Assembly: GCA_944390315.1 (NCBI GenBank)
Contig: CALXPO010000022.1
Location: forward strand, 1-64,000
DNA length: 64,000 bases
DNA from: an uncultured Alphaproteobacteria bacterium
Lineage (GTDB): Bacteria > Pseudomonadota > Alphaproteobacteria > RF32 > CAG-239
Direction of reading: 5' to 3'
Positions 1-64,000 of the stretch are shown here, piece by piece (within the stretch, counting starts at the first letter, position 1; each line of letters begins with the position of its first letter). The notes beneath the pieces were generated by a model, which was not told the origin of the DNA, made no database searches, and saw only the letters and a program-made list of their open reading frames with translations. The translations under genes were made by a program, and so were the position numbers.

Positions 1-118
1 CCCCGAGTTTACTCGGGGCTGAATGCCAAGGTGTTGGAACAACACCGCTCCACGCCAACGAGCGTGGTCAAACCGTAAGGTTTGTAGCTGTTATAGAACC
101 CCCAGTTTACTGGGGGAT
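1..118 (+). repeat. Structured RNA-like repeat, copy 1 (possible IS200/IS605 right end or omega-RNA-like element)
   Basis: Four or five short hairpins lie in series: CCCCGAG/CTCGGGG (1-18), GGTGTTG/CAACACC (30-46), GCTC/GAGC (47-63, or the alternative CCACGC/GCGTGG at 50-67), CAAACC-GTAA-GGTTTG (69-84) and CCCCCAG-TTTA-CTGGGGG (99-116). Positions 1-90 recur in diverged form at 8245-8332. The layout resembles the right end of IS200/IS605-type elements, where the 3' end of tnpB overlaps a guide-RNA scaffold. The window begins at the repeat, so an upstream tnpB cannot be confirmed. The repeat and its folding are seen directly; the transposon link is inference. Strand is inferred from the second copy's orientation. 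Confidence 0.6.
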
Positions 119-127
119 ATCTATTAG

Positions 128-955
128 TTAATTTTTCTTTTTGCCTTTATCGCTGAATCTTTTGGGAGATGACCAACCTTTTTTATCTGTTTTTTTATAA
201 TTGGACTTTCCGTCAAATTCATCATCAAAACGCATTTTTTTAGATTTTTCAAATTTCTCTTTACCGTTAAATTTTTTCTTTTGCGGCTTGGGAGTCCATT
301 TTTTATGGGTGAATTTATCGCTGCTTTCGGTTTTGATGATTTTGGGTTCTTTAACTTCAACCACGACGTTTTTCATTCTTTCTTTAGCTTTCAAAGCACT
401 GCGGCAGACCGAGAAGCCAAAGAAACCGACATTACGACCGAGGGTGTAATAGTAGTTGTGAGAATAAGCAATCAAACCGGCTTTTTCCAACCACAATTTT
501 CCGTCTTGATCAAGATATTTGTCGTCAACATCAACGGCTACGATTTTGGCTAAGAACATATCGTGACTGCCGTAGTTGGTTACATTAACGACTTTGCATT
601 CCAGCGATACGGGGCTCTCGACAATCTGCGGGCAGGAAACTTCGGAACATTTTCCGGCGGTCAAATTCATTTCTTTGAATTTGTCAACATCTTTACCCGA
701 TTTAACACCGCAATAATCGGCAGCGGTAACCAGAGGCAAGGTTGTGAGGTTAATAACGAATTCGCCGCTTTGCTTAATCAATTCGTGAGAATAACGGGAA
801 GGACGAATGGAAACATAAGTCATCGGCGGTTCACTGCTGACAATACCGGTCCAAGCAGCGGTCATAATATTTGGCTTTTCCATTGTTCCGCTACTAATCA
901 TCACCGGCGGTAAAGGATACTCCATTGTTCCCGGTTTCCAAGTAATTTTTGTCAT
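128..955 (-). CDS. Flavin reductase-like (FMN-binding split barrel) protein with lysine-rich C-terminal tail
   Basis: This is a 275-residue protein. Residues about 1-195 fit the flavin reductase-like / flavoredoxin family, a split-barrel fold that binds FMN non-covalently and passes electrons from NAD(P)H or a partner protein. Family-like features are the N-terminal PLPPVMISSG strand, the NIMTAAWTGIVSSEPP segment and the EFVINL strand. Residues about 200-275 form a hydrophilic, Lys/Asp-rich, low-complexity tail that is not part of the usual domain of about 190 residues. The gene stands alone, convergent with the repeat at 1-118, with only a weak Shine-Dalgarno sequence (AGAAAG). The physiological substrate cannot be told from sequence. 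Family assignment is fairly sure; the role of the tail is unknown. Confidence 0.75.
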   Translation of the reverse strand: MTKITWKPGTMEYPLPPVMISSGTMEKPNIMTAAWTGIVSSEPPMTYVSIRPSRYSHELIKQSGEFVINLTTLPLVTAADYCGVKSGKDVDKFKEMNLTAGKCSEVSCPQIVESPVSLECKVVNVTNYGSHDMFLAKIVAVDVDDKYLDQDGKLWLEKAGLIAYSHNYYYTLGRNVGFFGFSVCRSALKAKERMKNVVVEVKEPKIIKTESSDKFTHKKWTPKPQKKKFNGKEKFEKSKKMRFDDEFDGKSNYKKTDKKGWSSPKRFSDKGKKKN

Positions 956-1102
956 ATCAAATACTTTCTGCTTATAATGTTAATATTTTTATCCATAACT
1001 AACTCAAATCTTTTCAAATCGCAATCTTTTTTTGTCATAAAACTATAACAACGATACCGGATAATTTTATGCTATATATATAATATAGAGTGGAGCAGAA
1101 CA

Positions 1103-1297
1103 ATGGTTGTGAAATTTAAAACCGTAGAAGAAATGGAAGAATATTTTCAATATTTGGATGATAGCATTTGCGATGATGAACGTCGTATGGTTCTACGCGG
1201 TACAGCCATTGCATTCAATTTGGGAATATTTAGCTTGTACCGCAAACGACAAGCCCGATTAAAAGTACTAAATCATAAATATAGCAATATAGTTTAA
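1103..1297 (+). CDS. Small hypothetical protein
   Basis: A 64-residue, mixed-charge reading frame with an acidic N-terminal half and a basic C-terminal half (YRKRQARLK). A purine-rich GTGGAG lies about 8 bases before the ATG, and an AT-rich stretch that could serve as a -10 region (TATAAT at about 1078-1083) lies just upstream. I recognise no family. The acidic, possibly helical N-terminus could mediate protein contact, but nothing in the sequence fixes a function. It stands alone between the flavin reductase-like gene on the other strand and the Kef-type antiporter. Confidence 0.45.
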   Translation: MVVKFKTVEEMEEYFQYLDDSICDDERRMVLRGTAIAFNLGIFSLYRKRQARLKVLNHKYSNIV

Positions 1298-1447
1298 GGC
1301 AAAATTTATACCCCCATATAAAAAATATGATATCTGCTCTGTAAAATAAGATAATAAGATATAAATTCTCAAACAGCATATAAAAACTTAACTAAAATTA
1401 AACTATAAAATTTTAGCATAAGCAGTGTAATTTTTGAGGATGAAAAA

Positions 1448-3346
1448 ATGCATGGCATACATACATTAATTATTGATTTGACATTAATCACGATTTATGC
1501 GGGAATTACCACTCTTATTTGTAAAAAATTAAAACAGCCGATAGTCTTGGGATATATTTTAGCCGGAATTTTTGCCGGACCGTATTTTGATTTGTTACCG
1601 ACCGTCAGCGACCGAGAAAATCTTAATTTATGGGCAGATATAGGTGTTATTTTTTTACTTTTTGGTCTGGGATTGGAATTCAGTTTTAAAAAGATGATAA
1701 ATGTTGGCAAGTCGGCCATGATTACAGCCAATATTAATATCTTTTTTATGTTATTCGTCGGCTACTATACCGGTATTTTTTTGGGATGGTCGGCCATGAA
1801 CAGTTTTTTCCTCGGTTCAATGATTTCAATGTCGTCTACCACAATTATTTTAAAAGCATTTGAAGACCTGAACTTAAAAAAACAAAAATTTACGGATTTG
1901 GTATTTGGTGTTTTGGTTATTGAAGATTTGGTCGGAATTTTACTTTTAGTACTGTTGCCGATGGTTGCTTTGGGGCAAAGCATTAATGGCGTAGAACTGG
2001 GATTGAGTGCTCTAAAACTGATTTCTTTTTTAGTTTTATGTTTTGTTATCGGTATTTATATTGTGCCGACTTTCCTTGAGAAAATAAACGATAGCTTGAG
2101 CGATGAAATGTTGCTGATTATTTCAATTGCGTTGTGCTTTGGCATGGTATGGTTGGCAACTTCATTTGGTTTTTCTTCAGCTTTAGGTTCATTTTTGATG
2201 GGATCGGTTTTATCAGAAACAAGAGTGATAAAAAGGATTGAAAATGTTATTGAACCATTAAAAGATTTTTTCGGAGCCGTTTTTTTTGTTTCGGTAGGAA
2301 TGTTGGTTAATCCGATGATGTTTATTGATTATGCAATACCTATTTTAACCATCACGGTAATGGTGATTATGGGTAAGGTCATATTTTCGTGCTTTGGATT
2401 TGTTATATCTGGTCAAAATTTAAAAAATTCTATTTTATGTGCTTTTTCTCTGGCGCAAGTTGGAGAATTCGCATTTATTATTGCTGCTTTGGGAATGAAA
2501 TTAGGTGTATTAAATGAACAAGTATATCCCATAATTGTAGCTGTTTCCGTCATAACGACGTTTTTGACGCCTATGATGATAAAATCAGCAGATAAATTCT
2601 ATAAGCTGGCGGATAAGAAACTTCCGGCAAGCTGGAGCACATATATAAATAAAAATGTTCCATTCGCCGCCAGTCGATCGGAAGAAAGATTGTGGGGAAC
2701 CTTGTTTAGAAATTATGCTTTAAGAATGATTTTATTTTCTACAATACTTTTTGCCATCATGGGATTTTGCACACATTTTGTGCGTCCTTATGTCAGAGAA
2801 ATCATGCCGGATATGGCTAGTCGCATATTTATGACAATCGTAGCTTTTGCGCTTATGTCGCCTTTTTTAAAGGCACTCATTGGCTGGGAATTAGTCTTTC
2901 CGTCTTTATTTCAGAAATGCACTTTGTCTTTTCCTAAAAAATGCAAATTTTTTCACAATGTTGACGATGAGCAGCAGGGCGCAAATTCTCTGTTAGATAA
3001 TTTGTTGGGTGAAAATGTCGATAGTCTAAAGAGTTTTTTTGTTACCAATAGTCAAGTTGCAAAAATATATTACCAATTATGGAAGGCAAAAAAATCAAAT
3101 AGATTACCGCTTCTTGTTTTAACAAGTTTTCGCTTATTGGTAGTATCTTTTTTCATTATGACCATTGTTCATCAGTTTTTGACTGAAAATAAAAAAGTTG
3201 CTTTTTTATTGCTTGTTTGTTCAATCATTTTAATATCTAAATCGAAGTGGTTGTTGGAGCAATATTTAAAAATTGAGACACAGTTTTTACAAAATCTGAA
3301 GGGCAACCCAAGTGCGGAAGATGAACAGAAAGAAAGCGATAAATAG
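1448..3346 (+). CDS. Kef-type monovalent cation:proton antiporter (CPA2 family), no RCK domain
   Basis: A 632-residue inner-membrane protein. Residues about 5-390 form a CPA2 Na+/H+ exchanger domain of roughly twelve membrane segments. Visible family features are the LGYILAGIFAGP segment, the DIGVIFLLFGLGLEF segment, the FLGSMISMSSTTIILKA segment and AQVGEFAFIIAALG. Members exchange K+ or Na+ for protons and serve in pH or osmotic control. After about residue 400 KefB/KefC usually carry a cytosolic TrkA-N/RCK domain; here there is instead a region with about five more hydrophobic segments and no Rossmann GxGxxG. A GAGG Shine-Dalgarno lies 8-11 bases before the start. The ion specificity is not predictable. 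Confidence 0.85.
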   Translation: MHGIHTLIIDLTLITIYAGITTLICKKLKQPIVLGYILAGIFAGPYFDLLPTVSDRENLNLWADIGVIFLLFGLGLEFSFKKMINVGKSAMITANINIFFMLFVGYYTGIFLGWSAMNSFFLGSMISMSSTTIILKAFEDLNLKKQKFTDLVFGVLVIEDLVGILLLVLLPMVALGQSINGVELGLSALKLISFLVLCFVIGIYIVPTFLEKINDSLSDEMLLIISIALCFGMVWLATSFGFSSALGSFLMGSVLSETRVIKRIENVIEPLKDFFGAVFFVSVGMLVNPMMFIDYAIPILTITVMVIMGKVIFSCFGFVISGQNLKNSILCAFSLAQVGEFAFIIAALGMKLGVLNEQVYPIIVAVSVITTFLTPMMIKSADKFYKLADKKLPASWSTYINKNVPFAASRSEERLWGTLFRNYALRMILFSTILFAIMGFCTHFVRPYVREIMPDMASRIFMTIVAFALMSPFLKALIGWELVFPSLFQKCTLSFPKKCKFFHNVDDEQQGANSLLDNLLGENVDSLKSFFVTNSQVAKIYYQLWKAKKSNRLPLLVLTSFRLLVVSFFIMTIVHQFLTENKKVAFLLLVCSIILISKSKWLLEQYLKIETQFLQNLKGNPSAEDEQKESDK

Positions 3347-3433
3347 TTACAGAAATATGAATTTAATAAGTTTTGATTGAAAGTTTCTTGGTAAATTTTG
3401 CATTATAGCATATACTAAAAAAAGGTGGTTAAG

Positions 3434-4039
3434 ATGCTAAAATTCAAAATCTTTTTAGTATTGCTTGTTGCATTGATATATTATGTTGCGACTTATTGTG
3501 TTTTGAGTCCCGGCATGTGCCGCTACTATGTCGATTATTATATATTATATGATAGGAGTTTTTCGATAACCGAAGAACACAAATTTTTATATGAAGTTCC
3601 ATATGAAAGTATAGCTTATTTTCAAAAATATGAAATGAAGAATACCAAAAATATAAAAGTGTTGGGAGCAACGGCAGAAGATGAAAACGGACTTTGGAGC
3701 AACGGAAACACAGTAATTATATCATTTTTATTACCTCAGGTTTATACAAATATAGAATTAGATTTTGATGTTTCAGGCTATATAAACAAAAATAATCGTC
3801 AAGTTGATGTGCAGATATATCATGATGACAGACAGATTGGAGACTGGCATTTTGTTTATGGACGTAAAAAAATAAAAACAAAACTTCAAATAGCAAAAAA
3901 ATATTTACAAGAAGGATCTCCCATAAATCTTATTTTTAAGATAAACGGAATAGCTTCACCGCAGAGTCTGGGATATGGAAGCGAAACAAAGAAATTCGGC
4001 TTAATTTTTAATGCGCTGAAAATTTTGCCATACGATTAG
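3434..4039 (+). CDS. Hypothetical membrane-anchored protein
   Basis: A 201-residue protein with one N-terminal membrane segment (about residues 2-20) followed by a largely beta-strand, polar domain, probably periplasmic. The ATG at 3434 is preferred over the in-frame GTG at 3425 because an AGGTGG Shine-Dalgarno sits five bases upstream of it. No conserved motif or family is recognised. Tyr content and A+T content are high, as in the neighbouring unknown genes up to 5960, so this block may be a strain-variable island. It lies 88 bases after the antiporter but no shared function can be argued. Confidence 0.6.
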   Translation: MLKFKIFLVLLVALIYYVATYCVLSPGMCRYYVDYYILYDRSFSITEEHKFLYEVPYESIAYFQKYEMKNTKNIKVLGATAEDENGLWSNGNTVIISFLLPQVYTNIELDFDVSGYINKNNRQVDVQIYHDDRQIGDWHFVYGRKKIKTKLQIAKKYLQEGSPINLIFKINGIASPQSLGYGSETKKFGLIFNALKILPYD

Positions 4040-4204
4040 AAGTACAAGCAAGAAAGATATTCTAAAAGATTAATAATTGCGATATCAAATACTTGTTTTT
4101 CAGCGGTAACAACCCTGCTTGTGAAAAGCGCACCAATCATATGCTAGCCATTATGTTTGCTGATAAATATTAATGTTGTTTAATACGGCTATCTATTGCA
4201 GTAC

Positions 4205-5092
4205 TTATAGAGATAGAAAGTAGCCTCTTATCTTATTCTTTTGCAATATATTGTTGTTTGGGTTATTCCAAAGCAAAATCATTGCTCCATAATAGACTAG
4301 GCGAATAATTGCCGAAAATAAAATATAAAAAGAAAAAAAAACAAATCCTGATAATTCACTATAAAAAGTTCTAAAGAAAAATACTTCACCGGCTATACAA
4401 CTTAAAGCCAAAATCAAGCATAACGCTAATTTTGGAGCTATACATTTTTTTTTTATATTTTCTGAGGTTTTAAAAAGAGTTATGAATATTTTGGGCAACT
4501 TAAGATAAATAAACCATAAAATAAACGGTACTAAAAGGATACAATAAAAAATTGTTGCCGTCGGCGGGAATATAAATAACGAAACAAAAAACAGCAAACT
4601 TCCCAAAAGCAATGGATGTGCTTTTAAAATTTTAATACTTTTTTCTTCCGATAATACAAGTCGGTAAAGAGCATAAAGAAACAGCATATACAAAACAAAA
4701 GGAGAAAACATAAACAAAAGACCGATTATGGCATTTTTTAGATTTGCATCGGTTATTATTAATAAATCTTCTGAAATAGTTCTTATTCCGAAAGCGGATA
4801 TAAATATAATCATTTCTAGAATCAGAAAGCGTAATTTACAGCCTAAAGGAAAAAATCGAACCGTAATAATTTTGAATAACGTGTAATAAGTAAACACATA
4901 CCAAAAATACATAAATAAATTTTTTTCATCAAAATGGCAAATTTGGTTTAAATCTTCTCTAAACCAATGAAAATAGTTACACCAACCGAGCTCTGAAAAA
5001 TTATTTATACTCACGTCAATACATACCGAATTATCTCTCGTCATATCAGCAAAAAACCAGTAACTGTTGATAACAAGTATAATAAATAACAA
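4205..5092 (-). CDS. Hypothetical polytopic membrane protein
   Basis: A protein of about 295 residues with roughly seven hydrophobic segments spread along its length and short charged loops. The only plausible start in the open frame is TTG at 5092; the frame is open upstream to a stop at 5126-5128 without an ATG, so the start is uncertain, and a lost N-terminus by mutation is possible. No transporter or enzyme motif is recognised. The region is very A+T rich. It sits upstream of nothing on its strand for 112 bases, and its nearest same-strand neighbours at 5273-5960 also encode small membrane proteins. Confidence 0.55.
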   Translation of the reverse strand: MLFIILVINSYWFFADMTRDNSVCIDVSINNFSELGWCNYFHWFREDLNQICHFDEKNLFMYFWYVFTYYTLFKIITVRFFPLGCKLRFLILEMIIFISAFGIRTISEDLLIITDANLKNAIIGLLFMFSPFVLYMLFLYALYRLVLSEEKSIKILKAHPLLLGSLLFFVSLFIFPPTATIFYCILLVPFILWFIYLKLPKIFITLFKTSENIKKKCIAPKLALCLILALSCIAGEVFFFRTFYSELSGFVFFSFYILFSAIIRLVYYGAMILLWNNPNNNILQKNKIRGYFLSL

Positions 5093-5272
5093 TTCAAGAA
5101 TAAGGTATTTGGCTATTTTTATTGGTTAAATCCTTTATTATTTAGTCTTTCCACGATTTTGGTTCAAAATACTTTAATTTTCTCCCGAATTAATCAATAT
5201 TTGTCTTTCTCTGTTCTCAATATTATCGTGAATGTTTGAACTGCAGAAACCGTGTTATTTTCAAGTGGATTA

Positions 5273-5614
5273 TTATTGAGATTTTAATATATCTTTAATT
5301 TCCTCATTCGTTGATGCTGTAGTTGTTTGGCATTTGCCTTCTGCACATGCTTCAAGTTCTGTGATTTTTTGAAATTCAGGAAGATTATAAATGGAAGACA
5401 AACTGCAAAAAAGAACAAACCACAATAAAATTTTACCAAATTTTATAGGAGCCATACTAACTGCAGCCATCCCTAAAACGGATAAATAAAATTTATATTC
5501 AATGTTGATTATATACAGATTTTCTTTTGTAAAAATCATATAAATATAACTCAAAAGACAAGTAATAAAAAATATTGTCCATAAAAGCCACCAAATTTTT
5601 TGATATTTAGCCAT
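5273..5614 (-). CDS. Small membrane protein, hypothetical
   Basis: A 113-residue protein with three predicted membrane segments (about residues 8-28, 40-58 and 62-80) and a polar C-terminal tail with two Cys residues. The start is supported by an AGGAG Shine-Dalgarno six bases upstream of ATG. The N-terminus overlaps the end of the next gene upstream (5607-5960) by eight bases, so the two are translationally coupled and probably act together. No family recognised. Confidence 0.6.
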   Translation of the reverse strand: MAKYQKIWWLLWTIFFITCLLSYIYMIFTKENLYIINIEYKFYLSVLGMAAVSMAPIKFGKILLWFVLFCSLSSIYNLPEFQKITELEACAEGKCQTTTASTNEEIKDILKSQ

Positions 5615-5960
5615 GGTTTTCTCCTACAATTTCAACTCTGTCTGAAGAATAATTTTCTTCAATTGATGATATGCGGTGCAACAAATATGGTGTTAATAAA
5701 AAGAATACAACCCACAATACCATTTCTATTTTCTGTAAATATGCATACTTCCGTTTATATAATAAAAGTATTCCCATCAGGGCGAGGAAAAAATATATAT
5801 AATCTAGAGATTTTTGTGCTACCAACAATTTTTCTGTACCGTAGACACTCAGAGGAAATTGCCAAACATTTAACCCGCAGATTTGCAATATTTCTCCAAA
5901 GAAGAAGATTGATATAAAAACGCTGGCAATTTTATCAAAAAAACTTAAAATTTTCTGCAT
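5607..5960 (-). CDS. Small membrane protein, hypothetical
   Basis: A 117-residue protein with about three membrane segments. The ATG at 5960 is chosen over an upstream in-frame ATG at 5987 because AGGTG lies five bases before it. It overlaps the following 5273-5614 gene by eight bases and forms a two-gene unit with it. Both proteins are of similar size and topology, so they may be diverged partners, but I see no clear repeat between them. No function can be assigned. Confidence 0.6.
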   Translation of the reverse strand: MQKILSFFDKIASVFISIFFFGEILQICGLNVWQFPLSVYGTEKLLVAQKSLDYIYFFLALMGILLLYKRKYAYLQKIEMVLWVVFFLLTPYLLHRISSIEENYSSDRVEIVGENHG

Positions 5961-6311
5961 TATATCACCTAAATGTATTGCAAACAAAAAATGTCAACCA
6001 ATAGTATACAATGAGATAGAGAATTTGTCAATTCTCTATCCTCAATGACTTTTATTTAATACAATTTATTTTTCTCGTTCCTGACGAGCAAATTGATATT
6101 CCAACTCGTCACGCGTTGAAAAACCGCTGTTATAGGGAATAAATCTCACAAATACAACCAATGAGAATTATAACATATTGAATATATATACTTTTTGAAA
6201 TTTTACAACTAGTGCCCCAACAGGGTAAAATCACCGCAAATAAAAAAATAAATCATCCCCTAAAAAGGTGGAACTATGGTGGGACAAAATGCAAAGGCGA
6301 GGGGAGAAAGA
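5961..6311. other. Non-coding stretch with an inverted repeat
   Basis: No convincing gene. An 11-base perfect inverted repeat (GATAGAGAATT / AATTCTCTATC, 6015-6040, four-base loop) and a shorter hairpin CTCGT/ACGAG near 6074-6088 are visible. The promoter for the two small membrane-protein genes on the minus strand must lie here. An open frame at 6212-6412 runs through the tRNA-Leu terminator and tRNA and is taken as spurious. Confidence 0.5.
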
Positions 6312-6349
6312 TAAAAAACAAGGCTTTGGGCAAAACGCTCAAAGCCTTA
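6312..6349 (-). terminator. Rho-independent terminator of tRNA-Leu
   Basis: Read on the minus strand, AAGGCTTTG pairs with CAAAGCCTT around an 11-base loop and is followed by GTTTTTT. It lies ten bases beyond the encoded CCA end of tRNA-Leu. Confidence 0.85.
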
Positions 6350-6358
6350 GTTTTCAAA

Positions 6359-6445
6359 TGGTGCGCTAGGCCGGAATCGAACCGGCACGGCCTTGCGGCC
6401 AACAGATTTTAAGTCTGCAGCGTCTACCAGTTCCGCCACAAGCGC
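6359..6445 (-). tRNA. tRNA-Leu (anticodon UAA)
   Basis: An 87-base type II tRNA with CCA encoded. Acceptor arm GCGCTTG/CTAGCGC (one T-T mismatch), D-arm with TGGTAGACGC, anticodon arm CAGA-CTTAAAA-TCTG reading UAA, a long variable arm GGCCGCAAGGCC typical of leucine tRNAs, and T-arm GCCGG-TTCGATT-CCGGC are all visible. It is transcribed away from psd and has its own terminator. Confidence 0.95.
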
Positions 6446-6646
6446 AAAATCTACCAAACTTTATACAGATAAAAATCTATAAATGCAATAATAAACTTTA
6501 AATATTTTATAAAAATAACCTTTATAGGGGAATATAACGATTAATGACTTGTAAACATTAAAAAAATATGCTTTCTTGTAAACGGTAATATGCGGCAGAA
6601 ACAGCGTTTCGGCATATGATGCAAAATTCTTTAGAAAGGAAAAACA

Positions 6647-7354
6647 ATGAAAACTGTTGATATTTCATGGCGTCGCTATGTGTTGCCAAATATAAACAAA
6701 GAAGGATGGAAATTCTTTGGCATCTTTGCGGCAGTAACAGCGTTACTGGCAATGATTTGGGAACCTTTAGGCGTAATCGGGTTGGTTTGCACCGTTTGGT
6801 GCTATTATTTTTTCCGTGATCCGGAAAGAGTAACTCCAGAAATTAAAGATGTCGTTGTGTCTCCGGCAGACGGTATTGTGCAGATGATTACTAAAGTTAA
6901 AGCACCCGAAGAGTTAGATCTAGGAGACGAAGAATATACACGTGTCAGCGTGTTTATGAGTGTTTTTAATGTCCATGTTAATCGCGCTCCGGCAGAAGGA
7001 ACTATCACTAAAGCTGTTTATGTGCCCGGAAAATTTGTAAATGCTACTTTGGACAAGGCCAGTAAAGATAATGAACGTCAATTGCTTGCAATGAAAACAA
7101 CATCGGGTAAACAAATTGTCTTTGTACAAATTGCAGGGCTTATTGCACGCCGTATTCTATGCTTTGCCAAGCCGGGAGATAAATATAAAGCCGGAGAACG
7201 CTTTGGTCTAATTCGTTTTGGTTCGCGTTTGGATGTTTATTTGCCGGCAGGTGTAGAACCACAGGTTTGTTTGGGACAAACTATGGTTGCCGGTGAAACC
7301 GTGATTGCAAACTTATCCGCCGAACAATCAACTGTAAAAGGAGTTATCAGATAA
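6647..7354 (+). CDS. psd: Phosphatidylserine decarboxylase proenzyme
   Basis: A 235-residue protein of the short bacterial/archaeal PSD type. It decarboxylates phosphatidylserine to phosphatidylethanolamine at the inner membrane. Two N-terminal hydrophobic segments (residues about 22-58) are followed by YFFRDPER and by [10 protein letters not shown]. The FGSR motif near residue 190 contains the Gly-Ser bond where this family cleaves itself to make the pyruvoyl cofactor. The start has AAAGGA eight bases upstream. Its stop overlaps the start of pssA, the enzyme that supplies its substrate, so the pair forms a coupled operon for PE synthesis. Confidence 0.93.
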
Positions 7355-8124
7355 TGGAAAACAATAAATCTTTACCGCAAAAATTAAGCTCTTTACCGTT
7401 CCGCAAAATTGCACCGAATATTATTACAACTTTAGCTTTGTGCGCCGGTATAACTTCAATGCGTTATGCCATTACAGAACACTGGAGTCGTGCGATTTTG
7501 TGCATTTTTATAGCGGCTTTTTTCGATTTATTGGATGGGCGTGTTGCAAGAATGCTCAAAGGTTCAACCAAATTTGGAGCCGAACTTGACTCCTTATCTG
7601 ATTTTGTCAGTTTCGGTGTGGCCCCTGCAATTTTAATGTATCAATGGACTTTGAGCAGTTTACCAAAATTCGGTTGGTTCTTTTGTCTTTTGTTTGCTGC
7701 TTGTATGGCTATGAGATTGGCTCGTTTTAATACCATGCTTGAAGATGAACCTCAACCAACCTATTGGCAAAACTTTTTTGTCGGTGTGCCTGCTCCGGCA
7801 GCGGCTTCTCTCGGTATTTTGCCAATTATGCTTAGCTTCGAATATCCTGAAGCGGCTTTTTTACGTAGTGACTGGTTTTGCAGCATTTTTATGTGCGTTG
7901 TGGCCATCCTTATGGTAAGTCGAATTCCAACCATTTCCACGAAACATATGAAAATCCCCACTTACATGATTTTACCTTTGCTCGTGGTGGTCGTTTTGTT
8001 CGCAACAATGATAATTAGCCAACCATGGTTGGTTTTAAGTATCTCAACCTCTATTTACGCTTTAACGATTCCGGTAGGAATTATTTTCTTTCTTAAGGCG
8101 AAAAGAGCTAGTCGTAAAATATAG
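7354..8124 (+). CDS. pssA: CDP-diacylglycerol--serine O-phosphatidyltransferase
   Basis: A 256-residue membrane protein of the CDP-alcohol phosphatidyltransferase family. The signature DGRVARMLKGSTKFGAELDS (two conserved aspartates before and two after, with the second pair completed by LSD) is at residues about 66-88. About eight hydrophobic segments are present. It makes phosphatidylserine from CDP-diacylglycerol and L-serine and hands it to Psd, encoded immediately upstream with a one-base stop/start overlap (TAATG). This arrangement is common in Alphaproteobacteria. A terminator-like hairpin follows at 8175-8210. Confidence 0.93.
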   Translation: MENNKSLPQKLSSLPFRKIAPNIITTLALCAGITSMRYAITEHWSRAILCIFIAAFFDLLDGRVARMLKGSTKFGAELDSLSDFVSFGVAPAILMYQWTLSSLPKFGWFFCLLFAACMAMRLARFNTMLEDEPQPTYWQNFFVGVPAPAAASLGILPIMLSFEYPEAAFLRSDWFCSIFMCVVAILMVSRIPTISTKHMKIPTYMILPLLVVVVLFATMIISQPWLVLSISTSIYALTIPVGIIFFLKAKRASRKI

Positions 8125-8174
8125 TCATTTAATAAGAAAACCTATTTATAAATAAGTTTTTATATAATAGAGTT

Positions 8175-8210
8175 ATGAAGCTCCGACGATTTACGGTCGT
8201 GGAGCTTCAT
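8175..8210 (+). terminator. Terminator-like hairpin after pssA
   Basis: ATGAAGCTCC pairs perfectly with GGAGCTTCAT, with a further ACGA/TCGT extension around a small loop. An A/T-rich TAATTATT follows rather than a clean T-run, so this is a probable but imperfect intrinsic terminator. Confidence 0.6.
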
Positions 8211-8244
8211 TAATTATTGTCAGTTATTGGTTTCTTACGGAAAA

Positions 8245-8332
8245 CCCCGAGTTTACTCGGGGCTGAATGCCAAGGTGTCGGGCAATACCGCTTTAATCCG
8301 ACAAGCATGGTCAAACCTTAAAGTTTGTGCTG
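8245..8332 (+). repeat. Structured RNA-like repeat, copy 2 (diverged)
   Basis: This stretch aligns with 1-90: the CCCCGAG-TTTA-CTCGGGG hairpin and the following GCTGAATGCCAAGGTGT are identical, after which the copies diverge. One stem shows a compensatory change: GCTC/GAGC in copy 1 is GCTT/AAGC here. The CAAAC/GTTTG stem and a shortened GGTGT/ATACC stem are kept. The 3' hairpin of copy 1 (99-116) has no counterpart. No transposase or TnpB/IscB frame lies nearby, so this looks like a solo element or the remnant of a lost insertion. Confidence 0.7.
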
Positions 8333-8448
8333 ATTTAGATTTCCAAAACTTATTTGATGAACGATTTTACTTTTGTTTGTCGGTAAATGAATTATACAGC
8401 ATTTTCATCTTCCTACATACGTGGGTCGTGTTACATTTACACTATAAA

Positions 8449-8480
8449 AATCCCTTTGATATAGAAATACCAAAGGGATT
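8449..8480 (-). terminator. Rho-independent terminator of der operon
   Basis: On the minus strand AATCCCTTTG pairs with CAAAGGGATT around a 12-base loop and runs into TTTAT. It begins a few bases after the der stop codon. The rest of 8125-8483 holds only the pssA hairpin and repeat copy 2. Confidence 0.8.
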
Positions 8481-8483
8481 CTT

Positions 8484-9842
8484 TCAATCGTTATCGGCAT
8501 AAGGATTGCCCGTCTTGCGGACGGTAATCCGAATAGGTACGCCGCCAAAATCAAAGGTATCACGCAGACTATTAGTCAAATAACGCAAATAACTGTCGGG
8601 CAGACCTTCGGGATTACTTGAAAAAATAAAAAATGAAGGTGGTCTGATTTTGGCTTGTGTTATGTAACGCAATTTAATTCGACGTTTATTTTTGCCGAGC
8701 GGCGGCGGATAAGCTCCGGTGACATCAGCAAACCATTTGTTGAGCGGTGCTGTTGGAACGCGACTGTTCCAACGTGTATAAATCTTTAAAACAGCGCTCA
8801 TTAATTTATCTAAGCCTTCACTCTTCAAGGCAGAAATCGTGATGGTCGGAATTCCTTCAACCTGGGTTAAAGAAGTGCGGAGTTTATATTTCAATTTTTC
8901 AATTGCTTCTTTTTTGTCGGCAATATCCCATTTGTTTACGGCAATAATTAAAGCGCGTCCCTCATCTAAAACTTTTGAGGCTATTGTTAAATCTTGTTTA
9001 TCCAAAATGGCATCGGCATCAAGAACCAAAACCACAACCTGTGCCATATTAACGGCGTAACGGGATGAGGCTGCCGACATTTTTTCCAGAGAATCCGATA
9101 CTTTTGATTGTTTACGCAAACCCGCAGTATCAACCAGTTTAAACTTATGTCCTTTCCATTCCCAATCTGAGGTAATGGCATCACGGGTGACGCCGGCTTC
9201 TGGACCTGTCAACATTCTGTCATCTTTTAACAAGGCATTAACCAAGGTTGATTTGCCGACGTTGGGACGACCGACGATGGCAACCTGAATAGGTTTTTTA
9301 TCAAATTCTTCGTTTTCTTCTTCTTGATTTTCAGTAACATTATTATCCTTAAAGTAGTGCTCTTTCAAGGCATCGTACAAATCAAGCATTCCTAAACCGT
9401 GTTCTGCCGAAAAAGGTATCGGTTCGCCTAAACCGAGTTTATATGCTTCAAAGCGACTATCTTCCTGTTGTTTGCCTTCACATTTATTTGCCAAAAGAAT
9501 GACAGGTTTGTGCGAGCGACGTAAAATGTCGGCAAAATGCTCATCATAGGGTTGCAATCCGGCTCTGGCGTCATATAGAAATAAACATACATCGGCATCA
9601 TTGATAGCTTTTTGTGTTTGTTCCCACATTCTGGCCTCAAGATTATCTTCGTTAGAATATTCGTATCCAGCCGTATCGATAATCAACAAGGGGAGGTCAT
9701 TAAATTTTGTTTCAGCCTCTTTGCGGTCACGTGTAACGCCGGGAGTATCATGTACGATGGCCAATTTTTTTCCGGCCAGCCGATTAAAAAGAGTAGATTT
9801 TCCGACATTTGGTCTGCCGATAATGGCGACTTTCAAAGGCAT
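8484..9842 (-). CDS. der: Ribosome biogenesis GTPase Der (EngA)
   Basis: About 452 residues with two tandem GTPase domains and a KH-like C-terminal domain. P-loops GRPNVGKSTLFN (near residue 9) and GRPNVGKSTLVN (near residue 190) are both present, each with its DTAG switch motif (DTAGYE and DTAGLR) and NKCE / NKWD specificity motifs. Der acts in late assembly of the 50S ribosomal subunit. The start at 9842 is chosen over 9854 because GGAG lies six bases before it. It follows bamB and a TPR protein on the same strand, an order found widely in Proteobacteria. Confidence 0.96.
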   Translation of the reverse strand: MPLKVAIIGRPNVGKSTLFNRLAGKKLAIVHDTPGVTRDRKEAETKFNDLPLLIIDTAGYEYSNEDNLEARMWEQTQKAINDADVCLFLYDARAGLQPYDEHFADILRRSHKPVILLANKCEGKQQEDSRFEAYKLGLGEPIPFSAEHGLGMLDLYDALKEHYFKDNNVTENQEEENEEFDKKPIQVAIVGRPNVGKSTLVNALLKDDRMLTGPEAGVTRDAITSDWEWKGHKFKLVDTAGLRKQSKVSDSLEKMSAASSRYAVNMAQVVVLVLDADAILDKQDLTIASKVLDEGRALIIAVNKWDIADKKEAIEKLKYKLRTSLTQVEGIPTITISALKSEGLDKLMSAVLKIYTRWNSRVPTAPLNKWFADVTGAYPPPLGKNKRRIKLRYITQAKIRPPSFFIFSSNPEGLPDSYLRYLTNSLRDTFDFGGVPIRITVRKTGNPYADND

Positions 9843-9856
9843 GTGTATCTCCATTT

Positions 9857-11179
9857 CTATTTGTAAACGATGAGATCGGCCTCATCGGTTGTAACAATGA
9901 CATAACCATCGGCGGCAATTGCGGGGAGAGAAGAACCGCCATCAATATCAATACGACCGATTATAGTTCCGTCAAAAGGCGATATAAAAAACATATATCC
10001 ATCGGAAGTAGTTACCAACAATTGATTATTAACCAAAAGGGGACCGGCAGACATCATATTATTTGAGGAGTTTTTGTTATCTTCGTTTGGAATTTTTGTA
10101 TCCCAGATGATTTTGCCGCTGTCAGCTTGAATGGCCATTAACTGATTGTCATTAGCAAGCAAAAACAAATATTTTCCGGCAAGTATCGGTTGGTTTGTAC
10201 TGCCGATTTGTCTTTCCCATATTCTTTGTCCGGTACGCAAGTCGATTGCCACCAACAAGTCATTGTTGCCTGCGGCAAAAACGATATCTCCCGAGATAAC
10301 CGGATTAGCACTGATTGTGCTGATGGCGTCCAACGAATTGTTCTTACGAGAAGAAACCAAATAATCGCCCCACAATGGCGAGCCGGTGCTGGCTTTCAAA
10401 GCACGAAGTTCACCGTTTGAAAATCCGGCAATTAAAACATCGGCAGATACGCTATACGCTGCGACGGCACCGCCGACTTTTACCGTATCTTGGCTTGGTG
10501 CGGCATAGCGCCAAATTTCATGACCGTCTTTGGCATCAAGGGCATACAAAACATTATTTATAGTTTGAATAAAAACTTTACCGTTACCGACCTGAGGAGC
10601 AACACGGATAGGCGTTGGCGAAAAATAAGACCATTTGACTGCGCCGTTATTTTTATCTAAAGCAAAAACTCCGCCAAAACCGGTTACGGCGTAAACGGTA
10701 CCATTATAATAAGCCAATCCTGTACCTTTTAGTGAGATATCTTTATCTTGCCGCAACTGAGGTTTTAGTTTGCGTGACCATAATTTTTTGCCGTCTTGAA
10801 TATCAAAAGCCGTAACGATAGCGTTCGTATCCATGCCGAAAACCGTATTATCGGCCACAATCGGCGTAGCAATTAAATAATCGCGTTTTGATGTACCGTC
10901 GCCGAAATTTTCTTGCCATTTAAGCGAAAGTTTATCTGCAGCCGCCAAATGTCCGATGTTATGAAGAGAATTTCCGCCGTTTTGAGTCCATGCAGGGTTG
11001 ATAGCAGGCTCAGGCAGCACGATTTTAATATCGCCTTTCATATAATCGGCGGCAATAACATTATTTTCTTCCAAAACAGGAATTCTTTCACCGTCGATTT
11101 GAAGTTTTTCTTTGCCAAATAATGAGCAACCGGCTAAAACGGAGCAAACAAGAGCAAAACATATTTTTTTAATTTGCAT
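9857..11179 (-). CDS. bamB: Outer-membrane assembly lipoprotein BamB (PQQ-like beta-propeller)
   Basis: About 440 residues. A signal peptide ends in the lipobox LAGC, giving a lipid-anchored protein delivered to the outer membrane. The rest is an eight-bladed beta-propeller of PQQ-like repeats, visible as recurring segments such as VTAFDIQDGKKLWS, YALDAKDGHEIWR and VAIDLRTGQRIWE. BamB is the scaffold subunit of the BAM complex that inserts beta-barrel proteins. The ATG at 11179 is preferred because AAGGA precedes it and because it places the signal peptide at the N-terminus; the longer frame to 11230 adds an unlikely leader. Confidence 0.92.
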   Translation of the reverse strand: MQIKKICFALVCSVLAGCSLFGKEKLQIDGERIPVLEENNVIAADYMKGDIKIVLPEPAINPAWTQNGGNSLHNIGHLAAADKLSLKWQENFGDGTSKRDYLIATPIVADNTVFGMDTNAIVTAFDIQDGKKLWSRKLKPQLRQDKDISLKGTGLAYYNGTVYAVTGFGGVFALDKNNGAVKWSYFSPTPIRVAPQVGNGKVFIQTINNVLYALDAKDGHEIWRYAAPSQDTVKVGGAVAAYSVSADVLIAGFSNGELRALKASTGSPLWGDYLVSSRKNNSLDAISTISANPVISGDIVFAAGNNDLLVAIDLRTGQRIWERQIGSTNQPILAGKYLFLLANDNQLMAIQADSGKIIWDTKIPNEDNKNSSNNMMSAGPLLVNNQLLVTTSDGYMFFISPFDGTIIGRIDIDGGSSLPAIAADGYVIVTTDEADLIVYK

Positions 11180-11201
11180 GGAACATCCTTTGATTATTGT
11201 A

Positions 11202-11873
11202 TTATTGCGGCAGGACAGACATAATATCACTAATACGAGCCTTCATGATTTCGGAGGCTTTATCATTTTTAAGCAAATTGTTATAAATTTCTTTAGCTTC
11301 TGCCGTTTTGCCGTTATGCAGATAAGCGACGGCAAGCATTTCCGCAGCTGCGGGCTGCCAACTGCTATTGATATCACGAGCGGTATCGCCTATAAGAGCT
11401 TCAATTTCTGCCAGAGGAGCGTTTTCTATTTTATAAGAAGCTAATTTAAAAATGACAGTTTGTTTCAATTGCGGATTAAATGATTTATCATTAATGACTT
11501 GTTCCATTAATTTTGTAGCGTCATCGATTTTGTTTTGGTCGAGCAAGATATTTATTTTTTGCATTTGTGCCAATTCGGTAAAAATACCATAATCTTTAGC
11601 AATAATATAATTAAGGGATTCCATACTATCATCATATTTATTTTGGTTGTACATGCTTATAGCGTAAGCGTAAGTATCTGACCAAGTTTGCATTTTTTTA
11701 GTATACCAAGATTTGATGGTTTCAAAACTGACGGCGGCAGTTAGAGCTGCTACAATCAGAATAATGATATAGATACCATATTTATCCCAAATTTTTTTAA
11801 ATTCTTCATTTTTAAGATCTTCATTGACTTCTTTTATAAAGGCTTCTTGAGCGCTAGGATCAATTTCTCTCAT
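11202..11873 (-). CDS. YfgM-like membrane-anchored tetratricopeptide protein
   Basis: A 223-residue protein. A cytosolic N-terminus (about 30 residues) is followed by one membrane segment (IYIIILIVAALTAAVSF, residues about 34-50) and a periplasmic helical-repeat domain with TPR-like pairs, for example AEMLAVAYLHNGKTAEAKEI. In E. coli the counterpart YfgM binds the periplasmic chaperone PpiD at the Sec translocon. It lies directly upstream of bamB and der on the same strand, the conserved order for this family. Specific partners here are inferred from context. Confidence 0.8.
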   Translation of the reverse strand: MREIDPSAQEAFIKEVNEDLKNEEFKKIWDKYGIYIIILIVAALTAAVSFETIKSWYTKKMQTWSDTYAYAISMYNQNKYDDSMESLNYIIAKDYGIFTELAQMQKINILLDQNKIDDATKLMEQVINDKSFNPQLKQTVIFKLASYKIENAPLAEIEALIGDTARDINSSWQPAAAEMLAVAYLHNGKTAEAKEIYNNLLKNDKASEIMKARISDIMSVLPQ

Positions 11874-11958
11874 TTTTTTACTTTCAGTTAACTGTGTTGT
11901 TTTTTTACAGAAGTTATAAACGAATTAATGGATTTAGCAACAAAAATATCACTTTTCC

Positions 11959-13140
11959 TTAACCGTCGTTTTTAACCATCATATAGATAATAAAGTCTCT
12001 TGCCCATTGCAATCCCTCAACGGGGGTTGATTTTCCGAAAGCAAGCATGTTGTCATCTGTAATAATGGCGAGATAGTAGCTGTCGGAAGCGGGATTGTAT
12101 ACGACCTGAATATCTCTGATTTTATCCAGATGGATATATTCTTTGGCGGAAAGGAAAAGGAATTTATGCACCAAAATGAGTTTATTGTCTTTTATGACAA
12201 TTTTATCTTTTCTAAACATGAGGCCCAAGAAGAAGACGGCTAACCCAACGGTGACGACAAAGAAAACAATGGTTTGCAAGGGGGAGCCGATCATTCGTTC
12301 AATGCGGGTATAATTGAGTGCGGCAATCAACAAAATCAGCAAATAGAAGAAGAGCCAAAATGCAGCCAACAAGCTCAGGACATTCCAAAACATTCGTTTA
12401 GGTTTAATAATGGTTCTGTCGCTTTTTTTGATACATACGACATCTTTTGGTGCTTTAGGTTCTTGTTCATATAAATCAATCATTCCTTTTAAATATAAAA
12501 ATTCTTTGAGATTTTTGTTAAGTTCGGAGACCTCTCGAACCACGCTTCCTTCATCGGTTTCGATAATTGTCGGCATATTAAGTCTTTTGGCGTAATAATC
12601 CCATATTTGATATATGCCGGTACCGTCTGTTGAAATGTAAAGAGGAATGGTTTTGGCGGGGTCACGGTGAACGAGTTCAATAATATATTTATTTTTATTG
12701 AGGAGACCGAATTGGAAAAATTCCATTCTTAAACGAACACCTTCATAATTGCGTAAAAATTCTTTAAATAATTCATTTTTGCCAAAAACACCTTTTAAGT
12801 CGACAGAGAAAGTTTTGCCGTTAAAAAAGATTTTTTTGTATCGCATATGGCATACGATGGCGCTGATAATAATCCCGAGCCCGAGGACAATAAACACCAA
12901 ATCGACAGCTCTGTGGTCAAACAAAGGCGGGCGCGTATTTTCATCCAAAGTATAAACCCAGCCTTCGGTACTATACATTCCGTTAGATAATTCAAAACAA
13001 CCGAGTATAAACATTAACAAACCAAGTATAATGGCTGGCATAACGACTTTAAGAGGCATTCTGTCGGCATGTTTGGTCGGCATTTGTTCAAGTTTGAGTT
13101 GATAATCATAACTTAAGTGCTTAGGTAATTTTTGGCGCAT
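11959..13140 (-). CDS. Hypothetical membrane protein with PH-like C-terminal region
   Basis: A 393-residue protein with two pairs of membrane segments (about residues 32-50, 80-100, 258-280 and 290-312). The segments between and after the pairs are predominantly beta-strand. The final 80 residues (RKDKIVIKDNKLILVHKF and following) look like a bacterial PH-type domain, but the match is by eye only. The start is supported by AAGGA nine bases upstream of ATG. It is separated from the TPR gene by 85 bases. No function can be stated. Confidence 0.65.
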   Translation of the reverse strand: MRQKLPKHLSYDYQLKLEQMPTKHADRMPLKVVMPAIILGLLMFILGCFELSNGMYSTEGWVYTLDENTRPPLFDHRAVDLVFIVLGLGIIISAIVCHMRYKKIFFNGKTFSVDLKGVFGKNELFKEFLRNYEGVRLRMEFFQFGLLNKNKYIIELVHRDPAKTIPLYISTDGTGIYQIWDYYAKRLNMPTIIETDEGSVVREVSELNKNLKEFLYLKGMIDLYEQEPKAPKDVVCIKKSDRTIIKPKRMFWNVLSLLAAFWLFFYLLILLIAALNYTRIERMIGSPLQTIVFFVVTVGLAVFFLGLMFRKDKIVIKDNKLILVHKFLFLSAKEYIHLDKIRDIQVVYNPASDSYYLAIITDDNMLAFGKSTPVEGLQWARDFIIYMMVKNDG

Positions 13141-13303
13141 CGATATTATCCTTATATTAATCAGATTTTAATTTAGCGATATGTTATCTCATATTTTTAA
13201 AATAATCATCTTTTTTTTACAAAATTTCATCGTCTTTCATTATATTTTAACTAATAAGGTTTAAAGCTGAAACCACAAAGCCGGTAGATTGGGGGAACAT
13301 GTA

Positions 13304-14446
13304 ATGGATTGCAACTTGTCCAGTATTTGCGGAGGGTGCTCTTTGCGGCATCTGGAAGAAAAACAATATCGGCAATATAAAATTGATTTGGTAAAAAAGG
13401 CGTTGCAATCCATTACCCGGCAGAATTTCGTTTTGAATTATCCTATTTTTATTGGTGAAGGGGTGCGCCGCCGCGCCAGTTTTGCCTTTAGGCGTTCTAA
13501 AGGAAGAATTCTTTTAGGTTTTAATGCTTTTCATAGTAACGAAATCGTTGATTTGTCATTTTGCCCGCAGTTGACGGCAAGACTTAACCGCAATTTGGAT
13601 TTTTTTCGCAATCTGCTTGCGGAAATTTGTCGTACGCCGATAACGGTCAAAGAAGGCAAAAAGGGCAAAAGTAAAACGATTTATGTTGACAGCGGCGATT
13701 TATGGTTGACCGAAGCCGAAAACGGCATTGATGCGGTGCTGGAATTTAATTGCCCTCTAAATTTGGACTTGCGTCAGATTATTTTTGAACAAGTTTCCGC
13801 CAATGGTGATATTGTTCGTATATCACATCGTTTGAGTGCGGATAAACAATCGGAAACGATTATAGAAAAAGCGGCACCGTATATTGTGGCCGGACAAACG
13901 ATGGTCTATATTCCGGCGGGAACATTTCTTCAACCTTCCAAAGAAGGACAAGAGGTTCTGACTGATTTGGTATTAAAATATGTCGGTTCGTCAGGCGGCA
14001 AAATAGCAGATTTGTTTTGCGGGGTCGGAACTTTTTCTTACCCGTTGGCAACCGATAAAAATAATAAAATCACGGCGGTGGATTCGTCGTCGGCTTTGCT
14101 GGAAGGTTTCAAAATTTCAATAAATCGGCAAATGATAAGCAATATTGAAATTATCAATCGCAATTTGTTTAAATATCCTTTGGATGAAAAAGAGTTAGCT
14201 CCCTTTGATGTCGTTGTTTTTGATCCGCCGAGAGCCGGAGCAAAAGAGCAAGTTGCCAAATTAGCGCACATGTCAGAGGAAAAACGTCCGAACAGACTGG
14301 TGGCGGTGTCTTGTAATCCAGAAACTTTTGCCCGCGATGCCGAAATTTTGCAAAACGGCGGATATACTTTGCGCGAGGTAACGCCGGTAGACCAATTTGT
14401 TTATACGTCGCATTGCGAGTTGGTCGCCTATTTTGAAAAAAATTGA
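13304..14446 (+). CDS. Class I SAM-dependent RNA m5U methyltransferase (RumA/RlmD/TrmA-like)
   Basis: About 380 residues. An N-terminal cysteine cluster (CNLSSICGGC, with a further Cys near residue 90) fits the 4Fe-4S site of the RumA/RlmCD branch. A Rossmann methyltransferase domain follows with LFCGVGTFSYPLA (SAM binding), FDPPRAG and SCNPETFARD, whose Cys is the nucleophile that attacks uracil C6. Family members make 5-methyluridine in 23S rRNA or tRNA; which target applies cannot be settled. The TRAM domain found in RumA is absent, as in many alphaproteobacterial members. The start at 13304 is preferred to TTG at 13289 because a GGGGGA Shine-Dalgarno precedes it. Confidence 0.88.
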   Translation: MDCNLSSICGGCSLRHLEEKQYRQYKIDLVKKALQSITRQNFVLNYPIFIGEGVRRRASFAFRRSKGRILLGFNAFHSNEIVDLSFCPQLTARLNRNLDFFRNLLAEICRTPITVKEGKKGKSKTIYVDSGDLWLTEAENGIDAVLEFNCPLNLDLRQIIFEQVSANGDIVRISHRLSADKQSETIIEKAAPYIVAGQTMVYIPAGTFLQPSKEGQEVLTDLVLKYVGSSGGKIADLFCGVGTFSYPLATDKNNKITAVDSSSALLEGFKISINRQMISNIEIINRNLFKYPLDEKELAPFDVVVFDPPRAGAKEQVAKLAHMSEEKRPNRLVAVSCNPETFARDAEILQNGGYTLREVTPVDQFVYTSHCELVAYFEKN

Positions 14447-14532
14447 TATAAACAATTCCGCTTGCACTATTTACAAATTAAAAGCCTTTCTTTATATTTG
14501 AAAACATACTAACAAATATAAGGAAGAATTAA

Positions 14533-15027
14533 ATGTCAAAAAAGTTTTTTTTAGCCGCATTTGTATTGCTACTTTCGTCTTGTGCCGGTAAACAAGAGGT
14601 TTTTGTGCATTATTGTCCGAATGTACAAATCGTGCCCGAATTCAGCCGTATGACGATTATGGCCGGCAAAGAGCCAGAAGCTAAAGTAGAATTAATCGGT
14701 TATGAGGGGTATTGCCGCACCGATGTCCGTAATCAGGCTAAAGCCGTCGTCGCCCCGATTTTTGAAGTCTCCCGCTTAAACGAAACTTCGGATAAAAAAG
14801 TTCGGTTTAGTTATTATACCGATACGGGTTCTAATAAAATAGTTATGCTTGGTAAGGAAAAACATTCTGTTGTTGTGGATGCTCCTAAAATCGGTGAAAA
14901 AATTATGTATCAGGGGGATTATGTCGAATTGAGAATTCCCGAAGATCAACCGGGTTATCCGATAAAATTGGGCTTGATGCTCAGCAACGCTCAATATCGC
15001 TATAATCGTATACATGGTATGCAATAA
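14533..15027 (+). CDS. Hypothetical lipoprotein
   Basis: A 164-residue protein with a lipoprotein signal peptide ending in LSSC (residue about 17), so the mature protein is lipid-anchored in the cell envelope. The mature part is mostly beta-strand and contains two further Cys residues, which could pair. No family is recognised with confidence. AAGGAAG lies eight bases before the start. The gene directly precedes tkt, with 13 bases between its stop and the tkt ATG. Confidence 0.75.
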   Translation: MSKKFFLAAFVLLLSSCAGKQEVFVHYCPNVQIVPEFSRMTIMAGKEPEAKVELIGYEGYCRTDVRNQAKAVVAPIFEVSRLNETSDKKVRFSYYTDTGSNKIVMLGKEKHSVVVDAPKIGEKIMYQGDYVELRIPEDQPGYPIKLGLMLSNAQYRYNRIHGMQ

Positions 15028-15040
15028 TCAGGAGAAAAAT

Positions 15041-17020
15041 ATGTCTTATAACAATCAGGCTTTGTCCTCACGTATGGCCAATGCGATTCGTTTTTTGTCA
15101 GTTGATGCCATCAATAAATCTAAATCCGGACACCCCGGAATGCCGCTCGGCATGGCAGACGTCGCAACCGTCTTGTTCGGTCGCTATATCAAAATCAATC
15201 CTGAGGCGCCGCATTGGTTTGACCGTGACCGTTTTGTCTTGTCTGCGGGACACGGCTCCATGTTGCTCTATTCTTTACTTTACCTCTTGGGTTACAAAGA
15301 TATTTCAATTGAAGATATCAAAAATTTCCGCCAACTCGGTGCCAAAACAGCAGGACATCCCGAATATAAACATTTGGCAGGCGTGGAAATGACGACCGGT
15401 CCGCTGGGACAGGGAATTGCTTCCGCCGTCGGTATGGCGATAGCCGAACGTCGCTTAAATGCCAAATACGGCAACGCTTTGTGCAATCACTATACTTATG
15501 TGATTGCCGGTGACGGTTGCCTGATGGAGGGTATTTCCGAAGAAGCAATCGCTCTGGCCGGACATTGGAAATTAAATAAATTGATTGTCTTTTGGGATAA
15601 CAACAATATCACCATCGACGGCACGGTCGACAAAGCCAGCTCGGTTGACCAGATTAAACGTTTTGAGGCGGCAGGTTGGAATACTTTGTCAGTCGACGGA
15701 CAAAATCAAGAAGAAATTGCCGCCGCTATCGAAAAAGCACAAAAGTCCGACAAGCCGGTGTTAATTGCCTGCAAAACCACCATCGGATTCGGCTCGCCCA
15801 ATAAGCAGGGGACAAGCTCTTGCCACGGTTCGCCTTTGGGAGAGGAAGAACGTGCTCTGATGGCAAAAGAATTGCAATGGACGGCCAAAGAATTTGAAGT
15901 CCCTGCCGATGTGCTTGCCGCATGGCGCAAAGCCGGAGAGCGTTCTTATGAGGCTTGTGCCGCTTGGGAAAAGAAAGCCGCTGCTGCCGGTCAAAAATTT
16001 AATGACGAAATCAACGGCAAATTGCCCAAAAATTGGTTGAAATCGCTTAATGCTTTGAAAAATCAGGCAATTGCCGAACAAACCAAAGTTGCAACCCGTA
16101 AGGCTTCACAAATGTGTTTGGAAAAAATCGTTCCCGCCGTTCCGAGTATTATCGGCGGTTCGGCGGACTTGGCCGCTTCCAATCTGACTTTTGTGAAAGG
16201 CATGAAAACCATTACGGCCGAAGACTATGACGGTAACAACTTGATGTACGGTATTCGTGAACATGCCATGGGTGCCATTATGAACGGTATGGCTTTGCAC
16301 GGCGGCGTAATTCCTTACGGTGGTACGTTCTTTGTCTTTTCCGACTATGTGCGTCCGTCGATTCGATTGGCGGCTTTAATGGGCTTGCGTGTCATTTATG
16401 TCTTAACTCACGATTCCATCGGTGTCGGCGAAGACGGTCCGACCCATCAGCCGATTGAGCATCTGGCATCATATCGCGCCATGCCCAATGTTTTGATGTT
16501 CCGTCCTTGTGATGTGGTTGAAACTGCCGAGGCTTGGCAGATTGCAATCGAAACCGAAAACAAACCGAGCCTGTTGGCTTTGAGCCGTCAAAATCTGCCG
16601 ATGCTCAGAACATCTGCCCGCCAAAACTTAACGGCAAAAGGCGGTTACGTTATTTCGGATGTCAGCAAAGGAGCACGCCGTCAGGCGACAATTATTGCCA
16701 CCGGTTCGGAAGTCTCATTGGCGGTTGAAGCACAAAAAATGTTGCATGAACAAGGGATTGAAGTCGCTGTTGTTTCCATGCCTTGTACCGAGTTGTTTGA
16801 TGCCCAAGATGAAAAATATCGTAAAAAAGTATTGGGCAGAGCACCGCGTGTTGCCGTAGAAGCCGCAGCCAAATTCGGTTGGGAAAAATATGTCGGCGAT
16901 AAGGGTACGATTATCGGAATGGACGGTTTCGGTGCTTCGGGACCGGCATCCGAATTGTATAAACATTTTGGCATTACGGCCGAAGCGGTAGTTGATGCCG
17001 TGAAAGCATATTGTCGTTAA
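15041..17020 (+). CDS. tkt: Transketolase
   Basis: About 659 residues, the usual length. The enzyme moves two-carbon units between sugar phosphates in the pentose phosphate pathway using thiamine diphosphate. The TPP-binding motif GDGCLMEG...NN is present near residue 150 (GDGCLMEGIS to WDNNNITIDG), as are GHPGMPLGMAD near the N-terminus, the catalytic Glu region (YGIREHAMG) and the phosphate-binding HDSIGVGEDGPTHQP segment. The ATG at 15041 follows CAGGAG; the longer frame from 15014 overlaps the lipoprotein gene and is rejected. It lies upstream of fba, so central carbon genes are grouped here. Confidence 0.96.
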   Translation: MSYNNQALSSRMANAIRFLSVDAINKSKSGHPGMPLGMADVATVLFGRYIKINPEAPHWFDRDRFVLSAGHGSMLLYSLLYLLGYKDISIEDIKNFRQLGAKTAGHPEYKHLAGVEMTTGPLGQGIASAVGMAIAERRLNAKYGNALCNHYTYVIAGDGCLMEGISEEAIALAGHWKLNKLIVFWDNNNITIDGTVDKASSVDQIKRFEAAGWNTLSVDGQNQEEIAAAIEKAQKSDKPVLIACKTTIGFGSPNKQGTSSCHGSPLGEEERALMAKELQWTAKEFEVPADVLAAWRKAGERSYEACAAWEKKAAAAGQKFNDEINGKLPKNWLKSLNALKNQAIAEQTKVATRKASQMCLEKIVPAVPSIIGGSADLAASNLTFVKGMKTITAEDYDGNNLMYGIREHAMGAIMNGMALHGGVIPYGGTFFVFSDYVRPSIRLAALMGLRVIYVLTHDSIGVGEDGPTHQPIEHLASYRAMPNVLMFRPCDVVETAEAWQIAIETENKPSLLALSRQNLPMLRTSARQNLTAKGGYVISDVSKGARRQATIIATGSEVSLAVEAQKMLHEQGIEVAVVSMPCTELFDAQDEKYRKKVLGRAPRVAVEAAAKFGWEKYVGDKGTIIGMDGFGASGPASELYKHFGITAEAVVDAVKAYCR

Positions 17021-17040
17021 AAGTTACCAAAAGAGAGGCG

Positions 17041-17074
17041 AGGGGCAAAATTTATTTTTGCCTCTTGCTTTTTT
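17041..17074 (+). terminator. Rho-independent terminator after tkt
   Basis: AGGGGCAAAA pairs with TTTTGCCTCT (one G-T wobble) around a five-base loop and leads to TGCTTTTTT. Confidence 0.8.
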
Positions 17075-17111
17075 GGAGATTTTGCGAGTTTGTGCAGATT
17101 TATAAAAAAAC

Positions 17112-17139
17112 TTGAAAAATTACGATGTCTGACTATACT
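17112..17139 (+). promoter_or_regulatory. Sigma-70-type promoter of fba
   Basis: TTGAAA (17112-17117) and TATACT (17134-17139) are spaced by 16 bases and lie about 50 bases before the fba start. Confidence 0.65.
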
Positions 17140-17187
17140 CAAAACAAACTTTAAGATTTTAATTAAAACAGTTTAAGGAGAAAATAT

Positions 17188-18237
17188 ATGCCTTTAGTAA
17201 CAATGCGCCAGATTTTGGATCACGCTGCCGAAAATAGCTATGGTGTTCCGGCTTTTAATGTCAATGATATGGAACAAATTATTGCCGTATTGCAAGCCGC
17301 TCGCAAGGTTAACGCTCCGGTTATTTTGCAAACTTCGACCGGTGCCCGCAAATTTGCCGGTGATCCGATGATTCGTCATATGGTTGCCGCCGGAATTGAA
17401 ATGTTTCCCGAATTGCCGATTTGTCTGCACCAAGACCATGGTTCTTCGGTAGATATCTGCCAATCAGCTATCGTTAACGGCTATTCTTCGGTTATGATGG
17501 ACGGCTCTTTGGAAGCTGACGGCAAAACTCCGTCTTCTTACGAATACAATGTTCATGTAACCAAAGAAGTTGTTGCCCGCGCTCATGCCGTCGGTGCATC
17601 GGTTGAAGGTGAGTTGGGTGTTATCGGCTCTTTGGAAACCGGAAAAGGTGACAAAGAAGATGGTCACGGTGCCGAAGGAACAATTGATAAAAAACGCTTG
17701 GTAACCGATCCGGACGAAGCCGCACGCTTTGTTGCCGAAACCAAATTGGATGCTTTGGCCGTTGCCGTCGGAACTTCTCACGGTGCTTATAAGTTCACCC
17801 GCAAGCCGACCGGAGATATTTTGGCTATTGACGTTATTGAAAAAATTCACGCCAAATTGCCCAATACCCACATGGTAATGCACGGTTCTTCTTCCGTTCC
17901 GCAAGAATTGCAAGATTTGATTAATGCTTACGGCGGTGCCATTCCGCAAACCTTCGGTGTTCCGGTAGAAGAAATCGTTCGCGGTATTAAGTCAGGTGTC
18001 CGTAAAGTTAACGTTGATACCGACTGCCGTATGGCCATTACCGGTGCCATCCGCAAATTGTTTGCCGAAAATCCGAAAGAATTCGATCCGCGCAAATACC
18101 TCAAACCGGCTATCGAAGAAATGCAGAAAGTATGCGAAGCTCGCTACATTGCTTTCGGTGCCGCCGGTCATGCCGACAAAATCAAAGTTATCCCGATGTC
18201 GGAAATGGCTAAAAAATATGCTGCCGGTGAATTCTAA
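17188..18237 (+). CDS. fba: Class II fructose-bisphosphate aldolase
   Basis: A 349-residue zinc enzyme of glycolysis/gluconeogenesis that interconverts fructose 1,6-bisphosphate with dihydroxyacetone phosphate and glyceraldehyde 3-phosphate. Class II features are seen in order: [11 protein letters not shown] near the N-terminus, HQDHGSS with the zinc-binding and catalytic residues (near 80), [18 protein letters not shown] and MHGSSSVP with further zinc and phosphate ligands, and the DTDCRMA segment near the C-terminus. It has a good promoter and a shared terminator with alr. Confidence 0.96.
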
Positions 18238-18260
18238 TCGCAAGCGCAAGTTAAAAATAA

Positions 18261-18287
18261 AAACCCCGCTGTTCGGCGGGGTTTTTT
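18261..18287. terminator. Bidirectional terminator between fba and alr
   Basis: AACCCCGC and GCGGGGTT form a strong GC-rich stem with a short loop, flanked by A-run on the left and TTTTTT on the right, so it can end both converging transcripts. Confidence 0.9.
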
Positions 18288-18304
18288 GTTGGGTGTTAAA
18301 TTTA

Positions 18305-19393
18305 TCATTTGCTGTAAATACGCTTAAAACGAGGATTTTTGCCCAAGCGGGAAAGCACCTCGTAGGCAATTGTTCCGGCATCGCGTCCGATATCGTCAAG
18401 AGTGTAGAATTCGTTGACGATATGTCCCAAATCACCGACCTTGAGGTTGGGCACTTCGGTTACGTCGCAAATAATGTTATCCATAGACAAACGACCGATA
18501 ATTCTGGCTTCGCAAGTTTTGCCGCCGTTTAGGAAAAATACTTTGCCGATGTTGGAGAGCGAACGCGGAACACCGTCGCCGTAACCGATGGAAACGATGG
18601 CGATTTTGCGATTGTCGGCGGCGCGATAAGTTGCGGAGTAGCCGACAAAATCACCTTTTTGCAACTCGGCAATTTCCAAAACCGGAGCCAAAACTTTTAC
18701 CACCGGCAACATCTGATTTTCGCGGTAAGGCGCGGTATTGATACCGTACATGGCCGCACCTAAACGAACAATATCAAATTGATAGTCGGCGCCCAAAAAA
18801 GTTCCGTCCGAAGCAGAAAGCGAGGCGGGCAGGCGAGAGAAAAATCTTTCCTTGAGGCGCAGAAAGTTTTGCAGTTGATGTTCATTCATAAAATGGTCTT
18901 TTTCGTCGGCGCAGGCCAAATGCGAAAGAACCAAAGAGAACAAATCCCTGTCGTCGGGAGACATTTCAAACAAATCTTTTTCTCTGAAACCCAAACGATT
19001 TAAGCCGGTTTCAATCTGAATAGCGGGTTTAATACCGTCAATTTTGTGTTCTTTCCAAAATTTGAGTTGTTCCGGTCCGGCGATAACGGGGATAAGTTTG
19101 GCTTTTTGAAAAGATTGCAAACTGTCTTCACCGATTCCCTGTAAAACGTAAATCTTTGCGTTGGGAGCGACGGCGCGTACTTTTTCGCCTTCAATGCCGT
19201 GTGCCACAAAAAAACAACGGCAGTCGGCTTCATCATACAAAACTTTTGCTACCGTTTCGGCACCCAAACCGTAAGCATCATCTTTGACTACGGCTGCGGC
19301 TTCCGATTTTGGTGCCAAGCCTTTTAACAAAAGATAATTCTTTTTCAAATTGCCGAGATTGATTTCCAAAATCGGTCTTGTCAAAATACTCAT
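18305..19393 (-). CDS. alr: Alanine racemase
   Basis: A 362-residue PLP enzyme that makes D-alanine for peptidoglycan. The PLP-lysine motif is at residues about 36-43 as VVKDDAYGLG; most family members have KADAYG, so one Ala is Asp here. The second catalytic residue is the Tyr in VGYSATY, and SIGYGDGVPR and GRLSMD motifs are in place. Length and domain order are normal. The gene converges with fba and shares its terminator. Confidence 0.93.
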   Translation of the reverse strand: MSILTRPILEINLGNLKKNYLLLKGLAPKSEAAAVVKDDAYGLGAETVAKVLYDEADCRCFFVAHGIEGEKVRAVAPNAKIYVLQGIGEDSLQSFQKAKLIPVIAGPEQLKFWKEHKIDGIKPAIQIETGLNRLGFREKDLFEMSPDDRDLFSLVLSHLACADEKDHFMNEHQLQNFLRLKERFFSRLPASLSASDGTFLGADYQFDIVRLGAAMYGINTAPYRENQMLPVVKVLAPVLEIAELQKGDFVGYSATYRAADNRKIAIVSIGYGDGVPRSLSNIGKVFFLNGGKTCEARIIGRLSMDNIICDVTEVPNLKVGDLGHIVNEFYTLDDIGRDAGTIAYEVLSRLGKNPRFKRIYSK

Positions 19394-19447
19394 ATCTGCT
19401 TATTATCCTTTCCAATAATTTGATTTTTTATAAAAGAGCAAAATTGT

Positions 19448-20188
19448 ATGAATTTTAGCGATATGCACATTCACTTGCAAGATTATAAGATAAACTGTGC
19501 AACGGATATTATCAACGCCGCGGTTAAAATCGGCGTAAACAGGTTTGTCTGCGCCGCCACAAGTGAAAAAGATTGGCAAGCGGTCAAAGATTTTGCTTTA
19601 AATAAAAGGATTATTCCCGCCTTTGGTATCCATCCGTGGTACGTCGGCGATGTTGAACAAGGTTGGGAACAAAGGTTAAAAAACATATTGGAGCAAAATC
19701 CGCAAGCCTTGGTCGGAGAATGTGGATTGGACGGATTAAAACCGGATTTTGAACTGCAAAAAGAAGTGTTTGATGTTCATTGCCGATTGGCAATAGAATT
19801 GCAACGTCCGTTGATTGTGCATGCCGTCAAGGCGGTGGACGCTCTGAATTGCGTTTTGCCTGATATGCCGCCTCGTTTTATGATACATTCTTTTAACGGT
19901 CGGTCGGAGCATTTGCGTCCGATTGTGCAAAACGGCGGATATGTTTCTTTTTCGGCGTCGATTTTGAAAAACCGCGAGGGGCAAAAAATCATTCAAAACA
20001 TACCGGCGGACAGATTGTTGCTTGAAACTGACGGACCTTATCAGGGACCGATAAAGGGAGAAGAACAAACACCGATGTTTTTGCCTGAATTATTGGCGCA
20101 AATTGCAAAATGGAAAAATCAAGAAGAAGAGGAATTGTCGGCTCAAATAGAAGTCAACGCAAAGGAATTTATTTATGGAAAACAGTAG
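19448..20188 (+). CDS. TatD family metal-dependent hydrolase
   Basis: A 246-residue TIM-barrel protein. Metal-binding residues appear in the expected order: DMHIH near the N-terminus, GIHPWY, GECGLDG, LIVHAVKA, MIHSFNG and LLETDGPY. TatD-type enzymes are nucleases or deacylases acting on DNA ends or D-aminoacyl-tRNA-like substrates; the substrate here is undecided. It overlaps the following tcdA gene by 14 bases, so the two are co-translated. Both are housekeeping genes with no obvious shared pathway. Confidence 0.88.
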   Translation: MNFSDMHIHLQDYKINCATDIINAAVKIGVNRFVCAATSEKDWQAVKDFALNKRIIPAFGIHPWYVGDVEQGWEQRLKNILEQNPQALVGECGLDGLKPDFELQKEVFDVHCRLAIELQRPLIVHAVKAVDALNCVLPDMPPRFMIHSFNGRSEHLRPIVQNGGYVSFSASILKNREGQKIIQNIPADRLLLETDGPYQGPIKGEEQTPMFLPELLAQIAKWKNQEEEELSAQIEVNAKEFIYGKQ

Positions 20189-20921
20189 ATTTATGCGCAT
20201 CGAAGCTCTGCTCGGAGAAGAAAATTTCAAGCGTTTGCAAAACAGCTCGGTGATGATTGTCGGCTTGGGCGCCGTCGGCGGCTATGTTTTGGAAGCCTTG
20301 GCTCGCTCGGGCATAGGACATTTGATTCTGGTTGATTTTGATAAGGTTGAAGAAAGCAATATCAACCGCCAGATTTTGGCGCTCGGTTCCACCATCGGGC
20401 AAAAGAAAAGCGAGTTGGCGGCCAAGAGGGTAAAAGACATTAATCCCGACTGCAAGGTTGAAGTCAGGGATATGTTTGTCAATGCCGAAACTTTGCCCGA
20501 GCTTTTGGAACAAAAAGTAGATATGGTGGTCGACGCCATAGATTCGCTTAATCCCAAATGCGGGTTGATGCAGGCGCTGACGGAAAAGCAGATTCCTTTT
20601 ATTTCTTCAATGGGGGCGGCACTCAAAACCGATACGACAAGTATCAAACTTCAAACTTTGGATAAGACCAAAAATTGCCCGTTGGCCAAGTTTATCCGCA
20701 AGCGCTTGAAACATCGCGGGTGTGATTTGCACAAAATTTGGTGCGTATCTTCCGACGAAGTCGTTTCCGTTCCCGAAAGTGCTTTGTTTATGGAGGATAA
20801 ACCATCTGACGGTGGCAGACAACGGCATACCATGGGGTCATTGCCGACGGTAACCTCCATTTTCGGTTTAACCATTGCCAATGAGGTTATTTTGCGGCTG
20901 TCAGGATACAAGAAAGCATAA
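20175..20921 (+). CDS. tcdA: tRNA threonylcarbamoyladenosine dehydratase (ThiF/MoeB-like)
   Basis: A 248-residue member of the E1-like adenylating family. The ATP-binding Rossmann motif GLGAVGGYVLEALARSG is near residue 30, followed by DFDKVEESNINRQ, which carries the metal and adenylate contacts, and by VVDAIDS. TcdA cyclises t6A37 in ANN-decoding tRNAs to its hydantoin form. The protein lacks the zinc CxxC pairs of MoeB, which fits TcdA. It overlaps tatD by 14 bases. Confidence 0.88.
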   Translation: MENSRFMRIEALLGEENFKRLQNSSVMIVGLGAVGGYVLEALARSGIGHLILVDFDKVEESNINRQILALGSTIGQKKSELAAKRVKDINPDCKVEVRDMFVNAETLPELLEQKVDMVVDAIDSLNPKCGLMQALTEKQIPFISSMGAALKTDTTSIKLQTLDKTKNCPLAKFIRKRLKHRGCDLHKIWCVSSDEVVSVPESALFMEDKPSDGGRQRHTMGSLPTVTSIFGLTIANEVILRLSGYKKA

Positions 20922-21003
20922 TAAAACTTGCAATTTAAATCGTTTTTTAATAATGCTCTGCTATTGTTAGACAAAATATAAAAAGTTTAATGAGTGTTAA
21001 GTT

Positions 21004-21852
21004 ATGAAAATGATAAAGCCGATAGTTAATCTCTCTAAAGTCATTGACGCCTACGATGCCGTTGTTTGCGGCTTTAACGGCGTCATCCATAACGGTGTTG
21101 CTTTTATTCCCGATGCCATGGAGACTTTGATAGAGCTCTATAAACGCGGTAAAAAAATTGTTCTCGTCAGCAACAGTGCAATGCGGGTGGAAGAATTATG
21201 TCGTCTGTTTCATCAGGCGGGCTATTCTCCGCGCCTGTTTTCGGCAATGGTCACGGCCGGAGAAGTTTTGCACTATCAGTTGCCGAGTTTCGGCTTGCAA
21301 AAAAATTACTATAATCTCGGTGACCAAAATGCGGAATCTGTTTTTGACGGTTTGCCATATGTCAAAGTTTCGGATTTGAACAAAGCTGATTTTGTTTATA
21401 TCGGCAATTTAGCCGAAGGATGCGGTGTCGATGCTTGTCTGGACAACCTGCATCACGCGGTCAGTTTGGGGTTGCCTTTGGTTTGCGTCGGTAATGATAC
21501 CTCTGTGCTGTGGGGTGATGACGTGGTTTCGGCGGCAGGTTCAATCGCCGAACAATATGCCGTCCTAGGCGGCAAAATCATAACCGTCGGCAAACCTGAT
21601 GCCAAAATAGTGGAATATGCCTTGGGGGCGTTGACAGATATCGAGCGCAAAAAAATATTATTTATCGGGGACAGCATGCCGACGGATATAAAAGCTGCTA
21701 CTTTGGTCGGAATTTCATCATGTTTAGTGACCAAAGGCATCCATATTAATTTCTTGGGAGAGGGGTATATTCCCGATGTTACCAAAACACGCGAACTCGG
21801 TAATATGCTGGAAGCGTATCCCGATTATGTTATTTCAAAGTTGCGTTGGTAG
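21004..21852 (+). CDS. HAD-IIA-like hydrolase fold protein lacking the catalytic aspartate
   Basis: A 282-residue protein of the TIGR01459-type HAD subfamily. In this family motif I normally reads DxWGVLHDG with the first Asp as nucleophile. Here the same place (residues about 21-29) reads GFNGVIHNG, so both motif I aspartates are missing; the codons are unambiguous. Motif II (VLVSNS), the motif III Lys (VGKPDAKI) and motif IV (LFIGDSMPTDIKAA) are intact. It may therefore bind a phosphorylated ligand without hydrolysing it. It stands alone with uup converging from the right. A non-catalytic role is inference. Confidence 0.85.
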   Translation: MKMIKPIVNLSKVIDAYDAVVCGFNGVIHNGVAFIPDAMETLIELYKRGKKIVLVSNSAMRVEELCRLFHQAGYSPRLFSAMVTAGEVLHYQLPSFGLQKNYYNLGDQNAESVFDGLPYVKVSDLNKADFVYIGNLAEGCGVDACLDNLHHAVSLGLPLVCVGNDTSVLWGDDVVSAAGSIAEQYAVLGGKIITVGKPDAKIVEYALGALTDIERKKILFIGDSMPTDIKAATLVGISSCLVTKGIHINFLGEGYIPDVTKTRELGNMLEAYPDYVISKLRW

Positions 21853-21853
21853 C

Positions 21854-23680
21854 TTATTTTTTAGCAGCGGTAAGTTCTTCGGCCAACATCGAAATTTCGA
21901 GCCACTGATTTTCGTCAGTTTCTTTTTTGCTTTCAAGCTCTTCCAATTGTTTGCTCAGCTCCATAAAACGGTCGGGATTGCTCTGATATAAATCGGGGTT
22001 ACTCAAATCTGATTTTACCTGTTCTATGGTCTTTTCGGTTTGAGCGATTTGTTCGGGCAGAACTTGGAGCAAGCGCTGTTGATTATAACTGAGTTTTGTG
22101 CGCGGAGCTTCTTTCTTTTCGGGAGCCTCGACGGTTTTGGCTTTTTGCAAAGTTGTTTTTTTCGTGGTTATCTGTTCTTTCTCGTTTTGTTTTTCGAGCA
22201 AGTCTGAGTAGCTGCCGACAAATTCCTCGACCTTACCGTCACCCTTCATATAGATAATGGAAGTAACGATTTTATCCAAAAAGTCACGATCGTGGCTGAC
22301 AATTAAAATTGTGCCGTCATAATCGCTGAGCATTTCCTGCAACAAGTCAAGCGTATCCATATCCAAATCATTGGTCGGTTCGTCGAGCAGTAAAAAGTTT
22401 GAAGGTTGAGCCAAAACTTTTGCCAACATCAGACGATTTTTTTCACCGCCGGAAAGTGCGGCAACAGGTGATTTTGCCTGTTCGGGCGTAAACAAAAAAT
22501 CTTTCAGATAAGCCACCACATGGCGGTAAGAACCGCGTACCCAAATATGGTCGCCCTTGTCGCAAAGGGTCTGCCACAAAGTTTTGTTGGGAGCAAGCGA
22601 AAATCTGTTTTGGTCGAAATAGGCTTCTTCCAAATTTTTGCCGATACGTACAAAGCCGGAATCCGGTTCGAGTTTTTTGGTAAGCAGTTTGATTAAAGTA
22701 GTTTTGCCGGCGCCGTTCGGACCGACGATACCGATTTTATTGCCGCGGATAATTTTGGTCGAAAAATCGTTAACAATAATTCGATTACCAAAACTTTTCA
22801 TTAAGTGCTTGGCCTCAATGACCAATTTGGAGCGCCAGGCGGTATTTTCAATATCCATATTAACGGAGCCGATTTGTTTAATTTGTTCTTTGCGTTCCTG
22901 ACGCAGTTGAATTAATCGGCGCAAACGTCCCATATTGCGTTTGCGACGGGCGGTAACGCCTTTGTGCAGCCATTCGGTTTCTTCGGCAATTTTTTTGTTA
23001 AGATATTTTTGGGCGATGATTTCTTGCTCAATAACCTGGTCCTGCCATTCTTCAAAGCTGCCGAATCCTTTGTTGTTGCGTCGCAATGTTCCGCGGTCGA
23101 GCCAAAAAGTGGTGCGCGAAACATTGGTCAAAAAGCGGCGGTCGTGGCTGATGACGACAACGGCACCGTTATAATTGCCGACAATTTTTTCAAGTTTTTC
23201 AATGGTCGGCATATCCAAGTGGTTGGTAGGTTCATCCAAAAGTAAAATATCAGGTTCTTCAATTAAGGCTTTGGCCAAGGTGGCTTTGCGTCTTTCGCCT
23301 CCGGAAGCGGTTTCGGGGTTGGCGTCTGCTTCAATACCGAGTTGCTCAATCCACATCTGAACTTTGTAGTCTTCCGTGCCGTCGTGCTTATCCAATCCCG
23401 ATTCCAAGACTTCTCTTAAGGTTTTAAAAGCGGATAAGTCGGCATCTTGGGGCATATAGCCGATTTTGGTGTTGGGTTGAATAAAAATTTCCCCGTCATC
23501 GGGTTCTAAAATGCCGGCAATTATTTTGAGCAAGGTTGACTTGCCCGAACCGTTACGTCCGACCAAAGAAATTTTATCGCCTCGGTTGATATAGAGTTCG
23601 ACATTTTCAAACAGTTGTTTGCTGCCGAAGCGAATTTTAACTCCTTTTAACGTATAGAGCGGCGGTTCAAAAGCTGGCAT
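21854..23680 (-). CDS. uup: ABC-F family ATPase, Uup type
   Basis: A 608-residue soluble protein with two ABC ATPase domains and no membrane segments. Walker A motifs GRNGSGKSTLLK and GPNGAGKTTLIK, signature motifs SGGERRKATLAKA and LSGGEKNRLMLA, and two DEPTNHLD/DEPTNDLD Walker B segments are all present. A charged linker and a C-terminal coiled-coil domain (last 80 residues) identify the Uup branch, which binds DNA branch points and ribosomes and is involved in limiting transposon precise excision in E. coli. It ends two bases from the HAD-like gene on the other strand. Confidence 0.92.
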   Translation of the reverse strand: MPAFEPPLYTLKGVKIRFGSKQLFENVELYINRGDKISLVGRNGSGKSTLLKIIAGILEPDDGEIFIQPNTKIGYMPQDADLSAFKTLREVLESGLDKHDGTEDYKVQMWIEQLGIEADANPETASGGERRKATLAKALIEEPDILLLDEPTNHLDMPTIEKLEKIVGNYNGAVVVISHDRRFLTNVSRTTFWLDRGTLRRNNKGFGSFEEWQDQVIEQEIIAQKYLNKKIAEETEWLHKGVTARRKRNMGRLRRLIQLRQERKEQIKQIGSVNMDIENTAWRSKLVIEAKHLMKSFGNRIIVNDFSTKIIRGNKIGIVGPNGAGKTTLIKLLTKKLEPDSGFVRIGKNLEEAYFDQNRFSLAPNKTLWQTLCDKGDHIWVRGSYRHVVAYLKDFLFTPEQAKSPVAALSGGEKNRLMLAKVLAQPSNFLLLDEPTNDLDMDTLDLLQEMLSDYDGTILIVSHDRDFLDKIVTSIIYMKGDGKVEEFVGSYSDLLEKQNEKEQITTKKTTLQKAKTVEAPEKKEAPRTKLSYNQQRLLQVLPEQIAQTEKTIEQVKSDLSNPDLYQSNPDRFMELSKQLEELESKKETDENQWLEISMLAEELTAAKK

Positions 23681-23771
23681 TTTTTAGTTCCTTTTTTTCT
23701 CAATTTTTAAAATCGGCGACATTATAAGTACAAATATCGGAAAAATAAACAAAAAATTCATAATAATTTTT

Positions 23772-23800
23772 TTGACAAAAAGTACAAAATCTAATATACT
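23772..23800 (+). promoter_or_regulatory. Strong sigma-70 promoter for the HExxH protein gene
   Basis: TTGACA (23772-23777) and TATACT (23795-23800) are separated by exactly 17 bases, close to consensus, and lie 26 bases before the ATG at 23826. An AAAGGAG Shine-Dalgarno follows. Confidence 0.8.
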
Positions 23801-23825
23801 TTAAATAAAATAAAGGAGCAGGGTA

Positions 23826-25265
23826 ATGTCATTACAAGATTTACAAGAACATATACGCAAGGGCAGTACAAAAATAAAAGAACAAGCGGAAAAAGCCCGC
23901 AAGGCAGTGGGAGTTGAAAAAGTTGCTACGGTAGTTGCTTTTGCCAGTACGGTAGTTCCCTCCATGGCTGGTGAAAAGACGCTGCAAAATCAGGAAAACC
24001 CTGCAAACGAAGTTAGAATAGAGCAAGTTCAAACTGCAGTATCCAATCAATCGAACGAGCAAAATAATACGATTGACCTATTTGGTGTGCCTATTACGCA
24101 AGAAAAAGGCACCAACGGCGTATATAACGAGATTAACGGCACGCCCATATCACCTTACGAACTGGATGGTAAAGAACTGAATAAGGAATGGAAACAAGAA
24201 GAAAAAGAACTTTTTGCCAATGCCAGTGAAGATGTCGTAGAAAAGGTTTCACTAGCTGAAATGGCTGATGGAGCCGCTGCATATTATGACTATGAAAATA
24301 AGAATATTACGACTAAATATATAGATATAAGCGATGACGTCATAGAACGTTTGGCTGATAATTATGTTAAGAACAATCCATCTTTGGATGAAAATGTTGC
24401 AAAACAGCAATTTTATTCGGCGATAGGTATGATAAAAGAGCTCAACGATCCGCAATCATTAACAGCCAAATGCCTTCGTGCGCATGAAGAACAACACAGA
24501 GTTAATGACGAATTGGGGATATATGCACCGGGTTTGTCTCCCGAGCAATATGCCGAACTGAATAAATATGATGAAATTTCGGCCAATGTGAGTGAATTGA
24601 ACGGAATCTTAACGGAATATAACAAGTCTCTTAAATCGGGAAAGACAAAAGAAGAAGCCTTAAAAGTATTTGATAGTGACATAGATAAACGTTTTACTTT
24701 TTATAAGGAAGCCTTGGCTAACGGACTTGATGCCGATAGTAAAGAAGGGAAGAAACTAATGGTCGAGGGTACGACCAAAATGTGGCAAGAAAAATATCAA
24801 TCGCATTATTATAACCAAGTTACAAATAAGGGAATAAATGCTGTTGATCGAAGCGATGCGGCGACTACGGCTCTCGGCAATGAAAAGGAATTCAATAAAA
24901 GAATAAGTAAAATGTTTGACAAGATTTGCAGTAATGAGTACTGCAAGCAACAAGGCATAAAATCTCCCGGAAACTTAAGCCAATACATCGGTGATGAAAA
25001 GATAGGCTTGGAAGCAAGTGAAAAAGAAGTCATAGCTGAGGAAGTTGAAAATCAAATAGGCTTGAGTGCCGATGCCCGCGAACAAATAGGGGATTCAATA
25101 AAAGGCAAAACAGATAAAGGTAAAATAAAAAATTTCTTGAAAGTTTTGACAGGTCGTAAATCTCCCGAGCAGGTTACAGCTAAAAAAGATAATAAGGATA
25201 AAACGCAAAATCTGGATATGACGGCTCAAATAGCAAAAGCCAAACAAAATGAACAAAATTATTAA
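23826..25265 (+). CDS. Predicted HExxH zinc-metallopeptidase-like protein of unknown family
   Basis: A 479-residue hydrophilic protein. HEEQH at residues 220-224 matches the zinc-metallopeptidase HExxH core, and a following DEISA (Glu250) is placed like the third ligand in gluzincins (ExxA about 26 residues later). The N-terminus is amphipathic and basic, then a mildly hydrophobic stretch at about 30-48 ends in SMAGE, which could be an atypical signal peptide. The C-terminal third is Lys/Glu-rich. A near-consensus promoter drives it. The Sel1-repeat gene 71 bases downstream may share the transcript; both proteins contain an IDLFG segment near the N-terminus. I do not recognise the family; peptidase activity is inference. 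Confidence 0.7.
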   Translation: MSLQDLQEHIRKGSTKIKEQAEKARKAVGVEKVATVVAFASTVVPSMAGEKTLQNQENPANEVRIEQVQTAVSNQSNEQNNTIDLFGVPITQEKGTNGVYNEINGTPISPYELDGKELNKEWKQEEKELFANASEDVVEKVSLAEMADGAAAYYDYENKNITTKYIDISDDVIERLADNYVKNNPSLDENVAKQQFYSAIGMIKELNDPQSLTAKCLRAHEEQHRVNDELGIYAPGLSPEQYAELNKYDEISANVSELNGILTEYNKSLKSGKTKEEALKVFDSDIDKRFTFYKEALANGLDADSKEGKKLMVEGTTKMWQEKYQSHYYNQVTNKGINAVDRSDAATTALGNEKEFNKRISKMFDKICSNEYCKQQGIKSPGNLSQYIGDEKIGLEASEKEVIAEEVENQIGLSADAREQIGDSIKGKTDKGKIKNFLKVLTGRKSPEQVTAKKDNKDKTQNLDMTAQIAKAKQNEQNY

Positions 25266-25336
25266 AAAGATTTGAATAAGTCAAATTTTCGTATATGATG
25301 CAAAAAAAACTTATTTATCATGACGGGATTAAGACA

Positions 25337-26554
25337 ATGCCGAAAACTCTGTACTTTGCTATTTGTTTTGGATGTATCGCATTTCCTGCCTTTGCGGCGG
25401 ATGATGATATGTCATTAATAGATTTGTTTGGTGAAGAAACCCAAAAAGAAGAAAAAATATCCTCATCTGAAGCAAAATCTTTTGAACCGGAACAAAAAAA
25501 GGAAAAAAGCGAAGAAGTCAAAGTTGACGATGATGGCGTTTTTTCTTTTCTGAATTTTTCATTTTTGAAAAAGAAAGAAAAGGCGGAAGAGTTTACCCGT
25601 AAACCCGAAGAGCCGCAAGAGAGCTTTTTAGATCGTATGACACGTATGGCCGAAGAGGGTAATGTCGATGCATGCCTAACTTTGGGTTATATGTATTTGT
25701 ATGGTGAAAACGGCGTTTCTCGAGATGAGAAAAAGGCTTTTCGTTACTATTCAATGGCCGCAGCTCAAGAAGATAAAATTGCCATTAATAATTTGGGAAG
25801 TTTATATTATAGCGGCATCGGCACAGAAAAAAATGTTTCAAAAGCAGTCGAAATGTTTGATAAAGCCGCTCGACTTGGTAATGGCGAAGCAGCCATTAAT
25901 CTGGCCTTTATTTATTTAACGACTTCAAGCAATGTCTCTAATGCCAGAATTTTTGAGCTATTGCAACAAGCAGCCGAGACAGGCAATATAACAGCCCAAT
26001 ATATGGTGGGTTATTCTTACTATCGCGGTTTTGCCGTTCAAAAAAATTATAAAAAAGCCTTTAACTTAATTAAACAGGCCGCCGTGTCTTTTGATGAGGC
26101 ACAATATGAATTGGCACAACGCTACATTAATGCCGAGGGAACACCGCGTAACTATGGCAATGCCGTCAAATATTTAACTGAGGCTGCACATCAAGGACAT
26201 ATTCAGGCCATGATGGATTTAGGTGATATCTTGGCAACGGGTACTTCATACCAAAAAAATGAGTATCAGGCTTATATTTGGTATAATATAGCTTCAGTTT
26301 ATGGTATTGAAGGTGCGGCTGAAAAACGCGATGCCTTAGAAAAAATCTTAAAAATCGAGGAAGTTTTGCAAGCTCAAGCTGCTGCCGAAACATTTAAGGA
26401 AAAGCCGACAGAAATGACGCAATATATTCGTCAGACATTTGGTCTTAATTTGGCGAGTTATATTGATAACAAAGTTGGTTATAAAAAACCTAAAAAATCA
26501 AAACCGCAAGTCGAAAAGAACGACAAGCCTCAAGAACCCTTAAAATTACTATAA
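25337..26554 (+). CDS. Secreted Sel1-like repeat protein
   Basis: About 405 residues. A signal peptide ends at AFA-ADDD. An acidic, Lys/Glu-rich linker (residues about 25-90) is followed by six or so Sel1/TPR-like repeats, seen as A...G...A..LG.MY patterns such as ACLTLGYMYLYGENG and AINNLGSLYYSGIG. Such repeats are helical protein-binding scaffolds in the periplasm, often linked to envelope assembly or host contact. A basic tail ends the protein. The ATG at 25337 is preferred over 25295 because it starts directly at the signal peptide. It follows the HExxH gene in the same orientation. Confidence 0.85.
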   Translation: MPKTLYFAICFGCIAFPAFAADDDMSLIDLFGEETQKEEKISSSEAKSFEPEQKKEKSEEVKVDDDGVFSFLNFSFLKKKEKAEEFTRKPEEPQESFLDRMTRMAEEGNVDACLTLGYMYLYGENGVSRDEKKAFRYYSMAAAQEDKIAINNLGSLYYSGIGTEKNVSKAVEMFDKAARLGNGEAAINLAFIYLTTSSNVSNARIFELLQQAAETGNITAQYMVGYSYYRGFAVQKNYKKAFNLIKQAAVSFDEAQYELAQRYINAEGTPRNYGNAVKYLTEAAHQGHIQAMMDLGDILATGTSYQKNEYQAYIWYNIASVYGIEGAAEKRDALEKILKIEEVLQAQAAAETFKEKPTEMTQYIRQTFGLNLASYIDNKVGYKKPKKSKPQVEKNDKPQEPLKLL

Positions 26555-26954
26555 CACAATAATTACTTGTATAAGCTGATAGCGGTATACAAGTCTAGCG
26601 ATAATTGCGTGATTTTGAAGCTTAAGTGAACAAAATTTGATATGCTAATATCGTTTTGTCGGCTCGAAGGTTTATGACTTGTGATACAAGAAAAGCAAGT
26701 TTGAGACGTCAAGCGGTTGATAATATCGTTCCGTCTTGATAAAAGAGGCGGAGGTTCTTTGCCTCTCACTATATCGGTACGTTTTGAAAAAATCAGAATT
26801 TTACATAGGAATATAAGGCATAAGGTCAATTCTATATCTTTATCCTAAAATTTATTTTATTTGAAAGGCTTGCAAAAAATAAAGTAAAATTTCTATTGTA
26901 AAAATAGATTTAATGCCCATATCAAGGTATTATTAATCATTAATCAATTATTTT
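26555..26954. other. 400-base non-coding stretch with short inverted repeats
   Basis: No supportable gene; a weak 88-residue frame on the minus strand (26563-26829) has no recognisable content. ACTTGTATA/TATACAAGT (26565-26594) may be a terminator or regulatory hairpin for the Sel1 gene, though a T-run is missing. AGAGGC/GCCTCT (26745-26767) is a second hairpin. The last 100 bases are A/T-rich and probably hold the promoter of the next gene. Confidence 0.5.
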
Positions 26955-27671
26955 ATGAAGACTCTAGCAAAAAAACTCGAAAATCAAGTTGTTGTACGTC
27001 TATTTGCCTTTATGGGCATAGGTGCAATGCTTTCGGCAGCCGTAGCCTATTTGTTAACACTTGTACAGGAATACAGAGAATTCCTTTATATTTTGGATGC
27101 AGACAACAAAATGGTATTGAGTACCAGCGGATGGATACTTTTATTATTACCGTTGCTTCTGTATTTAGCCATTCCAAAAGAACGAAGCAAAATGAGCTTT
27201 GCTTCTTTGTTGATTATTTTTTTATTGTTCTGCGGGCTCTTGGGTGCAGCACTAAGCAGTGTTTCCATAGTGTTTATTAAAGCTGACATTGCAAGAGGAT
27301 TATTGGTTTCGGCCGGTGCTTTTTTTGGTATGTCTTTAACCGGAGCAATCTCACGCAAGGATATGATATCGTGGCATTGTATTTTGTTAACCTTTGCATG
27401 GGGAACAATATTAACATTGGCGGGATATTGGTTATTCCCGTTAAGTTTAACCGATTTAGCGGTAGGTTTGATTTCGGTTATGGTGTATTGTTCCATCATG
27501 GCTTATTCCGGTGAGGATATACATAATATTATTGCATCATCTGAGCAACAGCTCAAAAGCAAGTTAGCCATAAGAGGAGCCTTGGTTGTTTATTTGAATT
27601 TTGTCGGTTTGGTTGTAAAGACACTTCGCTTTTGGCAAAACAAAGGAGAGGATAAAGAGAAAAAACAATAG
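26955..27671 (+). CDS. Bax inhibitor-1/YccA family membrane protein
   Basis: A 238-residue inner-membrane protein with seven hydrophobic segments. The family pattern is seen in GAFFGMSLTGAISRKDM (matching the usual FGxMSLxGxxTKxDL) and in the last segment VVYLNFVGLVVKTLRFW (usual LYLDFINLFxxLLR). Members are pH-sensitive calcium leak channels or modulators of membrane-protein quality control (YccA inhibits FtsH). The canonical Asp in the YLDF segment is Asn here. There is no clear Shine-Dalgarno before the ATG. A shared terminator with thrS follows. Confidence 0.8.
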   Translation: MKTLAKKLENQVVVRLFAFMGIGAMLSAAVAYLLTLVQEYREFLYILDADNKMVLSTSGWILLLLPLLLYLAIPKERSKMSFASLLIIFLLFCGLLGAALSSVSIVFIKADIARGLLVSAGAFFGMSLTGAISRKDMISWHCILLTFAWGTILTLAGYWLFPLSLTDLAVGLISVMVYCSIMAYSGEDIHNIIASSEQQLKSKLAIRGALVVYLNFVGLVVKTLRFWQNKGEDKEKKQ

Positions 27672-27689
27672 ACAAAGTTCGTAAAAGAA

Positions 27690-27720
27690 AAACCTCAGTT
27701 TTGATAACTGAGGTTTTTCT
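27690..27720. terminator. Bidirectional terminator between the Bax-inhibitor-like gene and thrS
   Basis: AAAACCTCAGTT pairs with AACTGAGGTTTT around a short loop, with A-run and T-run on either side. Confidence 0.9.
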
Positions 27721-27736
27721 TTTAACTTAAAACAGA

Positions 27737-29668
27737 CTATTCATGCAAGTGCGGCATTTGAGCTTCTTGTTTCAATGCGGCAACAAAGTCTTCCAACTTC
27801 ATAACTTCTTGTTTATCAGAGCCCAAACGACGTACGGTAACCGTTCCGTTTTCTTTTTCTTTGGCGCCGACAACGGCAATGACCGGAATTTTGGCTACGG
27901 AATGTTCACGAATTTTATAGTTAATTTTTTCATTGCGTAAATCTGTTTTGGCATAAAGTCCGGCTTCACGCAATTTGGCTGCAACTTCTTCGGCATAATC
28001 ATCGAATTCGCTGACAATCGGAGCAACGACGACTTGTTCCGGAGAGAGCCAGAGCGGTAATTTTCCGGCATGGTTTTCAATCAAAATGCCCAAAAAGCGT
28101 TCGATTGAACCGAACAAAGCACGGTGCAACATAACGGGTTGATGTTTTTCGCCATCTTCGCCGATATAAGAAATATCAAAACGTTGCGGCAAGTTCATAT
28201 CTACTTGAATTGTACCGCATTGCCATTCACGACCGATAGCGTCTTTCAAAATGAACTCAAGTTTTGGTCCATAGAAAGCGCCTTCGCCTTCATTGATTTC
28301 ATATTTATATCCGTGAGAGGTCAGGGCGTTGGCAAGAGCGTTTTCGCACAAATCCCAAATTTCGTCGGAACCAATACGATAAATACTGTCAGGACGGGTA
28401 GAAAGATAAATTTTTACATCTTCAAAGCCAAAGTCTTTGTAGATATCTAAAATTAACTTTAAGGTTGTAATACATTCATCTTCCATTTGTTCGGGTGTGC
28501 AGAAGATGTGGGCATCATCTTGAGTAAATTCGCGTACGCGCATCAAACCCATTAACGAGCCGGAAGCCTCATAGCGGTTAACTTTACCAAATTCAGCTAT
28601 TCTGAGGGGCAAATCGCGGTAAGATTTGATTCCTTGTTTATAAACCAATAATCCGCCCGGGCAGTTCATAGGTTTAATGCAGAACCATTTTTTTTCTTCG
28701 GTCTGACCGGAGTAGTTGTGAGCACCGTATTTATCCCAGTGACCGGAAATTTCCCATAAAACTCTATCCATAACGCGAGGGGTTGAGATTTCGATATAAC
28801 CGTTATGTTCTTGGCGGTTACGCATATATTCAATCAATTTGCGATAGATTTTGTAGCCTTTGTCGTGCCAAAAAACGGCTCCCGGCGCATACTCTGGTTC
28901 AAAGTGGAACAAGTCCATTTCTTTGCCCAATTTGCGGTGGTCACGTTTTTCGGCTTCTTCAAGCATTGTCAGGTAATCTTGCAAATCTTTTTTGTTGGCC
29001 CAAGCTGTTGCATAAATACGTTGCAACATTTCACGGTTGGAGTCGCCGCGCCAATAAGCCCCGGCCACTTTAGTCAATTTGAAAGCGTCGCCGATTTTTC
29101 CGGTTGAAGGAACGTGAGGTCCGCGGCAAAGGTCGGTGAAGTTGCCTTGAGAATAAAGGGAGATAACTTCCGATTCGGGAAGGTCTTCAATCAATTCGAC
29201 TTTGTAATGTTCGCCGATGGATTTGAAATATTCAATAGCTTCGTTTCTGGGCAAAACTTTGCGGGAAACTTTTTCGTCACGTTTAACGATTTCGTGCATT
29301 TTAGCTTCGATTTGTGCAAAATCTTCGGTTGTAAAAGGTTCTTTGCGAGCAAAATCGTAATAAAAACCGTTTTCGATAGCCGGTCCAATGGTAACTTGTA
29401 CATCGGGCCACAGTTCTTTAACGGCTTCAGCCATGACGTGAGAGCAAGAGTGACGCAAGATAGCCAAACCATCTTTATCTTTAGATGTGATAACGGTTAC
29501 GGTCGCATCGGTTGTGATCGGAGTGCTGAGATCTTGCAATTTATCATTAACCTTCACCGCTAAAGCATTTTTTGCTAAACCGGCACTTATTTTTTCGGCG
29601 ATTTCCAAACCGGAAACGGCGCCGTCGAAATTCATAATACTGCCATCCGGCAATTTTATAGCAACCAT
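27737..29668 (-). CDS. thrS: Threonyl-tRNA synthetase
   Basis: A 643-residue class II synthetase, normal length. Domain order is an N-terminal TGS domain (residues 1-60), an editing domain with HSCSHVMAEAVKELWP (HxxxH, about 75) and C/H zinc-like residues, the class II catalytic core with MNCPGG (Cys zinc ligand), MRVREFTQDDAHIFC, and a C-terminal anticodon-binding domain (QVVVAPIV onward). It charges tRNA-Thr and edits mischarged Ser. AAGGA precedes the start. No T-box or other leader is recognised in the 25 bases upstream. Confidence 0.97.
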   Translation of the reverse strand: MVAIKLPDGSIMNFDGAVSGLEIAEKISAGLAKNALAVKVNDKLQDLSTPITTDATVTVITSKDKDGLAILRHSCSHVMAEAVKELWPDVQVTIGPAIENGFYYDFARKEPFTTEDFAQIEAKMHEIVKRDEKVSRKVLPRNEAIEYFKSIGEHYKVELIEDLPESEVISLYSQGNFTDLCRGPHVPSTGKIGDAFKLTKVAGAYWRGDSNREMLQRIYATAWANKKDLQDYLTMLEEAEKRDHRKLGKEMDLFHFEPEYAPGAVFWHDKGYKIYRKLIEYMRNRQEHNGYIEISTPRVMDRVLWEISGHWDKYGAHNYSGQTEEKKWFCIKPMNCPGGLLVYKQGIKSYRDLPLRIAEFGKVNRYEASGSLMGLMRVREFTQDDAHIFCTPEQMEDECITTLKLILDIYKDFGFEDVKIYLSTRPDSIYRIGSDEIWDLCENALANALTSHGYKYEINEGEGAFYGPKLEFILKDAIGREWQCGTIQVDMNLPQRFDISYIGEDGEKHQPVMLHRALFGSIERFLGILIENHAGKLPLWLSPEQVVVAPIVSEFDDYAEEVAAKLREAGLYAKTDLRNEKINYKIREHSVAKIPVIAVVGAKEKENGTVTVRRLGSDKQEVMKLEDFVAALKQEAQMPHLHE

Positions 29669-29692
29669 TATCTTATCCTTTTAATTAAAATT

Positions 29693-30847
29693 TTATTTCA
29701 TATTTATAAGTTCGTTATAAACCGCAATAGTTTTATCACACATAATCTTTTTTGTAAAATTATCTCTGACATTTTTAATTGCGGCGGCGGAGATTTTTTT
29801 CTTTTCCTCCAAGGGGAGGTCGAGAGCCCATTCAAGCGCATCCGCCAACGCTTGCGGGTTATTGCTTTCAAATAATTTTCCGGTAACGCCGTCGATGGTA
29901 TTTTCGAGCGAACCGCCGATATTTGAAGCAATGACGATTTTTCCCATAGCTTGTCCTTCAATGGCGGCTCGTCCGAATGCTTCGGGCTCAATAGCCGTAG
30001 ACAAGACGATGTCCGAAACCATTAACAAGGCTGGGATATCAAAACTTTGACCGATAATTTTGACTTTGTGTTCCAGACCATATTTTTTAATCATATCTTT
30101 AAGTTCTTCGGTATATTTGACGCGTCCCTGATCGGAGCCGACAATCATGCAGAAAAAGTCACGGTCTTTAATTTTAGCGAGAGCTTCGAGTAACAAATGT
30201 TGACCTTTCCAACGAGTAATACGTCCGACGAGAGAAATAATCGGCAAGTCTTCAGGTATCTGATTTTCTTGAATGGTGCGAATAATACGTTCTTGTGAAA
30301 CAGCACCGGGTGAAAATTTGTCAATATCGACGCACCGCGGAATGAGTCTGATTTTATTTTCATCAACCTGATAGTTATCAATCATATGTTTTTTGATATG
30401 ATTGGAAATGGCGATAACAAGTTGTCCGTAAGTCATGACGCGGTTATAAAATTTTTTAATTCCTCTGGGACCCAAGCCGTATGTTCCGTGGAAGGTTGTT
30501 AAAAATTTAACACCGGCGCGTTTGGCTGCCCAATAAGCACTCCAAGCCGGAGCGCGTGAGCGAGCATGTACGATATTAATCCCGTTTTCTTTGATTATTT
30601 TTTCCAATTTTAATGAATTAAGATAAATTTTTATCGGATTTTTGGTTTTTAACGGCAGCGTAAAATGAGGAACTTTAATTTTATCTAATTCGTATTCCAT
30701 ACGACCGCCTGCAGAAGCGACGAAATTTTTAATTTCGGCATCTTGCAAAGCAGAAGCGATTTCGATTGTTCCCATTTCGACACCGCCGTGGTTGAGTTCG
30801 GGTAGGACTTGTAGAACAACTGGTTTTTGTACTTTACCTTTTTCCAT
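29693..30847 (-). CDS. Glycosyltransferase, GT4 family
   Basis: A 384-residue GT-B-fold enzyme. The N-terminal half carries LPELNHGGVEMGTIEIA, the acceptor side; the C-terminal half has LVGRITRWKGQHLLLEA and the retaining-type EPEAFGRAAIEGQAMG (EX7E pattern) that binds the sugar nucleotide. There is no membrane anchor. It most likely builds a surface glycan such as LPS core or capsule, but sugar and acceptor cannot be predicted. It sits 24 bases upstream of thrS on the same strand, and diverges from the hydrolase gene. Confidence 0.88.
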   Translation of the reverse strand: MEKGKVQKPVVLQVLPELNHGGVEMGTIEIASALQDAEIKNFVASAGGRMEYELDKIKVPHFTLPLKTKNPIKIYLNSLKLEKIIKENGINIVHARSRAPAWSAYWAAKRAGVKFLTTFHGTYGLGPRGIKKFYNRVMTYGQLVIAISNHIKKHMIDNYQVDENKIRLIPRCVDIDKFSPGAVSQERIIRTIQENQIPEDLPIISLVGRITRWKGQHLLLEALAKIKDRDFFCMIVGSDQGRVKYTEELKDMIKKYGLEHKVKIIGQSFDIPALLMVSDIVLSTAIEPEAFGRAAIEGQAMGKIVIASNIGGSLENTIDGVTGKLFESNNPQALADALEWALDLPLEEKKKISAAAIKNVRDNFTKKIMCDKTIAVYNELINMK

Positions 30848-30901
30848 TTTCTTAATATAATCCTCGCAGTTTTAAATTAATTTATGTTGGACCGACTAAT
30901 T

Positions 30902-31645
30902 ATGTCAAAGTACACTTTTAAATCTTGCTTTGCAACAGATTTTGAACATATTGCGCCAAAAAATAATGCACCGACGATTTTATATCTGCATGGTTTTTGT
31001 TCGGATTGCTGGGGAAAGAAGCCTGAAACGGTCAAATGCTTTTGTTTGGAGCATGGTGTGGGGTTGTTTCGTTTTGATTATGCGGGACACGGGTCGGATA
31101 GAGAAAATTTGGATAAAGCCGATTTCGAAATTTGGAAAAGTCAGGTTTTAGAAGTCATTGACGAAGCCATAACGGGAGATGTGGTCTGTGTCGGCTCTTC
31201 CATGGGCGGCTGGCTGTCACTGATTGCGGCAATAGCGCGTCCCGAGCGTGTTAAAGGTGTGGTAGGCTTGGCGGCGGCGCCGAATTTTGTGAAAAGATTT
31301 GCCTCAATGGTCACGGCCGAACAAAAAGCCGATTTGGCGCAAAAAGGTCAGTTTAGTTTTGGTAATAAAGATTTTACTTATACGATTACCCAAAGATTTA
31401 TAGATACGGCTTTTCAGAATTGTTTGCCCGAAAACGAAAAATCGTGGCCGATAGATTGTCCGGTGCATTTTATTCAAGGAATGCAGGATGCCAGTCTGCC
31501 ATGGCAATGTGCTTTGGATTTTGTGCGGGCCGTCCGCTCCGAAAATGTTGAGCTGAAATTGCTCAAAGCCTCCAATCACCGCCTAAATGATGATGATGCA
31601 CAGACAGAATTGCTTAATTCTTTGGCAAAGGTTGTGAATATCTGA
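30902..31645 (+). CDS. Alpha/beta hydrolase (serine hydrolase)
   Basis: About 247 residues. The catalytic triad is visible: nucleophile Ser in VGSSMGGW (GxSxG, near residue 97), acid Asp in IQGMQDASLP, and His in ASNHRLND. The oxyanion-hole strand is LYLHGFCSD. The closest look is to short-chain carboxylesterases or palmitoyl-thioesterase-like hydrolases (ABHD10-type). The in-frame ATG at 30884 is an alternative start; neither has a strong Shine-Dalgarno. It precedes the FliF-FliG fusion gene by about 72 bases, which may or may not share its promoter. Confidence 0.82.
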   Translation: MSKYTFKSCFATDFEHIAPKNNAPTILYLHGFCSDCWGKKPETVKCFCLEHGVGLFRFDYAGHGSDRENLDKADFEIWKSQVLEVIDEAITGDVVCVGSSMGGWLSLIAAIARPERVKGVVGLAAAPNFVKRFASMVTAEQKADLAQKGQFSFGNKDFTYTITQRFIDTAFQNCLPENEKSWPIDCPVHFIQGMQDASLPWQCALDFVRAVRSENVELKLLKASNHRLNDDDAQTELLNSLAKVVNI

Positions 31646-31717
31646 AAAAATTGCTTTTTATAATAAGTGAAAAAAGACTACTCTAAAATAAAAAATGATG
31701 TAAATCAGGTGAGAAAA

Positions 31718-33088
31718 GTGAAACAGCAAAAAAAACATTATTCATGTGCTCAAGGTTTGGCCGCTGCCGCGGTCAGTTTTGCTCTGGGTTTGGCGGTCAT
31801 CTTGTTTGCGGCGGCCGCGTTAACTGACCGGCGACCGACAATCAATGTATATGAAACTTCGGAAAGCCGAGACGGCGCGCGTCGTGCCGAAGAGATATTT
31901 TTGGCCAAACGCATTGTGAATGTGTTGGAACCTTTAGTCGGCAAAAATAAAGTAAAAGCCGAAGTTTCACTCGATGTCGATTATGATACCGTTGCCACCA
32001 GCGAAGAAATGTATGATCCAAACGGACAGGTCTTGCGTTCGTATAAAGCGGCACAAAATTTTGCCAGCGAGGGCGAATATGCCCTTAACAAATATAATCG
32101 ACTGATTGTCCAAAACGGCGGACAAATTAAACAAATGTCGGTTCTGGTTTTGATTGAAGGAGTTAAAAAAGGTGATGAATATTTTGCTCATTCTTCAAAC
32201 GAACTCAATGCTTATGCCGCTTTAATCACACCGGTTATCGGTTTTGTTGCCGAACGCGGCGACAGATTGCAAATCGAAAATTATCGTCCGCAAAATTCAT
32301 CTTCTTTTGTTTCGGCTAACTGGGGCTGTTTGCTCGGTATTATCATAATTTTGATTTTACTGTGGTTGATTAACAAAAAACCGCAAGAAAAAACACCAAA
32401 CAAAAAAAATCAACTGCCTTTATGGGATAAATTGGAACAGTCGGATGGTAAGAGCCTTGCCGAGTTTTTACGGAATGAAAATCCTGCAATAACGGCTTAT
32501 GTCCTCGGAAAACTCAGTCCCGATACGGCTTCATCCGTGCTCAATGCACTGCCGATGGCAACAGCCGTTGATGTTCTGTTGGCCATGAGCGAAAATGCGC
32601 CGATAACACGAGAAGTTGCAAAAGCCATAGAGCAATCTTTGACAAACTCATTGTTTCAAGAAAAAAAACGTGAACGTCAAAGTGTTTATAAACTCTTTTC
32701 TTTGATGAATTTGACTAAACAAAAACAAATGCTGGAAGTCTTGGAAAAACAGAATTCACCTTTGGCTGATAAATTACGTGAACTGATGTTTAATTTTGAA
32801 GATTTTGTGAATGTCTCTGACAAAGATATCAGACGTCTGTTCGATGATGTTGAAGCCGAAAGATTAGCCGTAGCCTTGCGCGGTGCTTCCGAAAAATTAA
32901 AACAACATCTTTTTGCCAATATGTCTTCGGCAGCGGCGGAATATGTTCAAAAACAGATGAATGAAATGGGACCTGTACGTCTGATTGAAGTTGAAAAAGC
33001 TCAGGCAGAAATTATCTGTTTGGCACAATCTTTGGCATCCCGCGGAAAAATAAGTCTGGACGATACAAAGAGCGGAGGTCGACATTAA
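31718..33088 (+). CDS. Natural FliF-FliG fusion protein (MS-ring RBM3 domain joined to FliG middle and C domains)
   Basis: About 456 residues from the GTG at 31718, which follows AGGTGAG; a GTG at 31667 is in frame but has no such site. Membrane segment 1 is at about 13-36. Residues about 57-190 match the FliF RBM3 domain, including AEVSLDVDYDT, EEMYDPNGQVLRS and VGFVAERGDRLQIEN. Membrane segment 2 is at 203-219. After a short basic linker, residues about 245-355 match FliG middle domain (AEFLRNENPAITAYVLGKL) and 356-447 the FliG C domain (MFNFEDFVNVSDKDIRRLF, ALRGASEKLKQHLFANMS, MGPVRLIEVE). RBM1, RBM2 and FliG N are absent. Normal FliF is about 550 and FliG about 330 residues. It is the first gene of the cluster reaching to 36412. 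Confidence 0.88.
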   Translation: MKQQKKHYSCAQGLAAAAVSFALGLAVILFAAAALTDRRPTINVYETSESRDGARRAEEIFLAKRIVNVLEPLVGKNKVKAEVSLDVDYDTVATSEEMYDPNGQVLRSYKAAQNFASEGEYALNKYNRLIVQNGGQIKQMSVLVLIEGVKKGDEYFAHSSNELNAYAALITPVIGFVAERGDRLQIENYRPQNSSSFVSANWGCLLGIIIILILLWLINKKPQEKTPNKKNQLPLWDKLEQSDGKSLAEFLRNENPAITAYVLGKLSPDTASSVLNALPMATAVDVLLAMSENAPITREVAKAIEQSLTNSLFQEKKRERQSVYKLFSLMNLTKQKQMLEVLEKQNSPLADKLRELMFNFEDFVNVSDKDIRRLFDDVEAERLAVALRGASEKLKQHLFANMSSAAAEYVQKQMNEMGPVRLIEVEKAQAEIICLAQSLASRGKISLDDTKSGGRH

Positions 33089-33507
33089 TGGTCCAAAAAG
33101 AGATTGAGTCCAATAATATAAAAATTACGGATGAAAATGCTCCCGCCGTTTTAGATTTGTCAATTAATCGTCCTTTTGTTCCAAAATTTGAACCCGATGA
33201 GCAAAATAATCAACAATTACTCAGTCGCATACAAGAGCTTTTGCAACAAACTAAAAAAGAAGCTAAGGATAAACAGAACAGATTTGAAAATTTTCCGCTT
33301 GATATGACAGTAGAATTCGGTCAAATTGAGATAAACAATAGTGATTTGAAAAACATAGAAAACGGCATTGATACAAAAGTTAAGCACAATATCGGCGATA
33401 ATGTCAATATTTGCTTAAACGGTCATCTTGCTGCTAAGGGAAAGCTCATGTCAAAAGATGGCAAACTTGGCGTATTGTTGACCCAGATAGTAAAAATCGA
33501 GGAGTAA
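33088..33507 (+). CDS. fliN: FliN-like flagellar switch protein (SpoA domain)
   Basis: A 139-residue protein. Residues about 60-137 fit the FliN/SpoA domain: FPLDMTVEFGQIEI, then a hydrophobic strand and NVNICLNGHLAAKGKLMSKD and LGVLLTQIVKI, parallel to the FliN pattern of PVQLTVELG...ILVNGxLIAxGEVV...GVRITDI. In flagella FliN forms the lower C-ring and binds export components. The N-terminal 55 residues are polar and unlike a standard FliN. Its ATG overlaps the stop of the FliF-FliG gene (TAATG), so both are coupled. No fliM is present nearby, which is unusual because FliM normally bridges FliG and FliN. Confidence 0.8.
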   Translation: MVQKEIESNNIKITDENAPAVLDLSINRPFVPKFEPDEQNNQQLLSRIQELLQQTKKEAKDKQNRFENFPLDMTVEFGQIEINNSDLKNIENGIDTKVKHNIGDNVNICLNGHLAAKGKLMSKDGKLGVLLTQIVKIEE

Positions 33508-33509
33508 AA

Positions 33510-34457
33510 ATGCGAATAAAAAAATTCGTCGATAACGATATGATACGTTTAATGCACCGTGTTAAAGAAGAGTTGGGAGACGAAGCGGTTATTGTATCTA
33601 CATCACAAACGGCTGACGGACGCAGTGAATTGGTTGCGGCTGTTGAAACGGATGATGTTGAATTTTCGGATAAGGACGAACCACAAATTTATGCGGCTTC
33701 ATATAGCGATGCCGTCATTCGCGAACGTCTTGATTTTCACGAAACAGGAGCTTTGGCACAGGCAAAATTACTGTCTTTATGTCGCCGCAAAGCTATTGAG
33801 GCAAATCTGAAAGATGATGCCGAAATTTTAACGTCTGTTTTGAGTGATTTGTTTACCACGTATGACATTTTGGATAAAATTCACCCCATAAAAGTTTTTG
33901 TCGGTTTACAAGGAAGCGGAAAAACGACAGCCTTGGTTAAAACGGCGGCTTTAGCTCATTTTAAGGGTCTGTCTGCGGCTATTGTCAGTATGGATACGGT
34001 TAGAGCCGGAGCCAATGCGCAATTACGAGCTTTTGCAGGGATTCTGGGCGTGGAGTTTAATCCGCTGACACATGCTAAAGAATTGCTGCAAACGATTCGA
34101 CAGGCGAGCGCAACAAATGATTTGGTGCTGGTTGATACTCCCGGATTAAATCCGTTTTCAGCAGATGACAATGAGCGTCTTAAAGAGCTTGTTGCAGAGT
34201 CAGGCGGAGAAACCATATTAACACTTGATGCCGGATATAATGCTTATGATGCAGGAGAAACCGGATTTTTGTTTGCGCAAGCCGGTGCAACATGTTTGCT
34301 TCCGACAAAATTAGATTTATGCCGAAGAATGGGCGGGTTGCTGTCAGCAGCGGTAGAAGGAGGTTTTCGTTTGGGCTGGGCATCGGTCAGTTCCAATATA
34401 ACTAATGGGTTAACATCTTTGGATATGCCGTCATTGGCGCGGGCTCTGTTGGCTTAG
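33510..34457 (+). CDS. flhF: FlhF-like SRP-family GTPase
   Basis: A 315-residue protein, shorter than most FlhF (about 380-480). The N-terminal B-like domain begins MRIKKFVDNDMIRLMHRVKEEL and ends with an acidic linker. The GTPase core has P-loop VGLQGSGKTTALVK, VSMDTVRAGANAQLRAFA (SRP-type insertion region), DTPG and TKLD specificity motif. FlhF places the first flagellar components, notably FliF, at the pole in polarly flagellated bacteria. GAGGAG precedes the ATG, three bases after fliN. Finding FlhF beside a FliF-FliG fusion supports a polar or membrane-targeted ring. Confidence 0.88.
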   Translation: MRIKKFVDNDMIRLMHRVKEELGDEAVIVSTSQTADGRSELVAAVETDDVEFSDKDEPQIYAASYSDAVIRERLDFHETGALAQAKLLSLCRRKAIEANLKDDAEILTSVLSDLFTTYDILDKIHPIKVFVGLQGSGKTTALVKTAALAHFKGLSAAIVSMDTVRAGANAQLRAFAGILGVEFNPLTHAKELLQTIRQASATNDLVLVDTPGLNPFSADDNERLKELVAESGGETILTLDAGYNAYDAGETGFLFAQAGATCLLPTKLDLCRRMGGLLSAAVEGGFRLGWASVSSNITNGLTSLDMPSLARALLA

Positions 34458-34467
34458 GGGAGTTATG

Positions 34468-35268
34468 ATGGAGCAGTATATCAGAACAGATTTCAAAGAT
34501 TTACGCTTACAACAAGCTAACCGAATGATTGCAATTGCCTCAGGCAAAGGCGGAGTCGGTAAAACGTGGTTTTCCATCACGTTAGCACATGCTTTGAGCG
34601 CGATGAAACAAAAAACACTGTTGTTTGACGGCGATTTGGGAATGGCCAATATTGATGTGCAATTAGGACTGATGGTGCCTTTTGATTTAGGAAATGTTGT
34701 TACCGGTGCCACAACGCTCAATCAGGTTGTCCATTATTGCGACAAGTGCAGATTTGATGTTATTGCCGGACGTTCCGGTTCGGGCGGATTGGCTTCAATG
34801 CCGATAGGGCGGTTACAAATTTTGGCAGAAGATTTAGCATTGCTTTCGGGATCGTATGATAAAGTCATTTTAGATATGGGAGCAGGGGTCGAAAAATCGA
34901 TTCGTATTTTATCAGGTATGTCCGGACGTGTGATTGTCGTATGTACCGATGAACCAACGGCCCTAACGGACGCTTATGCTTTTATCAAATTAATGAATAT
35001 GCAATATCCCAAATGCCGCTTGGAAGTCGTTGTTAATCAGGCCGAGAGCTTGCGTGAAGGTAAGCAGACATTTGACATTTTGCAAAAAGCATGTCAAACC
35101 TTTTTAAAAATATCGCCGCCGTTGCTGGGAATTGTACGCCGAGATGCTCGTGTTCGTGATGCCATTCGCAGCCAGATGCCGCTAATCAGCCGTTACCCGA
35201 CTTGCGAAGCCGCGGAAGATGTGATTGAAATAGCTCAAAAGATTTTGCAGGATGAAAAAAATGTATAA
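34468..35268 (+). CDS. flhG: FlhG/MinD-like ATPase
   Basis: About 266 residues. The deviant Walker A motif ASGKGGVGKTW, LLFDGDLGMANIDVQLGL (Walker B region with conserved aspartates) and the C-terminal domain with VVVNQAES identify the ParA/MinD superfamily, FlhG branch. FlhG stimulates FlhF GTPase and limits flagellar number. A clear DQAxxLR activation helix is not evident at the N-terminus, though an LQQANRM segment lies there. The C-terminal amphipathic membrane helix typical of MinD is replaced by ...EIAQKILQDEKNV. GGGGAG lies five bases before the second ATG (34468), preferred over 34465. Confidence 0.87.
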   Translation: MEQYIRTDFKDLRLQQANRMIAIASGKGGVGKTWFSITLAHALSAMKQKTLLFDGDLGMANIDVQLGLMVPFDLGNVVTGATTLNQVVHYCDKCRFDVIAGRSGSGGLASMPIGRLQILAEDLALLSGSYDKVILDMGAGVEKSIRILSGMSGRVIVVCTDEPTALTDAYAFIKLMNMQYPKCRLEVVVNQAESLREGKQTFDILQKACQTFLKISPPLLGIVRRDARVRDAIRSQMPLISRYPTCEAAEDVIEIAQKILQDEKNV

Positions 35269-36412
35269 TCAAGATCCTTTAGAATATTATCAAATTTTGG
35301 ATGTTTCGCCCGATGCCGATGCAAAGACCATCAAACTTCATTATCGGGATAAAGCAAAAGAATGGCATCCCGATTATAACAAAGCTGAGGATGCAATAGA
35401 ACATTTTCAAAAACTCTCCGTGGCATATGATATATTGCAAGACGAGAATAAGCGTTTGCGATATGACTTGCTGGCCTGCATTTATGATAAAGATAATTTT
35501 CCTCAGATGGATGCGCTGAGCATTTTGAAAGATAGGATGAACGAAGAAAATCCAGATGTCCGAGCTTTTGACTTACGTTATGTTTTCGGCAAGATTATTA
35601 AATTTTCACATCGTGAAGAGCGTCTTATTTGTACGGAAAAGCAAGCACTTAATGAAATTCTGAAATGTTCTCTGTCTAACTGGCTTTGCGGCTGGTGGGG
35701 AATAAAATCTTTCGCAGTCAATTGTCGGGCTCTGATTGCCAATTATAAACATATCGGTACCAATCGGCAGGACAATTTAACCGTATTATTGCATAATGCT
35801 TTAGCCTATGATGAAGAAAAAAAGGAAAAAAAATCGCTTTACTCTGCAATCTTAGCTTTGGAATATGCTTTGCCCGAGCAACGTCCGTTGATAGAACGTT
35901 TTATTAAAAGGTTAGGCGGAAAAGTTCAAAAGCCGCCGCGTTGGCGTTGGTTTAGGTTAAAAGCCGCTAATTTACTAGTACCGTTTATTCTGTTGATGGT
36001 TATCTTGTCGCCGATTGCAAATTCTGTGTTTGGCGGCCTGCAACAATATGTCAGAAAAGAAAACGAAATTACCTATTTTCAAAAAGTTCAATTTAACAAT
36101 GGCGGTGAAACTTTTGATGATATTGTCGTTTCTAAGATTTTTGATATTCCGGTTGATATTTATGATGACAAGATGCTTTATCACCTCAAAGCCGATACGG
36201 ATGTGATGTATGGTCCGGGAGACAAATTTGATGTTATGGCGAAAGGAGTTGAGGGACAAACGGTTCGTTTAACCGGATTTACGCCGGATAAGAGTTGGTA
36301 TAGGATTATGCTTGATAACGGTGAAATGGGTTTTGTTGAGAAAAACGCTGTTGAACAAGGTATGGGTAAAGCGCCGTCCATCGGGAGCAAAATCGTGGCC
36401 GAAACACGATAA
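35261..36412 (+). CDS. Membrane J-domain protein with C-terminal SH3-like domain
   Basis: About 383 residues. Residues 1-72 are a DnaJ domain with the HPD motif intact (EWHPDYN), so it can stimulate a DnaK-type ATPase. A long helical middle follows. A single membrane segment lies at about 228-246 (LLVPFILLMVILSPIANS). The C-terminal 100 residues are beta-rich and look like a bacterial SH3 domain (VMYGPGDKFDVMAKG, WYRIMLDNGEMGFVEK). By topology the J-domain is cytosolic and the SH3 domain periplasmic. It overlaps flhG by eight bases, so it is coupled to the switch cluster. ATG 35261 follows AGGA; 35252 is an alternative. Confidence 0.83.
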   Translation: MYNQDPLEYYQILDVSPDADAKTIKLHYRDKAKEWHPDYNKAEDAIEHFQKLSVAYDILQDENKRLRYDLLACIYDKDNFPQMDALSILKDRMNEENPDVRAFDLRYVFGKIIKFSHREERLICTEKQALNEILKCSLSNWLCGWWGIKSFAVNCRALIANYKHIGTNRQDNLTVLLHNALAYDEEKKEKKSLYSAILALEYALPEQRPLIERFIKRLGGKVQKPPRWRWFRLKAANLLVPFILLMVILSPIANSVFGGLQQYVRKENEITYFQKVQFNNGGETFDDIVVSKIFDIPVDIYDDKMLYHLKADTDVMYGPGDKFDVMAKGVEGQTVRLTGFTPDKSWYRIMLDNGEMGFVEKNAVEQGMGKAPSIGSKIVAETR

Positions 36413-36418
36413 TCAGAT

Positions 36419-36853
36419 TTATTTAATCGGTTCAAATTCCCACGGAAAAACCAACCATCGTCCGGCTTTTTTGGCAGCCGCGGGAAAGTCAAGTTCAGCA
36501 TTGGGATTTTTGCAAAAAATGACGGCAATTTTAGCTTTGGGATATTTTTCTTTCAAGTAACGATAGGTACTTCCTGAATCGTATAAATCATCAACAAACA
36601 ATGTATTTTCATCCATACTGATTTCGGGAGGAACCAAACATTTAATTTTGGACTGTTGCTCTCCTTCGTAACTGGCAAGGGAAATACTGCTGATTTCTCT
36701 GATATTGAGCATTTGTGCTAAAATACAAGCGGGAACGAGACCGCCGCGAGCCACGGCGATTATTCTTTTAAAGTTGCCGTCTTTGAGAATTTGAGCCAAT
36801 TTTGCACATTCGGCATTAACTTCTTCGTAAGTGATGAATTCTTTATCGGGCAT
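36419..36853 (-). CDS. Phosphoribosyltransferase (xanthine-guanine type)
   Basis: About 144 residues of the type I PRTase fold. The PRPP-binding motif LFVDDLYDSGSTY is central, preceded by IAVARGGLVPACILA and followed by VIFCKNPNAE and a final WLVFPWEFE that resembles the WVxFPWE of Gpt-like enzymes. It likely salvages xanthine or guanine to nucleotide at the membrane. The start at 36853 follows GGAG; the longer frame to 36916 runs into ymdB and is rejected. It forms a short operon with ymdB. Confidence 0.85.
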   Translation of the reverse strand: MPDKEFITYEEVNAECAKLAQILKDGNFKRIIAVARGGLVPACILAQMLNIREISSISLASYEGEQQSKIKCLVPPEISMDENTLFVDDLYDSGSTYRYLKEKYPKAKIAVIFCKNPNAELDFPAAAKKAGRWLVFPWEFEPIK

Positions 36854-36854
36854 A

Positions 36855-37649
36855 TTATTTGTCTCCTTTAAGGCTGAATTGTTCAATTGATTTTGCCAGA
36901 CCGGTGTGGTTATCAATATCGACGGCGATTCCCCAAACGGTACCGTTGGTTCGACATACTTCCAAGCGATTGCCGTTATATTTTTGACAAAGCCGATCTA
37001 TGGGAGCTTGTTTGTCAAAACCTAAAACAGAATCATAGTTGCCGCACATGCCGACATCGGTAATATATGCGGTACCGCCGTTTAAGATGTGAGCATCGGC
37101 AGTCGGAACATGGGTATGGGTGCCGGCGACGATAGAAACTCGACCGTCGAGATAATGTCCGAGTGAAAGTTTTTCGGAAGTACATTCGGCATGTACATCC
37201 ACCAAAATGGCGTCGATATTACGTCCGAGGGCATAATTTTTGAGCAACTTATCGAGGACAAAAGCGGGATTGTCGACATTTTCCATAAAGACGCGTCCCA
37301 AGACTTGGGTAACTAATATTTTTTTGCCGTTTGCCAGTTCAAAGACGACAGCTCCGTGTCCGGCAGCTGTTTCGGGATAGTTAAGCGGACGGACGATTTG
37401 TTTGGATTCATCTAAGAAAGGAATAATTTCTCGCTGTTGCCAAACGTGATTACCCGTTGTCAGTATATCGGCCCCTTTTTCCAAGAAATCTTTAGCAATT
37501 CCTGGGGTAACGCCAAAGCCGTGAGCAGCATTTTCGACATTGATGATTATGACATCGGCTTTAAATTTATCGCGAATGACAGGGAGATTGTTAAGGACGG
37601 CATCTCTGCCGGCTCTTCCGACAACATCACCACAATAGACAATTTTCAA
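36855..37649 (-). CDS. YmdB family metallophosphoesterase
   Basis: About 264 residues. Metal ligands are seen as CGDVVGRAGRDAV, NVENAAHG, TTGNHVW and ADAH/AGTHTHVPTAD in the order of the TIGR00282/YmdB family, which hydrolyses 2',3'-cyclic nucleotides. The start is a TTG at 37649 with GGAG six bases upstream; the longer frame continues into the 6S RNA region and is rejected. In Alphaproteobacteria ymdB commonly lies downstream of zapA and 6S RNA, as here. Confidence 0.9.
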   Translation of the reverse strand: MKIVYCGDVVGRAGRDAVLNNLPVIRDKFKADVIIINVENAAHGFGVTPGIAKDFLEKGADILTTGNHVWQQREIIPFLDESKQIVRPLNYPETAAGHGAVVFELANGKKILVTQVLGRVFMENVDNPAFVLDKLLKNYALGRNIDAILVDVHAECTSEKLSLGHYLDGRVSIVAGTHTHVPTADAHILNGGTAYITDVGMCGNYDSVLGFDKQAPIDRLCQKYNGNRLEVCRTNGTVWGIAVDIDNHTGLAKSIEQFSLKGDK

Positions 37650-37670
37650 AATTTTCTCCGTAAGATTATT

Positions 37671-37695
37671 AAAAAAACTCCGATAACCGGAGTTT
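37671..37695 (-). terminator. Rho-independent terminator of 6S RNA
   Basis: On the minus strand AACTCCG pairs with CGGAGTT around a five-base loop and is followed by seven Ts. It sits about 25 bases beyond the predicted mature 6S 3' end and just before ymdB. Confidence 0.85.
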
Positions 37696-37716
37696 GCGTA
37701 ACAGCAAATGATAAAA

Positions 37717-37879
37717 AGGAGAGAGAACCGTCGGGCCGTATATGATACATTCTGTCTCGAACCGCATCTCACTAGGTGGGCACCATATAACAAAACCACG
37801 ATTTTGCCAGAGACAGTTCCCTAAAATATAACGTTGGCTCGGAAGATCTGCGGAATTACGCACCAAACAGTCCTCTCTA
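37717..37879 (-). ncRNA. ssrS: 6S RNA
   Basis: A non-coding stretch of about 163 bases between zapA and ymdB, the usual alphaproteobacterial site of ssrS. On the minus strand the ends AGAGAGGAC and GTTCTCTCT close a terminal stem, and long imperfect complementary arms lead to a central open region, the 6S form that mimics an open promoter and sequesters sigma-70 RNA polymerase. Inner arm features include GATCTTCCGAG and GTGCCCACC. A -10-like TATATT/TATAGT lies just upstream. Ends are approximate. Identification rests on synteny and fold rather than a covariance search. Confidence 0.72.
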
Positions 37880-37891
37880 CATAGGAATATA

Positions 37892-38230
37892 CTATAATGA
37901 TTCGATTTGATTTGCAACAGCTTTTATTGTTTCGCTAAGGGCTTTTATCTTAAGAGAGATATCGTTATCCAAAGCCGTATAATCGATAGTTGAGTTTTGG
38001 GGTTCGGCTGTTTTTGCGGCAAGCAACTTGCGTGTTTCGAACAAGTCATCGGCGACAAGAATGCCGATCATGGCCAAGAGCATATTTTCGCTGATTTTTC
38101 CGCTGATACCTTTAAGTAATTTTGCTTTTTCATCTAAGACGGAGGCAAGCTGCATAATACGAGCTTCTTGTCCGTTTTCGCAAGCGATGGCATATTCACG
38201 GGAGTTAATTGTTATTGTTACCTGAGCCAT
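37892..38230 (-). CDS. zapA: Cell division protein ZapA
   Basis: A 112-residue protein. The N-terminal VTITINSREYAIACENGQE is the ZapA dimer head and the rest is a long coiled coil. ZapA cross-links FtsZ filaments at the midcell ring. The ATG at 38230 has GGAAC upstream; the longer frame to 38272 is rejected because it runs through the end of the preceding small gene. 6S RNA follows it. Confidence 0.9.
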   Translation of the reverse strand: MAQVTITINSREYAIACENGQEARIMQLASVLDEKAKLLKGISGKISENMLLAMIGILVADDLFETRKLLAAKTAEPQNSTIDYTALDNDISLKIKALSETIKAVANQIESL

Positions 38231-38420
38231 TTTTTGTTCCTGCTGGATTGAGTTTGTTAATAAGCGCATCAATTTGGTTAATGGACTGCATTGTATATTT
38301 TTTAAGATTATTTATTTTATCTTTTTTGGTTTCTGCAATGACTTGCAACCGTTTAACGTTATTTTCTAACTCATGGAGAGCGTCAGCGGTTTGTTTAAAA
38401 TGAGAGAAATCATTATCCAT
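38205..38420 (-). CDS. Small coiled-coil protein upstream of zapA
   Basis: A 71-residue, mostly helical protein with heptad-like spacing (LHELENNVKRLQVIAETKKDK split over residues 15-35) and an Asn-rich end. It overlaps the zapA start by 26 bases, so they are coupled. In other Alphaproteobacteria a short coiled-coil protein (DUF4164-type) takes this place and may work with ZapA at the divisome; the family match is inference from position and composition. No good Shine-Dalgarno precedes the ATG. Confidence 0.6.
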   Translation of the reverse strand: MDNDFSHFKQTADALHELENNVKRLQVIAETKKDKINNLKKYTMQSINQIDALINKLNPAGTKNGSGNNNN

Positions 38421-38512
38421 ATTAAAATTTTGCTTTCTTTTCTTATCAGTTGTATATAATATTTTGGAATAATACCGTGATTAACATTTTTTTCAAGCAA
38501 CAAAAGATACAT

Positions 38513-39046
38513 ATGCCAAAATTTATTTTAAGAATATCGGAAAAAAGCGAGAATGATTACATTAGGGATACGGAAGCAGAATGTTTCATTTATTCAAGCA
38601 GCTTACCTGATGATTATCTAGAGGAAGAAATAAAGAAAGCGCAATCAGCGGATAAGATTATTTTATTGGAAGGTGAAGAAGCTGAAAGTAAGGCAAAAAT
38701 TTTGTCGGTTGACGGCATCGTGGTTGATTTGAGTGAAACAACGAGCCTAAAAAAAGAAATATGTCGAATACGTGCCGCGTTGCCGCATAGTTTTTTGGGA
38801 GTTATTTGCCGCAATCGTCGACATGAAGCCATGATAGTGAGTGAAAATGAACCGGATTTCATTATTTTTAGGATTTGGGAAGAAGGAAAAGAAAACACAT
38901 TAGAATTGGCTAAATGGTATAATGAATTTTTTTTGCTGCAAATGGCGGTAGAACCGATGGATAAACAAGTTGATTTTACGAGCTATCCGGCCGATATGGT
39001 TATATTAAATCCGGAAGATTATAAGATTTTAGTTGCTAAAAAATAA
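38513..39046 (+). CDS. Hypothetical protein upstream of efp, possibly degenerate ThiE/TenI-like
   Basis: About 177 residues. Short strands alternate with helices (DKIILLEGEEAES, DGIVVDLSETTS, SFLGVICRNRRHEAMIVSEN, DFIIFRIWEE), resembling the second half of a thiamine-phosphate-synthase TIM barrel; in several Alphaproteobacteria a ThiE-like gene precedes efp. However, the thiazole-phosphate and pyrophosphate binding motifs are not seen, so it is at best a diverged relative. The ATG at 38513 is chosen because the longer frame begins in the intergenic region without a Shine-Dalgarno. Function unknown. Confidence 0.55.
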   Translation: MPKFILRISEKSENDYIRDTEAECFIYSSSLPDDYLEEEIKKAQSADKIILLEGEEAESKAKILSVDGIVVDLSETTSLKKEICRIRAALPHSFLGVICRNRRHEAMIVSENEPDFIIFRIWEEGKENTLELAKWYNEFFLLQMAVEPMDKQVDFTSYPADMVILNPEDYKILVAKK

Positions 39047-39118
39047 AGATTAGAGTAAATAACTTGTAAATTTTGAATAAATGTTATGAAAATCGAAAAA
39101 ATTAAGGAGTGAATAAGA

Positions 39119-39682
39119 ATGAAGCAACAAGCAGTATCTATCAGAATCGGCTGGGTCATTGAATATAAAGGCAAACCATGGACCATAACCAAAGCAACCC
39201 ACATCAAGCCGGGCAAAGGCGGTGCTTTTATGCAGGTTGAAATGAAATCTGTTGAAGAGGGAACAAAGACCAACGAGCGTTTCCGTTCGGAAGATACCGT
39301 TGAAAAACTGATGGTAGAGGAAAAAGACTGCCAGTTTCTTTATGAAGATTCTCTCGGACTCACTTTTATGGATTCGGAAACTTTTGATCAATTTGTTATG
39401 CCGGCAGATATTTTGGGTGATTCTCGTCCGTTTATGACCGAAGGCATGACGGTTTATATCAACTTTATAGACGGTCGTCCGGTTGCAGTAGAATTGCCGC
39501 AACAAGTTGTTTGCACCGTTGCCGAGACCGAACCCGTCGTCAAAGGTCAGACTGCGGCATCTTCATACAAACCGGCTATTTTGGATAATGGTGTCCGGAT
39601 TATGGTTCCGCCGTTTATTAACCAAGGCGAAAAAATTGTCGTTGGTACGGCTGAAGCCAATTATGTTGAAAGAGCCAAATAA
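39119..39682 (+). CDS. efp: Elongation factor P
   Basis: A 187-residue protein with three beta-barrel domains. The loop PGKGGAF near residue 34 carries the Lys that in many bacteria is beta-lysylated or otherwise modified, needed to relieve stalling at polyproline. The C-terminal GVRIMVPPFINQGEKIVVGT segment is the family signature. AAGGAG precedes the ATG. Its stop overlaps the start of the inositol-phosphatase-like gene (TAATG). Confidence 0.96.
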   Translation: MKQQAVSIRIGWVIEYKGKPWTITKATHIKPGKGGAFMQVEMKSVEEGTKTNERFRSEDTVEKLMVEEKDCQFLYEDSLGLTFMDSETFDQFVMPADILGDSRPFMTEGMTVYINFIDGRPVAVELPQQVVCTVAETEPVVKGQTAASSYKPAILDNGVRIMVPPFINQGEKIVVGTAEANYVERAK

Positions 39683-40482
39683 TGTCATATCTTTCTCCAA
39701 CGTTAACTCTTTTGGTCGGCGCTGTCAAAAAAGCCACGGCGTCGCTTGATCGCGATTTTAGCGAAATTGAACGTTTGCAATCTTCGGTTCGCGGTTATCA
39801 AACTTTTGTACAACGTTCATATGAGCGCGTTACGCAAACATTACGAAACGAGTTGGCTCGCATGCGCCCTGATGCGGTGTTTGTCGAAAACAAACAACCG
39901 ATTGAAAAAGGAAGTTGTTTTTTGGTAAATCCGATAGACGGTATGGCGAATTTTGTTCGCGGCGTACCTCTGTTTGCCACCACGGTTGCGTATTGTGAAC
40001 ATGGAGAAGTAAAGGCTTCGGTTATCTATAATCGCGCGAGCGATGAATTGTACTTTGCCGAAAAAGGAAATGGCGCCTACAAAGAGGGTTTCCGTAATCA
40101 TGAACGTTTGCGGGTATCGGCAACAAAAGACGGGGATTATGCCGTAGTCAATGCTGCCATCGGTTATTCTCACGGCACGCCTGAATATACGGCTGCTTAC
40201 CGCGATTTGTTTGCCGAGACTGAAAAAGTTCGAGTTTTGGGTTGCGTGTCCTTGTCTATGGCGGGTGTTGCCGCCGGCAAGGCAGATGTTTGTCTCAGTT
40301 TAGGTAATAATTTGAATTCGGTTATAGCGGGCTTGCTGTTGGTTCGCGAAGCCGGCGGATATATTTATAATCTTAAACGCAAAGAGCTTGCTCCCGAAAA
40401 GATTGAACAAGTTGTCATTTCTGACGAATTAGCGGCAACCAATACATCATTGCAGGAATTTATTGGCCGTCTGGTTGGTTAG
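39682..40482 (+). CDS. Inositol monophosphatase/SuhB-like protein with altered metal site
   Basis: A 266-residue protein with the IMPase fold, coupled to efp as in other Alphaproteobacteria. The family motif DPxDGTxNF reads NPIDGMANF here (about residue 93), so the first metal-binding Asp is Asn and the conserved Thr is Met. The distal WDxAAG motif reads LNSVIAG, replacing another metal-binding Asp. One Asp of the first motif and the C-terminal REAGG remain. The fold is kept over full length, so this looks like a non-catalytic or weakly active paralogue. SuhB in E. coli has a role in rRNA antitermination separate from catalysis; a similar role here is inference. Confidence 0.85.
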   Translation: MSYLSPTLTLLVGAVKKATASLDRDFSEIERLQSSVRGYQTFVQRSYERVTQTLRNELARMRPDAVFVENKQPIEKGSCFLVNPIDGMANFVRGVPLFATTVAYCEHGEVKASVIYNRASDELYFAEKGNGAYKEGFRNHERLRVSATKDGDYAVVNAAIGYSHGTPEYTAAYRDLFAETEKVRVLGCVSLSMAGVAAGKADVCLSLGNNLNSVIAGLLLVREAGGYIYNLKRKELAPEKIEQVVISDELAATNTSLQEFIGRLVG

Positions 40483-40512
40483 AAATTGAAGCAAAAAAAA
40501 TTTAAATAATGC

Positions 40513-40541
40513 TTGCTTTATTTGAAACACTAATGTATAAA
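40513..40541 (+). promoter_or_regulatory. Predicted promoter of rpmE
   Basis: TTGCTT (40513-40518) and TATAAA (40536-40541) are spaced by 17 bases, 35 bases before the rpmE start. Confidence 0.6.
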
Positions 40542-40575
40542 AGCGGCAACTAACAATTCGTTATGGAGAAAATAA

Positions 40576-40812
40576 ATGAAAAAAGGTATTCATCCGGATT
40601 ATCATGAAATTACCTATGTTATGAGCGACGGCAGTGTAGCTACTACCAGATCTACATGGGGTAAAGCCGGTGATAAAATGACTTTGGAAATTGACCCTAA
40701 ATCTCATCCGGCTTGGACTGGTGTGTATCGTTTGGTTGATACCGGTGGTCAATTGTCGAAGTTCAAAAACAAATTCGGCGCTTTTGTAAAACCGGTTTCC
40801 GATAATCAATAG
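40576..40812 (+). CDS. rpmE: 50S ribosomal protein L31 (zinc-free form)
   Basis: A 78-residue ribosomal protein. It starts [12 protein letters not shown], the family signature, and keeps the HPAWTG segment. The CxxC zinc ligands of the C+ form are absent, so this is the C- form that needs no zinc. GGAG lies upstream. A terminator follows. Confidence 0.94.
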
Positions 40813-40848
40813 TATTTTCTTAATACTATATTAAATTTTTTCAACTAA

Positions 40849-40880
40849 CCTACATTCCATAAAAAGAATGTGGGTTTTTT
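40849..40880 (+). terminator. Rho-independent terminator of rpmE
   Basis: CCTACATTC pairs with GAATGTGGG and is followed by six Ts. Confidence 0.85.
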
Positions 40881-40924
40881 GCTCACAAAAATTGTGTGCT
40901 AAAAACAAAGGAAAGGATAAAAAC

Positions 40925-41905
40925 ATGACAACACCGCTTATGCCCAAAGCCACAGCTGTATGGTTGGTCGAAAATACAACACTAACATTTAAGCAAATCG
41001 GTGATTTTTGCGAGCTACATGAGTTGGAAATTCAAGCTATTGCCGACGGAGACGTCGCTTTCAACATTGTCGGTCTCAATCCGATAACCGGCGGCCAATT
41101 AACGGCAGAAGAAATTAAACGCTGTGAACAAGATGAACATGCATCGCTTCAAGCTCTGGAGCCGGAACATAATGTTAAAATACAAAATCTAAAAGCTAAA
41201 AAAATGCTGTCGCCGTCACAACGTAGCGACAAGCCTGCTGCCATTTTATGGATTTTGCGCCATTGTCCCGAAATTATCGATTCGCAAATATGTAAATTAA
41301 TAGGTACGACTAAAAAAACAATTGAAGGTTTGCGCAACGGTACACATCGAGAAATGGAAGGATTGCGTCCGAAGAATCCGGTTGCCATAGGTCTATGTAA
41401 AGAAAAAGACTTAGATGAGGCTATTGCAGTTTCTCAGAGATGGCTTGAGCAAAAAAGTAAACCGAAGAATATCAAAAGCAAAGTAGCTAAGAAAGCCGCG
41501 GACAAAGAAAAAGCGGCAGCTAAGAAAGCCGCTAAGAAAGCTGCGGACAAAGAAAAAGCGGCAGCTAAGAAAGCCGCTAAGAAAGCCGCGGATAAAGAAA
41601 AAGCGGCAGCTAAGAAAGCCGCTAAGAAAGCCGCGGACAAAGAAAAAGCGGCAGCCAAGAAAGCCGCTAAGAAAGCCGCGGACAAAGAAAAAGCGGCCGC
41701 TAAGAAAGCCGCCAAAAAAGCTGCGGACAAAGAAAAAGCGGCAGCTAAGAAAGCCGCCAAGAAAGCCGCGGATAAGGAAAAAGCGGCAGCCAAGAAAGCC
41801 GCCAAGAAAGCCGCGGACAAAGAAAGAGCAGCAGCCAAGAAAGCCGCCAAGAAAGCCGCAGCCAAAAAAACAGTAAAAAAGAAAACAGCTGTTGTCGAAA
41901 AATAA
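40925..41905 (+). CDS. TrcR/DUF1013 cell-cycle regulator with histone H1-like repeat tail
   Basis: About 326 residues. Residues 1-175 match the alphaproteobacterial DUF1013/TrcR family: MPKATAVWLVENTTLTFKQI, FCELHELEIQAIADGDVA, GGQLTAEEIKRCE and the second helical module PAAILWILRHCPEIIDSQIC with LIGTTKKTIEGLRNGTH, a helix-turn-helix-like DNA-binding region. From about residue 190 eight 15-residue repeats AADKEKAAAKKAAKK follow, then AAAKKTVKKKTAVVEK. Such Lys/Ala repeats bind DNA non-specifically, like H1 or AlgP tails. The AAAGGA Shine-Dalgarno supports the 40925 ATG; the frame from 40868 runs through the rpmE terminator. TrcR-type proteins elsewhere lack so long a tail as far as I know. 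Confidence 0.88.
   Translation: MTTPLMPKATAVWLVENTTLTFKQIGDFCELHELEIQAIADGDVAFNIVGLNPITGGQLTAEEIKRCEQDEHASLQALEPEHNVKIQNLKAKKMLSPSQRSDKPAAILWILRHCPEIIDSQICKLIGTTKKTIEGLRNGTHREMEGLRPKNPVAIGLCKEKDLDEAIAVSQRWLEQKSKPKNIKSKVAKKAADKEKAAAKKAAKKAADKEKAAAKKAAKKAADKEKAAAKKAAKKAADKEKAAAKKAAKKAADKEKAAAKKAAKKAADKEKAAAKKAAKKAADKEKAAAKKAAKKAADKERAAAKKAAKKAAAKKTVKKKTAVVEK
41495..41854 (+). repeat. Eight 45-bp in-frame tandem repeats
   Basis: Eight near-identical 45-base units encode the Lys/Ala tail of the TrcR-like protein. Units differ mainly at synonymous positions (GAC/GAT, GCT/GCC, GCA/GCC), with one Lys-to-Arg change in the last. Slippage could change the copy number. A long open frame on the opposite strand (41434-41865) is a by-product of the repeat. 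Confidence 0.95.
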
Positions 41906-42009
41906 TTAAGATTGACAACAAAGAAAACCCAAAAAAGAACTTTCGTTGAACAGAAAGTTCTTTTTTGGTGTCAATGATGTCAGAGATGTTTTGTTTTGAC
42001 AAAAAATCC

Positions 42010-42037
42010 TTGAAATCGGCGGCTTATGTTATATACT
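42010..42037 (+). promoter_or_regulatory. Predicted promoter of gltX-cysS
   Basis: TTGAAA (42010-42015) and TATACT (42032-42037) with a 16-base spacer, about 38 bases before gltX. Confidence 0.6.
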
Positions 42038-42074
42038 CGCACCAGATTAAAATTAATCGAAGGATAAGATTGAA

Positions 42075-43397
42075 ATGTCAGGAATAAAAGTAAGATTTGC
42101 ACCGTCACCGACGGGTCGTATGCATATCGGAAATACCCGAACCGCTCTGTTTAATTGGTTGCTTGCCAAGAAAAACGGCGGTGAATTTATGCTCAGAATA
42201 GACGATACCGATAAAGAACGTTCCAAAGCCGAATATGAAGAAGGTATCAGAGATGCTTTGAAATGGTTGGGTTTGAATTGGAGCAGCGAAGCCAGACAAT
42301 CGGCTCGCTTTGACAGATATAACGAGATTACCGAAAAACTGAAACAACAAGGCTTAATTTATCCTTGTTACGAAACTCCCGAGGAACTGGAATTGATGCG
42401 CAAAACAATGCTTGCCAAAGGTTGTCCGCCGATTTATGATCGTCGCTCCTTACGATTGACGGCTGAGCAAATTGCGGCTTATGAAGCCGAGGGGCGTCGT
42501 CCTCACTATCGTTTCAAACTTATGCCGGGAGAAATTGTCTGGGAAGATATGGTTCGCGGTCATTGTCATTATATGGCAGAAAATTTAAGTGATCCGGTGG
42601 TTATTCGAGCAGACGGTTCTTACCTTTACCATTTGCCGTCGGTTATAGATGATACCGATTTCGGTATTACACATATTGTTCGCGGAGAAGACCATGTTAC
42701 CAATACGGCTTCTCAAATCAGGATGTTTGAAGCCATCGGCGGAAAAATCCCGACTTTTGCTCACTTACCGCTTTTGACGGGTAAAGAAGGAAAATTGTCC
42801 AAACGCTTAGGCTCTGTCGGTGTTGCCGATTTGCGCGCCGAAGGTATTGAAGCTATGGCTATTTGTTCATATTTGACCAAACTCGGAACATCTGAGGCCA
42901 TAGAACCTTATTACGATTTGAACAGCTTGGCCGACAGTTTGGATTTTAGCAAACTCGGACGTTCACAACCTAAATTTTCCGAAGAAGATTTGCGCCATTT
43001 TAATACTCATTTGGTCAGAAATTTGAGCTATGCTCAAGTTAAAGACAGAGTTGGTGTTGATGAAAAGTTTTGGAATGCCGTCAGAGGCAACTTGGAAATC
43101 GTTGATGATGTCAAGCTGTGGCAAGACATTTGTTGCCGCGAGGTTGAGCCCGTTATTGAAGACGAAGAATTGACCAAGTTGGCTGCGGAATTGTTACCGT
43201 CTGAGCCGTGGAACGATGACACCTTCAACGCTTGGATAAACGAGATTAAAACCAAAATTGACCGCAAAGGTAAGGCTTTGTTCCATCCTCTGCGTAAAGC
43301 CATCACCGGTACGGATAACGGTCCTGAGTTGAAAGTCTTATTACCGCTAATCGGTCGCGAACGAGTTTATAAACGCCTGATGGGTATCAAAGCATAA
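42075..43397 (+). CDS. gltX: Glutamyl-tRNA synthetase
   Basis: A 440-residue class I synthetase. FAPSPTGRMHIGNTRTALFN holds the HIGH-type motif, GKEGKLSKRLGS the KLSKR (KMSKS-type) motif, and RGEDHVTNTA the substrate region. The C-terminal anticodon domain is all-helical, giving a slightly short total length for GltX. Alphaproteobacteria usually have two GltX copies, one of which charges tRNA-Gln; this one has the GTSEAIEP segment common in alphaproteobacterial forms, but which substrate range it serves cannot be told. cysS follows after 11 bases. Confidence 0.94.
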   Translation: MSGIKVRFAPSPTGRMHIGNTRTALFNWLLAKKNGGEFMLRIDDTDKERSKAEYEEGIRDALKWLGLNWSSEARQSARFDRYNEITEKLKQQGLIYPCYETPEELELMRKTMLAKGCPPIYDRRSLRLTAEQIAAYEAEGRRPHYRFKLMPGEIVWEDMVRGHCHYMAENLSDPVVIRADGSYLYHLPSVIDDTDFGITHIVRGEDHVTNTASQIRMFEAIGGKIPTFAHLPLLTGKEGKLSKRLGSVGVADLRAEGIEAMAICSYLTKLGTSEAIEPYYDLNSLADSLDFSKLGRSQPKFSEEDLRHFNTHLVRNLSYAQVKDRVGVDEKFWNAVRGNLEIVDDVKLWQDICCREVEPVIEDEELTKLAAELLPSEPWNDDTFNAWINEIKTKIDRKGKALFHPLRKAITGTDNGPELKVLLPLIGRERVYKRLMGIKA

Positions 43398-43408
43398 AGG
43401 AGATAAAA

Positions 43409-44788
43409 ATGCCAGAAATGTACTTACACAATACGTTGAGAAGACGCAAAGAAAAATTTGAACCGATTGATGCCCAAAATGTTCGCATGTACGTCTGCGG
43501 ACCGACGGTTTATGACCGCGCACATTTGGGTAATGCCAAATCGGCTGTCGTTTTTGATGTGTTAAATCGTGTATTGCGTCAAGTTTATGGCGATGAACAT
43601 GTTACCTATGTGTCAAATATTACCGATATTGATGATAAGATATTAAACAAACATCAAGAGACGGGTAAACCGATAGAGGAAATTACCCGTGAAACGTTTC
43701 AATGGTATTTGGACGATATGCATGCCTTGAATGTTAAAGATCCGGATTATCGTCCTCGTGCAACCGAATTTGTCAATGAAATGATAGATTTGGTTAAATT
43801 GCTGATTAAAAACGGTCACGCATACGAAGCCGAAGGCCATGTTTTGTTTTCGGTCGATTCAATGCTGAATTACGGTTTTTTGTCGGGTCGCAGTATGAAA
43901 GAGATGTTGGCCGGTGCCCGAATAGAAGTTGCCGATTATAAGAAAAATCCGGCTGATTTTATTTTGTGGAAGCCTTCGGAAGCAGGTCAACCCGGTTGGG
44001 ACAGCCCTTGGGGCTTTGGACGTCCGGGATGGCATTTGGAGTGCTCGGCGATGAGCTCAAAATATCTGGGGAATTCTTTTGATATTCACGGCGGCGGTTC
44101 GGACCTAATCTTTCCGCACCACGAAAATGAATGTGCTCAATCTATGTGCGCTCATCCTAATGATACCTTTGCCCGCTACTGGGTTCACGCGGGGATGTTA
44201 ATGGTTGACGGGGTTAAAATGTCTAAATCTTTGGGCAATTTTTATACCGTAAATCAGCTGATTGCGGAATATCCGGCAGAGGCTTTGCGTCTGTTGTTTA
44301 TCAGTACGCACTATCATCAACCGTTTAATTTTACTTTTGAGGGCTTGAAACAGGCTAAAACAGTATTAGATAAATTCTACAATGCTCTGCAAAAGACCGA
44401 TGATATCAAAATAGAAAAAACTGCGGTTGATGAAAAAGTTTTGGAAGCTCTGTGTGATGATTTGAATACGCCGCTGGCTTTGTCGCATCTGCACGAAATT
44501 GTTAATAACCTAAACAAGGCAGAAACCGAAGAAGAGAAAAGAAAATATAAATCATTGTTGCTCGGTTCGGCAGATATGATGGGACTTCTGTATCAAAATG
44601 CCGATGTTTGGTTTAAGCAAGGGGCCAATACAATTGCCGAAGACGAAATCGAACATTTGATTTCAGAGCGTGCCGAAGCTAAAAAAAGCAAAAATTATGC
44701 ACGCGCCGATGAAATCCGAAATCAGCTTAAAGAAGCCGGTATCTTGTTGGAAGATAGTGCGACAGGAACAACCTGGAAAAAAATTTAA
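43409..44788 (+). CDS. cysS: Cysteinyl-tRNA synthetase
   Basis: A 459-residue class I synthetase. [18 protein letters not shown] style N-terminus (here [18 protein letters not shown]) contains the zinc-binding Cys and HIGH motif; [15 protein letters not shown] and HHENECAQS give the remaining zinc ligands, and [10 protein letters not shown] the KMSKS loop. Length is normal. AAAGGAG precedes the start. It follows gltX closely and is probably co-transcribed. Confidence 0.96.
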
Positions 44789-45018
44789 TTTAAGAATTTT
44801 TTAGCTTTGTTCTTGTCGTTGTGGTGCTGAATTTGAGCGAACACGCTGTCGGCAAAAGATTTTTTTGCCATATAAGTAATGAAAAGCGGCTCTTGAAGTT
44901 GTAATTTTCCTAAAGTCTCTTCAAGAGCCTCAAAACTTTTATAAATTTTATCAATCAAAATTAAATTTTGTTCCTCTTGATATTCGGCGATTGTCTTTTT
45001 CTTAACAGATTGCCCCAT
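44785..45018 (-). CDS. Small hypothetical protein
   Basis: A 77-residue helical, charged protein with no membrane segment. AGAGGGG lies seven bases before the ATG, a better site than most spurious frames have. It converges with cysS with a four-base overlap. No family recognised. Confidence 0.55.
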   Translation of the reverse strand: MGQSVKKKTIAEYQEEQNLILIDKIYKSFEALEETLGKLQLQEPLFITYMAKKSFADSVFAQIQHHNDKNKAKKFLN

Positions 45019-45144
45019 AGTAACCCCTCTTAATCTTAATATAATATGTTTTCAATAAACATAAGTATAGCATACCAGTATATAATAGGTAGGGGATAAA
45101 AATCAGTATGGGGTAACGAAAAATAAGCACACTCAAATACAAAT

Positions 45145-45333
45145 TCAGTTTTTAGTATTTTCTTTTTTGCTGTTTAATTCTATTTGCAAAGTATTTTCCG
45201 AGTAATTATAGATAATATATTGATGGTGATAGACGTTTTCGACAACCACATCAATAATGCGCTTATTTTTTGATTTTTCAAAAGGCGGCGCAAAAATTGT
45301 AAGTTTTTGGATAAGAAAGTATATGTCTTTCAT
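45145..45333 (-). CDS. Small hypothetical protein
   Basis: A 62-residue protein. AAGGAG sits six bases before the ATG at 45333; an upstream in-frame ATG at 45354 lacks this. The product mixes hydrophobic strands with a polar, Lys/Asn-rich tail. No family recognised. It lies 126 bases upstream of the previous small gene on the same strand. Confidence 0.5.
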   Translation of the reverse strand: MKDIYFLIQKLTIFAPPFEKSKNKRIIDVVVENVYHHQYIIYNYSENTLQIELNSKKENTKN

Positions 45334-45455
45334 AAGTTTCTCCTTATCAAGCAAGATAAGTCTGAATAAATCAAAAACAACCTAGACGAAAATATTGCCA
45401 TAACTAGATATTATGTTTATAAAAGGCCCTAAAAGAAATATAAAAGGAGCAAGTC

Positions 45456-45926
45456 ATGGAAACAAAAACCAATGCCATGCGTATGCTTGATAAACATAGA
45501 GTACAATATAAATATTATACCTATGACGCGACGCAAGCGATTAGTGGAATTGAGGTAGCAACAGCTCTGGGACAAAATCCCAAGCAGGTTTTTAAGACAC
45601 TGGTAACGGTTGGTAAGAGCAAGCAGCATTATGTGTTTATGATACCGGTTGCGGAAGAACTTGATTTAAAAAAAGCAGCTATCGCGGCAGAAGAAAAATC
45701 GATAGAAATGGTAAAATCAAAAGAATTATTGGGTTTGACCGGCTATATTCATGGAGGTTGTTCACCTTTGGGCATGAAGAAAGTTTTTCCGACTTTTGTT
45801 GACGATACGGCGACAAATTTTGAAACTATCATTTTCAGTGCCGGAAAAATCGGTATGCAGATAGAAACTTCTTTGGAAGGTATTCGACAAATTATACCGC
45901 TGAAAGTTGCCTCATTGACGGTCTGA
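45456..45926 (+). CDS. ybaK: Cys-tRNA(Pro)/Cys-tRNA(Cys) deacylase YbaK
   Basis: A 156-residue protein of the YbaK/EbsC editing family, related to the ProRS INS domain. It hydrolyses Cys-tRNA(Pro). Seen are the N-terminal AMRMLDKHRVQYKYYTYD, the catalytic-Lys strand QVFKTLVTVG, and GYIHGGCSPLGMKK. AAAAGGAG precedes the ATG. It is likely a single-gene unit. Confidence 0.92.
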   Translation: METKTNAMRMLDKHRVQYKYYTYDATQAISGIEVATALGQNPKQVFKTLVTVGKSKQHYVFMIPVAEELDLKKAAIAAEEKSIEMVKSKELLGLTGYIHGGCSPLGMKKVFPTFVDDTATNFETIIFSAGKIGMQIETSLEGIRQIIPLKVASLTV

Positions 45927-45995
45927 AAAGATAATGATTTGACAAAATAATGATGATGTGCTAGCTTTAAAAAAATTAAAATTTTTAATGCTATT

Positions 45996-46280
45996 ATGAA
46001 TAAAAACTCAAACAATACGGTTACGGAACAAGAAGTTCAAGCCGTTTTTGACAAAATTAAGTATATTGTTGCTGAGCATCTGACATGCAAAAGGAGCATG
46101 GTAACCTTGGATACAAGATGGAAAACTTTATCTGCGGACTACCTTGACCTTGCTTATTTGGCAATGGAGGTAGAAGATTTGTTTCCAATCATTGTTAATG
46201 AGAACCAGGGCTGGACGCCTTATAATACCATACGCGAAACCTGCATCAGTATAGCACAAAGTCTGAATAGTAGAAAGTGA
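45996..46280 (+). CDS. Acyl-carrier-protein-like protein without the phosphopantetheine serine
   Basis: A 94-residue helical protein. Residues about 18-88 follow the ACP pattern: YIVAEHLTCKRSMVTLDTRW, then LSADYLDLAYLAMEVEDLF in place of the usual GADSLDxVELVMxxEExF, then a third helix IRETCISIAQSL. The Ser that takes 4'-phosphopantetheine is Tyr here (ADYLD). If homologous, it cannot be a normal carrier and may be a structural or regulatory relative. Shine-Dalgarno is weak. A terminator follows at 46297. Homology is a by-eye call. Confidence 0.65.
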   Translation: MNKNSNNTVTEQEVQAVFDKIKYIVAEHLTCKRSMVTLDTRWKTLSADYLDLAYLAMEVEDLFPIIVNENQGWTPYNTIRETCISIAQSLNSRK

Positions 46281-46296
46281 CTATTCCGAAATTCCA

Positions 46297-46337
46297 ATCC
46301 CCAAATTCTTATCTTATCAGAATTGGGGATTTTTTTA
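46297..46337 (+). terminator. Rho-independent terminator after the ACP-like gene
   Basis: ATCCCCAAATTCT pairs with AGAATTGGGGAT (one bulge), followed by seven Ts. Confidence 0.85.
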
Positions 46338-46426
46338 TAAGCCGTTATACAGATTTCAAAGCCGAACAACATGCGGTTATCTGGGTTTGAAGTTCCCGTG
46401 ACGGACAAAACATAAGCCAGAAAACA

Positions 46427-46489
46427 GATATAGATACCTCCTTGGGGTTGGAGGTATCTATATCATAGAAACTCTTGCAAGGGCAAGAG
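46427..46489 (-). terminator. Paired inverted repeats downstream of the metal ATPase
   Basis: A perfect 15-base inverted repeat GATATAGATACCTCC / GGAGGTATCTATATC (46427-46464, eight-base loop) and an adjacent CTCTTGC/GCAAGAG hairpin (46472-46489) lie 55-117 bases beyond the stop of the minus-strand ATPase gene. A short TGTTTTC follows the larger hairpin on that strand. A terminator is the simplest reading, but the weak T-run leaves room for another role. Confidence 0.5.
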
Positions 46490-46543
46490 CAAGGAGATAG
46501 GGTTGTCCTATATTTACTTTTGCTTTTGTGTAAGTCAGTTTTT

Positions 46544-48442
46544 TTAGTTTTTATAAGCACGCAAAGCATTGACAACGGCAAGTAAAGCCGTTCCCGTATC
46601 TGCAAAAACAGCGCCCCACATGGTCACCATTCCCATGGCTCCAAGAATTAAAAACAAGACTTTGACGCCTAAAGCAAAAATAATGTTTTGATGAACAATA
46701 AGCATGGTTTTGCGAGCAGATTTAATTGCGGTAACAACCTTTTGCGGATTGTCATCCATAATAACGGCGTCGGCAGCTTCGATTGCGGCGTCAGAGCCCA
46801 ATCCGCCCATGGCAATGCCGACATCGGCTCTTGCCAAAACCGGAGCATCGTTAATACCGTCACCGACAAAAACAGTTTTTCCTTCATTATTTTGTGCCAT
46901 AATCTGTTCTATTTTCTCAACTTTTCCCGCCGGAAGCAAGGAATGTTCAAAATGTTGAATGTTGAGCTCTTTAGCAACAAAAGCAGCCGTTTGAGCATTA
47001 TCGCCGGTGAGCATATATGTGGCAATTGATGCTTGATGCAAACTGTCAATGGCCGCCTTTGCATTTTCTTTTGGCTGATCAGAAATTTCGATAGCCCCCA
47101 GATATTGATGATTTTTTGCAACATAAACAGTTGTTAAAGTTGGTTGAGGCAAAATATTTTTTATGCCGTAGTGTTCCATTAACAAACGATTGCCTACTAA
47201 AATTTCACTATCTGTCATGGCCTTAATTCCCATACCGGCAATTTCTTCAATTTGCGGATTTATATTGTCAAAATTCATTTCTTTTGCGGCACGTTTGATA
47301 GATAAGGCAATCGGGTGATTAGAAAATTTTTCGGCAATAGCGGCATAGAATAAGACATCGTGTGCGGTAGCCGTTGTATCAGGGATAATTTGACTGACTT
47401 CAAAATTTCCCTTAGTTAGCGTTCCCGTTTTATCAAATACAACGTTTTTCGTTTTTGCCAGATTTTCCAAGAAATTTCCGCCTTTTATCAATATTCCTTT
47501 ACGCGATGCGCCTCCGATTCCGGCAAAGAAAGTAAGAGGTACGGATATGACCAAAGCACAAGGACAGGAAATAACTAAAAAGGTGAGTGCGCGATTCAGC
47601 CACATTGAAAAATTTTGTTGCGGCAGCAGCAAAGGCGGAAGCAGAGCCAATAAGACAGCGGCAATGACAACCACAGGCGTGTAATAATGGGCAAAACGTG
47701 TTATAAATTTTTCTGTATGAGCTTTTTTTGTTTCGGCATGTTCGACCAATTCAATAATTTTGTTAACGGTGGATTCACCAAAAGGACGTGAAACCTTAAT
47801 TTTAAGCCAGCCGTCGGTATTGATGCAGCCACTGATGGCTTCGTCTCCGATTTTTAATTTTCGCGGCAGCGATTCTCCGGTCAGAGCGGAAGTATCGACA
47901 TTAGCTTGTCCGTCGACAACGATTCCGTCCAAGGGAATTTTTTCACCGCTTTTAACAAGAATAATTTGTCCGATTTTAATTTGTTCGGGTGATTTTTGTA
48001 TTTCACGATTATCTTCAACAAGCCAAGCGCTATCGGGGCGAATGTCCATAAGCGCCGCAATAGAGCCTTTTGATTTTTCAACGGCTTTGTGTTGAAGATA
48101 TTCTCCAATCTGGTAGAGAATCATAACCATGGCAGCTTCAGGGTATTCGCCGATGGCAACGGCGCCGACAGTAGCGACGGTCATAAGGGTATTTTCATCG
48201 AGCCATTTAAGTTTTATTAAGTTTTTGAGGGCTTCGAGAATGACTTCGTAACCTGCGACAAGCCAAGAGAGAAGTAAGATAAAGTGGCTAAGAGAAGGGG
48301 AAAATACGGAAGATATACCCAAAGCAAAGAGGGCGAGGGCAACAAATATAATTTTCAATATGCCAAATTTTTCGGTTTCGGGATGAGAACCGCATCCACT
48401 ATGGCAACTTGTTTGTAAGTTATGGTTATGATGATTTTTCAT
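46544..48442 (-). CDS. Heavy-metal translocating P-type ATPase (ZntA/CadA type)
   Basis: About 632 residues, PIB-type. The short N-terminus is rich in His and Cys (MKNHHNHN, CHSGCGSH) in place of a folded HMA domain. Then come membrane pairs, the actuator TGES, the CPC ion site (ISCPCALVISVP), the phosphorylation site DKTGTLTKG, the HP motif (NHPIA) and GDGINDAP. CPC with the divergent ArsR/SmtB gene suggests export of Zn2+, Cd2+ or Pb2+. The 48442 ATG has AGGA upstream; 48463 lacks this. Metal choice is inference. Confidence 0.92.
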   Translation of the reverse strand: MKNHHNHNLQTSCHSGCGSHPETEKFGILKIIFVALALFALGISSVFSPSLSHFILLLSWLVAGYEVILEALKNLIKLKWLDENTLMTVATVGAVAIGEYPEAAMVMILYQIGEYLQHKAVEKSKGSIAALMDIRPDSAWLVEDNREIQKSPEQIKIGQIILVKSGEKIPLDGIVVDGQANVDTSALTGESLPRKLKIGDEAISGCINTDGWLKIKVSRPFGESTVNKIIELVEHAETKKAHTEKFITRFAHYYTPVVVIAAVLLALLPPLLLPQQNFSMWLNRALTFLVISCPCALVISVPLTFFAGIGGASRKGILIKGGNFLENLAKTKNVVFDKTGTLTKGNFEVSQIIPDTTATAHDVLFYAAIAEKFSNHPIALSIKRAAKEMNFDNINPQIEEIAGMGIKAMTDSEILVGNRLLMEHYGIKNILPQPTLTTVYVAKNHQYLGAIEISDQPKENAKAAIDSLHQASIATYMLTGDNAQTAAFVAKELNIQHFEHSLLPAGKVEKIEQIMAQNNEGKTVFVGDGINDAPVLARADVGIAMGGLGSDAAIEAADAVIMDDNPQKVVTAIKSARKTMLIVHQNIIFALGVKVLFLILGAMGMVTMWGAVFADTGTALLAVVNALRAYKN

Positions 48443-48490
48443 TTTTTTAGTCCTACTGTACATTAAATACTTAAGCTACATATATAATAG

Positions 48491-48506
48491 TTGAACAATT
48501 GTTCAA
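48491..48506. promoter_or_regulatory. Predicted ArsR/SmtB operator
   Basis: A perfect palindrome TTGAACAA-TTGTTCAA lies between the divergent metal ATPase and ArsR/SmtB genes, 49 bases before the ATPase start and 86 before arsR. The TGAACA/TGTTCA half-sites match the known SmtB/CzrA-type operators. Repressor binding here would shut off the ATPase and probably the repressor itself until metal binds. Confidence 0.75.
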
Positions 48507-48591
48507 TTGTCAAGATAAAAAATAAAAATCTTGTACTTCAACCACAATATGGATATTGTAAACATAAATATAAAGCGAGGTTGAAGAAAAA

Positions 48592-48945
48592 ATGAAAGAG
48601 ATACAATCAGATTGCACGGCAGTAAATCCGGAAATTGTTAAAAAAGTCAGTTCTCAAATGCCGGACGAAAATTTACTGGGCGACCTCTCGGATTTTTTTA
48701 AAGTTATGGGAGATGCTACCCGAATCAATATTTTATGGGCCTTAGAAAAAGAATCGGTTTGTGTTAACGACTTGGCAGTTTTGCTCCATATGACCAAATC
48801 AGCCGTTTCGCATCAACTAAAAATTCTGCGCACGGCAAAATTAGTCAGAGCCGATAAAAAAGGCAAAAACGTTTATTATGCCCTAAATGATGAACATGTT
48901 AAAACGATTTGGGCCAAAGCCATAGAACATTTAACTGAAAAGTAA
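48592..48945 (+). CDS. ArsR/SmtB family metal-sensing repressor
   Basis: A 117-residue winged-helix protein. The recognition helix region is MTKSAVSHQLKILR. An alpha3-type site lies in the ESVCVNDLA segment (the usual ELCVxDL metal-site region) and an alpha5 pattern DEHVKTIWAKAIEHLTE (D-x-H ... H-x-x-E) matches the zinc site of SmtB/CzrA. It most likely senses Zn2+ or a related metal. It is divergent from the P-type ATPase and shares the operator at 48491-48506. Confidence 0.88.
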   Translation: MKEIQSDCTAVNPEIVKKVSSQMPDENLLGDLSDFFKVMGDATRINILWALEKESVCVNDLAVLLHMTKSAVSHQLKILRTAKLVRADKKGKNVYYALNDEHVKTIWAKAIEHLTEK

Positions 48946-48952
48946 ATATAAA

Positions 48953-49849
48953 ATGTGGGTATTATTTGCGCTTTTGACAAGTTTGTTGGATGCCAGCTAT
49001 TATCTGTGTAATCAAACGGTAAAATTGTCGCCGCAACTATTTATTTTGTTGCGAGGTTATATTCCAGCCTTGTTGGTTTTCCCGTTTTTGCCGTTTTTTC
49101 AGGCTCCCGAAAAACCTATATTTTATCTTGTCTGCGTCGGGCAAGGCATATTTATCGCATATCATGATTTTGCAGGCTTTAAGGCTATTCGCCGATTCGG
49201 AGCGGAAATCGTATCTTCGATATTGCCGCTTAGCACCGGAATGTTGTTTGTCTTTTGGTTGGTGGCAGAGCCGTCAATGTCTGTTCAGTATTGGATGAAT
49301 AAAACACAATTCCTTTTAATAACGGCGTCGGTTACAGGAATCATTTATTCAGTATACAAATACAATCATCAACCGGAGAGTTCCGCGGCATTAAAATACA
49401 TGTGGTTGATGCTTTTTGCCGCGATGTCAATTAATGTGTTAAATAAGGTTGCAACGGCAAATGGAGATTCTTCTCCGATGTCCATCGGTATTTATTATGC
49501 TTTTGTATCGAGTCTTTCGGTCGGAATTCTGAATACAATTATATATTTGAAGTCTTCTGAGCGAAAAAGGGTTTATGATTTATCAATGTTACGCAGTCCC
49601 AAAGTCTGGGGAATATATGTTTTGCTCTTGTTAAGTATGATTTCTAAAAATATGGCAATGAATTACAGTCCCAATCCGACTTATGTTGCGGCATTGATTT
49701 ATCTTTCGATTCTATGGATTGTTATAGGCAATCACTTGCTGAACAAATTAAAACTAGCTCCGGTTTATCCGCATACCAAATGGCGCTATGTTCTTTTGTT
49801 GGTGATTTCAAGCATTGTTCTGATATTAGTTACGAGTACAAATAGCTAA
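48953..49849 (+). CDS. DMT-superfamily (EamA-like) transporter
   Basis: A 298-residue membrane protein with about ten membrane segments in two halves, as in the EamA family of drug/metabolite transporters. The GAEIVSSILPLSTGMLFVFW and NPTYVAALIYLSILWIVIG segments fit the paired repeat. Substrate unknown. It starts eight bases after the arsR stop and may be co-transcribed with it, though the link to metal is not clear from sequence. Confidence 0.78.
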   Translation: MWVLFALLTSLLDASYYLCNQTVKLSPQLFILLRGYIPALLVFPFLPFFQAPEKPIFYLVCVGQGIFIAYHDFAGFKAIRRFGAEIVSSILPLSTGMLFVFWLVAEPSMSVQYWMNKTQFLLITASVTGIIYSVYKYNHQPESSAALKYMWLMLFAAMSINVLNKVATANGDSSPMSIGIYYAFVSSLSVGILNTIIYLKSSERKRVYDLSMLRSPKVWGIYVLLLLSMISKNMAMNYSPNPTYVAALIYLSILWIVIGNHLLNKLKLAPVYPHTKWRYVLLLVISSIVLILVTSTNS

Positions 49850-50018
49850 ATTGATTGAAATTACGAATTAAATAAATTTTTTTGCAATTTGAGGTTTTGT
49901 TCATTGCGGTATTCTTGATTTGAGAGTTTTTTGGCTGTGTTTGGAAAAATATATTTGCAGGAGTTGGTACTTTTATGAAATCTTTAATATTTATTTTATG
50001 TGATTGGATATTTGAAGC

Positions 50019-50049
50019 AAAAAAAAACATCTTCCGTTTGCGAAAGATG
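50019..50049 (-). terminator. Rho-independent terminator of tRNA-Lys
   Basis: On the minus strand CATCTTTCG pairs with CGGAAGATG around a four-base loop and is followed by nine Ts. Confidence 0.88.
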
Positions 50050-50058
50050 CTTTGTTAT

Positions 50059-50134
50059 TGGTGAGCTCGACGGGATTCGAACCCATGACCCTTTGATTAA
50101 AAGTCAAATGCTCTACCGACTGAGCTACGAGCCC
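50059..50134 (-). tRNA. tRNA-Lys (anticodon UUU)
   Basis: A 76-base tRNA with CCA encoded. Acceptor GGGCTCG/CGAGCTC, D-arm GCTC-AGTCGGTA-GAGC, anticodon arm TTTGA-CTTTTAA-TCAAA reading UUU, and T-arm TGGG-TTCGAAT-CCCG are all seen. It has its own terminator. Confidence 0.95.
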
Positions 50135-50295
50135 GCTCACTTAACGAGCAAATGTATAATGGATAAAAAATCCTAAGTCAATAAAAAAATCTAAAAAAGT
50201 TAAAAAATATAAAAAATAGTTTATTTGTTAAGAATTGTATGTTATCATCACCAACATATTTGAGAGTAAAACATCGTTATTTAAGGATTAAACAG

Positions 50296-50610
50296 ATGTC
50301 AGACATAAAAAATTCACAGCAATCCGGACGTTATGATATGCTGCAGAATGCTGCCGGAGAAATTCTCATCATCATTGAGTATAGAGATGGTGGACCGGAA
50401 AACCCCCGTTTGGTCTATGACGGCGGCGATCAGGCTTTGTTGTATCGTAGTCGTGAAAGTGCTTTTATGCTTAACTCTATTGCACAGGAAGCACGTATGC
50501 CGCTTAAGTCAGTTAATGAAGTGCTGATGGTTGAAATTGAAAATGATGATGTCGCTCGCGAGTATAAAGTTCCTGTTCGTATTGTTAGAAATTTGCAAGC
50601 GTTGGCATAA
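50296..50610 (+). CDS. Hypothetical small protein
   Basis: A 104-residue protein; AAGGA sits eight bases before the ATG at 50296, so the longer frame from 50239 is rejected. The middle shows beta-strands (EILIIIEYRDGG, PRLVYDGGDQALLYR) and a C-terminal helix. No family recognised with confidence. It precedes nuoL but is separated from it by a terminator-like hairpin, so it is not simply part of that operon. Confidence 0.65.
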   Translation: MSDIKNSQQSGRYDMLQNAAGEILIIIEYRDGGPENPRLVYDGGDQALLYRSRESAFMLNSIAQEARMPLKSVNEVLMVEIENDDVAREYKVPVRIVRNLQALA

Positions 50611-50622
50611 ACATAACAACTT

Positions 50623-50661
50623 AACAACAAATAAGGGCCCAAAGAGCCCTTATTGTTGTTA
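50623..50661 (+). terminator. Terminator-like hairpin before nuoL
   Basis: AACAACAAATAAGGGC pairs with GCCCTTATTGTTGTT, a long stem with a seven-base loop. The T-rich right arm can serve as a weak U-tract. It ends 24 bases before the nuoL start. Confidence 0.75.
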
Positions 50662-50684
50662 TTAAAGTTGCAACGGAAAATAAA

Positions 50685-52340
50685 ATGTTGGTTAAGGTAC
50701 TTTTTTTGCTTCTGAGTGCCGGAATAATCTCAGAATTTGTTCCCAAAAATCGATTGCCGATTCTATGGTCGCTGATTGCTTCTGCCGCAGTTGCCTTTTT
50801 TATCTATATGTTAACTCAATTGGGACCAACACCTGATTTAAAAATTGATTATCCTTGGTTAGAAATTCCTAATTTGGCGGTAAATCTGGATATTATACTC
50901 AATTCTCATAATATTCATTTGGTGTTTGCGTTGTCAGTTTTGGCTTTTCTTGTGCTTTTGCAAAGTGCTTTTGGCGAAGAAAAAGAAAAAAATACCTTTA
51001 ACGGATTGGTTCTGCTAAATTTGTTTTCGGCATTGATGCTTGTCTTTGCTGATAATTATATACAAATGCTGGTAGCCGTCGGTGTTTGCGATGTATTGGT
51101 TTTTAGCGTAATCAATAACATTGAAGCCAAAAAAACATATATTTATGCAAATTTTCTGGCCGATATCGGCTTGTTGAGTATATTTGCCGTTATCCTCGGA
51201 CAAGGGGGCGGGCTGGATTTAAAAAATTTGGCGGATTATGCCAAATTCGGCCACCACAAAGATTTTGTGGCTATCATATTGTTGGTATGTATTTTTATCA
51301 AAACAGGTCTATTCCCATTTCATGGTACGTATGTCAAAATGCGTCAAATCGGTTTTAACCGCCTGAACTATGTCTTATACGCAGCAACGCCGTTGACCGG
51401 TTATTTGTTGTTGTTAAAAACAGAGCCTTTGTTGCAAATTTCCCATTACTCCTACCCCTTGTTGCAAATTATGGCCTTATTGTCTTTAGTATGGGGGTGT
51501 GTGGGAGCCGTAACAATTGATAATTTAAAACAGAAAAATGTATATTTTGCATTAATGTTTTGGGGATTTGCTTATGGCTTTACGGCTTTTGGTACCAGAT
51601 TGGAAGATTTCTATTTTGCTTCAGTCTTAACAATGTCTTTTTTGTTTGGACAGATTTTGCTGTTGGCTTACAAAATCTGTTCCAATGAAATATATGTTTC
51701 TGAAACGGGAGGATTTTTACCTAGAGTCAAATTTACGTTTTTACTTATCATTTTGGTGATAAGTTCATTTTATGCCGTTCTGATGGTTCCGGTGCAACAA
51801 AATCTCTGGTTGAGCATTGTATACGGAATTATCTTTTCCATAGTTTCGGCCCATGTGCTTTCTCAAATATTACTTGGCCCAAGTAAAGCAGACGACAGAG
51901 TTCAGGCTATGGCTAAAAATCCATCGATTTTGCTTTGGCTGCCGATGGCAATAATCGCATTTGCCGTATTATGGCATTTTAAGCCCTCAATCACCTCGCT
52001 TTTACTATGCGTATTTACGTGGATACTGTTATTTGTATATAGGCCGCTCAAGCGCTTTGATTATTTGTATGAAAAAGATAATATTCAAAAAGCGGATTAT
52101 ATATCTGAAGTGTACAATTTATTGATTGTTACGCCGATTACGGTGTTTGGGCGTTTGTTGTGGGTAACGGTAGAATTCGTTTTCTTTGAGCGAACCATCA
52201 TCAGCTCAATACAAAAATGTCTAGATTTTATGGTCTTTTTGTTTCGCCGTATCCATTCCGGTACTTTTTTGGGAGCTGTCGCTTTTACGACAGTAGGAAT
52301 TTTGGTTATGTTTGTGGCTTGGTGGTATGGGAATAGATAA
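50685..52340 (+). CDS. nuoL: Divergent NuoL-like antiporter subunit
   Basis: A 551-residue membrane protein, shorter than typical NuoL (about 600-650). Homology is seen at LVFADNYIQM (usual LVLADNLLLM), at IFIKTGLFPFH (the broken-helix Lys, kept) and at LYAATPLTGYLLL (usual IHAATMVTAGVYL). The Glu of the usual GWEGVGLCSY segment is Val, the following His is Tyr, the HAFFK Lys/His are absent, and the GFFSKDE segment is missing. Canonical proton transfer therefore looks impaired. It begins a nuoL-nuoM-nuoN-birA-rnj run; nuoA-K are not upstream. Symbol is given by homology and order, not function. Confidence 0.72.
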   Translation: MLVKVLFLLLSAGIISEFVPKNRLPILWSLIASAAVAFFIYMLTQLGPTPDLKIDYPWLEIPNLAVNLDIILNSHNIHLVFALSVLAFLVLLQSAFGEEKEKNTFNGLVLLNLFSALMLVFADNYIQMLVAVGVCDVLVFSVINNIEAKKTYIYANFLADIGLLSIFAVILGQGGGLDLKNLADYAKFGHHKDFVAIILLVCIFIKTGLFPFHGTYVKMRQIGFNRLNYVLYAATPLTGYLLLLKTEPLLQISHYSYPLLQIMALLSLVWGCVGAVTIDNLKQKNVYFALMFWGFAYGFTAFGTRLEDFYFASVLTMSFLFGQILLLAYKICSNEIYVSETGGFLPRVKFTFLLIILVISSFYAVLMVPVQQNLWLSIVYGIIFSIVSAHVLSQILLGPSKADDRVQAMAKNPSILLWLPMAIIAFAVLWHFKPSITSLLLCVFTWILLFVYRPLKRFDYLYEKDNIQKADYISEVYNLLIVTPITVFGRLLWVTVEFVFFERTIISSIQKCLDFMVFLFRRIHSGTFLGAVAFTTVGILVMFVAWWYGNR

Positions 52341-53780
52341 ATGGAAAATTTAAAAAATCTTGTTAATATAATTATCATAATCCCTTTACTCGGAGTTTTC
52401 TTTACGTCACTTTCACGTGAAGACAACAAAAGCCGTCTCAGTAATGCTTTTTGTGTCGGGGTTTTTACCATTTTATCAAATCTGATTGTTTTGTGGCGTG
52501 CAGCTTTGCAGATTAATATAGGTAAAGACAGTTGGCAGGTTGTAGAAAAATTTAACTGGATGGAAAATCCCAAAATCGAATTGGTATTTGGAATTGATGT
52601 GTTTTCACTCATGCTGATAGCCGCAGTACATATTGCGGTATTGCTCGGCATGATAGGTATTCGTCGCAACACATATAGGCAAAAGGCGTTAATTGTTTTT
52701 GCCTTGATGTTTTTAAGTCTGATAAGCGGCTACTTTTTGGCTTCGGACTTTTTTTCTTTCTATATCTTTTTTGAAGCCTTACTGCTGCCGTTGTTTATGA
52801 TGATAGGTATTTTTGGAGACATAAAAAAGCAGCAAATTTTATATCGTTTCTTCTTGTACAATCTTTTGGGAGCCGTTTTTCTCTTTGTGGCGTTGATGGC
52901 TCTATATAATCATCAAAACGTAAGCATTCGGGAAGTCAGTCAAATTGTTTTGTCAGGACATGGCGAAGTACTGGTTTGGGGATCTATTTTTATTGCCTTT
53001 TTATCAAGAATACCGATTTGGCCGTTTCACTACTGGATATCTTCGGTCAGCGTCAATATCTCAAATCCACTGGTTTTTATGGTAGCTAATATTATTCCGT
53101 TGACAGGAGTTTACGGTCTGATACGCTTTTTCCCGGTTAATGCACCGGAAGTATTACGCCCCTATTTGTTGATTCTGGAAATTATAAGTATTGTGACAAT
53201 GCTGCTGATATCATTGATAGGTATCACCAAAAAAGATATTCAGTATAAGATATTTGCATATATGACGGTGTACTATATTATGTATTTGCTGGGTGCGTTG
53301 CTGCCGACAGATGCTTTATTGATGAATATAGGTTTTTCTCTGTTTTCTTATTTGATTATTGTTGCTGCGTTGGAAGTCATGGTTGCGCATATAGATAATC
53401 AGAGACAAAGCGGAGAAATTAGCGATTGCGGCATTTTGTGCAGTATTCGCCGCAGTTCCGTCGTATTTTCATTTCTGATTTTGGCGGCAATAGGAATGCC
53501 GTTATCTTCCATGTTTTTGAATAATATGGTCATTTTGTCCGGATTGATGAAGTTTAATATAAAAATGGCGGTGTGCATATTGTTGGCAATGGTTCTTAGC
53601 GCCATAGGTTTGCTGCAACATCTTTTTTATTTGAAATATCCTCCCGAAAAAGATGAAATGAGTTTGAATTTTAAAGAAAACGAAATTGAAGATATATCCA
53701 TGAGGGTTTTTGGTGTCATGATTATGACGGCGGCACTTTTGGTTTTATCATTTATAAATCCGTTATGGTTTATTGGCTAG
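52341..53780 (+). CDS. nuoM: Divergent NuoM-like antiporter subunit
   Basis: A 479-residue membrane protein with about fourteen membrane segments. The TM5 Glu is kept (IFFEALLLPLFMMIG), but the central Lys of the VKxPxxPFH motif is Arg (SRIPIWPFHYW), the second Lys of the LLKxGxYG segment is lost (IIPLTGVYG), and the C-terminal GEF Glu is Asn (FLNNMVIL). Complex I NuoM pumps protons in the membrane arm. It directly follows nuoL (stop and start adjoin) and precedes nuoN by nine bases. Confidence 0.78.
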   Translation: MENLKNLVNIIIIIPLLGVFFTSLSREDNKSRLSNAFCVGVFTILSNLIVLWRAALQINIGKDSWQVVEKFNWMENPKIELVFGIDVFSLMLIAAVHIAVLLGMIGIRRNTYRQKALIVFALMFLSLISGYFLASDFFSFYIFFEALLLPLFMMIGIFGDIKKQQILYRFFLYNLLGAVFLFVALMALYNHQNVSIREVSQIVLSGHGEVLVWGSIFIAFLSRIPIWPFHYWISSVSVNISNPLVFMVANIIPLTGVYGLIRFFPVNAPEVLRPYLLILEIISIVTMLLISLIGITKKDIQYKIFAYMTVYYIMYLLGALLPTDALLMNIGFSLFSYLIIVAALEVMVAHIDNQRQSGEISDCGILCSIRRSSVVFSFLILAAIGMPLSSMFLNNMVILSGLMKFNIKMAVCILLAMVLSAIGLLQHLFYLKYPPEKDEMSLNFKENEIEDISMRVFGVMIMTAALLVLSFINPLWFIG

Positions 53781-53789
53781 GAGATAAAA

Positions 53790-55208
53790 ATGATTGTCAA
53801 ATATATTGCTCTATTACCGGAAATAATTTTAATTTTGGGTATTGGGCTGCTGGCGATGGTGCGTATTTTTCGCTCTGCTAATACCCAAAAAACGTTTTAT
53901 ACCATTAGTAAATGGACCTTAATCTTAACCATAGCGGCAACAGTGATTTTTTATAATCGCAATGTTGGAGAGTTTTGGCAAAACAATAATTACACAACCT
54001 TATTTAAAATATGCATATACCTGCTCTCCATAGGTTGGGGTGTCTTATCGCTCAAAAGATTTCAAAATAAAGAGTATATCAGCTTTTGGTATTATTTTTT
54101 AATATTGATAAATTTATTGTGTTTTGCCATAGCTTTGTCATACAGTTCCTTATTGTTGTTAGCAATGATGTTAACATTTTGCCAAATTTTTAATTTCTTC
54201 TTACTTAGGCTGGATGTAGAAGAAGACGAGATGAGCTGCAGTTGGAAATATCTGTTGCTTTCAATGTCTTTTTGCCTGCTATTATGGGTAGGGGTATTTA
54301 TTTTATGGCATTTGACGGGTAGTTTTGATTATATGGCTATCAAAAATTATTTGTCTAATCCCGAGCATCTGAATAAACAGATAAGTTTGGCTTTTGTCTT
54401 GATAACAATATTCTTTTTGTTTGCACTTGGGGTGGCTCCGTTTCACTTTTGGTATGCCAATGTGGTTTCTTGTGTTATTTTGCCGGTTGCCGGATATTTA
54501 ACTTTTATTCCGACTTTGGTCTATTTCTCAATATTTGTGAATCTGATGAATAATGTTTTGGCACCGCTCTACGGAACATATGAAAATGCCATTTTATTTT
54601 TTGGTGTGTTATCGGTATTTATGGGAGCAATCGGTGCCAACAGCGAAGATAATTTGCGCAAAATTTTTGCCTATGCCGGTCTGTATTATATAGGTGTGGT
54701 CATTATAGCCGCGGCCGACATGCAGGATCAGAGTTTACAAGGGGCTTTTATTTATCTTTTTGTGTATATCTTAGCATTTTTCGGGGTTTATACGGTTTTT
54801 GCCGGCTGCCGCAGTAAGGGGGATTATTTGCATAATTTGGATGAGGTGCGAGGGCTTTCCACTCAAAGACCGCTTTTGTCGGCAACTTTGCTAGTGTTGA
54901 TGATTTCACTCATCGGTACGCCGCCTTTGGTCGGTTTTTTGGGAAAACTTTCGGTAATTAATGCGTTGGTTGTGAGCAATCACTATGGATTGATGGCGGT
55001 AGTTGCATTCTCGGTGCTGATTTTGGCTTGTGTTTATTTGAGGGTTATTACCGCGGTTTATTTTGAGCCGAGAAACATCAATTTTGATCGTGTCGATAAA
55101 GAGGTATATATTTGTATTGCAATAAATGTTATTTTAATTGTAATGACTGTTCTTAATCCGAAATATTTGATGCATGATGTTGAAATGATGTTAAACGTCA
55201 ACTTGTGA
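53790..55208 (+). CDS. nuoN: Divergent NuoN-like antiporter subunit
   Basis: A 472-residue membrane protein. The usual PFHxW motif is kept (ALGVAPFHFWYANV), but the Lys four residues before it is Ala, the TM5 Glu (usual LFLGxEL) is Met (LLLLAMML), and the next Lys of the family is lost. GTPPLVGFLGKL near the C-terminus keeps its Lys. TAGGAGATAAAA precedes the ATG. Position between nuoM and birA matches the alphaproteobacterial nuo operon 3' end. Confidence 0.75.
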   Translation: MIVKYIALLPEIILILGIGLLAMVRIFRSANTQKTFYTISKWTLILTIAATVIFYNRNVGEFWQNNNYTTLFKICIYLLSIGWGVLSLKRFQNKEYISFWYYFLILINLLCFAIALSYSSLLLLAMMLTFCQIFNFFLLRLDVEEDEMSCSWKYLLLSMSFCLLLWVGVFILWHLTGSFDYMAIKNYLSNPEHLNKQISLAFVLITIFFLFALGVAPFHFWYANVVSCVILPVAGYLTFIPTLVYFSIFVNLMNNVLAPLYGTYENAILFFGVLSVFMGAIGANSEDNLRKIFAYAGLYYIGVVIIAAADMQDQSLQGAFIYLFVYILAFFGVYTVFAGCRSKGDYLHNLDEVRGLSTQRPLLSATLLVLMISLIGTPPLVGFLGKLSVINALVVSNHYGLMAVVAFSVLILACVYLRVITAVYFEPRNINFDRVDKEVYICIAINVILIVMTVLNPKYLMHDVEMMLNVNL

Positions 55209-55217
55209 GAAAAAACA

Positions 55218-55937
55218 ATGTGGCAATATTATGATTATGACGAATTGGGCAGCACCAACGACAAAGCAATTGAGCTGACGACCAAAGCAACGGGTGAAAA
55301 AATAGCGGTTACGGCAGAAATGCAAACCGGCGGCAGAGGTCGACGCGGTCGTCGTTGGGTCGGGGCAAAGGGAAATTTGTTTTTATCTTTGGCTCTGCCG
55401 TTTGAACTCAAAAATTGCGGGGCATTGGTTTTGATTTCGGGGCTGGCGTTGCTTGAGTTGATAAAAGAAGTCGCGCCTCAAAGCGATGTTGTACTTAAAT
55501 GGCCGAACGATGTCTTGCTTGACGACGGAAAAATTTCGGGAATATTGCTTGAAAAAGGGGAAGCTGGGTATATGATAGTAGGTATCGGGATAAATGTAAA
55601 AATTGCACCGATAACCGATGCCGTCTACAAAGTGAATTCTTTGGCAAATGCCGGTTTGCTTTTTGACAGACAGGAAATAAAAGATATGTATTTGCGGCAT
55701 TTTGATGAGTTATTAGATTATTGGCAACAACAGGGAATGCCCGCATTAGTTAAACGCTGGCTTCAATATGCCAAAGGAATAGGTTCGCCGATAGAGGTAA
55801 AAATGCCGAATACAACCAAAGATGGAATTTTTGCCGGTTTAAACGAAGACGGTTTGTTGATTTTGCAAACCGAACAAGGGCAAGAAGTTATCAGTGCCGG
55901 AGATATATTCTTTAAAGAAGAAGGTATAAAAAGATGA
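55218..55937 (+). CDS. birA: Biotin--[acetyl-CoA-carboxylase] ligase
   Basis: A 239-residue protein. It joins biotin to the carboxyl carrier protein BCCP via biotinyl-AMP. GGRGRRGRRW is the biotinoyl-AMP loop and KWPNDVLL with KISGILLE the catalytic core. The N-terminal DNA-binding domain of E. coli BirA is absent, as in most Alphaproteobacteria, so it is an enzyme only. It lies between nuoN and rnj, overlapping the rnj start by four bases. Confidence 0.93.
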   Translation: MWQYYDYDELGSTNDKAIELTTKATGEKIAVTAEMQTGGRGRRGRRWVGAKGNLFLSLALPFELKNCGALVLISGLALLELIKEVAPQSDVVLKWPNDVLLDDGKISGILLEKGEAGYMIVGIGINVKIAPITDAVYKVNSLANAGLLFDRQEIKDMYLRHFDELLDYWQQQGMPALVKRWLQYAKGIGSPIEVKMPNTTKDGIFAGLNEDGLLILQTEQGQEVISAGDIFFKEEGIKR

Positions 55938-57679
55938 TTGGTAAGTTTGAAAAAGACGGTTTGTATTTTATAGCCTTGGGCGGTGCCGATGAAATCGGTA
56001 TGAATATGTATGTTTATGCTTATAACGGAAAATTTATAATGGTTGATGCCGGCTATGGTTTTTTGAATGATAATTTTCCGGGGATGGATGTTTGTTTTGC
56101 CGATGCAAGTTTTTTTGCAAATTATGCCGAAGATTTTGAAGGGATTTTTATTACTCACGCTCACGAAGATCACTTTGGCGCCATTGCTCATGTATGGCCG
56201 TTGATAAAATGTCCGGTTTATGCCAGTGCGTTTGCCTTGGGGTTGATAAAAAATCGGTTGCGGGAATATAAACTGGAAAATGAAGTTGAGCTTAATCCGA
56301 TTGTCGGCAAGCAGACAATAAATCTGCAAAATTTCACGGTTGAATTTGTGCCGGTTGTCCACTCCGTACCCGAGACCGCGGCCCTGGTGATTAGAGCGGG
56401 AGACAAAACCGTTGTTCATGCAACCGATTGGCGTTTTGATGACAGTGCAATCGAAACTCTGCAAACCGACTATGATGAACTGCATTCGGTCGGCGGTCAC
56501 GGTGTCGATATGTTTGTTTGCGATTCGACAAACATTGAGGTCAACAATATTTTGCCAAGTGAAAAAGAGGTCAGAGAATGTTTGATGAGGCTTATTCCTA
56601 AGCTGAAAAAAACAGTTGTGGCAACATGTTTTGCCTCTAATTTGACGAGGTTGGAAAGTTTGGTGTTGGCGGCGGAAACGGCAGGACGTACCCCGATTTT
56701 GGTTGGTCGCAGTTTGCTCTATAATGTCAAAGTTGCCAAAGAAATCGGCTATTTTAAGGATATGCCCAAATGCTATGATATCAAAGACGCGGTAGATGTG
56801 CCTTCTGATAATGCTTTGTATATATGTACGGGTTCACAGGCAAATTATCGCTCGGCCTTAACTTCTATTGTGAATAATCAAAACAAGTATGTCAAATTGG
56901 GCAAAGGCGATACGGTTATCTTTTCTTCGAAAATTATTCCCGGCAATGAAGAAAAAATCAGCGACATGCAAGAAAAACTGATTGCTCAGGGTGTCAATGT
57001 AATTACCGATAAAGATGATTTGGTGCATACCTCAGGGCATTGCAGTAAAGAAGAAATTCACAAGATGTATGAGCTGCTTAAGCCGCGTTTGGTTGTTCCC
57101 GTCCACGGTGATAAAAGATTTATCCGCGAGCACAAAAAATTTGCCGCCGAATGCGGTATTGATAAAGTTTTGAGTATGCAAAACGGGGACGCAGTGATGC
57201 TCAAGGGCGACGATGCTCTTATAGTCGGTGATGTGCCGACCGATATTTTGGCAGTCGATCGCAAAGAAATTGTGTCGCTTAACTCTGAAGTGGTTAAACG
57301 CCGCAAACAAATAGCTTACAACGGCAGTGTGTTTATCAGCGTTATTTTTGGCGAAAAATGGGAACTGATAGCTTTAAGAATTTCTTCAAAGGATATTTGG
57401 GAGCCGGAAGCGTTTGCGACGCTGAGAGATAAAATTGTCGAAGAAGTTTCTGAGGCTTTGCCTGAAGTTGCCGCCGGATTGCATTACAAAGAAACGGCAA
57501 TTTTGGATTATATCAGGGTGCAGGTTCGCCGCAAAATCGAAAGAGCAACCGATATGAAACCGGTAACTTTTATCCATTTTTATAAGTTACCGTTGGAAGA
57601 AGAAAAATTGGAGCAGGAAGAAGATGTCGATGCCGGTCAGCCGATGATAATTTATCCGTCGCCCGAGGTCGAAAATTAA
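55934..57679 (+). CDS. rnj: Ribonuclease J
   Basis: A 581-residue metallo-beta-lactamase/beta-CASP ribonuclease. Metal site HAHEDHFGA (near residue 75), DWRFDD, and the beta-CASP motifs with SGHCSKEEIHKM and VPVHGDKRF are present. The C-terminal 120 residues form the dimerisation/RNA-binding domain and end in an acidic tail. RNase J has 5'-3' exo- and endonuclease activity in mRNA decay and rRNA processing. GAAGG precedes the ATG; overlap with birA suggests coupling. Order after nuoLMN-birA is typical of Alphaproteobacteria. Confidence 0.93.
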   Translation: MIGKFEKDGLYFIALGGADEIGMNMYVYAYNGKFIMVDAGYGFLNDNFPGMDVCFADASFFANYAEDFEGIFITHAHEDHFGAIAHVWPLIKCPVYASAFALGLIKNRLREYKLENEVELNPIVGKQTINLQNFTVEFVPVVHSVPETAALVIRAGDKTVVHATDWRFDDSAIETLQTDYDELHSVGGHGVDMFVCDSTNIEVNNILPSEKEVRECLMRLIPKLKKTVVATCFASNLTRLESLVLAAETAGRTPILVGRSLLYNVKVAKEIGYFKDMPKCYDIKDAVDVPSDNALYICTGSQANYRSALTSIVNNQNKYVKLGKGDTVIFSSKIIPGNEEKISDMQEKLIAQGVNVITDKDDLVHTSGHCSKEEIHKMYELLKPRLVVPVHGDKRFIREHKKFAAECGIDKVLSMQNGDAVMLKGDDALIVGDVPTDILAVDRKEIVSLNSEVVKRRKQIAYNGSVFISVIFGEKWELIALRISSKDIWEPEAFATLRDKIVEEVSEALPEVAAGLHYKETAILDYIRVQVRRKIERATDMKPVTFIHFYKLPLEEEKLEQEEDVDAGQPMIIYPSPEVEN

Positions 57680-59130
57680 ACCGATTGCTTGTCTTGCTTT
57701 ATCGGCAGGTAAATAGTAAAGGTGGTACCGTTTTTTTCGGTTGAGGTGACACGCATATTGCCTCGGTGACGAATAAGAATATGTTTGGCAATGGCCAGCC
57801 CTAAGCCGGAACCTTTAATATTTTGATTTTTGTGGGTTTGCATTCGATAAAAACGTTCAGTTAATCTGGTAATTTGTTCGTCGGCAATTTTGTCGCCGAA
57901 ATTATGTACGGATAAAGCCACGGCTTTTCCTTTGGCGACTTCATAAGTTTTTGACGGCGGAATCTTATCGACTTGTTCGGCTTTTAGGGTAATATCCGTA
58001 TTTTCATAGCCGTATTTAATGGCATTATCGCATAAATTTTGCAACAACTGACGGATTTGGGCATAATCCGCGGTAATTTCCGGCAACTGTTCATCAATTT
58101 GAATATTAAAGTGCATATTGCGGTTTTGGGCTTTAAGCATCAAAGCGTTACAGACATCTTGGGCAATCGGCAGCAAACTGATTTTTTCTTCGGGCGGTAA
58201 ATCTTGTGTCAGCTCTATTTTAGATAAAGACAGCAGATTTTCTATCAAAAGCGACATATAATTAGCCTGCTCACTCATAATTTTTAAGAACGTATCACGA
58301 GCAACGTCATCATCTTTGGCCGTTGTTTGCAGTGTTTCGATAAAACCGGAGATAACGGATAAAGGCGTGCGCAATTCGTGACTGGCGTTGGCCACAAAAT
58401 CGGATTGCATTTTTTCGATTTTGTTGACTTTGGCAAAGTCGTAGAGGGAGATAACCGCGACAGCTCTTCCTTTAGAAATCCAAGGTAATTTCTTGATGTG
58501 AGCATAAAGTTTTCGACTGTCGTCTTTATTTTTGTCCTTATTGGGGTGGACATAGAAAATAAGATTTTCAGATTCACTCTCATTATGAAGAACTTTGGCA
58601 ACGGCATTGATAAAATTGTTGGAGGCAAAAATTTCTTCGACATTGCGGTCGGTAATATTTTGTCCGAGCAGATTGCGAGCGGAGGTATTGGCTCCGAGGA
58701 TATTACCTTTTTTATCAATCATCAAAATCGGGTCGGGCAGAGTGTCAAGCACGGCAGTGTCAGAGATGGTTTGAGCCTCGAGCTTTTCGGCCTTTTCCGC
58801 CCAAAAGCGATGCATCTCGTTAACCGCATCAACAATTTGCTTGGTATCGGATTCGGTCACATTAAATTGTTCTTCGGTATAATTTTCTTTAGACAGGCGA
58901 AAAATATATTTGCGAATTTGTTGCAGTTCAAAGGTTATCGGAAACAACCAGACGATATTAAAGAAAATGATTGAGGCATAAGCCATCACGGCAATACTTG
59001 CCGGTAAAAGTTTGAGGGCTACCAACATAATAAAAACCAAAGCGGCGGGAAGAGACAAAGCTAAAATGCGGCTGGCAAAATTGTTGTCTTTTTCTATTGC
59101 AAATATTTTGCTTTTACGCTTATCAAACAT
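57676..59130 (-). CDS. PhoR-like sensor histidine kinase
   Basis: A 484-residue membrane kinase. Two N-terminal membrane segments (about 23-42 and 48-68) with almost no periplasmic loop are followed by a PAS domain (about 120-225), the H-box FVANASHELRTPLSVISGF, and an HATPase domain with NAIKYG and GSGLGLAIAKHI. The pattern is like PhoR or a similar phosphate/envelope sensor. No response-regulator gene is adjacent, so its partner is elsewhere. It converges with rnj with a four-base overlap. Signal unknown. Confidence 0.87.
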   Translation of the reverse strand: MFDKRKSKIFAIEKDNNFASRILALSLPAALVFIMLVALKLLPASIAVMAYASIIFFNIVWLFPITFELQQIRKYIFRLSKENYTEEQFNVTESDTKQIVDAVNEMHRFWAEKAEKLEAQTISDTAVLDTLPDPILMIDKKGNILGANTSARNLLGQNITDRNVEEIFASNNFINAVAKVLHNESESENLIFYVHPNKDKNKDDSRKLYAHIKKLPWISKGRAVAVISLYDFAKVNKIEKMQSDFVANASHELRTPLSVISGFIETLQTTAKDDDVARDTFLKIMSEQANYMSLLIENLLSLSKIELTQDLPPEEKISLLPIAQDVCNALMLKAQNRNMHFNIQIDEQLPEITADYAQIRQLLQNLCDNAIKYGYENTDITLKAEQVDKIPPSKTYEVAKGKAVALSVHNFGDKIADEQITRLTERFYRMQTHKNQNIKGSGLGLAIAKHILIRHRGNMRVTSTEKNGTTFTIYLPIKQDKQSV

Positions 59131-59231
59131 GGTGATAACCTCGGAAAAACATTAAAAATAAGTGGACGAGTTTTGTGAGTAATATATAATGCAATAAGTT
59201 TAAATTTATTAAAAATTTGAAAAAGAGAGCA

Positions 59232-61913
59232 ATGACGACAGAAGAAAAAAATATGGCCGTAACGCCGATGATGGCACAATATTTGGAGACTAAAAAAGCC
59301 TATCCCGAATATTTGTTATTTTATCGGATGGGCGATTTTTACGAAATGTTTTTTGATGATGCAGTTCAAGCCTCAAAGGCGTTGGATATAGCTTTGACCA
59401 AAAGGGGAAAACTGGCCGGAGAAGACGTGCCGATGTGCGGTGTGCCTTTTCATGCCTATGAAAGCTATTTGGCCAGATTGATAAAACACGGTTTTAAGGT
59501 TGCCATCTGCGAGCAAATGGAAGACCCGAAAGAGGCTAAAAAAAGGGGCTATAAAGCAGTTGTCAAAAGAGATGTGATTCGTTTGGTAACGGCAGGAACT
59601 TTAACCGAGGATACGTTACTTGATTCGCGTCGTAACAATTTTTTGCTGTCGTTGTCTAAGCAGGGAGAAGTTTTAGGCGTTTCATGGATAGATTTGTCAA
59701 CCGGCGATTTCTTTTTGGAAGAATTGGATTTGCGCGGCAAACAGGAAGCAACGGTTTTAAGCGGGTTGCTCGCCAGACTGTCGCCGGTCGAAATCTTGGT
59801 TTCGGACAGTTATTTGCAAAATCCGAAATTGTTTGAAGTTTTGAACGAATATCGCAAACAACTTTCAATTTTGCCGCAGGCAAGATTTAATTCAGAAAAT
59901 GCCAAAAGAACTTTGCATAATTTGTTCGGCGTGGAAACATTAGATGCTTACGGAAGTTTTAGCCGCGCAGAAATCACGGCGGCAGGCGTTTTGATAGACT
60001 ATATCGAAACAACGCAGAAAGGGCAAATGCCCAGAGTTGAAAAACCGGTCAAAATATACGAACAACAAGTTATGGAAATTGACGGCGCAACTCGCCGCAG
60101 CTTAGAGCTGCTGTCTTCTGTCAGCGGTGAAAAAAACGGTTCGTTGCTTTCGGTTTTGGACAGGACGGTCACAGGTTGCGGTGCACGCATGTTGGCAAGT
60201 CGCATCGCAAGTCCGTTGGTTGACGTTAAAGAGATTAATGAACGACTGAATGTGGTCGAATTTTTTAGTGAAGAAGAATTTGTTCGCCAAGATATCAGAG
60301 AGATACTCAAGAGCTGTCCGGACATGGAACGTTCATTGTCTCGTTTAAGTTTGGAAAGAGGCGGTCCGAGAGATTTGGCAGCGATAAAAACAGTTTTGGC
60401 TTCGGTTCCGAAAATAAAAAATATATTGGCAGGCAACAACGGTAAGCAGATTGTCAAAGAGCTGCCCGATGCCGTCAGTCATATTGTTTCCAAACTCGGA
60501 CATTACGAAACTTTGGTTGACAAATTGGAAAATGCTCTGGTTGAAGATTTGCCTTTGCTGGCGCGTGACGGCGGTTTTATTAAAGAAGGCTTTTATCCGC
60601 CGCTTGATGAAATTAAGCAAATGAAAAACAACAGTCAGCAAGTTATATTAAACTTACAGGAAAAATATGCGGCTGCGGTTAATATTCCGAATTTAAAAAT
60701 TAAATATAATAACCTGATAGGATATTACATTGAAGTTCCGGCAAAATTTGCAACTCAAATGATGGAGCATACCGATTTTATCCACCGTCAGTCGGTTTTA
60801 AATGCCGTTCGCTATACGACGGTGGAGTTAACCGAAATAGAAAATGAAATTCGCGGGGCCGGAGAAAAATCTTTGGCGATGGAATTGGAGTTATATGCCC
60901 AACTGGTAGATGAAATAAAAATTTTAGCCGATGATATTTCTCGAACGGCAAAGGCCTTGGCGGAGCTTGATGTCGGAGCGGCTTTGGCAGATTTGGCGGT
61001 TGAAAAAAATTATTGTCGTCCGCTTGTTGACGATTCTTTGGTGTTTGAAGTTGAAGACGGTCGCCACCCCGTGGTTGAAAATGCCTTGTCTAAAGAAAAC
61101 AGCGGCAGTTTTGTCGGTAACGACTGCTATTTGGGCGGAGAGCACAGTAATATTTGGCTGATAACCGGTCCGAATATGGCAGGAAAATCAACGTTTCTGC
61201 GCCAGAATGCCATCATTGCGGTAATGGCGCAAATCGGTTCTTATGTGCCGGCTCGAAAAGCTCATATAGGTATTGTCAATAAATTGTTTTCTCGTGTCGG
61301 CGCATCGGACGATTTGACACGAGGTCGTTCAACTTTTATGGTTGAGATGGTGGAAACGGCAAGCATATTAAATCGTGCCGATGAGCGTTCGCTGGTTATT
61401 TTAGATGAAATCGGTCGCGGTACGGCAACTTTTGACGGTTTGTCCATCGCTTGGGCGGTGGTGGAACATTTGCACGAGGTCAATCGCTGTCGTGCTCTGT
61501 TTGCCACCCATTACCACGAATTAACCTCGCTTGTGAACAAACTACCGAAAATGTCACTTCACTGTATGAAGATAAAAGAATATAAAGATGAAGTTATCTT
61601 TTTGCACGAAGTTATTGATGGTGCGGCAGATAGGTCATACGGTATTCATGTTGCCAAATTGGCAGGCTTGCCGCAAGTCGTGCTGAAACGAGCCGAACAA
61701 GTGCTGAATTCACTGGAACATGATAAGAAAAATACCAATATAAAGGCTTTGGCCGATGATTTGCCATTGTTTGCAAGTTTGAAAGAAAAAGAAGAAAAGC
61801 AGAAACCGTCGGCGGTAGAAGAGGCGTTGAAAAACATTAATCCAGATGATTTGAGCCCGCGGGAAGCATTGGATGAACTCTATAAATTAAAGCAATTGTC
61901 GGAGGAAAAATAA
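59232..61913 (+). CDS. mutS: DNA mismatch repair protein MutS
   Basis: About 893 residues, full length. The mismatch-binding motif [14 protein letters not shown] (Phe-x-Glu) is at about 30-40, and the ATPase domain has [37 protein letters not shown] and ATHYHEL. The C-terminal tail ends in a helical region similar to the MutS tetramerisation domain. ATG at 59232 follows GAGAG; a TTG at 59217 is in frame but less likely. A Nudix gene starts at the stop codon. Confidence 0.96.
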
Positions 61914-62357
61914 ATGCCTTTTGCAGAAAATAAAATTCGTCCGCTAACGGTTGCGGTCATTCGTAGAGGTAACAATGTACTGGCAATCAAAGGAATTGAT
62001 TACAGTAAAAAAGAAGTTTTTTATCGCTTGCCCGGCGGCGGAATAGAATTTGGAGAAACGGCGGAAGAGGCGTTGAAAAGAGAATTTATGGAAGAGTTTG
62101 GCGTGGCAATTAATGTAGGTCGCAGATTGGATGTGATTGAAAATATTTTTTGCTACGAGGGAAAAAGAGGACACGAGATTGTATTTATATATGAGGCTTT
62201 TTTGCCCGATTTGAAAATACAAACTGATGACGGGTTGTATTTTATGGAAGAAGGGCAGCAGAGTCCCAAAGCTGAGTGGGTGGATTTGTCCTCGGATATT
62301 ATTGTCTATCCCGAAGAAGTTAGGCGAATACAATCGGAATTAATATCAACGAAATAA
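61914..62357 (+). CDS. Nudix hydrolase
   Basis: A 147-residue protein. The Nudix box GGGIEFGETAEEALKREF followed by MEEFGV (Gx5Ex7REUxEExGU) is complete. It hydrolyses a nucleoside diphosphate-linked compound; the substrate is not clear. AGGAGG lies eight bases before the start, immediately after mutS, so the pair is coupled. Adjacency to mutS hints at nucleotide-pool or oxidised-nucleotide clearing, which is inference. Confidence 0.9.
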   Translation: MPFAENKIRPLTVAVIRRGNNVLAIKGIDYSKKEVFYRLPGGGIEFGETAEEALKREFMEEFGVAINVGRRLDVIENIFCYEGKRGHEIVFIYEAFLPDLKIQTDDGLYFMEEGQQSPKAEWVDLSSDIIVYPEEVRRIQSELISTK

Positions 62358-62367
62358 GGAGAAAAAT

Positions 62368-62952
62368 ATGTTAAAATCATTAATGGCAATCATTTTGGCT
62401 TTGGGTATCAATATCCATAGCGTACATGCGGCTGATGTAGCTAATCCGTATGCAAATGTTAAAGATCCCGAGAATACATTGCTACTCAAACTCAAAGACG
62501 GAGATGTCCTGATAGAAATGTATCCGGAAGATGCTCCGAAACATGTTGCCCGCATCAAAGAGTTGGTTAGAGAGGGATTCTACGACGGTCTGAAATTTCA
62601 TCGTGTAATTGACGGTTTTATGGCGCAGACCGGAGATCCGAGAGGCAACGGTACCGGCGGCAGCGGTCGCAATCTTCCGGCAGAATTCAATCAGCGCAGC
62701 CACCAACGCGGGACGGTGTCAATGGCAAGAGCGGCAGATCCGAACTCAGCAGACAGTCAGTTTTTTATCTGCTTTGATGATGCCAGCTTTTTAGACGGTC
62801 AATATACGGTTTGGGGACAAGTGATTTCGGGTATGGATGCTGTCGATAAAATTAAACGCGGCACCGGTCCGAACGGTATGGTATACAATCCCGATAAAAT
62901 TATTTCGATGCAAGTTGTATCGGATTTAATCGCACAAAAGGCGCAAAAGTAG
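62368..62952 (+). CDS. Periplasmic cyclophilin-type peptidyl-prolyl isomerase
   Basis: A 194-residue protein with a signal peptide ending in VHA-ADV. The cyclophilin core has FHRVIDGFMAQTGDPRG, DSQFFICFDD and FLDGQYTVWGQV, with the catalytic Arg (FHR) and Phe/Gln in place. It speeds folding of envelope proteins at prolyl bonds (PpiA-like). AAGGAG precedes the ATG. A strong terminator follows. Confidence 0.92.
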   Translation: MLKSLMAIILALGINIHSVHAADVANPYANVKDPENTLLLKLKDGDVLIEMYPEDAPKHVARIKELVREGFYDGLKFHRVIDGFMAQTGDPRGNGTGGSGRNLPAEFNQRSHQRGTVSMARAADPNSADSQFFICFDDASFLDGQYTVWGQVISGMDAVDKIKRGTGPNGMVYNPDKIISMQVVSDLIAQKAQK

Positions 62953-62968
62953 AATATGATTAGCAAGG

Positions 62969-63001
62969 AAAGAGGCTCTGCAAAAAGTAAGAGCCTCTTT
63001 T
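62969..63001 (+). terminator. Rho-independent terminator after the cyclophilin gene
   Basis: AAAGAGGCTCT pairs with AGAGCCTCTTT around a ten-base loop, ending in a short T-run. Confidence 0.82.
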
Positions 63002-63061
63002 GCTGTGTTAAGAACAGATGAGATTTGGTATAAAAATCAATAGAATCAAGGTGGTAGCCTG

Positions 63062-63077
63062 CGGTATTATAATACCG
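63062..63077. promoter_or_regulatory. Palindrome upstream of the rplM promoter
   Basis: A perfect 16-base palindrome CGGTATTATAATACCG sits 36 bases before the -35 box of rplM. It could be a binding site for a dimeric regulator, or a chance A/T-rich palindrome. No known operator is matched. Confidence 0.4.
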
Positions 63078-63112
63078 ATAATTAAAATATTGAAAAATAC
63101 GAATTTTTATAG

Positions 63113-63140
63113 TTGACAAAGGCAAAAGTTTAGCTATATT
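63113..63140 (+). promoter_or_regulatory. Sigma-70-type promoter of rplM-rpsI
   Basis: TTGACA (63113-63118) and TATATT (63135-63140) with a 16-base spacer, about 40 bases before rplM. Confidence 0.8.
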
Positions 63141-63180
63141 GACAACGAATTTAATAACCATCTTTAAGAAGAGAGAAAAT

Positions 63181-63648
63181 ATGAACACTTATGCAACAAA
63201 GCCATCGGATATTGAAAGAAAATGGTATGTCGTTGATGCCAGCGGTGTTGTATTGGGTCGTCTATCTGCCGAAATCGCTAAGATTTTGCGCGGCAAACAC
63301 AAACCCAGCTTTGTACCGAATCTGGACTGCGGTGACTATGTAATCGTTATCAATGCCGATAAAGTAAAATTGACCGGTAAAAAAATGACTCACAAAGTTT
63401 ACTATCGTCACACCGGTTGGATTGGCGGAATCAAAGAAACTACTCCTGCAAAAATTTTGGCAGGTAAATTCCCCGGTCGCGTAATCGAGAAAGCCGTTGA
63501 AAGAATGATTTCTCGTAATCCCCTCGGTCGCCAACAAATGACCAAGTTAAAAGTTTATGCCGGTGCAGAACATCCGCATGCAGCTCAGAATCCGATTGTT
63601 CTTGATATTGCAGGCAAGAACCCGAAAAATAAAAGGAGTCCGTTATAA
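63181..63648 (+). CDS. rplM: 50S ribosomal protein L13
   Basis: A 155-residue ribosomal protein. [38 protein letters not shown] and the C-terminal [16 protein letters not shown] fit the L13 family. The ATG at 63181 follows GAGAG; the frame from 63139 is an extension into the promoter. Its stop overlaps the rpsI start (TAATG). Confidence 0.96.
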
Positions 63649-64000
63649 TGGCTAAGTTAGAATCTTTGAAAGATATTAAAGTATCTGCATCAGAAGGTGT
63701 TGCAGAAGTACGCAAGCCCAAACGCGACAAATTCGGTCGTTCTTATGCCACAGGTAAAAGAAAAGATGCCGTTGCTCGCGTATGGATTAAGCCGGGTAAA
63801 GGAGATATTACCGTTAACTCTAAATCTATTGACGAATATTTTGCTCGTCCGGTTTTGAAAATGATTATCAACCAACCGTTTGAAGTAGCAAATCGAGTTA
63901 ATGAATTCGACGTTATCTGCACCGTAAGCGGCGGTGGTTTGTCCGGTCAGGCCGGAGCAATCAAACACGGTATTTCCAAAGCTCTTAATGAGTATGAGCC
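63648..64000 (+). CDS. rpsI: 30S ribosomal protein S9 (partial, runs off the window)
   Basis: The first 117 codons are present. [19 protein letters not shown] and the [19 protein letters not shown] segment are typical of S9. An N-terminal extension of about 30 residues is common in Alphaproteobacteria. It is coupled to rplM by a one-base overlap; the pair is a classic operon. The C-terminal basic tail that reaches the P-site tRNA lies beyond the window. Confidence 0.96.

Follow-up and report, generated by a model that had tools for sequence, protein, structure and literature searches.

A natural FliF-FliG fusion in an alphaproteobacterial genus that has lost flagella: a candidate membrane platform for FlhF and FlhG

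The window analyzed here, a 64,000-nucleotide stretch of an uncultured alphaproteobacterial genome (G000), carries a compact cluster of genes of flagellar descent. The features of the locus are as follows.

30884..31645, + strand: alpha/beta hydrolase, co-directional and found beside the locus in the majority of genus members; the operon may begin with it
31667..33088, + strand: FliF-FliG fusion (frame, Pfam, relatives' copies, AlphaFold2/Foldseek)
31757..31813, + strand: first transmembrane helix (TM1), fusion residues 31-49 (hydropathy; model helix 27-54)
31868..32284, + strand: FliF RBM3-type domain, residues 68-206 (Pfam, alignment, AlphaFold2, Foldseek)
32315..32371, + strand: second transmembrane helix (TM2), fusion residues 217-235 (hydropathy; model)
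32450..32656, + strand: FliG middle domain (Pfam, alignment)
32741..33058, + strand: FliG C domain (Pfam, alignment)
33088..33507, + strand: FliN preceded by a fused N-terminal segment of FliH (FliMN_C at 33280-33492, Pfam 1.9e-9; FliH part from alignment)
33510..34457, + strand: FlhF, SRP-type GTPase (PF00448, 1.5e-21)
34465..35268, + strand: FlhG, MinD-type ATPase (intact deviant Walker A, SGKGGVGKTW; profile matches)
35252..36412, + strand: membrane protein with a J-domain (HPD present), a helical middle, one transmembrane helix and a C-terminal SH3-like domain

The fusion is a single unbroken frame of 473 codons with zero internal stops, in which TM1, FliF RBM3, TM2, FliG_M and FliG_C succeed one another. 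The GTG at 31718, which lies behind AGGTGAG and was taken as the start in an earlier note on this DNA, is a likelier start (456 aa) than the GTG at 31667 (473 aa). That note had proposed, from the letters alone, a natural fusion devoid of FliF RBM1 and RBM2 and of the FliG N domain, and HMM searches bear this out: YscJ_FliF_C (3.2e-19), FliG_M (1.1e-14) and FliG_C (2.9e-35) each exceed their curated cut-offs, FliG_N stays below its Pfam cut-off, and RBM1 and RBM2 are absent. In an AlphaFold2 model, for which rows misaligned at FliF TM2 were trimmed out of the alignment ahead of folding, RBM3 and the FliG domains are well folded, and Foldseek recovers the FliG-MC and FliF RBM3/S-ring folds. The RBM3 domain is devoid of the beta-collar loop of about 40 residues that flagellated relatives have, the EYPQ (EHPQ-type) motif of FliG_M has degenerated to ENPA, the torque charges of FliG_C are gone (MSSR..KED to MSSA..QKQ) and the FliM-binding motif is degenerate across the fusion clade.

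The gene that follows had been read as FliN, which holds for its FliMN_C portion, but its frame starts with a FliH-derived segment that had escaped notice, so that it constitutes a second fusion. The reading of the next three genes as FlhF, FlhG and a J-domain/SH3 protein is sustained by profile matches at 33510-36412. FlhF matches TIGR03499 at 7.7e-33, though under the cut-off of that model, and its alignment retains the N-terminal FliG-interacting region of about 44 aa (33510-33641), which is predicted to bind FliG. FlhG, 67% identical to its counterpart in flagellated kin, matches TIGR01969 (1.4e-30) and TIGR01968 (2.9e-24), both under cut-off. The DQAxxLR activator motif is not evident on FlhG; since it is not evident in the FlhG of flagellated kin either, its absence is uninformative.

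An orthologous locus, with conserved gene order and stop-free switch genes, is found in 12 of the 13 genus members surveyed, where it takes two monophyletic forms; in the remaining member (G001) it is missing altogether. The fusion occurs in three other species of the genus, complete in G009 and G010, and in G004 as far as a contig end. Its recurrence in these assemblies rules out a sequencing error or frameshift as its source, and a conventional fliF or fliG elsewhere in G000 is likewise ruled out, the genome search having given one match; both possibilities had been named in the earlier note as grounds for dismissing the fusion. Eight further species carry a sister form that has lost RBM3 and retains two transmembrane helices and FliG_MC, and FlhF is missing in three genus members. 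Flagellated genera of the family carry the parent operon, which includes an NtrC-type regulator that is absent from the locus. Non-flagellated genera that have lost all switch genes still keep an flhG-dnaJ pair, and FlhF is absent there; more broadly, 97 of 101 genomes in the family have the J-protein, and flhG adjoins it in the non-flagellated loci read. This persistence of flhG-dnaJ, the sister form and the loss of the beta-collar had been overlooked in the earlier note. Surveys covering 385 genomes of the class and 150 of the phylum showed no further FliF-FliG fusion among the FliG matches that they listed. An apparent 904-aa frame at FliG in one genome (G027) turned out on checking to be ordinary separate genes. 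A search for viral relatives of the fusion found none. In agreement with the earlier note, no description of a natural FliF-FliG fusion was found in the open-access literature.

Protein-family searches extend to whole genomes what had been noted for the window, namely that fliM, the export apparatus and a stator are lacking. FlhA is found in 0 of 13 genus genomes, and with it any FHIPEP-family export gate (PF00771, which also covers the injectisome protein SctV); FliP is absent from the 11 genus genomes listed and present in 50 of 101 family genomes; and FliM is found in none of nine genus genomes tested, being present in the flagellated G018 and G022. No MotA-type stator was detected in the genus genomes tested. 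These hold one MotA_ExbB match each, the same count as non-flagellated kin, compared with two to three in flagellated kin; going by this count, the single copy is most simply TolQ or ExbB. At the locus itself there are no rod, hook or filament genes. The genus has thus lost flagella, in the sense that without an export gate there is no flagellum, and the suggestion of a simplified flagellar base, if taken to mean a flagellum, has to be abandoned because the export gate and the FliG torque charges are both gone. The locus encodes a FliG that is anchored in the membrane, in some members joined to FliF RBM3 and in others not, as well as FliN, an N-terminal stretch of FliH, FlhG, a membrane J-protein and, in most cases, FlhF. 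With a probability of roughly 0.6, we consider it to be the base of a flagellar basal body, stripped of export gate, FliM and stators, and hence of filament, that has been retained for another task.

Substitution rates bear on whether there is any task at all. In close pairs, dN/dS is 0.08-0.10 for the membrane-FliG, 0.04-0.11 for FliN, 0.11 for FliH, 0.05 for FlhF, 0.03-0.09 for FlhG and 0.07-0.10 for the J-protein. Judged by these values (0.03-0.11), the locus is functional and under purifying selection, and not a relic. A recent loss of flagella might nevertheless have left these genes as passengers beside flhG, en route to the flhG-dnaJ state that is all that remains in other non-flagellated genera; the stepwise loss of RBM3, FliH and FlhF and the disappearance of the entire locus from G001 fit such decay. 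This explanation is strongly disfavored, since the dN/dS of 0.04-0.11 for membrane-FliG, FliN and FliH is obtained at high synonymous divergence, the switch genes are free of stops, the modeled domains fold well, and one or other of the two forms is found across the genus.

Of the proteins encoded at the locus, FlhG is the one most strongly conserved (78-82% identity between G000 and G009/G010, against 45-47% for the fusion), and the scaffold evolves faster. The ratio of FlhG to DnaJ identity to flagellated kin, uncorrected for shared ancestry, is 1.50-1.54 where switch and FlhF are present, 1.30-1.39 where FlhF is absent and 0.72-1.23 where the switch is absent. By this uncorrected sequence measure, FlhG conservation holds only in the company of switch and FlhF and is relaxed in genera with flhG-dnaJ only. 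FlhG controls FlrA/FleQ in polar flagellates (PMC12826062), and its conservation here could reflect a FleN/FleQ-like complex in which FlhG, tuned by FlhF and a FliG/FliN remnant, governs transcription and not cell geometry; this is unlikely, because the NtrC-type regulator of the parent operon is absent from the locus and the retention of a FliG with two transmembrane helices would go unexplained. An SRP-type GTPase and a J-domain membrane protein in one operon, the latter nearly family-wide and adjoined by flhG in the non-flagellated loci read, could also speak for membrane-protein targeting or quality control, with FlhF, FlhG and the J-protein inserting or assembling some other envelope complex on a FliF-FliG scaffold. 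This is rather improbable, since three genus members lack FlhF, as do the flhG-dnaJ-only genera. A further candidate is a pared-down rotary motor with a TolQ/ExbB-type stator as its drive. Such a motor could draw on the MotA_ExbB-family protein of every genome tested and on the retained FliG_C; it is very improbable given the loss of torque charges, the lack of an export gate for building a rod, and a MotA_ExbB count that matches that of all non-flagellated kin.

The membrane ring for polarity suggested in the earlier note remains the best-fitting reading, and one that we infer. The fusion would insert through its two transmembrane helices and may oligomerize via RBM3 and FliG_MC, FliG_N docking being superfluous once FliF and FliG form one chain. 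Where flagella are made, FlhF and FlhG are the two switches that normally site them at the cell pole. In other bacteria, the FID of FlhF binds FliG-MC (PMC11236974) and FlhG acts on FlhF and FliM/FliN (PMC12826062), and the retained parts match this FlhF-FliG capture module. FlhF would capture the membrane platform, FlhG might be recruited or regulated by FliN and the FliH-derived peptide, and the J-protein may connect FlhG with DnaK and the envelope. This MinD-like ATPase would act on a partner at the platform, most plausibly so as to shield the pole from division or to organize polarity. In C. jejuni, FlhG-dependent control of the division site requires FliF, FliG, FliM and FliN (PMC3228812, PMC6946799), and MS/C-ring proteins influence FlhG localization. 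By analogy, FlhG at the platform might protect the pole or organize polarity, although we hold this specific role to be doubtful. MinC_C is absent from 11 of 11 genomes. A true MipZ occurs in four of five genus members tested (G009, G010, G011, G012) and was not found in G000, maybe owing to an assembly gap; its presence in most relatives tested suggests that FlhG is not the sole division-placing ATPase and weakens that candidate role. PopZ is weak or present in genus relatives, with none in G000, a pattern that is uninformative. Besides MipZ, the loss of FlhF in three species, the degenerate FliM-binding motif of the fusion clade, the separate losses of RBM3, FliH and FlhF, by which the platform is shrinking, and a scaffold that outpaces FlhG in evolution count against a platform.

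The broader proposition, that an export-less membrane ring derived from the flagellum organizes poles or division in non-motile bacteria, and so represents a third fate beside motility and injectisomes, is tentative and in our estimate falls somewhat short of even odds, as does its proposed composition of fused FliF-FliG with FliH-FliN, FlhF, FlhG and the membrane J-protein. The genus offers a natural species-by-species series in which a flagellum has been dismantled and an FlhF/FlhG-rotor module kept under selection. A role of the rotor base itself in polarity or division, entangled with the flagellum in C. jejuni, becomes directly testable in the absence of motility, and the locus supplies natural minimal parts, that is, the FliF, FliG, FliH and FliN domains that would be enough for FlhF and FlhG.

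Among known systems, the MS-ring/C-ring of polar flagellates (FliF, FliG, FliN) with FlhF/FlhG has homologous parts, the ancestral gene order and the RBM3 and FliG_MC folds in common with the locus, whereas here FliF and FliG are fused, without RBM1/RBM2, beta-collar and FliG_N, and FliM, export gate and torque charges are lacking. The C. jejuni system (PMC3228812, PMC6946799) shares FlhG, FlhF, FliF, FliG and FliN, as well as the absence of MinC, but it operates with an intact flagellum, whereas here there is no flagellum, FliM is lost and MipZ occurs in most relatives tested. The FliF-FliG fusions made in the laboratory from Salmonella and Vibrio proteins (PMC11481574; PDB 8z4d; PMC6079021) are likewise single chains and show that fused rings can assemble, as 34/35-mers in Vibrio; they were engineered from full-length proteins, while the present fusion is natural and devoid of RBM1/2, beta-collar and FliG_N. 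Finally, although no flagellum results here, the pair retained at this locus, the FlhF N-terminal region and FliG_MC, is that of the FlhF-FliG-HubP polar capture system of Shewanella putrefaciens (PMC11236974).

The FliF-FliG fusion is encoded in one uninterrupted frame, within which Pfam recognizes YscJ_FliF_C (3.2e-19), FliG_M (1.1e-14) and FliG_C (2.9e-35). Its GTG codon at 31718, preceded by AGGTGAG, is a likelier start than 31667. A 6S RNA lies elsewhere in the window.

31667-33088, forward strand: FliF-FliG fusion
37721-37876, reverse strand: 6S RNA (Rfam RF00013, 69 bits)

In the fusion, the RBM3 domain is bounded by two hydrophobic helices (residues 31-49 and 217-235); compared with FliF of flagellated relatives it lacks RBM1, RBM2 and the beta-collar loop of about 40 residues, and compared with FliG it lacks the N domain. 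In an AlphaFold2 model built from 26 related rows, pLDDT exceeds 90 over most of the FliG domains and of the RBM3 helices and strands. Foldseek retrieves FliG-MC and the FliF S-ring with this model, and the closest PDB chain by profile is 8z4d, an engineered Vibrio FliF-FliG fusion. Genes for a FliN-like protein, FlhF, FlhG and a J-domain protein follow in that order.

The FliN-like frame opens with PAVLDLSINR and a coiled stretch. The same motif (F.FDNF...PVLDLSINR) begins a separate FliH-like gene in relatives, and FliH of flagellated kin begins with FxFDNF; the fusion clade has therefore joined a FliH N-terminus to FliN. In the sister clade, which has lost RBM3, FliH length differs between species: G003 and G011 have about 167 aa, with a longer form read in G007 as well, G005 has 79 aa, and G002, G008 and G012 have about 60 aa. 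Since Pfam does not recognize the FliH remnant, its identity is given by alignment and position.

Within the genus, the RBM3 fusion occurs in the window genome (G000), G009, G010 and G004, where it ends at a contig end. Eight genomes (G002, G003, G005-G008, G011 and G012) carry FliG_MC with two transmembrane segments and no RBM3, a form checked with Pfam in three of the eight and cut off at its start in G003; no locus was seen in G001. A tree built on genes of the locus and its neighbourhood resolves the two forms as sister clades, and the loss of FlhF is confined to the clade of G002, G008 and G012. The locus is present on two contigs of G005 (L040 on C75, L041 on C102) with identical match scores, and is probably duplicated there by assembly redundancy. 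The family's flagellated genera show the parental operon fliF-fliG-fliH-fliN-NtrC-flhA-flhF-flhG-fliK-dnaJ, and the genus has therefore retained a subset of it in the original order.

Every component of the locus belongs to a known family. Among the matches listed, a frame of fusion length was found only in the window genome, both across the class (221 of 385 genomes with matches, E to ~1e-33) and across the phylum (120 of 150), other frames reaching up to 397 aa. A GTDB contig scan recovered the fusion only in the three other fusion species of the genus, all uncultured Alphaproteobacteria MAGs. No description of a natural FliF-FliG fusion was found in the open-access literature, and its occurrence in an export-less setting appears to be undescribed.

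FlhA is absent from all 13 genus genomes and FliM from the nine searched, FliP was not found among those listed, and a single MotA_ExbB-family protein is present, as in other non-flagellated kin. Where FliG_C of flagellated kin shares charges (MSxR...[KR]ED), at positions assigned to torque generation in established Salmonella work, the fusion clade carries other residues (MSSA/MSTA/MPPA...QKQ/KKE/KKK); the sister clade shows this replacement in part. The locus is nonetheless under purifying selection and is not a relic. Nei-Gojobori dN/dS values (own script), approximate because synonymous divergence is high, are 0.08-0.10 for membrane-FliG, 0.04-0.11 for FliN, 0.11 for FliH, 0.05 for FlhF, 0.03-0.09 for FlhG and 0.07-0.10 for DnaJ in close pairs, against 0.02-0.03 for ThrS; the conclusion holds despite this approximation. 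The fusion itself has a value of 0.23-0.35 when G000 is compared with the other fusion species, a distance at which synonymous sites are nearly saturated.

The J-domain protein (35252-36412) has one transmembrane segment and a C-terminal SH3-like domain; of 101 genomes of the family, 97 have a match to its C-terminal part. Its J and SH3 parts match PDB entries; its helical middle has no clear match by fold or sequence. The flhG-dnaJ pair is retained in all non-flagellated family genera examined, usually with an altered FlhG Walker A. It stands alone in genera g3, g4, g5, g6 and g14 and in G024 of g13 (loci L061-L066, L068-L074 and L077-L080, from G014-G017, G024, G025 and others). Genus g13 also contains G061, whose locus L076 retains the flagellar operon, whereas G024 (L065) keeps only flhG-dnaJ; the two represent a recent flagellar loss and a useful comparison. 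Conservation of FlhG relative to flagellated kin, normalized by DnaJ, is 1.50-1.54 with both the FliG/FliN switch remnant and FlhF, 1.30-1.39 with the switch only and 0.72-1.23 with neither, the species being of shared ancestry and not independent points. The deviant Walker A lysine is gone throughout this last group, except in G024. The ordering suggests that FlhG of the genus still acts together with FlhF and the rotor remnant.

The first 44 residues of FlhF bind FliG, chiefly its MC domains, and the FlhF NG domain binds a polar landmark (PMC11236974), while FlhG acts on both FlhF and FliM/FliN (PMC12826062). In the genus, a membrane platform captured by FlhF probably stages FlhG at a pole. 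The output is the least certain step: we give division-site or polarity control roughly a three in ten chance. MinC is absent, but MipZ was found in four relatives (E ~1e-80). No true MipZ was found in G000, G014, G015 or G025, and G000 has no PopZ match either; for G000 this may reflect an assembly gap. In C. jejuni, FlhG and MS/C-ring proteins jointly hold division off the poles, and export genes are largely dispensable for this control (PMC3228812, PMC6946799). What the genus keeps belongs to the published FlhF/FlhG/ring module, and the parts lost are, with the exception of FliM, mostly those that the published module can do without.
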